A DNA stretch of 32,838 nt from positions 1-32,838 of the forward strand of contig JANTGJ010000024.1 in assembly GCA_024762975.1 (NCBI GenBank), read 5' to 3'. The notes below the pieces were generated by a model. That model did no database searches, was not told where the DNA came from, and worked only from the letters and a program-made list of their open reading frames with translations. Of the stretch, positions 1 to 32,838 are shown in pieces; position 1 is the stretch's first letter, and the number at the start of each line of letters is the position of its first letter. This DNA comes from Candidatus Krumholzibacteriia bacterium. GTDB lineage: Bacteria; Krumholzibacteriota; Krumholzibacteriia; LZORAL124-64-63. The position numbers and the translations under genes are program-made.

Positions 1-450
1 GATCTGTACGATCGGCCCTTCTCCTCCCACGGAGCCGCCGACCGCGATCGTGATCGGACTGGCCGTGATCTTCACGGCCGCGACCACCGGCCGGATCACA
101 CCCTTCTTGAAGACGAGCGCCCCGAGCACTTCGGGAACACCGTGCCCCCGCGCTTCGCGCGCTCCCCAGTGAATGAGCGGTCCGACGACCAGACCACCGG
201 CGACCGGGAACATCAACTTTTTCCACCAGGGAACGCCAATCAACAGCGCCACCGTATCCTCGCCGTGGCCGATCACCCAACCCTGGAAAAAATCGACCAG
301 GTGCCGGAAAAGAATGGCGCCCAGGCCGCCGATGAGCCCGACCACCGCGGCGACGACCACCATGATCGCCGTCTCGTCGGCCGAAAAATGCTCGATCAGG
401 CGGAACAGGGTTCTGCGGATACGGCTATGGCGGTATTCGGTCTTCTGCAT
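1..450 (-). CDS. ClC-family chloride channel/transporter, N-terminal part (runs off the window)
   Basis: This frame is absent from the ORF track because it has no stop inside the window; it reads 150 codons without a stop from ATG at 450 to base 1. The first ~30 residues are a charged cytoplasmic leader. Then come a hydrophobic helix (about 29-50), a second one around 80-92, and the ClC-typical segments GHGVPEVL and GGSVGGEGPIVQI. The latter matches the selectivity-filter loop G(K/R)EGP of ClC channels and H+/Cl- antiporters. The arginine of the common GREGP form is glycine here (codon at 22-24). Family knowledge: inner-membrane homodimer moving chloride or other halides. The usual ClC core is about 400 residues, so roughly two thirds lies outside, with or without C-terminal CBS domains. 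No strong ribosome-binding site is visible at the ATG. Confidence 0.88.
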   Translation of the reverse strand, partial: MQKTEYRHSRIRRTLFRLIEHFSADETAIMVVVAAVVGLIGGLGAILFRHLVDFFQGWVIGHGEDTVALLIGVPWWKKLMFPVAGGLVVGPLIHWGAREARGHGVPEVLGALVFKKGVIRPVVAAVKITASPITIAVGGSVGGEGPIVQI

Positions 451-566
451 GACGTACTGGATCCCGGATGCGCGGTACGGTCGGCACGAAACAATTTCGC
501 ACCGGAGGCTACCAAACTCGTTGCTGTTGCCTTCAGATGCAACCTTTCGCCTCGAGAGACTGCCGC

Positions 567-584
567 AAATTGACGGCGCAATTT
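567..584. repeat. Inverted repeat AAATTG-N6-CAATTT overlapping a -35 box
   Basis: Two perfect 6-base arms separated by 6 bases. The left arm includes the first bases of the TTGACG box of the promoter at 570-598. The position fits an operator for a dimeric regulator, but no regulator gene lies nearby. Confidence 0.4.
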
Positions 585-598
585 CACCATGTTATCAT
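570..598 (+). promoter_or_regulatory. Sigma-70-type promoter for the secreted LamG-like gene
   Basis: TTGACG, a 17-base spacer and TATCAT match the housekeeping -35/-10 pattern at 5/6 and 5/6. The expected start of transcription is near 605, giving a leader of about 54 bases before the ATG at 659. It sits in the 208-base divergent gap between the ClC gene and the secreted-protein gene. Confidence 0.62.
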
Positions 599-658
599 CG
601 CAAGCGAATCGGAACTGATTCGATCGAGAGCTAGTGTCCCACGTCGAGGAGACTGCGA

Positions 659-1330
659 ATGAGAAAGACAACAAGACTCGATGCTCGATTTGCCATCCTG
701 GTGTTGACGATTTCCATCTGCGTCCCCGCCCTGGCCTCGGAGACGCTGCTCTTCGAGGACTTCGATGACGGTGTGGCCGATTTTTTCGCACCCACGGATC
801 CCACCTGGCAGGTCGAGAACGGAATGTACCGATGTGACCTGACCGGAGTGGACCGGTTCTCACTGGCCCGGGCAGGCGACTACCAATGGACCGACTATGT
901 CGTGGAATGCGATGTCCGGGTCGAAGGCAGCCTGAACAACGTGCTGGCTTTTCGAATCCGGGATGACTGGGACTTCTATGATATCAACATCATCGCCGCA
1001 CCCTTCAACGCCGTCGTTCTTAGCAAGCGTATCGATAACTCCGACGTCTGGCACGTCGCGGTGCCGTACGACAACGTGGTCGGCGACTGGCATCACATCC
1101 GCGTGGCAGTCGTGGACGATGTGATCGATGTGTCGATCGACGGCAGGAGCGTGATCAACCATCGCGACTCCCTGAACCCCTACCGGACCGGCGGCATCGC
1201 GCCGGTCGGCTATTGTGGAAACGCGATCAATTTCCAGACCGCCTGGTTCGACAACGTAGTCGTCTACACCATCGAGCCGATTGCTACGGATCAGGACAGC
1301 TGGGACGGTGTGAAGGCCCTTTTTCGCTGA
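659..1330 (+). CDS. Secreted LamG/DUF1080-like protein with C-terminal SWDGVKALFR tail
   Basis: The 223-residue protein starts with a clear signal peptide (basic MRKTTRLDAR, hydrophobic core, likely cleavage after ALA-26). The rest looks like one concanavalin-type jelly-roll. It opens with LLFEDFDDGVADFF and ends with NFQTAWFDNVVVY, the pattern of LamG / DUF1080 (3-keto-disaccharide hydrolase-like) domains that bind or process glycans. No catalytic residues can be assigned, so glycan binding is only a family-level guess. After the domain a short linker leads to SWDGVKALFR at the very C-terminus, nearly identical to the end of the unrelated secreted protein at 7457-8065. A GAGGAG ribosome-binding site lies about 8 bases upstream of the ATG. 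It has its own promoter and is followed by a hairpin, so it is probably monocistronic. Confidence 0.85.
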   Translation: MRKTTRLDARFAILVLTISICVPALASETLLFEDFDDGVADFFAPTDPTWQVENGMYRCDLTGVDRFSLARAGDYQWTDYVVECDVRVEGSLNNVLAFRIRDDWDFYDINIIAAPFNAVVLSKRIDNSDVWHVAVPYDNVVGDWHHIRVAVVDDVIDVSIDGRSVINHRDSLNPYRTGGIAPVGYCGNAINFQTAWFDNVVVYTIEPIATDQDSWDGVKALFR

Positions 1331-1353
1331 TCCGGCGAAGGGATGACCACGGG

Positions 1354-1375
1354 GGACCCGGCTCCGGCCGGGTCC
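1354..1375 (+). terminator. Hairpin with C(UCCG)G loop after the LamG-like gene
   Basis: GGACCCGGC and GCCGGGTCC form a perfect 9-bp stem around TCCG. The loop with its closing pair is a UNCG-type tetraloop, which is very stable. No T-run follows, so it is either a weak intrinsic terminator or a 3'-end-protecting hairpin. Confidence 0.45.
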
Positions 1376-1511
1376 GTTCCGTATCCACACCAAACCACAG
1401 GCCGCCAACGCGGCCCTCTTGCCGATTCTCCGCAAATCTGTGGACACCCGCCGAGTCGTGCCGATACTGTACGCGGACCGGATCCGACACCACCCCACCC
1501 GGAGCGCTACA

Positions 1512-4214
1512 ATGTCCAACCCGATGGAGTTTCCCCTCGAGCTGACCCCCAGTTCCCTGGCCCCCGGCCTGTACACCGCTCGTCTGGCCAATGGCCTGCG
1601 CGTGATCATTCGCCAGGACCCCCGTTCGCCCGTCGCAATCTGCAATTTGTGGGTCCGTGTCGGCAGCAATCGCGAGCCGGAGAAATTGCGGGGCTGGTCG
1701 CACGGCATCGAACACATGCTGTTCAAGGGCACCGAGCGTCGCGCCGAGGGTGACTTTGCCCGGGAAGTGGCCGAAGCCGGAGGCACCACCAATGCCGGAA
1801 CCGGCTACGAAACCACCAACTACCACATCACCGTACCGGCAGCGAAGTTGGACACCGCCATCGACATCCTGTCCGACGTGCTTTTCCACTCGCGCTTCGA
1901 GTCCGGAGCACTCGATGCCGAGCGCAAGGTCCTCGTTCACGAGAACCACATGTACGACGATGTACCCTTTGGATTCGGAGTCACCTGGCGCTGGGGCATG
2001 GAACTGGCCTGCGACACCAGCCCCTACCGCCATCCGATCGGTGGCAAGGATGAGAATCTGCTGGAACGCGATCGCGAAGACATTCTGGCCTTCTGGCGAT
2101 CAGCCTATCGCCCGGACAATATGACTGCGGTGATCGTCGGAGACGTGGATCCGGCTTCGGCCTTCGCCGGGATTTCGGCGCGCTTTGGCCAGGCCACGAA
2201 CCCCACCGAGCCGATCGCCGAGCAGGTGTCCATCGTGCCGTCCCCGCCGGTCGAAGGTTCCCATGACGGCTGCCGCCTGCGAGTCGAGTACGGTGACATC
2301 CAGAAAGCCTACGCGAAGCTGATTTTCCGGGGACCCGGTGAAGCAGATCCGGATCGCGCCGCCCTCGGCGTGGTGCGGCGCGTGCTCTCGGATGGGCGCA
2401 GCAGCCGGCTGTATCGCCACGTGATGGAAGATCTCCAGCTCGTTGACGAATATGCCGTATTCACTGAATCCGGCCCGCGGGAAGGAATCGTGATCCTCGA
2501 CCTGGAAACCGAGCCCGGGAAGATCGCGCCCGCGATCGAAGCCATTACCCGGGTTCTGGGCGAAATGAGTGTGGAGGGGTGCACCGAAGCCGAGCTCGAA
2601 CGTGCCCGCGTTCGGGCTTTGCGTACCCATGCCTTCGGCGGCGAGACCGTTCAAGGCCAGGCTGGTACCCTGGGATACCACGACTCGTTGGGGGACCTGG
2701 GCCGGGCCTTCGATCTGCCCGAGCGCATCGCGGCCGTAACGGCCGCTGATGTGGCCTCCTGCTGTCGCCGCGTATTTCGGGCCGACGACCTCAGCTGCGT
2801 GATCTATCTGCCCGAGAACACCGATGCGAAGCAGCAGAATGTCCCCGCGCAGCCTGAAGAACTGGCAACCCTGATCCGGCCCGCATTGGATTCCCCCCCG
2901 GGCGATCTTCCACCACGGGTTGCCTCGAACGCCGCCGCCAGGACCCCATCGAGATCCAGCTCGCAGCCGGTGGCGGCCCGATTCGAGGAGTACCACCTCG
3001 CCCAGGGGATTCCCGCCTGGATCCGGGTGGATCGAACCGTCCCCGTATTGGCCCTGGGACTGACTTCTCGAGGCGGCGCCATGGGCGAGCCGGCCTCCCG
3101 GTCCGGCCTGGCCTCGCTGATGCAGATGGTTCAGGTCAAGGCCGCCGGCGGGATGGATTCCGAAACCCTGCATGGAAAGCTGGAAAGCGAAGGCGCGTCG
3201 CTGGGCCCCCGGACCGATCGCGACAGCAACGGGCTCTTCCTCAGCTGCCTGGCCAATCGCTGGCAGCGGGCGTTGGAATGGACCGGAGAGGTGATCTGCC
3301 GTCCGGAGTTCGCCCCCGAGGATCTGGACCGTGAACGCCGTCTGGCTCTGCAGGAACTGGCCTCCCACCAGGACAACCCGTTCCAGGCCGCCACACTGAG
3401 GCTGCGTTCGATGATCTATGGCGATCACCCCTGCGGTCGTCCGGTCATCGGCACGGTCGAGAGCCTGCCCTCCTTCGCCCGTGACGATCTCATCGATCGT
3501 CACGATCAGGCCTGGCGCCCGGGAAACCTGCAGATCGTCGCCTCCGGAGATTGCGACCCCGACCAGCTGTTGCGTCAGCTGGAGTCGACGCTCGAAGGTT
3601 TGCCCGAGGGGCCTGCCGACCCCGCCGCCGAACCCTTCCTGATTCCCCGACCCGACGGCATCCTGGCGGAGCGAATGACGCGGCAACAGAACCAGAGCAT
3701 CGTCCTGGCCGCCTGGCCCGGCCCGGAAACCCCCGATCAGGATCGGGTGCCCTACCTGATGCTCAAGGAGCTCCTGAACGGTCAGAGCGGGCGGCTTTTC
3801 GAAGAGCTGCGCAACCGGCGCTCACTCTGCTACAACACCGGCGTGCTACACACCGCCGGTTTCGCGCAGGGAATGTTCCTGGGGTATGTGATGACCTCAC
3901 CGGACACGGAGCAGGCCGCTCTGGAGGAATTGGTGCGCACGCTGCGCGGAATGGCCGAATCGCCGGCGGGCACCGAGGAGTTCGAACGGGCCCGAGCCAA
4001 ATTGCTGGGCAATCTGGTCATCTCGAACCAGTCGAACTCCGCCCGGGCCGCCCGCAGTGACCGGGGGCTGCTGCTGGGCCGTGGCGCCAACGATCTGGAG
4101 ATGCTGCTGGATGCGGTCGCGGAATGTACCGCAGACCAGGTGACGGCACTCGCGGACCGGATCTTCGACGCGGAACATCGTTTCCAGGTCGTTCTGGGTC
4201 CATCCGAAGGCTAG
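1512..4214 (+). CDS. M16-family zinc metallopeptidase (pitrilysin/insulinase type, two M16 halves)
   Basis: The ORF opens at 1419, but the ATG at 1512 has a GGAG 8 bases upstream and the M16 fold begins soon after it, giving 900 residues. The N-terminal half carries the inverted zinc motif HGIEH (H64, E67, H68) and a third ligand E144 in LVHENHM, 76 residues downstream, the family spacing. An M16C-type region follows at about 190-410. The second half (about 495-900) repeats the fold without a zinc motif but keeps FEELRNRRSLCYNTG, the R/Y substrate-gripping region of the inactive partner domain. So active and inactive halves are fused in one chain, unlike the two-gene M16B arrangement. No signal peptide is visible, so the cellular location is unclear. 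Family role: degradation of peptides or unfolded segments inside a closed chamber. Confidence 0.93.
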   Translation: MSNPMEFPLELTPSSLAPGLYTARLANGLRVIIRQDPRSPVAICNLWVRVGSNREPEKLRGWSHGIEHMLFKGTERRAEGDFAREVAEAGGTTNAGTGYETTNYHITVPAAKLDTAIDILSDVLFHSRFESGALDAERKVLVHENHMYDDVPFGFGVTWRWGMELACDTSPYRHPIGGKDENLLERDREDILAFWRSAYRPDNMTAVIVGDVDPASAFAGISARFGQATNPTEPIAEQVSIVPSPPVEGSHDGCRLRVEYGDIQKAYAKLIFRGPGEADPDRAALGVVRRVLSDGRSSRLYRHVMEDLQLVDEYAVFTESGPREGIVILDLETEPGKIAPAIEAITRVLGEMSVEGCTEAELERARVRALRTHAFGGETVQGQAGTLGYHDSLGDLGRAFDLPERIAAVTAADVASCCRRVFRADDLSCVIYLPENTDAKQQNVPAQPEELATLIRPALDSPPGDLPPRVASNAAARTPSRSSSQPVAARFEEYHLAQGIPAWIRVDRTVPVLALGLTSRGGAMGEPASRSGLASLMQMVQVKAAGGMDSETLHGKLESEGASLGPRTDRDSNGLFLSCLANRWQRALEWTGEVICRPEFAPEDLDRERRLALQELASHQDNPFQAATLRLRSMIYGDHPCGRPVIGTVESLPSFARDDLIDRHDQAWRPGNLQIVASGDCDPDQLLRQLESTLEGLPEGPADPAAEPFLIPRPDGILAERMTRQQNQSIVLAAWPGPETPDQDRVPYLMLKELLNGQSGRLFEELRNRRSLCYNTGVLHTAGFAQGMFLGYVMTSPDTEQAALEELVRTLRGMAESPAGTEEFERARAKLLGNLVISNQSNSARAARSDRGLLLGRGANDLEMLLDAVAECTADQVTALADRIFDAEHRFQVVLGPSEG

Positions 4215-4243
4215 AAAAAAGGGAGGGCAACCCATGCCCTCCC
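4215..4243 (-). terminator. Rho-independent terminator (strong on minus strand, shared by convergent genes)
   Basis: GGGAGGGCA and TGCCCTCCC pair as a 9-bp stem with a 5-base loop. On the minus strand it is followed by six Ts, ending the cupin transcript. The M16 peptidase TAG is directly adjacent on the other strand, where the hairpin lacks a good T-run. Confidence 0.85.
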
Positions 4244-4274
4244 TCGCTTCAAACGCCGGTCCGGCCGTCGCGGC

Positions 4275-4634
4275 TCAGACTCCCAGCGTGTAACGATCCG
4301 GTGCGTCGGACATGTCCACCAGGACCGTCCTCGTACTGAAGTTGGCGCGATGCACCACTCCCTCGGGGATCTCGTAGGAATCTCCGGCCTGATACAGGTT
4401 GGTTTCCCCATCGAATTCCATGGTCATCTCACCCGAAACGACGATTCCGCGCTGGTCACAGTGCGCGTGATCCGGAAAACTAACGCCCTCCTCGAAGACG
4501 AAGAACACGATTTGTTTCTCGTCATCGTGCATACAAAAGCCCTGGACACCATCGACAGGCACCTCGACTTTGGGCAGATTCAGAATTTCGGGAGGAAAAA
4601 GTTCGGTTGGGGATTTGGGACTGGTAGCTTCCAT
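4275..4634 (-). CDS. Small single-domain cupin protein
   Basis: The 119-residue protein matches the cupin_2 beta-barrel. Motif 1 is FPDHAHCDQRGIVVSGE (H56, H58, Q61 at the usual glutamate position, then G-E), and motif 2 is YEIPEGVVH with H95. The three histidines plus Q61 would form the metal site. Cupins of this size are metal-dependent isomerases, dioxygenases or small-molecule sensors, and the substrate cannot be read from sequence. An AAGGAGGG ribosome-binding site lies upstream of the ATG, a promoter is visible at 4720-4747, and the strong terminator at 4215-4243 closes the unit, so it is likely transcribed alone. Confidence 0.85.
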   Translation of the reverse strand: MEATSPKSPTELFPPEILNLPKVEVPVDGVQGFCMHDDEKQIVFFVFEEGVSFPDHAHCDQRGIVVSGEMTMEFDGETNLYQAGDSYEIPEGVVHRANFSTRTVLVDMSDAPDRYTLGV

Positions 4635-4719
4635 ACGTCGGGCCCTCCTTCTTCATTTGAGCTCGCGCGGTCGAATGATCGACCAGTCGTTTCAGACGAC
4701 TTCGGCATCCGACTCTCAC

Positions 4720-4747
4720 AGTGTAGCAGAATGTGGATCTTTGGCAA
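4720..4747 (-). promoter_or_regulatory. Sigma-70-type promoter for the cupin gene
   Basis: On the minus strand, TTGCCA, 16 bases and TACACT. Transcription would start near 4713, about 78 bases before the ATG. The leader contains a 6-bp hairpin (AGTCGT/ACGACT around 4685-4701). The rest of the 244-base gap up to the EEP gene shows no gene. Confidence 0.5.
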
Positions 4748-4878
4748 CAACCACCGGACGATCGTGTTCCACCCGGACATTGCCCTCCGCCGCTCGGGAT
4801 TTTTTCGGGCAAATTGCCCTCTTTCCCAGGTGGCGGCAACGCACCCTGCACTTCCTCGATGTTTCTCGTCGAGGCCGG

Positions 4879-5763
4879 TCAGCCGGCCAGATCGAACTCT
4901 GCCAGCACCGGGAAATGATCCGAAGGCAGTGCGCTCGGCCGGTGCTCCATGTCATTGAAATCCACGCGCTCGATGGTCTTGACCGTCAAGTGCGGGCGAA
5001 AGAACACATAGTCGATTCGCCGCGGTCCCAGCAGCATCCTACCGACGCGGTCCCGCAGTCCGAGTCCGCGGAAGGTGCTCCCCGCCGGATCGCCCGTATC
5101 GCGCAACTGCTCCCAGGCATCGTACATCGGCTCGAGGCTGTCCCGGCTCTCGGCCATGGCCCGAATTTCCGGCGAATCGGCCACGGCATTGAAATCTCCC
5201 GTCAGGAAGATCGGAATGTCCTCGCCCAGATCGCGCACACGCCGCGATACGTGTTCCCGGAGAATCAGCGCACTCTTGCGCCGATGGTAGGCATTGACCG
5301 CTTCGAGGTGGGTGGTTCCGAATACGAACGGTTTGCCCGTGGCCAACAACTCGAAGCGATTCCAGGTCACCAGGCGCGGTCGCGTACCGAGGTGGAATTG
5401 CGAAGCGGGGACCTCCGGCGTATCGGAAAGCCACAGGCTTTCGGTCGCATCGTCATCATCCAGCAGGCGCACCCGGTCGCGCCGATAGAACGTCGCGCAG
5501 TACCAGTTGCTCTCGTCGTGGGACATGGCATTGCCCAGATTGCCCTCACCAACGAAGTCGTATTCCGGTAGAAGCTCGGCCAACTCCAGCAACTGGGTGT
5601 AGTTGGCCTCCTGGGTGCCCACAACGTCCGGTCGCAGCGTATCAAAGATCCGCGCGACGTTCCGCTTGCGCAGGCGCCAGGGGTGAGAACGTCGTTTCTT
5701 GGTGGAGGTCAGCAGATTGAATTGCATCACCCTCAGGCTGCTGTTGCTGGAATTGCTGTTCAC
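4879..5763 (-). CDS. Endonuclease/exonuclease/phosphatase (EEP) family protein
   Basis: The full set of EEP (DNase I / exonuclease III fold) motifs is present. In the 294-residue version these are MQFNLL near the N-terminus, DVVGTQE (E52, metal ligand), GTTHLEA (H152), LTGDFNA (D190, N192), RRIDYVFF (D251) and SDHFPVLAEF (D282, H283). These form the Mg2+-dependent phosphodiesterase site. Length and motif style resemble the stand-alone EEP proteins that hydrolyse nucleic acids, sugar phosphates or phospholipid head groups; the substrate is unknown. No signal peptide. The ORF can be read from GTG at 5793, but the GTG at 5763 has GGAGAG 9 bases upstream and is preferred. Minus-strand neighbours lie on both sides, with gaps of about 190-240 bases, so co-transcription is unproven. 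Confidence 0.88.
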   Translation of the reverse strand: MNSNSSNSSLRVMQFNLLTSTKKRRSHPWRLRKRNVARIFDTLRPDVVGTQEANYTQLLELAELLPEYDFVGEGNLGNAMSHDESNWYCATFYRRDRVRLLDDDDATESLWLSDTPEVPASQFHLGTRPRLVTWNRFELLATGKPFVFGTTHLEAVNAYHRRKSALILREHVSRRVRDLGEDIPIFLTGDFNAVADSPEIRAMAESRDSLEPMYDAWEQLRDTGDPAGSTFRGLGLRDRVGRMLLGPRRIDYVFFRPHLTVKTIERVDFNDMEHRPSALPSDHFPVLAEFDLAG

Positions 5764-5846
5764 GATGTTGCTCTCTCCAGTTGTTCTCTTCACCCGCGCC
5801 CCGAGGCGCTGCGGGCGGATATTCCACGGCTTGCCGGACCGTTCGT

Positions 5847-5862
5847 CGGAACTTCAGTTCCG
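5847..5862. repeat. Palindrome CGGAACT-TC-AGTTCCG upstream of the EEP gene
   Basis: Perfect 7-base arms around a 2-base centre, lying about 85-100 bases upstream of the EEP gene start. Short spacing and full symmetry are typical of an operator for a dimeric repressor. No matching second site was noticed in the window. Confidence 0.35.
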
Positions 5863-5956
5863 CACCGATCCTGGCAGGCAAATCCCGTACCGGGTTTTTA
5901 GTTCCCTGGACTTCGATGACCGGGGTAGGGCCGATCGTTTGGGCGAAGGTGGGGTA

Positions 5957-6511
5957 TCAGGAAAATAGATCGAGTTGCGGCGGTTCGCCAGGCAGCTGCA
6001 TCGATTCCAATACCCGAGCTACCCAGCCTACGCGCGTATCGCAGGGAAGTTTCAGGTACTCGAGGCCGAATTCGGCAAGCAACTCGTCCAGCAGGTCGTT
6101 GATCACGGACTGGAATTCGACCGAGGTATCGCGCGTACCGTCGAAGGTCGGTGCGTTGATTACGGGAACCTTGACCAGCAGGTCGTACGTGGACATCCAA
6201 TAGCGGATGAAGGGCTCCAGCTCCGGACGCCGGCCGGCCGCATGGACCATGTAGGCATAGTTGTCCACAACAGCTCGATCACAGACAATGGCGTCGAAAG
6301 CGTCGATCAACTCGATTTCACGGGCCACCTGGGTGTGCAGAATCCAATTCTGCGCCGCGTCGGTCGTGTCGCGATTGATGGGCAGCGGGCAGCCGCGCGC
6401 CACTTCCTTGACCAGATCCACGCTCAGATCCAGCCGTTTGAGGGCCGCCGCCAATTCAAAACAGAGCGTCGTCTTGCCGACGCCGTGGGTGCCGATGAAT
6501 GCAATCTTCAT
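5957..6511 (-). CDS. NadR-like / AAA_28 P-loop ATPase (small-molecule kinase type)
   Basis: Starting at the ATG at 6511 the protein has 184 residues and begins MKIAFIGTHGVGKTTL, a Walker A loop (GTHGVGKT) right at the N-terminus, as in AAA_28 / NadR nicotinamide-riboside-kinase-like and thymidylate-kinase-like proteins. FDAIVCDRAVVDNYAY (about 70-85) is the Walker B / lid region with the D-R pair seen in nucleoside kinases. The longer ORF start at 6562 adds residues unlike the family and overlaps the divergent promoter region, so it was not used. The function is probably phosphorylation of a nucleoside or related small molecule; the exact substrate cannot be told. No strong ribosome-binding site is seen, which leaves the start less certain. 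Confidence 0.8.
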   Translation of the reverse strand: MKIAFIGTHGVGKTTLCFELAAALKRLDLSVDLVKEVARGCPLPINRDTTDAAQNWILHTQVAREIELIDAFDAIVCDRAVVDNYAYMVHAAGRRPELEPFIRYWMSTYDLLVKVPVINAPTFDGTRDTSVEFQSVINDLLDELLAEFGLEYLKLPCDTRVGWVARVLESMQLPGEPPQLDLFS

Positions 6512-6567
6512 GGGCGTGAATCTACCCGTTGGCACCAGTGTTGTCCAGCGCCGCACCGACATCCCTG

Positions 6568-6596
6568 TTGCCGAAGAGATTGGCCCGTCATATGCT
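6568..6596 (+). promoter_or_regulatory. Possible sigma-70 promoter for the membrane protein gene
   Basis: TTGCCG, a 17-base spacer and TATGCT. Transcription from here would start near 6603 and would exclude the upstream ATG at 6592, supporting the start at 6658. The matches are moderate. Confidence 0.33.
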
Positions 6597-6657
6597 TGGC
6601 AGGGGAACCCGCAAATCCGTATTTTTCTGGCTGGAGGGAAACGTCATCGATTGCGCG

Positions 6658-7338
6658 ATGGATCTACGCCGCCTGTTCGTAACCGAGTCACCATTCTACC
6701 GGGGAGCCTTTTTTCTCACTCTGGGAGCCCTGACCATGGTGCTGGGCGCCCTGCTCAGCGCAGCACATCGACTCGAGTGGTGGGAAACCGGTCTGCTCCA
6801 TGGCTACCTGCCCTATTCGCTCTGGACCGGCTCGCTGGTGCTCCTGGCTATCGGTTTCCTGTGGATCGGCAATGCACCTGATTTTTCCCGAGTTGCCCTG
6901 TTGGTATCGCTGCTGCACCTGGCCCAGGCCCTGAACATTTTGATCATCGTCGCAACCAACGGCCACTCCCCGGTCCCACAGGATTCCCTGACGATGGGCC
7001 GCCTGGCATCGTTGCTCATTTTCATTCTCGCGGACCGGGCCTGGGTTGCGCGGGGAACCCGAGTGATCCTGGCGTCGGTCGCGCTGTTGCAGATCGCCAA
7101 GGTCAATCTGCGAGCATTGGAAGTCCTGCCCTCAGAGGAAACTACCGGAATGCTGGCATTGGATACCGCGTTGATCGTGTGGATGGCCGGTGGCTTTTTC
7201 CTGCTTGCCCAATCACTCCTCGCCGGCGAACACCGCTGGGAATTGGCAAAGAATCCCGAGGAAGCGATCGGTTTGGCGGATTTCAACAATCCCGAGCATC
7301 CGTGGAACAAAGCGGAGCAAAAAAAAGAACCGGTTTAG
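6658..7338 (+). CDS. Polytopic membrane protein of unknown function
   Basis: I do not recognise this protein. From ATG at 6658 it has 226 residues with about six hydrophobic segments (around 15-36, 49-70, 78-101, 111-128, 136-155 and 165-190) and a charged, cytoplasmic-looking tail rich in N, P, E and K. It contains no cysteine clusters, nucleotide-binding motif or known catalytic motif. The fold could be a small transporter-like or YhhN-like bundle, but nothing decides this. Start choice: ATGs at 6592 and 6529 are also in frame. 6658 is preferred because the residues before it are not hydrophobic or conserved-looking and a promoter candidate ends near 6603. The only GGAGGG lies about 19 bases upstream of 6658, so the start is uncertain. 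Confidence 0.65.
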   Translation: MDLRRLFVTESPFYRGAFFLTLGALTMVLGALLSAAHRLEWWETGLLHGYLPYSLWTGSLVLLAIGFLWIGNAPDFSRVALLVSLLHLAQALNILIIVATNGHSPVPQDSLTMGRLASLLIFILADRAWVARGTRVILASVALLQIAKVNLRALEVLPSEETTGMLALDTALIVWMAGGFFLLAQSLLAGEHRWELAKNPEEAIGLADFNNPEHPWNKAEQKKEPV

Positions 7339-7347
7339 CCTGCTTAC

Positions 7348-7377
7348 TTGCTTTTTTCTATACTTTTTTGCTATAAT
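7348..7377 (+). promoter_or_regulatory. Strong promoter with consensus TATAAT for the second tailed secreted protein
   Basis: TTGCTT, an 18-base spacer and a perfect TATAAT, embedded in an AT-rich island that carries two runs of six Ts. Transcription would start near 7384, about 73 bases before the ATG at 7457. This is the best -10 box in the window. Confidence 0.65.
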
Positions 7378-7456
7378 AATATCTTCAACGCTTTGGCTAC
7401 GGAGGGGCGGAATGCCCCTCGCTTCCCGATCGATCGTCCTGCAGGAGTACCATACG

Positions 7457-8065
7457 ATGAACCGCCGCATCTTGATCACCATGCTCGGTCTTGCCCTGAT
7501 TTCCTTCCCGCTGGCGCTCCCGGCCACCGCCGAAGTCCACACTGGCGTCAACGTCCTGGGATTGGCCACAACACCCGATGCCGATGGCAGTTTCGAATGG
7601 GTCGACCAGCCATTGGGCGATTTCGAGGTACACCTTCTGGTCTACGGGTACGACGCCGTTGCCGGCATTGCCGGGTGGGAATGCCGCGTGCTACTCCCGG
7701 CGGGGGTTCTGGTACGAGAGGTGACTCTCGTCGGCAAACCCGATCCGATCAGCGCCAGCGCGACCGATCTCAGCCTGCGTGCGTTTCCGCTCATCCCCCT
7801 GCTGCCCTCCGGGGGCGTAGTTCATCTGGCCACGCTGCATCTGACGCTCACCGACGGGGACAGCGAGAAGGAATTTCGGCTGGCACCGCATTCGACACCC
7901 GAAGTACCGGGCCGTATGAGTTTCGCTCGGGAGACGTCGGGGGCCAACTTGATCGAGTTCAAATGGCCGGGGGGGTGTGAGGACTGCCCGGTGTTTCGGA
8001 TTGTTCCTTCGGCGCAGCCCGTGATTGCCGCCTCCTGGGATGGTGTCAAGAGCCTCTATCGATAG
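7457..8065 (+). CDS. Small secreted protein with C-terminal SWDGVKSLYR tail
   Basis: From the ATG at 7457 (AGGAG 9 bases upstream) the protein has 202 residues. The ORF start at 7190 runs through the upstream gene and the promoter and is rejected. Residues 1-25 form a signal peptide (MNRR, hydrophobic core, cleavage likely after ATA-25). The body is beta-rich and resembles cohesin-like surface modules in pattern (VHLLVYGYD, IAGWECRVLLPAG), but I cannot assign a family. A CEDC pair lies near the end. The last ten residues, SWDGVKSLYR, match those of the secreted LamG-like protein at 659-1330 in eight of ten positions, though the two proteins are otherwise unrelated. It has its own strong promoter and ends 26 bases from the convergent fpr gene. 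Confidence 0.82.
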   Translation: MNRRILITMLGLALISFPLALPATAEVHTGVNVLGLATTPDADGSFEWVDQPLGDFEVHLLVYGYDAVAGIAGWECRVLLPAGVLVREVTLVGKPDPISASATDLSLRAFPLIPLLPSGGVVHLATLHLTLTDGDSEKEFRLAPHSTPEVPGRMSFARETSGANLIEFKWPGGCEDCPVFRIVPSAQPVIAASWDGVKSLYR

Positions 8066-8091
8066 TATGGAGTGTCCCGAGTTCCGGCCGG

Positions 8092-8904
8092 CTACCAGTA
8101 CTTCTCCACGTGGATCTGGCCTTCCTGCTTCTTGGTGTGCTCGACGAAGCCCTGGCTCTCGAGCAGCTCGGTCATTCCCGTGATCATGCCCGGGTTGCCG
8201 CAGAGCATGATGTGGGTACGATCGGGCGATGGCGCGCGGCCCCAGGCCTCTTCCAGGACTCCGTCCTGCCACAGGCTCTGCACGAATCCGACCGGACCGT
8301 TCCAGGGTACGATTTCCCGGTCAGGCTCGTCGATGATCGGGTAATAATTGAAGGTCGGGCAGAAGCGCTGCATCGCGGTCAGCTCGCTGCGGTACCCCAG
8401 ATCCCAGCTGTTGCGGGCACCCAGCATGACGGCGACCTGCCGATCGGTACTCATCTCGACCTCACCGCGGAGCATGCTCATGTACGGTGCCAGGCCCGTG
8501 CCGGTCGCCACAAATACCAGGTCACTTCCTTCGGGAATCTCGTTCAGCGTAAACATGCCGCTGATCTTTTTGCCCAGGAACACCGGGTCTCCGGGCTCGA
8601 GCGCGAACAGGCGCGGGGTCAGTTCCCCCGAGCGGACCATGGTGATATAGAATTCGAGATAGTCACGCTGCTTCGAGGCCGAGGCGATCGAATAGGCGCG
8701 GCGAATCAGCTTGTCGGGATTCTTCGGCGGTTCTTCCGGATCCGAACGCGGTGTACGTTTCGCCGAGTAGGGCAGTCCCAGGATACCAAACTGGCCGGCC
8801 TCGAATTCGGGCAACTCCCATCCATCGGGCGATACGCGCAGAATCACCAATCCCGAAGCCACTTCGATCCTTTGCAAGAGTACGGCGTTCAACTCCTGAG
8901 CCAT
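8092..8904 (-). CDS. fpr: Ferredoxin--NADP+ reductase (bacterial FPR type)
   Basis: The 270-residue protein catalyses electron exchange between NADPH and reduced ferredoxin or flavodoxin through FAD (EC 1.18.1.2). RRAYSIAS (68-75) is the FAD-binding RxYS motif. FVATGTGLAPYMSML (131-145) is the NADP-binding GTGxAP loop, and LCGNPGMI is the second nucleotide motif. The C-terminus HVEKYW is the hallmark of the bacterial FPR subfamily, where the terminal aromatic stacks on the flavin. Start: ATG at 8904 gives MAQELNAV, a normal FPR N-terminus, with an AAAGG-type site upstream; the ORF-track start at 8982 adds a non-homologous leader. An insertion of about 15 residues (TPRSDPEEPPKNPDK) precedes the FAD motif. 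It could recycle ferredoxin reduced by the POR encoded 5 kb away. Confidence 0.93.
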   Translation of the reverse strand: MAQELNAVLLQRIEVASGLVILRVSPDGWELPEFEAGQFGILGLPYSAKRTPRSDPEEPPKNPDKLIRRAYSIASASKQRDYLEFYITMVRSGELTPRLFALEPGDPVFLGKKISGMFTLNEIPEGSDLVFVATGTGLAPYMSMLRGEVEMSTDRQVAVMLGARNSWDLGYRSELTAMQRFCPTFNYYPIIDEPDREIVPWNGPVGFVQSLWQDGVLEEAWGRAPSPDRTHIMLCGNPGMITGMTELLESQGFVEHTKKQEGQIHVEKYW

Positions 8905-8940
8905 TTCCGACCTTTCCCGGGTTATGGAAGTGCGCCGCAA

Positions 8941-8963
8941 GTGCAAAATCGAAAGGATTGCAC
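8941..8963. repeat. Inverted repeat GTGCAA-N11-TTGCAC upstream of fpr
   Basis: Perfect 6-base arms one helical turn apart, centred about 48 bases upstream of the fpr start in the 259-base divergent gap with the ABC exporter gene. It may be an operator; no clear promoter could be fixed in this gap on either strand. Confidence 0.35.
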
Positions 8964-9163
8964 AAGCTGCGACGTGCGACATTCCAGACCAATAAGTCGA
9001 TAAATCCGTTGCCGCGCAAGGCGGATCGCAACTTCCGCCAATCGCTCCATCATAGAGGATTCCCGCATCGCTGTCGCCGAGGAAAAACCACCTCGCGAGG
9101 CCGCTCTTGCATTTGATCCGCTCCGGGGTGAAATTGACGGGACAATCCGGCCCCAGGTATCAG

Positions 9164-11113
9164 ATGTTCGAGAGAGGAACTCCCCGCTTGCATTCGTATA
9201 TGCGCATGATCCGGATGATCCGGCCCTACCTGACGCAGTTGATCCTTTCGATCTTCTTCATGATCCTGTTTTCGATTACGTCGATTTTCAGTATCACGAT
9301 GGTCTCTCCGTTCTTGCGTGCCCTGTTCCAGACCGAAGGGCCATCCCTGGTCAGCGAATTGGCGCCGGCTGGCGTTTCCACGGAGACCTCCGGGGTAGCG
9401 GACGACCCGGCAACCCCGCAGAACCCGTTTTCCCGGTTCGAGGCCTTCGTCAAGGGGCGCCTCCTCGGCGGCGTCAACGAGTACCTGCTCCAGGGCGATG
9501 ACCACGAGCGCCTGATCCGCATCTGCACTGTCATCTTCCTGCTGATCCTGGCCAAGAATCTGACCGGATACCTTCAGGCCATCCTGATGGCCTACGTTGG
9601 GCAGGCGATCATCCGTGACCTGCGCGACGCACTGTTCCTCAAGTTCACGTCGTTGCCCCTGTCGTTCTTCCATCAGCACAAGGCCGGCGAGTTGATGAGC
9701 CGGGCCACCAACGACGTTCAGATCGCGCACAACTGCGTGAACATCAGTTTCACCAATCTCGTCCGGGATCCCATCTTCATCGTGATGTACTTCGCGATGG
9801 CCTTCATCCTGAGCTGGAAACTGACGCTGATGGCCGTGATCCTGATGCCCGTCTCGCTGATCGGCATCGTCCAGATCGGCAAGAAGATGCGCAAGTACAG
9901 CCACCGCCAGCAGGAGAAGCTCGCCAGTTTGACCGCCGTACTGCATGAGACGATCTATGGGATCCGCGTGATCAAAGCGTTTGCCATGGAGCATTTCGAA
10001 AACCGAAAGTTCCTGGACCATTCCCAGCGCCTGTTCAGCGAGGTGTTTCGCATTCACCGGGTGGGCCGAGCAACATCACCCATGACCGAGCAGTTGTCGG
10101 TCATGGTGGGGCTGGCTCTGCTGTGGTACGGCGGCCGCCTCGTACTGGAAGGCAATTCGCTGGAGGCGGATCATTTCCTGCTGTTCCTGTTCCTGATTTT
10201 CTCCCTGGTTCACCCGATCAAGGAACTGGGCACGGTGCACACGAAGATCCAGGAAGGGATGGCGGCGGCGGACCGGATTTTCGAAGTACTGGATACCGAG
10301 CCCGAAGTGGAGGATCCCAGTGAGGGCGAGGTGCTGGAGAACCCGACCGGCCGCATCGAATTCGAAAACGTCGAGTTTTCCTATCTGCCCGGTGAACCGG
10401 TGCTTCGGGGGATCGACTTCTGCGTTCAGCCCGGAGAAATGATTGCACTGGTCGGTAGCAGCGGCGGCGGGAAATCCACGTTGATCGATCTGATCCCCCG
10501 CTTCTACGATCCGACTTCCGGCTGTGTGCGCATCGATGGCAAGGATCTGCGGGAGCTGAACCTGGCCTCGTTGCGCCGGGAAATGGGCATCGTCACGCAG
10601 GAAGTGATTCTTTTCAACGACACGGTCGGCAACAACATCGCGTACGGTGCGGCCGACGTCCCGCCGGAGAAAATCGAGGCGGCGGCGCGGGCGGCCAACG
10701 CACACGATTTCATCTCGCGCATGCCCGAGGGCTACGAAACCGTCATCGGTGACCGGGGTGTGAAGCTTTCCGGGGGCCAGCGGCAGCGCCTGTCGATCGC
10801 GCGAGCGATCCTGAAGGACCCGAAGATCCTGTTGCTGGATGAAGCCACCAGCGCACTGGACACCGAGTCCGAACTGCTGGTGCAGGAAGCCATCGATCGT
10901 CTGGTGCAAAGCCGCACGACGATCGTCATCGCGCACCGTCTGTCGACCATCAAGAACGTGGACCGGATCTACGTACTGGATGGAGGTCGTTTCGTACAGC
11001 AGGGAACCCACGACGAATTGTTGGGGCGGCCGGGGTTGTATCGGGAGCTGTACAATCTGCAGTTCCGCGACGGCGCGGGGCCGGATCAGGCCCCCGACAG
11101 TTCCAGGAAATAA
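9164..11113 (+). CDS. MsbA-like type I ABC exporter (fused membrane and ATPase domains)
   Basis: From ATG at 9164 the protein has 649 residues. The N-terminal 350 form the six-helix exporter domain. After TM1 an extended loop of about 70 residues (LFQTEGPSL...GDDHERL) precedes TM2, common in MsbA-like exporters of FCB bacteria. The ATPase domain has Walker A GSSGGGKST (431-439), signature LSGGQRQR (535-542), Walker B ILLLDE (555-560) and the switch histidine in VIAHRLSTI (H591). The homodimer would export lipid A core, another lipid or a hydrophobic compound; the convergent glycosyltransferase favours an envelope role. Starts: the ORF track uses TTG at 9107. ATG 9164 (CAGG upstream) is preferred, and ATG 9200 is also possible. 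The gene ends 28 bases inside the convergent glycosyltransferase gene. Confidence 0.92.
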   Translation: MFERGTPRLHSYMRMIRMIRPYLTQLILSIFFMILFSITSIFSITMVSPFLRALFQTEGPSLVSELAPAGVSTETSGVADDPATPQNPFSRFEAFVKGRLLGGVNEYLLQGDDHERLIRICTVIFLLILAKNLTGYLQAILMAYVGQAIIRDLRDALFLKFTSLPLSFFHQHKAGELMSRATNDVQIAHNCVNISFTNLVRDPIFIVMYFAMAFILSWKLTLMAVILMPVSLIGIVQIGKKMRKYSHRQQEKLASLTAVLHETIYGIRVIKAFAMEHFENRKFLDHSQRLFSEVFRIHRVGRATSPMTEQLSVMVGLALLWYGGRLVLEGNSLEADHFLLFLFLIFSLVHPIKELGTVHTKIQEGMAAADRIFEVLDTEPEVEDPSEGEVLENPTGRIEFENVEFSYLPGEPVLRGIDFCVQPGEMIALVGSSGGGKSTLIDLIPRFYDPTSGCVRIDGKDLRELNLASLRREMGIVTQEVILFNDTVGNNIAYGAADVPPEKIEAAARAANAHDFISRMPEGYETVIGDRGVKLSGGQRQRLSIARAILKDPKILLLDEATSALDTESELLVQEAIDRLVQSRTTIVIAHRLSTIKNVDRIYVLDGGRFVQQGTHDELLGRPGLYRELYNLQFRDGAGPDQAPDSSRK

Positions 11114-12186
11114 CCTTCCAGTTCTTCCAACATGCGCTCGAATCCGAACCGCTCCCGGGCCTGTTCGGATCCGCGGGCACCCAGCCGCGCACGGAGTTCC
11201 GGATCAGCCAGCACTTGCAGCAGGCGCTCCGTCCAGGCGCGCGGATCGTCCGGATCGATCAGGTATCCCGTCCCCCCCTCGTCCACGATTTCCGGCAGGT
11301 TGCTGGTATTGGCCGCAACCACCGGCAGACTCGCGGCCATCGCTTCGACCAATACGTAGCCGAAGCCTTCCATCAGGGCCGGATGTGCCAACAGGTCCAT
11401 TCCACAGATCAGGTCCGGTACGTCGTCCCGGAAACCGGTCAGAACCAGGTGATCGGAGACACCGAGCCGCGAGGCCTCGTTTTCGAGGACGTCCCGCTGA
11501 TCGCCCTCACCGATGACCCACAGTCTCAGTTCCGGGTATCGTTCGACGAGCGTCGGCAGACTGCGCAGGACCAGGATGTGATTCTTGCGGGTTGTCAATT
11601 CGCCCACCATCCCGATCACCGGAACCCCCAGCGGGGTCCCCAACTTGTGCCGGGCCTCGGCGCGCCGCTCGGCAGTGTTGCCGTAGCGATCCAAATGCAG
11701 ACCATTGTAGATCGTGCGCACCCGGCCCGGCGGCAACCAGGGAGCACTCCGGTACAACGTCTCGGACGTGGCCCGGCTGTTGGCGATGATGCCCGAGGCG
11801 ACATGCCGCCATGCCCAACGGTGCGAGATCTTGCCGCCCAGCGGCGACTGCGATCCGACGCGGGGCACCACGGCCCGAACTCCGGCCAGGCGCGCAGCCG
11901 GTCCGGCGATGCGCAGCACCCGCTGCATATTGGTGCACAGGACATCGATACGCTCCCGGCGGCAGTACTGATGGAACCGCCAAAAAGTCCGGGGATCAAA
12001 GTCCCCGCGAAAATCCATTTCAATGTTGTCGATTCCGCGTTCGGAGGCACGACCGATCAACTCGCTGCCGGGGCGACCGGCCAATCCCACGCGATGCCCG
12101 CGGCTCCGCATACCCTCCACGGCGGAGAGCATCCAGTTCTCGCCTCCGCCCCAGGTCGCGATGCTGCTGGCAAATAGGAGATTCAT
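11086..12186 (-). CDS. GT4-family glycosyltransferase
   Basis: The 366-residue GT-B enzyme begins MNLLFASSIATWGGGENWML, the donor-independent N-terminal Rossmann half with its glycine-rich loop. The C-terminal half has GEGDQRDVLE, LTGFRDDVPDL and MEGFGYVLVEAMAASLPVVA, where EGFGYVLVE is the E-x7-E motif that holds the nucleotide sugar, followed by GGTGYLIDPDD. These are hallmarks of retaining GT4 transferases used in lipopolysaccharide, capsule or glycolipid synthesis. The sugar and acceptor are unknown. The ATG at 12186 has AAGGAAG just upstream; the longer ORF start at 12276 adds residues outside the fold. Its 3' end overlaps the convergent exporter gene by 28 bases, so the two could affect each other's transcription or form antisense RNA. 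Confidence 0.92.
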   Translation of the reverse strand: MNLLFASSIATWGGGENWMLSAVEGMRSRGHRVGLAGRPGSELIGRASERGIDNIEMDFRGDFDPRTFWRFHQYCRRERIDVLCTNMQRVLRIAGPAARLAGVRAVVPRVGSQSPLGGKISHRWAWRHVASGIIANSRATSETLYRSAPWLPPGRVRTIYNGLHLDRYGNTAERRAEARHKLGTPLGVPVIGMVGELTTRKNHILVLRSLPTLVERYPELRLWVIGEGDQRDVLENEASRLGVSDHLVLTGFRDDVPDLICGMDLLAHPALMEGFGYVLVEAMAASLPVVAANTSNLPEIVDEGGTGYLIDPDDPRAWTERLLQVLADPELRARLGARGSEQARERFGFERMLEELEGYFLELSGA

Positions 12187-12239
12187 CCCGCTTCCTTCCC
12201 GGTGTTCGTGCCGACGGGGAAAACTAACACGCCGCTGAC

Positions 12240-12260
12240 GCACGAGAAAGTCCGTCGTGC
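12240..12260. repeat. Inverted repeat GCACGA-N9-TCGTGC in the divergent gap
   Basis: Perfect 6-base arms between the glycosyltransferase and LiaF-like genes, 54 bases upstream of the former. Possibly an operator or a chance hairpin. The 208-base gap shows no convincing promoter boxes. Confidence 0.25.
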
Positions 12261-12394
12261 ACGGGGCGAATTGCAACCCGATTCCCGCAGGCGCGTACTG
12301 GTTGCTCGATCCAGAACACAGGTGTAGGCTCGCAACATCCCGAAGTGCCGCTCACCGGACCGCCCGGCAATCGACTGAAAGGAACCCCGACCTC

Positions 12395-13312
12395 ATGCGC
12401 AAACGACCCGGATGCTTCAAGACCGGCTGCTTCGGCTGCCTGGGCGTGCTGGCCATCATTGTCCTGATCGTGGGGATCAACCTGCTGATCGCCTGGAGCC
12501 GCATCGGGGATTCACGGATCCAGGATCGCGAATTGAGCCCGTCCGCGCAGATCCAATCCGTTCCGGCAGCGGACGGACAGGCCCCGATCGATCCGAAGGC
12601 CGCGGGTCGCGTGATGCTGAATCTATCCCAGGGAGAGTTTCACCTGTACCCCGCCGATCCCGGTGAAGGGCTGAAGGTGCAGGCGCGGTACGACCAGGAT
12701 GTTTTCCAACTGGATGAGAATTTCACGACGCCCCCGGATTCGGCCTGGACCTATTCGATCGAATTCTACCGCACGATGCCCTGGATGCAGGCGCTGTTCC
12801 GGAAACTCCTGGACCATGCCGAGGATCCGGTGGTGAAGATCTATCTGCCTCGTGATGTACCGATCGAGTTGGGCCTGATCATCCAGGAAGGCGGCATGGA
12901 AGCCGATCTGGGCGGGCTTTGGCTGATCGACGCGGAGATCCTGTTCAACAAGGGCGGTTTTGCGCTGGACATCAGCGAACCGATGCGCGAGCCCCTCAAG
13001 CGACTGAAGATCCACGGCTCGATGGGCGGAGTCGAGGCCACCCGCCTGGGCAACGCCAGTCCCTCGTTCCTGGACATGGACTACCAGATGGGCGGCGCGG
13101 ACATCGATCTGGGCGGCGCCTGGCAGAACGATTGCGCCATCGATCTGAGTGTGCGGATGGGCGGCATTTCGGTCGTTGCGCCAGCCGACGTACGCGTCGC
13201 CGGTGTGCCCACGATCAGCAGTCCTGCCCTCCAGGAGGACCGTGAGGTTCCCCTGCCTCTCCTGACCTTCAACATGAAGCAGAGTATGGGCGAGATTCAG
13301 GTCGATCAGTAG
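12395..13312 (+). CDS. Membrane-anchored LiaF-C-like / toast-rack domain protein
   Basis: From ATG at 12395 (AAAGGA 11 bases upstream) the protein has 305 residues. A short cysteine-containing basic leader (RPGCFKTGCFGCLG) precedes one transmembrane helix (about 16-35). The rest is extracytoplasmic and beta-rich. The C-terminal third carries the repeated pattern MGG-x-D-I-D-L-G-G (MGGADIDLGGAW, RMGGISVVAPADV) typical of DUF2154 / LiaF C-terminal and adhesin-like right-handed beta stacks. In Firmicutes, LiaF restrains a cell-envelope stress kinase; here no linked kinase is adjacent, so only an envelope role is inferred. The cysteines in the leader could coordinate metal or be acylated, though no standard lipobox is present. 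The ORF-track start at 12257 adds an unsupported 46-residue leader. Confidence 0.75.
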   Translation: MRKRPGCFKTGCFGCLGVLAIIVLIVGINLLIAWSRIGDSRIQDRELSPSAQIQSVPAADGQAPIDPKAAGRVMLNLSQGEFHLYPADPGEGLKVQARYDQDVFQLDENFTTPPDSAWTYSIEFYRTMPWMQALFRKLLDHAEDPVVKIYLPRDVPIELGLIIQEGGMEADLGGLWLIDAEILFNKGGFALDISEPMREPLKRLKIHGSMGGVEATRLGNASPSFLDMDYQMGGADIDLGGAWQNDCAIDLSVRMGGISVVAPADVRVAGVPTISSPALQEDREVPLPLLTFNMKQSMGEIQVDQ

Positions 13313-13358
13313 CGGCTGGCTGCGCCTCAAACCCTGGGAACCCTTCGCGATCGAACAC

Positions 13359-13389
13359 AAAAAAGCCCGCCCCGGTAAGGGGCGGGCTT
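13359..13389 (-). terminator. Rho-independent terminator of the POR operon (bidirectional)
   Basis: AGCCCGCCCC and GGGGCGGGCT form a 10-bp stem with a 5-base loop. On the minus strand it is followed by a run of six Ts and ends the POR operon 23 bases after the beta-subunit stop. On the plus strand it follows the LiaF-like gene but has a weak T-run. Confidence 0.87.
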
Positions 13390-13411
13390 CATCGTTGCAG
13401 GCGGATTGCCG

Positions 13412-14356
13412 CTACTTCGCGGTCATCTCCTCCAGCTTCAACAGCTTCTCCCACTGCTCATCGACGTACGTCTGGATATTTTCCAGGATCGCCTCGTTAC
13501 CCGGGCGGAAGAGGTGCTTGAAGCGGCCCTGCTGCTTCATCCAGTTCTCCATCGGAGAACGTTCCTTGGGTTTCTGGTTGATCTTGTAGACACCGTTTTC
13601 GACCTCGAAGAGCGGCCAGAAATTGGATTCCACGGCCTCCTTCGCCAACTGCATACCGATCGCGGTATCAAAGTGCCAGCCCACCGGGCAGGGCATCAGG
13701 ATGTTCAGGAATGCGGGACCATCCACGGCCAGTGCCTTTTCCACCTTGGTGGCCAGATCCTTCCAGTGGAAGGGCGTGGTCTGGGCCACGTAGGGGATAT
13801 TGTGCGCCACCATGATCTTGGTCAGATCCTTGCGATTCTGCTCCTTGCCCTGCTTGACCTTGCCGGCCGGCGCAGTCGAGGTGAACGCACCCAGGGGTGT
13901 CGCACTCGAACGCTGGATGCCGGTGTTCATGTAGGCCTCGTTGTCGTAGCAGACGTAGACCATGTTGTGGCCACGCTCCATCGCGCCGGACAGGGACTGC
14001 AGACCGATGTCGTAGGTCCCGCCGTCACCGCCGAAAGCGATGAAGTTCTTGCGCCCGGTTTCCTCGCGGGGCAGATCGCCACGCTTCTTCAGAGCCCGGT
14101 ACGCGGTTTCAGCACCGCTGACCGTAGCTGCGCAGTTCTCGAACGCGCTGTGGATGAATGAGGTACGCCATGCCGTATACGGAAAGATGGTCGTGACCAC
14201 TTCCATGCAACCGGTGGCGCCACCGACGACCGTATTCTGACCTGCGGTCAGCATGATCTGACGCAGGATATTCGAGCCGGTGCAACCGGCGCAGGCGCGA
14301 TGTCCTCCGGTCAGGAGTTCTTCGTGCTGCGTCAACTGCTTGAGATTGACAGCCAT
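13412..14356 (-). CDS. porB: Pyruvate:ferredoxin oxidoreductase, beta (thiamine-diphosphate) subunit
   Basis: The 314-residue subunit binds thiamine diphosphate and one [4Fe-4S] cluster and carries out the chemistry of pyruvate + CoA + 2 oxidised ferredoxin -> acetyl-CoA + CO2 + 2 reduced ferredoxin. Cluster ligands are visible as RACAGC (C22, C25), GATGCMEV and MPCPVGW. The diphosphate/Mg motif is FGGDGGTYDIG, and AYMNTGIQRS with PLGAFTSTAPAGK is characteristic of PorB rather than of 2-oxoglutarate enzymes. It is the last gene of the gamma-delta-alpha-beta operon, 16 bases after alpha, with an AAGGAGGAA ribosome-binding site. The related 2-ketoisovalerate enzyme is the main alternative. The strong terminator lies just downstream. 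Confidence 0.93.
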   Translation of the reverse strand: MAVNLKQLTQHEELLTGGHRACAGCTGSNILRQIMLTAGQNTVVGGATGCMEVVTTIFPYTAWRTSFIHSAFENCAATVSGAETAYRALKKRGDLPREETGRKNFIAFGGDGGTYDIGLQSLSGAMERGHNMVYVCYDNEAYMNTGIQRSSATPLGAFTSTAPAGKVKQGKEQNRKDLTKIMVAHNIPYVAQTTPFHWKDLATKVEKALAVDGPAFLNILMPCPVGWHFDTAIGMQLAKEAVESNFWPLFEVENGVYKINQKPKERSPMENWMKQQGRFKHLFRPGNEAILENIQTYVDEQWEKLLKLEEMTAK

Positions 14357-14372
14357 TTCGATTCCTCCTTCC

Positions 14373-15548
14373 CTAGGACCTGATACCCAGGAGATTGATC
14401 AACTGAAGTTCCTCGCCTGCGGCGACCTTCTGAAGGTCGTCAATCACTTCCTCGACCTGATGCAGATCGAAATCGCGACCACCGAGACCGTAGATATAGT
14501 TGTTCACCGGAACCTGCTGTCCGTACATCGCCGAACGGGTTTCCATGAACACGGGACCACCCTGGCCGCCGAAACTTGCGCTCCGGTCTAAAACGGCAAC
14601 CGCTTTGCGGCCCGCCAATTTTTCGGCAATCATCTGCACCGGGAAAGGACGGAACATGCGAATCTTCAGCAGACCCACCTTGACCCCCTTCTCGCGGTAC
14701 TCGTCGATGACGTCCTTGCAGGTACCAGCACTGGAGCCCAATACGACGATCACCAATTCGGCGTCGTCCATGGCGTATTCTTCACAGAACTGGTAGGTGC
14801 GGCCGGTCAAGGCGCCGAATTCCTCGCTGACGCTCTGTACGATGCCCGGGACACGTTCATAGGTCGCCAGTTGGCTGGCCTTGTGCTCGAAGTAGTAATC
14901 CGTCAAATCGAGCGGGCCGACGGTGACCGGATTTTCCGGATCGAGCAGCGTGTAGGCGTGCTTGTATTTGCCAATGAAGTCATACGCCGCATCGTCGGGC
15001 AGCATGTGCAGGGCATCAGCAGTGTGGCTGATGATGAAGCCATCGTAGTTGACCATCACCGGCAACCGGACGTCCATGTGCTCGCCGATGCGCCAGGCCA
15101 TGACCGCATTGTCATACGATTCCTGGGCATTCTCACTGAACAGATGGATCCAACCCGCGTCCCGTCCGCCCATCGAGTCGGAGTGATCGCAGTGGATGTT
15201 GATGTTGCCGCTCAAGGCCCGATTCACGAGCGCCATGCAGATCGGAAGCCGCAGACTGGCCGCAACGTAGACGATCTCCCACATCAGCGCGAAACCGGCG
15301 CTGCTGGTGGCCGTGAAGGTACGTGCGCCGGCGGCGGCCGAGCCGACCGCGGCACTCATGGCCGAGTGTTCACTCTCGACCAGGATCATTTCCGTTTCCG
15401 TTTCGCCATTGGCGACGAACTCGGCGAATTTGTGCATCATCTCGGTCTGGGGCGTGATCGGGAAAGCCGAAGCGACGTGTGGCCGGGCCTGTTTGAAAGC
15501 ATAGGCCACCGCTTCGTTTCCGGACAGCGCCACGAGTTTCTGTTCCAT
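14373..15548 (-). CDS. porA: Pyruvate:ferredoxin oxidoreductase, alpha subunit
   Basis: The 391-residue subunit supplies the Pyr-type thiamine-binding domain and the C-terminal transketolase-like domain. Early motifs SGNEAVAYAFKQARPHVASAFPITPQTEM and VESEHSAMSAAVGSAAAGARTFTATSSAGFALM are the conserved PorA N-terminus, where the glutamate of VESEHS activates the cofactor. RMFRPFPVQMI and LDRSASFGGQGGPVF are typical of the C-terminal half. Length matches the four-subunit archaeal/Thermotoga type (about 390) and not the single-chain bacterial enzyme (about 1170). The AAGGAAGAG site lies close to the ATG, and the gene sits 23 bases after delta, so it is clearly co-transcribed. Confidence 0.94.
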   Translation of the reverse strand: MEQKLVALSGNEAVAYAFKQARPHVASAFPITPQTEMMHKFAEFVANGETETEMILVESEHSAMSAAVGSAAAGARTFTATSSAGFALMWEIVYVAASLRLPICMALVNRALSGNINIHCDHSDSMGGRDAGWIHLFSENAQESYDNAVMAWRIGEHMDVRLPVMVNYDGFIISHTADALHMLPDDAAYDFIGKYKHAYTLLDPENPVTVGPLDLTDYYFEHKASQLATYERVPGIVQSVSEEFGALTGRTYQFCEEYAMDDAELVIVVLGSSAGTCKDVIDEYREKGVKVGLLKIRMFRPFPVQMIAEKLAGRKAVAVLDRSASFGGQGGPVFMETRSAMYGQQVPVNNYIYGLGGRDFDLHQVEEVIDDLQKVAAGEELQLINLLGIRS

Positions 15549-15571
15549 GACTCTTCCTTTCCGGCGTTAGC

Positions 15572-15880
15572 CTATTTTTCCTCGCGGACCATGACCAGAG
15601 CGGCCTTACCCTTTTTCGCGGGCGGGCACTCGGTCGCACAGATTCCGCAACCCTTGCAGTGATCCAGGATGATCCCCTTCATTTTGGGCTTGTCACCGGA
15701 TGTATCGATATCGATGGCCGAATCCGGGCAGTAGATCCAGCAGAACATGCAATGGATGCAGTTCTCCTCGACAAACTGGGGAACAAAGGTACGCCAATCA
15801 CCGGTTTGATAGTCGTGGGCGTTCCCTGCTTCCCGGATGATCCCGCCCTCGTGCAGTTCGGAATTTTTCAGGAAACTCAT
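15572..15880 (-). CDS. porD: Pyruvate:ferredoxin oxidoreductase, delta (2[4Fe-4S] ferredoxin-like) subunit
   Basis: The 102-residue protein carries two classical cluster motifs, CIHCMFCWIYCP (C41, C44, C47, C51) and CKGCGICATECP (C75, C78, C81, C85), which relay electrons from the thiamine site to ferredoxin. The 40-residue N-terminal extension with GDWRTFVPQF is the usual PorD lead-in. Its ATG overlaps the gamma-subunit TGA as ATGA, which implies translational coupling. It is part of the gamma-delta-alpha-beta operon. Confidence 0.94.
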   Translation of the reverse strand: MSFLKNSELHEGGIIREAGNAHDYQTGDWRTFVPQFVEENCIHCMFCWIYCPDSAIDIDTSGDKPKMKGIILDHCKGCGICATECPPAKKGKAALVMVREEK

Positions 15881-16458
15881 GCTGACACCAACTCCTTGTT
15901 GGCCCGCTCGACCGCGGCCAGGTTTCCGTCGATCACCTTTTGGGAAAACTTCGCCCCCAGTTGTTCGACGAGCGCGGTCTGCAGATCCTTGACCGACATC
16001 ATATCGTCCACAGCCAGCAGGGCACCGATCATCGGCATATTCGGGATGGGCCGACCGATCGTATCCAGGGCAATGCCCGTAGCGTCGACGGTGTGTACGG
16101 CCGCGCCGGGCACATTCAGCTTCTTGCTGATGGCAGCCGGCGTCTCGGTCGTGTTGACGATGAAAACCGTGTTTTCGCCGACACCGGCGGTCACACCCGC
16201 AGCAGGAGAGTCCAGCAGGGACGGATCCAGGATGATGACGATGCCGGGATTCTCGATCATGCAGTGGCGGCGAATCGGGTTTTCGGAGATTCGGGTGTAG
16301 CCCCTCATCGGAGCTCCTCTCCGCTCGGGACCATACTCGGGGAACCCCTGCCCGTATTTGCCCTGCGTTAGGACCGATTCGGCCAGGAACATGGCTGCTG
16401 TCTTAGCACCCTGTCCACCCCGCGCATGCCAGCGGATTTCAACCATCTGACCTGCCAT
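15877..16458 (-). CDS. porG: Pyruvate:ferredoxin oxidoreductase, gamma subunit
   Basis: The 193-residue protein has the gamma-subunit signature IRWHARGGQGAKTAAMFLAE near the N-terminus, followed by FPEYGPERRGAPMRGYTRIS, both highly conserved in POR/VOR gamma chains and thought to form the CoA-side domain. It is the first gene of the operon, with AAGGAG upstream of the ATG and a 4-base overlap with delta. The gap to the divergent 3-dehydroquinate synthase gene is about 119 bases if that gene starts at 16578. I found only weak promoter boxes there (minus-strand TTGTTT-N17-TACTTT). Confidence 0.94.
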   Translation of the reverse strand: MAGQMVEIRWHARGGQGAKTAAMFLAESVLTQGKYGQGFPEYGPERRGAPMRGYTRISENPIRRHCMIENPGIVIILDPSLLDSPAAGVTAGVGENTVFIVNTTETPAAISKKLNVPGAAVHTVDATGIALDTIGRPIPNMPMIGALLAVDDMMSVKDLQTALVEQLGAKFSQKVIDGNLAAVERANKELVSA

Positions 16459-16577
16459 TGTCTCTACTCCTTTGATGGAAATCCCGAGTCCGGGGGTGTA
16501 CTATGGAACGGCCCCGGCGGGGCAAAAGTAGCCCTCCGGGGCAGTGGAAACAAGGGAAACCCTACGGGGGAATTCGT

Positions 16578-17720
16578 TTGAAAAGGCACTCCGATTCTCA
16601 ATTGATCGACATGGAGCTGGACGGCAGGAAGAGCCGACTCGTACTCGGCCCGCTGGCCTGTCTGGAACTCCATAAATACGTTCGCCACAGTGCTCCGGTC
16701 TACCTCGTGGACAAGACCGTAGCCGAATTGCACGCGCCCTGGCTGGACAATATCCAGGCCGAGTGTCCGCGCGGCGGAGGATCCGTCTATCACCTCCCGG
16801 CGGGGGAGAAGTGCAAGTCGATGGCCGTGTTGGACGAGGTTTTCCACTGGCTGGCCGAGCGAGCCCTCCCCCGGGACGGCACGATCGTGGGCATGGGCGG
16901 CGGAGCGGCGTTGGACCTGGCAGGCATGGCTGCCGCGACCTGGCGCCGAGGTGTCGACTATGTCGCACTGCCGACGACCCTGCTGGCCATGGTCGACGCC
17001 TCGCTGGGCGGCAAGACGGGACTGAATACGGCTGGCCTGAAGAATCCGGTCGGTTGCTTCCATCCCGCACTGGCGATTCTGGCCGATTGCGGTTTCCTGG
17101 CCACCCTGCCGCGCCGCCGTTGGCGCGAAGGCATGGCCGAGATGATCAAGACGGCCGCTCTGGGCGATGTCCATCTATTTGACGAACTGCACTCCACTCG
17201 TGACCGACTGGGGCAATACCTGCGCAATGGCCCGGCCGACGAACCGGTACCCGGGATCCTTGGCGCCCTTCCCTGGCAGGACTGGATTGCGCGGACCGCC
17301 GCGGTGAAGGCCTCCCTGGTGACCCGGGATTTTCGGGAAAAGGGCCCACGCAAGGCGCTGAACCTGGGCCACACGCTGGGACATGTCCTGGAGGCTCGAG
17401 CGATGGAGCAGGGAGAGGACCTCGGGCACGGGCAGGCCGTTGCGATCGGGATGGCGGTTGTTTTCCGCATTGCGGCCGAACGCGGTACCTGCCCGCTGGC
17501 CTCGGCAGTCCAGGTACTGGAAATCCTCGACGCCTGCGGTCTGCCCACGACCTACCCGGTCTTTGCACCCGAGGAGATCGAACGGTTGCTGGCCGGAGAC
17601 AAGAAAGGATCCACACGGGCAGGCCTTCGATGGATCCTGCCCGTACGGATCGGGAAGATGGATCTGAACGGCCGGGTTTCGACCGAGGAGATCCTGCGCT
17701 GGCTCGACGAGCCGCGCTGA
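16578..17720 (+). CDS. aroB: 3-dehydroquinate synthase
   Basis: Second step of the shikimate pathway: converts DAHP to 3-dehydroquinate using NAD+ and Zn2+/Co2+ in the cytoplasm. Motifs include PAGEKCKS, GMGGGAALDLAGMAAATWRRG (NAD-binding glycine-rich loop), the long conserved block ALPTTLLAMVDASLGGKTGLN, KNPVGCFHPA, EGMAEMIKTA (metal-ligand Glu and catalytic Lys), NLGHTLGHVLE and LGHGQAVAIGM (metal-ligand His). Length is about 380 residues, normal for the family. Start: the ORF begins at ATG 16503, but the first 25 residues look like read-through of the divergent promoter region. TTG at 16578 follows GGGGG by 7 bases and places the fold start (IDMELDGRKSRLVLG) at a typical distance. ATG 16611 is a further option. 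No other aro genes are in the window. Confidence 0.9.
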   Translation: MKRHSDSQLIDMELDGRKSRLVLGPLACLELHKYVRHSAPVYLVDKTVAELHAPWLDNIQAECPRGGGSVYHLPAGEKCKSMAVLDEVFHWLAERALPRDGTIVGMGGGAALDLAGMAAATWRRGVDYVALPTTLLAMVDASLGGKTGLNTAGLKNPVGCFHPALAILADCGFLATLPRRRWREGMAEMIKTAALGDVHLFDELHSTRDRLGQYLRNGPADEPVPGILGALPWQDWIARTAAVKASLVTRDFREKGPRKALNLGHTLGHVLEARAMEQGEDLGHGQAVAIGMAVVFRIAAERGTCPLASAVQVLEILDACGLPTTYPVFAPEEIERLLAGDKKGSTRAGLRWILPVRIGKMDLNGRVSTEEILRWLDEPR

Positions 17721-17741
17721 ATCACTCTTGCGCGGACTGGA

Positions 17742-20700
17742 TCACTTGGCCAGGACCATCTTGGCCGTCTGAGCCGAACGTCCATCGCTCATGCGCGCGA
17801 AGTAGATTCCCGCCGCGGCGGAGCGGCCCTGATCGTCCCGTCCCTTCCAGATCGCGGTATGGGTTCCCGCCTCCACCGTTTCGTCCACCAGAGTCCGGAC
17901 CCGACGGCCGCGGAGATCGAAGATTTCGAGCCGGATATTCCCGGTCCTGGGTACGTCATAGGAGATCCGCGCCAACGGGTTGAACGGATTGGGGGTCACA
18001 TCCCGGATCGCCAGCGTCCGCGGCAACGAGTCCTCCACCGGCGAGGAGCCGCCGCCCTGGGTCCAGACCGGCGCGGTGAACCCGCTGCTGTGGCCGTCCA
18101 CATCGACGGCTACGACGACGTAGTAGCTGTCCTGGGGGGGCGTATCGTCCCAGGTCGTCGTCGGCGGCACGACGCTGCCGACCATCTTGTTCGCCGTCGG
18201 CACAAAGACATCGGCGGTATCGCGATAGACCACGTAGTGATCCAGGTCCGGCGCCGCACTGGCCGTCCACGAGAAGCGATACTGCCCCGCACCCAGGGAT
18301 ACCACCGAGGCGTCCTGCAGCACCGGCGGCGCCACGAAATCCGCATCCGGACCACCGTGGAACCCGATATCCGCCCGGGAGCCATCCGGGTCCAGGCAGC
18401 CGGGATCGTCGATTCCGCGATCCAGACAAGGGGAGTGGACGGCCAGCCCCAGATCACCTCCGGTCAGATCAACCAGCAGCGGATCGACGCTGATGTCCCC
18501 CGGTCCCATGGTCGTGGAGACAAAGTCGCCACCCGCGTTGCTCCAGGCGTCATTGCAGTCGCTCACGGCTCCGGTCCCGGCGCACATCAGGCCCCCACCG
18601 ACATTCGAGACGATGATATTGTTGCGCGCGGTCAGCGCACCGCCGGAGATCATGGCCAAACCGCCGGCCATCGAGCCGCTGTTGGAATCGACCAGACAAT
18701 TCTCGACCGTACCGTTGATATTCATCCCATACAGTCCGCCGCCGAGGTTGGTCGCCGAGTTGCCCACCAGGCGGGTGTTGCGCACCTGTACCGACGCCAG
18801 CGAAGCGAAGACCGCTCCGCCATTGCCCCCCCGGGCGGTGTTGTTCTCCAGTGTGCAATGCACCAGTTCGAGCGTGCCGCCGTCGATACTCAGCGCTCCA
18901 CCTGCGTTCTGGGACCGGTTGCCGCGGATCTCCACGCCGTCCATGCTGACCGTCGCATTCGACGCCCACAACGCTCCGCCGACTCCCGAGCCTCCATTGT
19001 CGACCAGGGATCCACCGACCAGATGGATACTGGCATCTTGCACCATCAATCCGGCGCCGGTAAAACTCGGGAGACTGTCCGAACAGGCATTGCCGGTGAA
19101 CGCACAATTCTCCAGAGTCGCCGCCGCGCCCTCGAGAACGGCCACGGCTCCACCGTTGCTGGCGATATTTCCGGTAAACTCGCAGTCGATGACCCGGGGC
19201 TCGCCACCGAGGAGGCAGAGAGCACCGCCGTATCCGGTAGCAACAGCCGGGTCGGCGCGATTGTTCAGGAACCGGCAGTTGCTGATCGTCGGCGAGCAGT
19301 CACTCGTGTAGATCGCCCCGCCATGATAGCCGGGAACCGGGTTGGAATAATTCGCTCCCACACAGTCCTCGAAAACAAAACCGTCGACGCCACCGATGTC
19401 ACCGCAGCCGGCCAGAAAGCGCAGGCCTCCGTTGCCCGAGCTCAGGCGCGTCGGATACAGATCGGTATCGCGTACGGAGAAGTCGTCGTTCCAACCGCCG
19501 AACAGGCGTACCGGATCGGTCACCGCGATCGCGCCGGCGTAATCTCCCCCGGCGACGTAGACCGAGTCGGTACCGGTACAGGCAACCAGGGCGTCGGCGA
19601 TCGAGTGCGCAGCAGTGGCCGGAGTCTCGTAGGGAGCCGTGTTGCTGCCCAGGGTCGATACGTAGCGAATCTTGTGCCCGACGATCTGGATCCGGTGCTT
19701 CGCGAAATCGTAACCATCCACCGTGCCGGTGCTCGGGAAGACCACCAGGCTGGCGTAGTCGGTGCCTTCGTTGGGAACGAAGAAATCGTAGCTGCCCGAA
19801 TTGGGCACGTTCTCGGCGATCACGAGATCGTGGCAGGCGCCGTCGATTCCCATCCAGATATCCACCGTGGGTGCTGCGGCCCCGGCACTCGTCCAGTTCA
19901 AGGTAACCGTTTCATCGCCGAGCAGGGGGTCCAGACCGAAAGCCGAGTCGATATCGATTTCGACGGGCGGCGGTGTGTAATACATCTGCGTAACGCTGAT
20001 ACCGACATTGCCGGCGCCATACTGAACCATCGCATAGCCGCTCTCACCGAAGCCCGAGCCCCAGCTGTTCTTGATGATCCACGCACCGTTGCCACTGCAG
20101 GCGCGATCATCATAGCCGACGATCAACACCAGATGGTTGGTCCCGTACCCCGGAAGGTTGTAGCAACCCCCGCCGTAATTCTCGAACTCGGGGCTGGCAT
20201 CGATGGCCGTGCAGATCGGCCCCACCTGCAGCGCCTGTTTCATCTGTTCGACATTGTTGGAAATCGACCGGTAGCCCGTGATATGGGCGTAGTCGAAATA
20301 GTTGTCCTCTTCACAGGGAGCGATCGGCGGGTCCGCGCTCAGGTAGGGATGGCAATTTTCCAGCACCCCACCATAGTTCTGCCAGATGTAGTAGGAGGCC
20401 ACGGCCCAGCCGCCGTCGCAACCGGCACCGTAGGGATTGCACGAGATCGACTGCTGCTCCGACAGGTTCACCTCGACTCCGTAGTAGATCTTGATGAAGG
20501 CTTCCATCTCGGCGGTGGCGGCAAAGGCCCAGCATGAACCACAGCTACCCTGGTTCTTGACCGGGGTGATGCCATCGACGTCGCGCCAGTCCAGACTCGT
20601 CGGCAGCGCCTTCTCGACCGGAAGAATCTCCAGGTGGGCCTCCCATTCGCTTTCCCACCCCGCCGGCGGCTTGTACCCCCGCAAATTGTCGCGTTCCTCC

Positions 20701-20900
20701 TGCGTGCGCGTCAGGATGAAGGTGTCGTCCACGTCGAAAGTCCAACCTTCGGTTTTCGCGCGCTCGCGCAATTCGTCCAGCGTCGGACCGTCATAGGCCC
20801 AGGCCGAGCCGGCTACCAGAGTCAGCGCCAGGAGCGCAAGCAGGAACAATCGCGGGGTCCGGAACACCGAACCGCCACCATGGCGTGGATGACTTTGCAT
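17742..20900 (-). CDS. Secreted papain-family (C1A) protease with beta-helix, FN3 and FlgD-type sorting domain
   Basis: The ORF opens at 21062, but the ATG at 20900 (AAAGG upstream) gives a normal signal peptide (cleavage after AWA-35) and a 1052-residue protein. A short propeptide leads to the C1A domain from about residue 99 (LPTSLDWRDV). All catalytic parts are present: Q117 and C123 in NQGSCGSCWAF, H256 in TNHLVLIVGYD and N278 in IIKNSWGSGFG. An Ig-like linker domain follows (about 310-410). Then comes a right-handed beta-helix with Pmp-like GGA/GGAL repeats (about 470-850) and an FN3 domain (858-950). The C-terminal FlgD-Ig domain (971-1052, NPFNP, IFDLRGRRVRTL, GIYFARM, ending KMVLAK) is a type often used for outer-membrane sorting. 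It is probably a surface-displayed or released cysteine protease with an adhesive stalk, divergent from the lipoprotein gene. Confidence 0.92.
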   Translation of the reverse strand: MQSHPRHGGGSVFRTPRLFLLALLALTLVAGSAWAYDGPTLDELRERAKTEGWTFDVDDTFILTRTQEERDNLRGYKPPAGWESEWEAHLEILPVEKALPTSLDWRDVDGITPVKNQGSCGSCWAFAATAEMEAFIKIYYGVEVNLSEQQSISCNPYGAGCDGGWAVASYYIWQNYGGVLENCHPYLSADPPIAPCEEDNYFDYAHITGYRSISNNVEQMKQALQVGPICTAIDASPEFENYGGGCYNLPGYGTNHLVLIVGYDDRACSGNGAWIIKNSWGSGFGESGYAMVQYGAGNVGISVTQMYYTPPPVEIDIDSAFGLDPLLGDETVTLNWTSAGAAAPTVDIWMGIDGACHDLVIAENVPNSGSYDFFVPNEGTDYASLVVFPSTGTVDGYDFAKHRIQIVGHKIRYVSTLGSNTAPYETPATAAHSIADALVACTGTDSVYVAGGDYAGAIAVTDPVRLFGGWNDDFSVRDTDLYPTRLSSGNGGLRFLAGCGDIGGVDGFVFEDCVGANYSNPVPGYHGGAIYTSDCSPTISNCRFLNNRADPAVATGYGGALCLLGGEPRVIDCEFTGNIASNGGAVAVLEGAAATLENCAFTGNACSDSLPSFTGAGLMVQDASIHLVGGSLVDNGGSGVGGALWASNATVSMDGVEIRGNRSQNAGGALSIDGGTLELVHCTLENNTARGGNGGAVFASLASVQVRNTRLVGNSATNLGGGLYGMNINGTVENCLVDSNSGSMAGGLAMISGGALTARNNIIVSNVGGGLMCAGTGAVSDCNDAWSNAGGDFVSTTMGPGDISVDPLLVDLTGGDLGLAVHSPCLDRGIDDPGCLDPDGSRADIGFHGGPDADFVAPPVLQDASVVSLGAGQYRFSWTASAAPDLDHYVVYRDTADVFVPTANKMVGSVVPPTTTWDDTPPQDSYYVVVAVDVDGHSSGFTAPVWTQGGGSSPVEDSLPRTLAIRDVTPNPFNPLARISYDVPRTGNIRLEIFDLRGRRVRTLVDETVEAGTHTAIWKGRDDQGRSAAAGIYFARMSDGRSAQTAKMVLAK

Positions 20901-21004
20901 GAATTGCCTTTCCCGAAAATATGGGTGTCTCGGAGGGTGATCGTGCCGACGACAGCGGTTCTCGAATTCAGGCCCGCGCGGGCTTTCCCGATGCGCCAGC
21001 ACTA

Positions 21005-21033
21005 ATGATACCAGAACCAGCCCGGAAACACAA
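21005..21033 (-). promoter_or_regulatory. Possible promoter for the secreted protease gene
   Basis: On the minus strand, TTGTGT, a 17-base spacer and TATCAT. It lies about 105 bases before the ATG at 20900 and inside the rejected N-terminal extension of the ORF. The -10 match is good and the -35 match is weak. Confidence 0.33.
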
Positions 21034-21075
21034 CGAAACATCGTTTTCATCAAAACCGACAATGCAAATTGGGTC

Positions 21076-21105
21076 TTGATAATTTGAAGCCCCGAGGGAT
21101 ATTTT
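21076..21105 (+). promoter_or_regulatory. Sigma-70-type promoter for the lipoprotein gene
   Basis: TTGATA (5 of 6), an 18-base spacer and TATTTT. Transcription would start near 21112, leaving a 42-base leader with GGAGG 9 bases before the ATG. It sits in the 253-base divergent gap with the protease gene. Confidence 0.48.
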
Positions 21106-21153
21106 TAGTGGCGACCAGCAAATACTCCAAAACCGGTCTGGAGGCCAAAGATA

Positions 21154-23673
21154 ATGCCAAGGAACCAACGGGTACTCGCCAGTACCTCGCTCCTGCTACT
21201 GTTTGCCGGAGCGTTTCTTTTCGTCGGTTGTTCCGATGACAATCCGGTCGAAGTCGGTCCGGGGACGAACTTCTCCAACACGGTGGTTATCCATACGGAT
21301 CCCGACGACCTCAATGTGGCTTGGTCGCTGGCCGCTCCCGGTGGGGCCACGATTGCCTCGCAGGGCGATGCGACCCTCGAGAACATGGCCGCGGGCGAGT
21401 ATACGATCAGCTGGCTTCCGAGGGACGGGTGGATCACACCGCGCCCCAATCCGGTGACATTGTCGCTGGGATCGGTCAAGCAGATCGACTTCTCCGGTTT
21501 CTACTTCCCCGAACCGGGCTCGGTATTCATCAACGTGATTCCCGGCAACCTGCAAGCCGAGTGGACTCTGCTCGGTGGCGAAGTCAACTCGTCCACCGGC
21601 GAATTCGAACCGACCGAGGGAATGGAGTGGAACGGCGCCGGTGACACCACCCTCCAGGCGCTTGAACCGGGGATCTACGAGATCATCTGGCAACCGGTCG
21701 ACGGTTGGTACAATCCGGATCAGGAAGGCGATCAGCAGGGCGAGCCGTTGACCGTGCGTTTCACGATGACGATCTTCGGCTTTTCGGCGGCGCGCGAATA
21801 CCGGCAGTCACCCGGTTCGGTTTACATCGATCCGAGGCCTGGAAGCCTGGATGCCTCATGGACGCTGACCGGCAACGGCCGTCTGACCGCGACGGGGCCG
21901 ATCGAGCAGATTATCGAATACACCGGTACGGGACCGACCCTGATTGCCGACGCCTGGCCCGATACGGTGGGCGATGGCGTCTCCTCCTTCGACTACACGA
22001 TCGTCTGGGACGAGGTCAGTGGCTACACCACCCCCGCCTCGGCGGACTACGAAATGAGCCGGGGAATCACGCTGAACGTTGCCGGTGAATACGCGCAGGT
22101 GCCCGGCTCGGCGACCATCGACGCCGAACCCAACAGTCTGGACGCCCCCTGGACCCTGGTCGGTCCGGACGGGATCCAGCGCTCCGGCCTGGGTGATCTC
22201 TCGCTGAGCGACCTGGCACCGGGTGACTATACGCTGATGTGGGGTGAAGTCGTCGCCTGGAAAGCGCCGCAGAACGAGACATTGACCGTAGATCACGGCG
22301 GCAACGTGGTATTTGCCGGCACCTACGCCCCCAGCCTGGTACTGGATCCGCAGCCGGCCGGTTTCTCGGCTCCGTGGCAGATCGCCGGCCCGGGTGGATT
22401 CAGTTTGAGTGGTACCGGATCCTCGGTATTCAACGATCTGGACGCCGGTTCGTATACGGTGACCTGGAACGAAGTCAGCGGCTGGACGGCCCCGGCAGCG
22501 GAGACCGTCACACTCGGTGCGACAGGTATCGTCGTCACTGGCGACTACCAACAAAACGCGATGACACTCTTCGTTCGACCCGAACCGGCCGGACTGGGTG
22601 CGCCCTGGACCATCACCGGGCCGAACGGGTTCAGCGAATCCGGCACGGGGCAGGGTACCGTCGAGGTAACGGACCCCGGTGTCTACACACTGGCCTGGGA
22701 GACTCTGGTCGGCTGGACCCCGCCGGGTCCGACCCTGGCACCTCTGGCTGCCGGGGAAACGATCACTTTCCAGGCCCGCTATCTGGAGACTTTCGACATG
22801 GTCCCCGTATCCGCCGGTGCGTTCGTGATGGGAACGCGCAACGAGTCCTGCTCCAGCCCGGATGAGACGGAGCATGACGTCGAATTGACCAATGACATTC
22901 TGGTACAGGCCACCGAGGTCAGCAACGGCACCTTTGCCCAGGTGTTGACCTGGGCAGTGGACCATGGCTACGCCCGCTACGAGAATGGAAAGATCTACGA
23001 TACACTGGACAACTCCACGATCATGCTGATGAACATGCAGGACCCGGGCCTGAAGATCCGGTACGAGAATGGCGCGTTCGTCTCGGACCGCGAAAACGAT
23101 CCGGTGGTCGAGATTTCCTGGTATGCGGCAGCGGCCTACTGTGACTGGCTCAGTCTCCACGGGGGAATGACCCGTGCCTACGACCATCTGAACTGGCTGT
23201 GCAATGGCTATGATCCGTACAACGCCGTTGGCTATCGCCTGCCGACGGAGGCCGAGTGGGAGTACGCCTGCCGTGCCGGCAGTGAGACCGCCTACGCGAA
23301 CACCGATATCGATGATTTCCGGGAGGACTGCTTTGTCGAAGATCCCGAATTGCTGGACAGCATCTGCTGGTTCTCGGAAAATTCCCAGTCGCAGGCACAT
23401 GAGGTAGCCTCCAAGGGCCCCAACGCCTGGGGATTGTTCGACATGCACGGCAATGTACTCGAGTGGTGCAATGATCGTTACCGCAGCAACTACTGCGGTA
23501 CGAATTGTCCGGAGGAGAATCCGGTCGGACCGTCGCAGGGCGATACGCGAGTCCAGCGCGGCGGGTATTTCTATTCCGACTTTACGAAGGTTCGCTCGGG
23601 AGCCCGCAGTGAATCGAATCCGACCAATGCGTCCGCGGTCTGCGGCTTCCGCGTGGTCATTACCGACCGGTAG
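21154..23673 (+). CDS. Lipoprotein with six 'APWTLxGPxG' repeats and a C-terminal SUMF1/FGE-like domain
   Basis: The 839-residue protein begins with a lipoprotein signal (FLFVGC, acylated C26, followed by SDDN, so probably outer-membrane sorted). Residues about 43-545 contain six tandem units of 75-100 residues. Each has a P-x-x-L-x-A-x-W-T-L/I core, a GxG-x-x-x-L turn, PGxYTxxW, a GW-x-x-P and an aromatic end. They resemble PEGA-like surface modules but I cannot give a family name. Residues about 547-839 are a formylglycine-generating-enzyme fold: MVPVSAGAFVMGT, VVEISWYAAAAYCDWL, GYRLPTEAEWEYACRAGSE, GLFDMHGNVLEWCNDRY, RVQRGGYFYSDFTKVRSGARS and CGFRVV. The two catalytic cysteines of true FGE are replaced (YFYS...KVR), so it is likely a binding or structural version. 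A strong terminator follows. Confidence 0.88.
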   Translation: MPRNQRVLASTSLLLLFAGAFLFVGCSDDNPVEVGPGTNFSNTVVIHTDPDDLNVAWSLAAPGGATIASQGDATLENMAAGEYTISWLPRDGWITPRPNPVTLSLGSVKQIDFSGFYFPEPGSVFINVIPGNLQAEWTLLGGEVNSSTGEFEPTEGMEWNGAGDTTLQALEPGIYEIIWQPVDGWYNPDQEGDQQGEPLTVRFTMTIFGFSAAREYRQSPGSVYIDPRPGSLDASWTLTGNGRLTATGPIEQIIEYTGTGPTLIADAWPDTVGDGVSSFDYTIVWDEVSGYTTPASADYEMSRGITLNVAGEYAQVPGSATIDAEPNSLDAPWTLVGPDGIQRSGLGDLSLSDLAPGDYTLMWGEVVAWKAPQNETLTVDHGGNVVFAGTYAPSLVLDPQPAGFSAPWQIAGPGGFSLSGTGSSVFNDLDAGSYTVTWNEVSGWTAPAAETVTLGATGIVVTGDYQQNAMTLFVRPEPAGLGAPWTITGPNGFSESGTGQGTVEVTDPGVYTLAWETLVGWTPPGPTLAPLAAGETITFQARYLETFDMVPVSAGAFVMGTRNESCSSPDETEHDVELTNDILVQATEVSNGTFAQVLTWAVDHGYARYENGKIYDTLDNSTIMLMNMQDPGLKIRYENGAFVSDRENDPVVEISWYAAAAYCDWLSLHGGMTRAYDHLNWLCNGYDPYNAVGYRLPTEAEWEYACRAGSETAYANTDIDDFREDCFVEDPELLDSICWFSENSQSQAHEVASKGPNAWGLFDMHGNVLEWCNDRYRSNYCGTNCPEENPVGPSQGDTRVQRGGYFYSDFTKVRSGARSESNPTNASAVCGFRVVITDR

Positions 23674-23701
23674 TCACCGACAAACGTCGATCGACAACAA
23701 G

Positions 23702-23732
23702 AAGGGCCGAGGGTGTTCCCTCGGCCCTTTTT
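23702..23732 (+). terminator. Rho-independent terminator between the lipoprotein gene and priA
   Basis: AAGGGCCGAGGG and CCCTCGGCCCTT pair in a 12-bp stem with a TGTT loop, running into a run of five Ts. On the minus strand the same stem is followed by TTCTTG, so it probably also ends the priA transcript. Confidence 0.9.
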
Positions 23733-23752
23733 CAATGCGGTTCCAACTCACG

Positions 23753-25771
23753 TCAGTACATCGACTCGGGATCCACGTCGTGCATCAGGTCCAGGCGCCG
23801 ATACTCATTTCGGAATTCCTCCAGGCACTGGCCCAGCCACTTTTTTTCCGATTTCCGCAACCGCCCTTTGATCAGGATCTGAAATCGGTACCGATCGTTG
23901 AGCCGGGCAAAAACGCCGGGCGCCGGTCCCAGAACCGTGATCCCCGAACGATCCAGATTCGCGCGCAGGGCCTCACAGAGCAACGAGGCTCCCTGCTCGG
24001 TTTCGCCCTGCCTCCTCCCACTGATTCCCAACCGGATCAGCCGTCCGTAAGGCGGATACCCGAGTGAGCGGCGCAACGGGAGTTCCTCGTCCGCGAAGGA
24101 CTCGTAGTCATGGCCGGCGGCAGCGCCGATCACCGGATCATCCGGCCGATAGGTTTGAAACAGTACCCGCCCATCGGCAGTACGGCCAGCCCGCCCCGCC
24201 ACCTGCGTCAGCAACTGGAACGAGCGCTCGGCGGCGCGGAAATCGGGCAGGCCCAATCCATCGTCGGCGGCCAGGACGCCCACCAGACCGACGCCCGGAA
24301 AATGATGTCCCTTGGCCACCATCTGGGTTCCGACCAGAATATCCGCCCGCTGTGCGGCAAAATCAGCCAGGATCCGGCCATAGGCTCCGCGCCGTCGCGT
24401 CGTATCGTGGTCCAGGCGCAGGATCTTCGCCTCGGGAAACTGAATCTGCAGATTGATCTCCACCTTCTCGGTGCCTCCCCCTCCGGGCAACGATGCGGTG
24501 GCGCCACACTGGTTGCAGGCACGGTCCGGAGGTTGCTGATAGTCACAATAGTGGCACAGCAATCGGCGCGGTCGCAGGTGGTAGGTCAGTGCAATATCAC
24601 ACCGGGGGCACTGCACGACTTCGCCGCACTCGGTGCACTGGATCGCGCGTGCAAAGCCACGCCGGTTGTAGAACAGGATTGCCTGACGCCCCTGTTCCAG
24701 CGTTTCGGCCAGGGCCTCGAGCAATCGCGGGGAGAACCCGTCCGCAGAGGGGGTGCCCCGCAGGTCGACACACTCGACCCTGGGCAGGGGGGCTCCGAGA
24801 CGGTCCGGAAGTTCCACGAGCCGATACTTGCCGGCCCTGGCATTGGCCATCGATTCCAGTGAGGGTGTGGCCGACCCCAGTACCACCACCGCGCCGCATT
24901 CGCGGGCCCGGACCAGGGCGGCGTTGCGCGCGTTGTAGCGGGGCTTCTCATCCTGCTTGTAGGACGAGTCGTGCTCCTCGTCCACGATGATCACGCCCGG
25001 GTCCGGCATCGGAGCAAAGAGCGCCGAGCGCGGCCCGACGACGACCCGGATTTCACCTCGAGCCGTAGCCTCGTGAATGCGACAACGCTCGCCGGCCGAC
25101 AGCCCCGAGTGGATCGCGGCAGCCTGTCCTCCGAAACGGGCATGGATTCGGCTGAGGGTTTGCGGTGTGAGTGCGATCTCGGGCAGCAGGTAGATCGCGC
25201 CGCGACCCGCCTGCAACGCCCCGGCAATGATCTCGAGGTAGACTTCGGTCTTCCCACTGCCCGTGACGCCGTGCAGCAGCAACGGCCGTGGATCCTCTCC
25301 TCGGACCGCTTCGTCAGCCGCCTGCACGGCCGCCCGCTGTGCCGCAGTCAATACGATGTCCGCAACGTCGACCACCGGATAATCCGCCGGTTCGGCTCCC
25401 CGTCGGCCGCGGGCCTTGGTTCCCGGCGCCGGAGGATGCATCAGGGGAATGACCTCTCCCAACGGCAGCAGGTAGTACTCGGCCAGCCAGCGTGCCAGCG
25501 CCAACCGGTGCCGATCGATACGGTACTCGGATGGAAAGATGCGACCGATATCCTTAAGGGGAACACCTTCCACGGTGCGCACGTCATCGGCCAACGGTTC
25601 GGTCGCCACGACCAGCCCGATGACCTTGCGGCGCCGACCGAAGGCGACCTCGACCAGGTCGCCGCTGTGGACGGGAACCTGCGTCGCCGAGTCGACGACC
25701 GGCTGGCGGTAACTGAAAGTGCGCGGCAGGGGCACCGGCAAAGCGACTTCGACTCGTAACGCCATGAACAT
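23753..25771 (-). CDS. priA: Primosomal protein N' (PriA replication-restart helicase)
   Basis: The 672-residue superfamily-2 helicase reloads the replisome at stalled forks. The N-terminal DNA-binding part begins VEVALPVPLPRTFSY. The ATPase core has Walker A GVTGSGKT (168-175), DEEH (264-267) and the family signature SSYKQDEKPRYNARN. Eight cysteines between 379 and 422 (CTECGEVVQCPRC ... CHYC ... CNQC) bind two zinc ions. GGGTEKVE, TQMVAKGHHFPGV and QVAGRAGR follow in helicase lobe 2. Length is slightly under the E. coli protein (732). The ATG at 25771 and another two codons in at 25765 are both possible; neither has a clear ribosome-binding site. It is isolated from the upstream signalling operon by a terminator at 25813-25847. 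Confidence 0.95.
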   Translation of the reverse strand: MFMALRVEVALPVPLPRTFSYRQPVVDSATQVPVHSGDLVEVAFGRRRKVIGLVVATEPLADDVRTVEGVPLKDIGRIFPSEYRIDRHRLALARWLAEYYLLPLGEVIPLMHPPAPGTKARGRRGAEPADYPVVDVADIVLTAAQRAAVQAADEAVRGEDPRPLLLHGVTGSGKTEVYLEIIAGALQAGRGAIYLLPEIALTPQTLSRIHARFGGQAAAIHSGLSAGERCRIHEATARGEIRVVVGPRSALFAPMPDPGVIIVDEEHDSSYKQDEKPRYNARNAALVRARECGAVVVLGSATPSLESMANARAGKYRLVELPDRLGAPLPRVECVDLRGTPSADGFSPRLLEALAETLEQGRQAILFYNRRGFARAIQCTECGEVVQCPRCDIALTYHLRPRRLLCHYCDYQQPPDRACNQCGATASLPGGGGTEKVEINLQIQFPEAKILRLDHDTTRRRGAYGRILADFAAQRADILVGTQMVAKGHHFPGVGLVGVLAADDGLGLPDFRAAERSFQLLTQVAGRAGRTADGRVLFQTYRPDDPVIGAAAGHDYESFADEELPLRRSLGYPPYGRLIRLGISGRRQGETEQGASLLCEALRANLDRSGITVLGPAPGVFARLNDRYRFQILIKGRLRKSEKKWLGQCLEEFRNEYRRLDLMHDVDPESMY

Positions 25772-25812
25772 CCGCGGCAGTGGTTCGGGCCGGACGATCC
25801 GACCAGGAAGAA

Positions 25813-25847
25813 GGAGCCAGGGAAGCGCATTCTACTTCCCCGGCTCC
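25813..25847 (-). terminator. Terminator hairpin at the end of the signalling operon
   Basis: On the minus strand GGAGCCGGGGAAG pairs with CTTCCCTGGCTCC (13 pairs with one G-U wobble) around a 9-base loop, followed by TTCTTCC. The wobble works only in minus-strand RNA, which supports direction. A smaller GCGGCA/TGCCGC hairpin lies at 25866-25880. Confidence 0.62.
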
Positions 25848-25886
25848 GGTGCGTCTACCGTCGTCGCGGCAAAATGCCGCCACGAA

Positions 25887-26261
25887 TCAGCGACTGGTGC
25901 TCCCCAGGATGGTCTGGACCGTCGATACCAGTTTCTGCGGGCTGAACGGCTTGGTGATGTAGTCATCAGCACCCGCAGCGATGCCCTCTTCGCGGTCTTC
26001 GCGAGAAGAGCGGGCCGTCAGTAACACGACCGGAATATCCGCCGTGCGGCGATCCTCCTTCAACATCCTGCAGGTCTCGATTCCGCCCTGACCGGGCATC
26101 ATCACATCCAGGATCACCAGGTCGGGCGCTTCGTCAACAGCCATGGTAAAGGCATCCTCGCCGTTGTGTGCGGCGATCACGTCGAAGCCCTCGGCGTGCA
26201 GGCTGAAGTCGAGGATGTGGCGGATGTTGTGTTCGTCGTCGGCGATCAGGACCTTCAGCAC
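25887..26261 (-). CDS. Stand-alone response-regulator receiver (REC) protein
   Basis: The 124-residue protein is a bare CheY-like receiver: acidic pocket D8-D9, phospho-acceptor D52 in LVILDVMMPGQGG, T82 in LLTA and K104 in TKPF. It has no output domain. The start is GTG with GGAGG 7 bases upstream. It follows the kinase at 26305-29004 by 43 bases, as the last gene of the operon. Such single-domain receivers relay phosphate to a histidine phosphotransfer protein, act as a phosphate sink or bind a partner. The most likely donor is the upstream kinase. Confidence 0.93.
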   Translation of the reverse strand: MLKVLIADDEHNIRHILDFSLHAEGFDVIAAHNGEDAFTMAVDEAPDLVILDVMMPGQGGIETCRMLKEDRRTADIPVVLLTARSSREDREEGIAAGADDYITKPFSPQKLVSTVQTILGSTSR

Positions 26262-26304
26262 GATGCTTCCTCCAGCGGCGATACGTTACTTTGGCACAGG
26301 TTCT

Positions 26305-29004
26305 CTAGACCGGAGCCTGTACCTGTTTCGGTTTGTAGGCGAGCGGGCGAACCCGCTCGATGCTCTGGTTCTCGCGAGCCTGCAGTTCCTCGATTCGCGT
26401 GGCCCGCGCACGGGTTTCTTCCAGGAAATGCGGTGTCAGGCGTGGACAGAATTCACGGCCCACTCCCTGTTCGATCTGCTGCAACGCCCTACTCAGACTG
26501 TGGGCCTGTCGCCAGGGTCGCCGAGCGAGCAGGGCGGCCAACGTATCGGCCAGACGGATCAGACGCGAACCCAGCGGAATCGCCTCGCCGCCCAACCCCT
26601 CGGGATAGCCGGAGCCGTCGCAGTTCTCATGGTGGTGCAGAATCAACTGACGAACCTTCGACGAGGGACGCAGCGGCGCCAGCAGATCCAAGCCTACGCT
26701 CACGTGGCGCTGCATGTCCCGGCGCTCGGAATCACTCAGTTTCCCGGCCTTGTTCAGATACTGGCGCGGTACAGCGCTGAGCCCGACGTCATAGAACTGC
26801 AAGGCGAAGGCCAGGTCCACCATCTCGTGCTCGGGAAGCCCGGCACAACGACCGGCGGCGAGGCAGATCTCCTGGCACAACGCCGCCAGGCTTTCGTGCC
26901 TCAGCTGGCCCACGGCCGTGGTGGTCCGCAAGGACGAGCGCACCTCTTTCAGGTCCTCGGTCATCTCCCGCCAGCGGTGGTGCCGATCCAGCAGTTCGGC
27001 AATGACCGGCGACAACGACTCGAGGAAGAGCCGGTCGTCATCATCCAACGAAGTGCCATCGACCTTGTTGTTCACCGAGACGACCCCGATCACCCGATTC
27101 TCATGCAACACAGGTGCGCACAGCAGGGAAGGAGTCGAGTAGCGCGGTTCGTTCACCTCGACGGAAACCGGCGCATCACGGGTGACATCGGCCAACAGCA
27201 GGGTCTTGCGCGTGGCCCAGACCTGACCGGCGAAACCGGCGCCCCGAGCCACGACGGCACCCTGGACCACGGCCTCGGGCAAACCGATCGCGGCGCGGAT
27301 GGTCAGAACGTCCCGCTCGTGGTCAGGTACCATCAGGGTCGCTGTTTGCACGCCGAGACTCTCGCTGACCCAGTACATCAGGCGTTGGACAAATTCGCCC
27401 TCAGCCAGCGCGGAGCCGGTCGGTTCACTTTCGGTCGGCTGCAACACGGCCGGCCTGCGCGGCAAGAGCACCGTGAAACGAGCACCCGTGGGCTCGAGAT
27501 TCTCGGCCCAGATCCGGCCATCATGGTGGTTGACGATGTCCTGGCAGATGGCCAGACCGACGCCCTGTCCGTTGTGCTCCCGGGTAGCTGAGCCATCGAC
27601 CTGATAGAACTCGTTGAAAATCTCGGAAAGCTGATCTTCGGGAATGCCGATGCCGGTGTCTTCGACCATCAGGCTGACTGCCGTTCCGGTCTCCTGCAGG
27701 CTGAGCGTAACCTGACCACCGGTGGGCGTGAACTTGAAGGCATTCCCCAGCAGGTGACCGATCAACTGTTTCAGCAACAGGGAATCGACGGGCAGCAGGA
27801 TCTTTTCGGCGGAGGTCAACAGGCGAAAGCGTACATCGGATCCGATGGCGCGACTGCGCCAGGATTCTTCGAGATGGCGAACGATCTGCACCAGGTCAGT
27901 CTCGACCTGCACCATCGCCGGCGGCCCGTTGCCGATGCGGTTCAGGTCCAGGATGTCGTTGATCACTGCCGTCAGTTTGTTGCTCTCGGTGTTGATCACT
28001 TTCAGGAACTCGCCGCGCGCCTCGTCGGTCATCGTTCCCATATTCTGTTGCAGCAGTTCAGTGTAGGCTGATATCGAGGTCAGGGGAGTACGCAGTTCAT
28101 GCGAGACATTGGCCACGAAATTGGCCTTCATGTCGCTCAGGCTGGCCAGCTTTTTCGAGGCATCGGAAAGCTCGGCGTTGTTGCGCGCCAGTCGTCCATA
28201 GACCAGCGAGGATTCGACCGCGGTATTGACCTGCTGGACCAGAAATTCGAGTTGCCGAATCGCCACCAGATCCGGAACGTGGCCGTCCAGGGGATCGTCG
28301 AGGCTGAAATAGCCGTTCAGGTCGCCGGTGCGCGAGACCAGGGGGGAGATCATCAACACGTCGACGTCCCAGGGCGACCCGGGATCCAGCTGTACGGCGA
28401 CATCCTCGGCGGTATCCGCAGCTCGGACCAGGAACGAGGACGAGTAGCGCTCGCGCGAGGTATTCATCTGCTCGTATTCGTCCCGCGAGACCTGGATGCC
28501 GATCAGGTCCGCCTTGCTTTCCTCGGGAATTCCGGCGAACGCACGCGCCTCGAACGCCTGCGTACTTTCGGACCAGAGATAGAGGATCACTTTCCGGAAA
28601 CCACCGATGCTCTCGACGGCGGCCGTGACCTGCTCCAGCAGTTCCGCCTGATTGTGGGTCGAGTTCATGCGCGCCGAAACCGCCAGGATGCGTTCCAGCG
28701 TACGACTTCGCCGACGGAGATCCTCGGCATGGCTCCGCTCATCTTCGAGGCTCTCACGCTGCTGTCGAGAGTGCTCAAGCAGTCGCTGCAGTTCCTGCTC
28801 CAGGCCATGCTGGCGAGTCTGCGCTTCATCCAATCTGCGGCGATCGTTCGACCGGTGCACAGCCAGTCGCAAACCGAACAGGCCCACCCCCACGCCGCCC
28901 AGCAGCGCCAGCGCCAGTGTCAGCCCCAACGGGGCGGACAGCGGTCCGGCGGCATCGAGCAATGCCAGCGGCAGGATCCGTCCGATTTCGATCGCTCCGA
29001 TCAA
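26305..29004 (-). CDS. Membrane histidine kinase fused to a C-terminal HD-GYP-type domain (HD changed to YD)
   Basis: The 899-residue protein starts at TTG 29004 with GGAG 6 bases upstream, overlapping the REC stop region. Order: one membrane helix (about 24-49), coiled coil (55-105), GAF-like sensor (105-270), dimerisation domain with H302 in FVANVSHELRTPLTS, and HATPase with N421 region GHLLGNAFKFTP, G1 VEDTGIGIP and G2 GQGVGLAI. A second GAF follows (about 535-675). Last comes an HD-GYP-type domain (about 700-835): H767, LHHHEN (790-794), DGSGYP (796-801) and the late aspartate D820 are kept, but the name-giving HD is Y738-D739. The His-to-Tyr change removes a metal ligand, so phosphodiesterase activity is doubtful and a c-di-GMP sensor role is possible. 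It is one of two paralogous fusions in this operon. Confidence 0.92.
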   Translation of the reverse strand: MIGAIEIGRILPLALLDAAGPLSAPLGLTLALALLGGVGVGLFGLRLAVHRSNDRRRLDEAQTRQHGLEQELQRLLEHSRQQRESLEDERSHAEDLRRRSRTLERILAVSARMNSTHNQAELLEQVTAAVESIGGFRKVILYLWSESTQAFEARAFAGIPEESKADLIGIQVSRDEYEQMNTSRERYSSSFLVRAADTAEDVAVQLDPGSPWDVDVLMISPLVSRTGDLNGYFSLDDPLDGHVPDLVAIRQLEFLVQQVNTAVESSLVYGRLARNNAELSDASKKLASLSDMKANFVANVSHELRTPLTSISAYTELLQQNMGTMTDEARGEFLKVINTESNKLTAVINDILDLNRIGNGPPAMVQVETDLVQIVRHLEESWRSRAIGSDVRFRLLTSAEKILLPVDSLLLKQLIGHLLGNAFKFTPTGGQVTLSLQETGTAVSLMVEDTGIGIPEDQLSEIFNEFYQVDGSATREHNGQGVGLAICQDIVNHHDGRIWAENLEPTGARFTVLLPRRPAVLQPTESEPTGSALAEGEFVQRLMYWVSESLGVQTATLMVPDHERDVLTIRAAIGLPEAVVQGAVVARGAGFAGQVWATRKTLLLADVTRDAPVSVEVNEPRYSTPSLLCAPVLHENRVIGVVSVNNKVDGTSLDDDDRLFLESLSPVIAELLDRHHRWREMTEDLKEVRSSLRTTTAVGQLRHESLAALCQEICLAAGRCAGLPEHEMVDLAFALQFYDVGLSAVPRQYLNKAGKLSDSERRDMQRHVSVGLDLLAPLRPSSKVRQLILHHHENCDGSGYPEGLGGEAIPLGSRLIRLADTLAALLARRPWRQAHSLSRALQQIEQGVGREFCPRLTPHFLEETRARATRIEELQARENQSIERVRPLAYKPKQVQAPV

Positions 29005-29013
29005 TCCCTACTC

Positions 29014-29403
29014 CTACGAGGCGTTCGTCCGCGTCTCGAGCATCTTGCCCACGCGTTCGACGAGTTTGGCGATATTGAACGGCTTGCGCATGAAGAGATT
29101 CGCTCCGGCTTGCTTCATCCGGGCCCGGGTTTCTTCGTCCGCCTTGGCCGAAAGGGCTACAATCAGCGTACCGGTGTAGGCCTGGTTGCGGCGGATCAGC
29201 CGAGTCGTGTCCACCCCGTCCAGCTTGGGCATCATGATATCCATGATCACCACATTCGGCCGGAAGTTGGCCATCCGATTCATGCAGTCGATCCCGTTGT
29301 CGGCCAGCGAGACCTGGAAGCCCTCCTGCTCGAACGTCTGCGCCAGCAGCGTCGTGATGGGCTTTTCATCGTCCACGATGAGAATGCGCGGCATCCGGTT
29401 CAT
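29014..29403 (-). CDS. Stand-alone response-regulator receiver (REC) protein
   Basis: The 129-residue CheY-like protein has D11-D12, phospho-acceptor D55 in VVIMDIMMPKLDG, S85 in ALSAK and K107 in RKPF. There is no output domain. Its ATG follows the TAG of the upstream kinase directly with no intervening base, and GGAG lies 5 bases ahead inside the kinase gene, so translation is coupled. It sits between the two kinase/HD-GYP fusions, nine bases before the next one, and is probably phosphorylated by one or both. Confidence 0.93.
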   Translation of the reverse strand: MNRMPRILIVDDEKPITTLLAQTFEQEGFQVSLADNGIDCMNRMANFRPNVVIMDIMMPKLDGVDTTRLIRRNQAYTGTLIVALSAKADEETRARMKQAGANLFMRKPFNIAKLVERVGKMLETRTNAS

Positions 29404-31716
29404 CTATTCTCCACTCTTCGGTCCGGCCGCAGGGGCCGGGCGCGATACGGTGCGCTGGCCCGGATCCGAATCCGGGTCATCCGCGGACAAGATTCCATCT
29501 TCTTCGAGTACACAGCGAAACTCGTGCAGAATCGTTGCGTCGAATTGCGAACCGGAATGGGCCTGGATCTCCTCGATCGCCCGGATCGCCGGCAGACCTG
29601 CCCGGTAGGGGCGTCCCCGGGTCAGCGAGAACCAGGCATCGATGACCGCCAGGAGGCGAGACTCGAGCGGTATGTCCGTTGCGGCCAGTCCATCAGGATA
29701 TCCCGTACCATCGAATCTTTCATGATGGTGCCGAATGATCTCGAGGATCTGCGCATCCGCCAGGAGGGGTTCCATGGCTTCGACACCCTGCTCGACGTGT
29801 AGATCGATCTCGTCGCGTTCGTCGTAGCTGAGATCGGTTTCACCGAGCAGGATCTCGTCCTCGATGTGGGCCATGCCCGCGTCGTGCAAGGCGGCCGCAT
29901 GCTGCAGATGGCGAATCCGTGTCGCACTCAGACCGCATACCTCACCCAGGCGCCGGACCAGATACAGGGCCTGTGGCGTAGCCGTCGGAACTCCCGTACG
30001 GCGGATCCGCAGGAGGATACGCAACGCAGCTGTCGTGCGTTCGATCTCCCGGGCCGATTCTTCGGGCTGTGGCCCCGCACCCCAACGGTGCAGGTTGTCC
30101 AGTGCCAGGCGGCACAGTTCGGCCAGTACGGCGACCTGATCCAGATCCGCCGTATCGTAGGTCGCGTCACCATTTCGGCGGCCCAGGATCAGGGCGCCGA
30201 TCGCACGCTCCGCCTCGCCCAGTGCGGCATATACCAATTCGCCCTGTGAACCGGGTCCCAACGGATTCCAGGGAAGCCGGATGCCGTCGCCGTCGCGGCT
30301 GGTTCCTCCACGCTCCAGCAATGAGCTCCACGCCTCATCCTCCGGTACGGGTGCAGGGTAGCCGTCGCCGGCCCGCAGACTGTTGGCCGCTACAGGAATC
30401 AACTCGCCGAACCCGTTTCGCAACAGCACCGTGACGACTCGCGAGTCGGTGATCTCGGCCACGGTCTGTACCAGGGTTTGCACCAGGCGCAGAGCCGGAC
30501 CGGGAATCAGGCGAGCGCCATACTCTTCAGGCAGCGGAACCGGGAAGATCAATTGCTTGGGAACCTCGAAATTGAATTCGGTGCCGCCGCCCGGCAGGCG
30601 CTCGGCATGAATCGTGCCGTCATGCAGGTGAACGATCCGCTGGGCGATGCTCAGCCCCAATCCGCTACCTTCCTGCTCGGCGGTTTCGCCGCGGGCACGG
30701 TAGAATTCACGGAAAATACGCCGGATATCTTCCGGTGGGATGCCCGGACCGCTGTCCAGGACCCGCACGCGCAAGGATGCGGCCGCCTCTTCGATCCGAA
30801 TGCGGATCCGGCCGCCCTCGGGGGTGAACTTCACGGCATTGCCGATCAGGTTGACCAAGACCTGGCGCACCAGATCGGAATCGATCATCGCACGGGCCAG
30901 GTCCGGCTCGACCTCGACCTCACAGGTCTGACTCTTGCCCAGAATGACGGGACGCAGCGAGCGCACGACATCCGCCACCAACAGATCCAAGGCCTCGGGC
31001 GTCCGCTTGAGCAGTTGATCCTGGCTCTCGATCCGCGAGAAATCCAGGATGCGATTGACCATTCGCAGCAGGCGAGCGGACTCGGACTGGATGACCGACA
31101 GGAATTCGGCGGCCTGGGGCACCTGCTCGGCCGGCACCAGACTTCGCAGGACATCGGCATAGGCGGTGATCGAAGTCAGCGGCGTTTTCAGCTCATGGCT
31201 GGTCATGGCCGTGAAGCGGGCCTGAAGCCTGTTCAGGCGATCGAGCGCCTCATTCTCGGCCGCGACACGGCGGCTCTCCGAACGGGCGGCAACCGCTTCG
31301 GCCCAGAACGAGGCCGCACCCTCGATCACGATAGCGTACTGGTCCAGGGAATCCTGTAGCCCGGGGACCTCCGCCGGATCCACATCCAGGCCCAACCGGA
31401 CGGTCACAAAGGGACGATTGCGAACCTGCAGGGTCCGGCTCAGGTGATGCAACGTTTCCTCGCCGCCACGGGTCCACTCGCCCACGCTGGCCTGGGTACA
31501 ACGGGCCCGACCGGGATCCAGCAGACCAGCACCCTCGGCTTCGGTGATCACCGAGACGGCTTGCACATGCGGCAGATCGCGAAATCCGGCAATCGTACCG
31601 GCATCCAGATCCGCCAGGGTTGGCAGGTCGCCCGAGGCGGTCAGATGGTGCAGTGCGACGGCCACCGCGCTCTGCGGTCCAACAAACGGTTCCTGGGAAA
31701 TGCTGTGGCCGGACAT
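29404..31716 (-). CDS. Cytoplasmic histidine kinase fused to a C-terminal HD-GYP domain
   Basis: From ATG at 31716 (GGAAGG upstream, 13 bases after the GGDEF gene) the protein has 770 residues and no membrane helix. The N-terminal 150 residues are an unrecognised, perhaps GAF-like, sensor. Then H174 in FTAMTSHELKTPLTS, N-box NLIGNAVKFTPEGG, G1 DSGPGIP and G2 GSGLGLSI. A GAF-like domain lies at about 395-540. The C-terminal HD-GYP domain (about 560-735) keeps H611-D612, HHHERFDGTGYP (663-674) and D693. However, the lysine of the usual HDxGK is methionine (M615). In the family, HD-GYP domains hydrolyse c-di-GMP to pGpG or GMP. Thus a phosphorelay kinase and a c-di-GMP phosphodiesterase appear joined in one chain. 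The order differs from classical REC-HD-GYP regulators. Confidence 0.92.
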   Translation of the reverse strand: MSGHSISQEPFVGPQSAVAVALHHLTASGDLPTLADLDAGTIAGFRDLPHVQAVSVITEAEGAGLLDPGRARCTQASVGEWTRGGEETLHHLSRTLQVRNRPFVTVRLGLDVDPAEVPGLQDSLDQYAIVIEGAASFWAEAVAARSESRRVAAENEALDRLNRLQARFTAMTSHELKTPLTSITAYADVLRSLVPAEQVPQAAEFLSVIQSESARLLRMVNRILDFSRIESQDQLLKRTPEALDLLVADVVRSLRPVILGKSQTCEVEVEPDLARAMIDSDLVRQVLVNLIGNAVKFTPEGGRIRIRIEEAAASLRVRVLDSGPGIPPEDIRRIFREFYRARGETAEQEGSGLGLSIAQRIVHLHDGTIHAERLPGGGTEFNFEVPKQLIFPVPLPEEYGARLIPGPALRLVQTLVQTVAEITDSRVVTVLLRNGFGELIPVAANSLRAGDGYPAPVPEDEAWSSLLERGGTSRDGDGIRLPWNPLGPGSQGELVYAALGEAERAIGALILGRRNGDATYDTADLDQVAVLAELCRLALDNLHRWGAGPQPEESAREIERTTAALRILLRIRRTGVPTATPQALYLVRRLGEVCGLSATRIRHLQHAAALHDAGMAHIEDEILLGETDLSYDERDEIDLHVEQGVEAMEPLLADAQILEIIRHHHERFDGTGYPDGLAATDIPLESRLLAVIDAWFSLTRGRPYRAGLPAIRAIEEIQAHSGSQFDATILHEFRCVLEEDGILSADDPDSDPGQRTVSRPAPAAGPKSGE

Positions 31717-31729
31717 CGGGACCTTCCGC

Positions 31730-32722
31730 TCAGGAGGTTTCCGTCGTATCGGCGTCGTGGCCAGCCATGACGAGTTCGGACTCGCCGTTCTGGCTGCGAC
31801 GCTCCTTGACGACGACACTGCTGCTATTCGTCTTGCCGTAGCGTTTCAGCTCGGCCATCGTGTCGCTCAGCTGGGCGGGGTGCTCGAATTGACCACTGGT
31901 CTCGCTCACCATGGCGATGGTCAGGGTGATGAGGGGAAACTGCTTCAGGGTGCCGCTGCGACTCTTGACGGCCAGAAAACCCTTCTCGAAGTCCTCGGCG
32001 TCGTGCAGGTCGCCGATTCCGGCATCGAATTCCTCGATCACCTTCATCGCCAGTTTCTCCGCCAGCTCCGACGAGGTTGCCATCACGAAATCGTCTCCGC
32101 CGACGTGGCCGATGAAATCGTTCTCCGATCCGAATTTGCGCGAGCATCCGACCAGAACGCCGGCCAGGTAGGAAATCGCGCGGTCGCCGCGCGAATATCC
32201 GTAGTAGTCGTTGAAGCTCTTGAAGCGATCAATGTCGATGTACATGAAACCGAAATCGCGTCCGCTCTGGATCCGGGCCTGGATCTCGCGTTCGATTGCC
32301 CGGTTTCCGGGCAGACCTGTCAAGGGATTGGCCTCACGCTCGCGACGCGTGGCTTCCAACAGATTGGTCACCCTCAAAAGCAGTTCATCGTGATTGAACG
32401 GTTTGATCACGTAGTCGTTGGCGCCACCCTTCAGTCCGCGGACCTTGTCCTGGTCCTCTCCCTTGGCGGTCAACAGGATGACAGGCAGATTTCGGGTCTC
32501 GAACCCTTCGCGGATCACGCTCAGAACGGCATATCCGTCCATACCCGGCATCATTACGTCCAGCAGCACCAGATCCGGCTGGGCTACCGCGACCTGCTTC
32601 CAGGCCTCATCACCGTTCTCGGCCATGATGACCTCGAAACCCTCCTGTTCCAGCAGGAACTGCAGGATGCGCCGGATATGGGGCTCATCATCCGCGACCA
32701 GGATGCGTGCTTTTCCCGTCAT
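31730..32722 (-). CDS. Response regulator with GGDEF (diguanylate cyclase) output domain
   Basis: From ATG at 32722 (AAGGGAAG upstream) the protein has 330 residues; the ORF-track start at 32782 coincides with the predicted transcription start and is rejected. Residues 1-125 are a receiver with D11-D12, phospho-acceptor D55 (LVLLDVMMPGMDG), T85 and K107. The GGDEF domain (about 130-300) has NPLTGLPGN, FNDYYGYSRGD (N171, D180, guanine contacts) and HVGGDDF (208-212). GGDDF is an accepted active variant. The inhibitory RxxD site is SEND here (199-202), so product inhibition is probably lost. D180 argues against the Hypr cGAMP-making type. It heads the operon behind a sigma-54 promoter, suggesting phosphorylation-controlled c-di-GMP synthesis. 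Confidence 0.93.
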   Translation of the reverse strand: MTGKARILVADDEPHIRRILQFLLEQEGFEVIMAENGDEAWKQVAVAQPDLVLLDVMMPGMDGYAVLSVIREGFETRNLPVILLTAKGEDQDKVRGLKGGANDYVIKPFNHDELLLRVTNLLEATRREREANPLTGLPGNRAIEREIQARIQSGRDFGFMYIDIDRFKSFNDYYGYSRGDRAISYLAGVLVGCSRKFGSENDFIGHVGGDDFVMATSSELAEKLAMKVIEEFDAGIGDLHDAEDFEKGFLAVKSRSGTLKQFPLITLTIAMVSETSGQFEHPAQLSDTMAELKRYGKTNSSSVVVKERRSQNGESELVMAGHDADTTETS

Positions 32723-32791
32723 TACTTCCCTTTTCGACAATACATGGCTGCGAGTCCGCCCCGGGACAGGACGGCTGTTCATCTTATGATC

Positions 32792-32806
32792 GCAAGCTAT
32801 GTGCCA
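32792..32806 (-). promoter_or_regulatory. Sigma-54 (RpoN) promoter of the signalling operon
   Basis: The minus strand reads TGGCAC-N5-TTGC, a full match to the -24/-12 core with the invariant GG and GC ten bases apart. Transcription would start near 32780, 58 bases before the ATG at 32722. Only 32 bases of upstream sequence remain in the window, so activator sites cannot be seen. Confidence 0.68.
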
Positions 32807-32838
32807 TGGTTGAGCCCAAAATGGGGAAAAGACGGTGG

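Follow-up and report, generated by a model that had tools for sequence, protein, structure and literature searches.

A ten-residue C-terminal tail common to otherwise unrelated secreted proteins of Krumholzibacteriota, Eisenbacteria and relatives

Two secreted proteins with no other visible relationship end in almost the same ten residues, which raises the question of whether such an end is a signal and, if so, what reads it. Both are encoded in the window, that is, the whole stretch of 32,838 nucleotides analysed here, from a Candidatus Krumholzibacteriia bacterium (contig JANTGJ010000024.1). The relevant features are the following.

659-1330, + strand: tail-bearing secreted protein 1, 223 residues (open reading frame; signal peptide by heuristic)
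1298-1327, + strand: codons of its C-terminal tail SWDGVKALFR, with the stop codon TGA at 1328-1330 (read from the sequence; pattern match at 1301-1330)
7457-8065, + strand: tail-bearing secreted protein 2, 202 residues (within the open reading frame 7190-8065)
8033-8062, + strand: codons of its C-terminal tail SWDGVKSLYR, with the stop codon TAG at 8063-8065 (read from the sequence; pattern match at 8036-8065)

Distribution of the tail

An earlier note on this DNA had described the two proteins as unrelated, each with a signal peptide and a tail that stops at the final arginine, and this description holds. Each tail lies where it was first placed and ends right at the stop codon, and each protein begins with a signal-peptide-like segment, as called by a heuristic rather than by SignalP. 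In the first protein, the predicted signal peptide covers approximately residues 1-27 and is followed by a LamG/3-keto-disaccharide-hydrolase-like beta domain (residues 49-179; Pfam PF06439, 28.9 bits against a cut-off of 26.8). The start of the second was set at 7457, which gives the best signal peptide by the heuristic, and a Pfam search assigned this protein to no family. In a BLASTP comparison, the similarity between the two is confined to a single 39-residue stretch that contains the tail.

The tail is not limited to this pair. A loose DNA search pattern, W-[G/S/D..]-x-x-[VILMF]-K-x-x-[YF]-R-stop, was used with the reversed pattern as control. In the window's 3.8-Mb genome there are 17 matches, against none for the reversed pattern. 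All 16 complete reading frames among them encode proteins of approximately 140-390 residues with a signal-peptide-like start, and they end in [DE]xx[STA]W[GDS]xx[VIL]K[ASTG]x[YF]R or near it; an 18th tail, SWGDLKTYYR, escaped the pattern (locus L211). The pattern is also found in 37 of 38 relatives. Phylum-wide it matches 885 times (79 of 80 genomes positive), and in Eisenbacteria 516 times (40 of 47), with no reversed match in either. All the genomes surveyed are metagenome bins.

A scan of GTDB found at least 118 stretches with the tail, mostly from genomes named Eisenbacteria, Krumholzibacteriia or Krumholzibacteriota, or from unnamed metagenome-assembled genomes; among the matches listed, there are single cases in Coatesbacteria, Effluviviaceae, UBP1 and Cloacimonadota. 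Five of 40 Cloacimonadota genomes carry one orthologous secreted OB-fold protein with the tail WG[RK][IV]KS[IML]YR, and most have none. The remaining matches in that phylum are regarded as noise, because the reversed control also matches there three times. Chance is taken to account for the apparent tails of Rubrivivax, Acetatifactor and Planctomycetaceae, as they come without a signal peptide and without a type IX secretion system (T9SS). Judging from a SprA check and the passenger clusters, the tails seen in one Planctomycetota bin and two Kerfeldbacteria bins appear to sit on Eisenbacteria contigs that were mis-binned.

Hundreds of otherwise unrelated secreted proteins in Krumholzibacteriota, Eisenbacteria and relatives have this ten-residue tail in common. 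It is strongly enriched at the C-termini of signal-peptide proteins both in the window's genome and in related ones, as the earlier note had expected of a signal, and homology between the two window proteins was not found outside the tail. No earlier description of it was found in open-access PubMed Central papers.

Anatomy of the tail and its passengers

Across the family, the consensus is [ST]-W-G-x-[IVL]-K-[AS]-L-[YF]-R. The form first proposed from the two window proteins, SWDGVK[A/S]L[F/Y]R, therefore needs widening: the tail itself stands, but its first residue may be S, T or A and not strictly S, and D is in the minority at position 2 (the residue after W). In a logo of 157 non-redundant tails there is [TS] at -10, G at -8 (88%), I/V/L at -6, A/S at -4, L at -3 (73%) and Y at -2 (92%), and the preceding linker is enriched in P, V/T and E. 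The search pattern itself dictates W, K and R in this logo; the positions that the search left free (-10, -4 and upstream) are conserved too. Tails with one mismatch differ at -3, -4 or -10, and never at W, K or Y/F; together with R, these residues are nearly invariant. When K in the pattern was swapped for a codon not beginning with A, a single match was obtained in 78 genomes. Altered or extended ends, such as SWGAIKSMMD, STWGSIKAIYRD and SWSTIKALYE, occur beside intact paralogues. In one family of 11 members, the passenger diverges down to 28% identity, and W, G, I, K, L, Y and R are invariant.

The position is equally constrained. Of the copies of the motif within 838 kb, 138 are C-terminal and five lie elsewhere, always 1-2 residues before a stop, and the reversed motif has no match; the strictly C-terminal placement claimed at the outset is borne out. 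For the 11-member family, the AlphaFold2 model is confident in the beta passenger, most of which has a block pLDDT of about 86-91; the linker falls below 50, and a terminal helix at residues 173-186 is modelled with low confidence. The single-sequence AlphaFold2 model of a window protein has a pLDDT of 40 and is too poor for use. The tail is predicted to be a short helix after a disordered linker and, as we read its helical wheel, W, I, L and Y would lie on one face and K and R on another.

What precedes the linker varies widely. By the same heuristic, 143 of the 157 non-redundant tail proteins (91%) have a signal-peptide-like start, compared with 294 of 985 other open reading frames (30%), and BLAST sorts the 157 into 73 unrelated passenger clusters. 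Their Pfam domains include beta-helix, lamin-tail, thioester, CHRD, starch-binding, redoxin and PD40 domains, among others, and several passengers match families that have other anchors elsewhere (ExeM-GG, choice-of-anchor F, M36 and TQXA-type domains). Among 65 representative tail proteins, none of the Pfam and NCBIfam matches listed covers the tail. The passenger of the 11-member family folds like a cohesin, with 6kgd as its best match in the PDB (E 2.9e-06). Small tail proteins with this fold are encoded at loci L050, L073, L080 and others, which suggests that Eisenbacteria-type genomes display single cohesins on the cell surface.

Comparison with known export signals

The tail is very probably a C-terminal sorting signal. 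The earlier interpretation as a sorting, anchoring or processing signal is supported by its fit with the 73 passenger clusters and with the exchange of tails for type A T9SS domains described below. The earlier note had also held that the tail matches none of the known signals it named (PEP-CTERM, LPXTG, T9SS domains), and it does lack a transmembrane segment, an Ig fold and a covering Pfam or NCBIfam model. PEP-CTERM/exosortase, GlyGly-CTERM/rhombosortase, MYXO-CTERM and LPXTG/sortase signals resemble it in being short C-terminal signals on unrelated exported proteins, and some of their passenger types are the same. However, all of them continue beyond the motif with a transmembrane helix and a basic tail, whereas here the motif is followed directly by the stop codon.

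The nearest comparison is with the type A domain of T9SS cargo (TIGR04183/PF18962/PF13860). Both signals are C-terminal, sit on diverse signal-peptide cargo in the same genomes, and have a near-invariant Lys close to the terminus. Published work has shown that T9SS export depends on the final residues of type A domains and on their near-invariant Lys, and in the case of HBP35, 22 residues sufficed (PMC11285876, PMC10994853). Nevertheless, neither by profile nor by fold does the tail qualify as a type A domain. The latter is an Ig-like beta-sandwich of approximately 80 residues, while the tail has approximately 10 residues, a predicted helix and neither motif B nor motif D. Type A profiles found no C-terminal match on either window protein; among the 65 representatives, type A families are absent from the Pfam matches and from the NCBIfam matches listed (25 of 32 families). 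An Ig-like domain of approximately 80 residues before the tail was found by the type A pattern in none of the 157 proteins, and AlphaFold2 places a linker and a short helix there. Shorter T9SS signals do exist, for instance the domains of 40-55 residues in Prevotella intermedia, but these have three beta-strands and motifs B, D and E, all of which the tail lacks (PMC11969387). Type B domains (TIGR04131/CHU_C, with PorP/SprF shuttles) are a second signal class with its own shuttle and the same translocon, and thus a precedent for several signals per machine; they differ in their length of 150-235 residues and in often lying beside their shuttle gene, while the tail genes have no recurrent neighbour here.

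A classical type A signal and the tail coexist in the window's genome, as the window itself illustrates.

17742-21062, - strand: papain-family protease with a beta-helix region and a type A domain, 1106 residues
17745-17999, - strand: its type A-like T9SS C-terminal domain (FlgD_ig/Por_Secre_tail), ending ..TAKMVLAK (PF13860, 31.5 bits; TIGR04183, 23.3 bits against a cut-off of 23, residues 1022-1103)

The two signals replace one another on homologous passengers. Homologues of the window's LamG domain carry the tails SWSEVKNLFR (genome G003) and IYLDRIKTLYR (G012), the decayed tails TTLSAVRGLFH (G062) and ESLGAVKSRY (G030), or no tail (G021); in another protein of G062 (contig C240), of 637 residues, the same domain is found together with a type A domain. 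Similarly, the beta-helix proteins with the tail have homologues, also beta-helix proteins, in which a type A domain forms the C-terminus; the protease above is one of them. The tail and the type A pattern never occur on the same protein (0 of 157). Cargo size differs as well: tail cargo has 127-502 residues (median 242) and type A cargo 361-1603 (median 622; n = 17 with signal peptide). The ends are alike, K-[AS]-L-[YF]-R in the tail and K-M-x-L-[LVI]-[KR] in type A domains of these phyla, so that L-x-[KR] is terminal in both, with the Lys at -5 and -6, respectively. Only 3.6% of 112 other secreted open reading frames end in [LIM]-x-[KR].

The outer-membrane machinery for type A domains is present where the tail is. 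SprA was detected in all 78 genomes searched from the phylum, above the cut-off in 71, and in none of 14 controls. It is also found in tail-bearing genomes of Eisenbacteria, Coatesbacteria, Effluviviaceae, UBP1 and Cloacimonadota (in G084, a Cloacimonadota genome, as a weak fragment only), and it is absent from the genomes with chance matches. The PorV family (7-18 copies per genome) and full-length PorU occur in all tail-bearing genomes tested and have the same distribution as SprA; in the window's genome their genes adjoin (G000:C5:37692-42167). This outer-membrane module of the T9SS was not known to the earlier note. Profile TIGR03517 for the GldM motor (PorL/M, GldLM) had no match in any genome, controls included. 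In the T9SS reviews consulted, the window's phylum and its kin are not named as carriers.

Finer associations do not hold up. The copy number of PorV does not follow that of the tails, and the proximity of a tail gene to a PorV gene in two genomes (G010 and G019) is within chance, with approximately 0.45 pairs expected by our estimate. In three genomes a tail gene lies approximately 20 kb from sprA, but the intervening genes are ordinary housekeeping genes. In several genomes (L170, L173-L176), sprA adjoins LptF/LptG-like permease genes, rimP, nusA and infB, a conserved housekeeping neighbourhood with gene names read from the sequences.

Candidate readers of the tail

Exchange, mutual exclusion, the shared end and co-occurrence make the T9SS the best single mechanism. 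Co-occurrence alone would be weak evidence, because the T9SS is old in the FCB group, and it may only reflect common descent within that group. In our judgment, it is an evenly balanced question whether the tail is a compact substitute for the T9SS C-terminal domain that is read by the T9SS. If so, the signal peptide would direct the protein through Sec into the periplasm, where its final 9-10 residues, forming a flexibly linked amphipathic helix with a free arginine at its end, would be recognised at the outer membrane, most likely by the SprA translocon and a PorV-family shuttle of the T9SS outer-membrane module, and the protein would then be translocated, displayed on the cell surface, or both. 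The tail would stand in for the type A domain of approximately 80 residues mainly on small cargo. Against this reading, the Ig fold and motifs B and D are lacking, and the model, at low confidence, has a helix and not a strand. In addition, the tail is confined strictly to the C-terminus, whereas type A domains have been reported to tolerate residues added behind them (PMC11285876), and the Lys of the tail is shifted by one position. Finally, one genome (G037) has SprA, PorV and PorU and lacks the strict tail.

In the main rival reading, the tail is a sorting or anchoring signal served by a dedicated receptor, anchor or protease outside the T9SS, and the T9SS is an independent feature of the same phyla. 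This is possible, though we hold it somewhat doubtful. No fold is common to the tail and the T9SS domains, and what is recognised looks like a short, invariant helix whose C-terminal Arg is free. Furthermore, at six of six Cloacimonadota loci, the single tail gene is followed by a co-directional gene for a protein of 122-145 residues with one N-terminal transmembrane segment, a candidate partner (L239:9476-9844, L240:9228-9605, L241:9277-9654, L242:9696-10085, L243:9227-9664 and L052). Its conserved core is SKSLP..L..V.GE / REY[IL][DE]DFYP, and Pfam and NCBIfam searches gave no convincing match. This protein was, however, absent from the searched stretches of other phyla, which cover part of those genomes. 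Beside the tail genes of Krumholzibacteriota and Eisenbacteria, the only recurrent genes are paralogues of the tail genes and a beta-helix cluster, and no partner was found in these neighbourhoods; an M16 peptidase gene next to the first tail gene is not repeated beside others. The exchange with type A domains also speaks against a separate reader. Accepting one would mean, tentatively, that several FCB phyla have a new minimal helical tag with a free C-terminal arginine and its own receptor, as a separate route of export or display beside the T9SS.

It is improbable that the tail serves instead as a docking or assembly peptide (for instance, for a surface scaffold or partner, with the cargo already outside) or as a tag recognised by a periplasmic protease. 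Such a role would be in keeping with an amphipathic helix at the end of a flexible linker, the cohesin fold of one large passenger family indicates that some cargo is probably part of a protein assembly, and extra residues almost never follow the tail, as would suit proteases that read the C-terminus; against this stand the number of unrelated passengers and the replacement of type A export domains by the tail on homologous ones. Chance resemblance or hidden homology, conceivable with only two examples in the window, has a negligible probability given 1401 matches against none for the reversed control in 127 genomes, 73 passenger clusters and no alignment outside the tail stretch.

The tail makes the minimal T9SS signal a directly testable question. 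If the T9SS does read it, the known minimal signal falls from about 40 to about 10 residues, the Ig fold is dispensable, and the tail is a very small export tag; if not, the tail points to a sorting route that has yet to be described. In both cases, several hundred proteins of scarcely annotated uncultured phyla become predictable as secreted or surface-located.

Two further regions of the window can be described. At 21154-23673 (+ strand) a probable lipoprotein is encoded, in which small beta domains are repeated and the C-terminal domain resembles the formylglycine-generating enzyme; Pfam and NCBIfam relate it to GldK/GldJ-type proteins. Positions 25887-32782 (- strand) encode tandem response regulators and sensor histidine kinases, as judged from the translated open reading frames.
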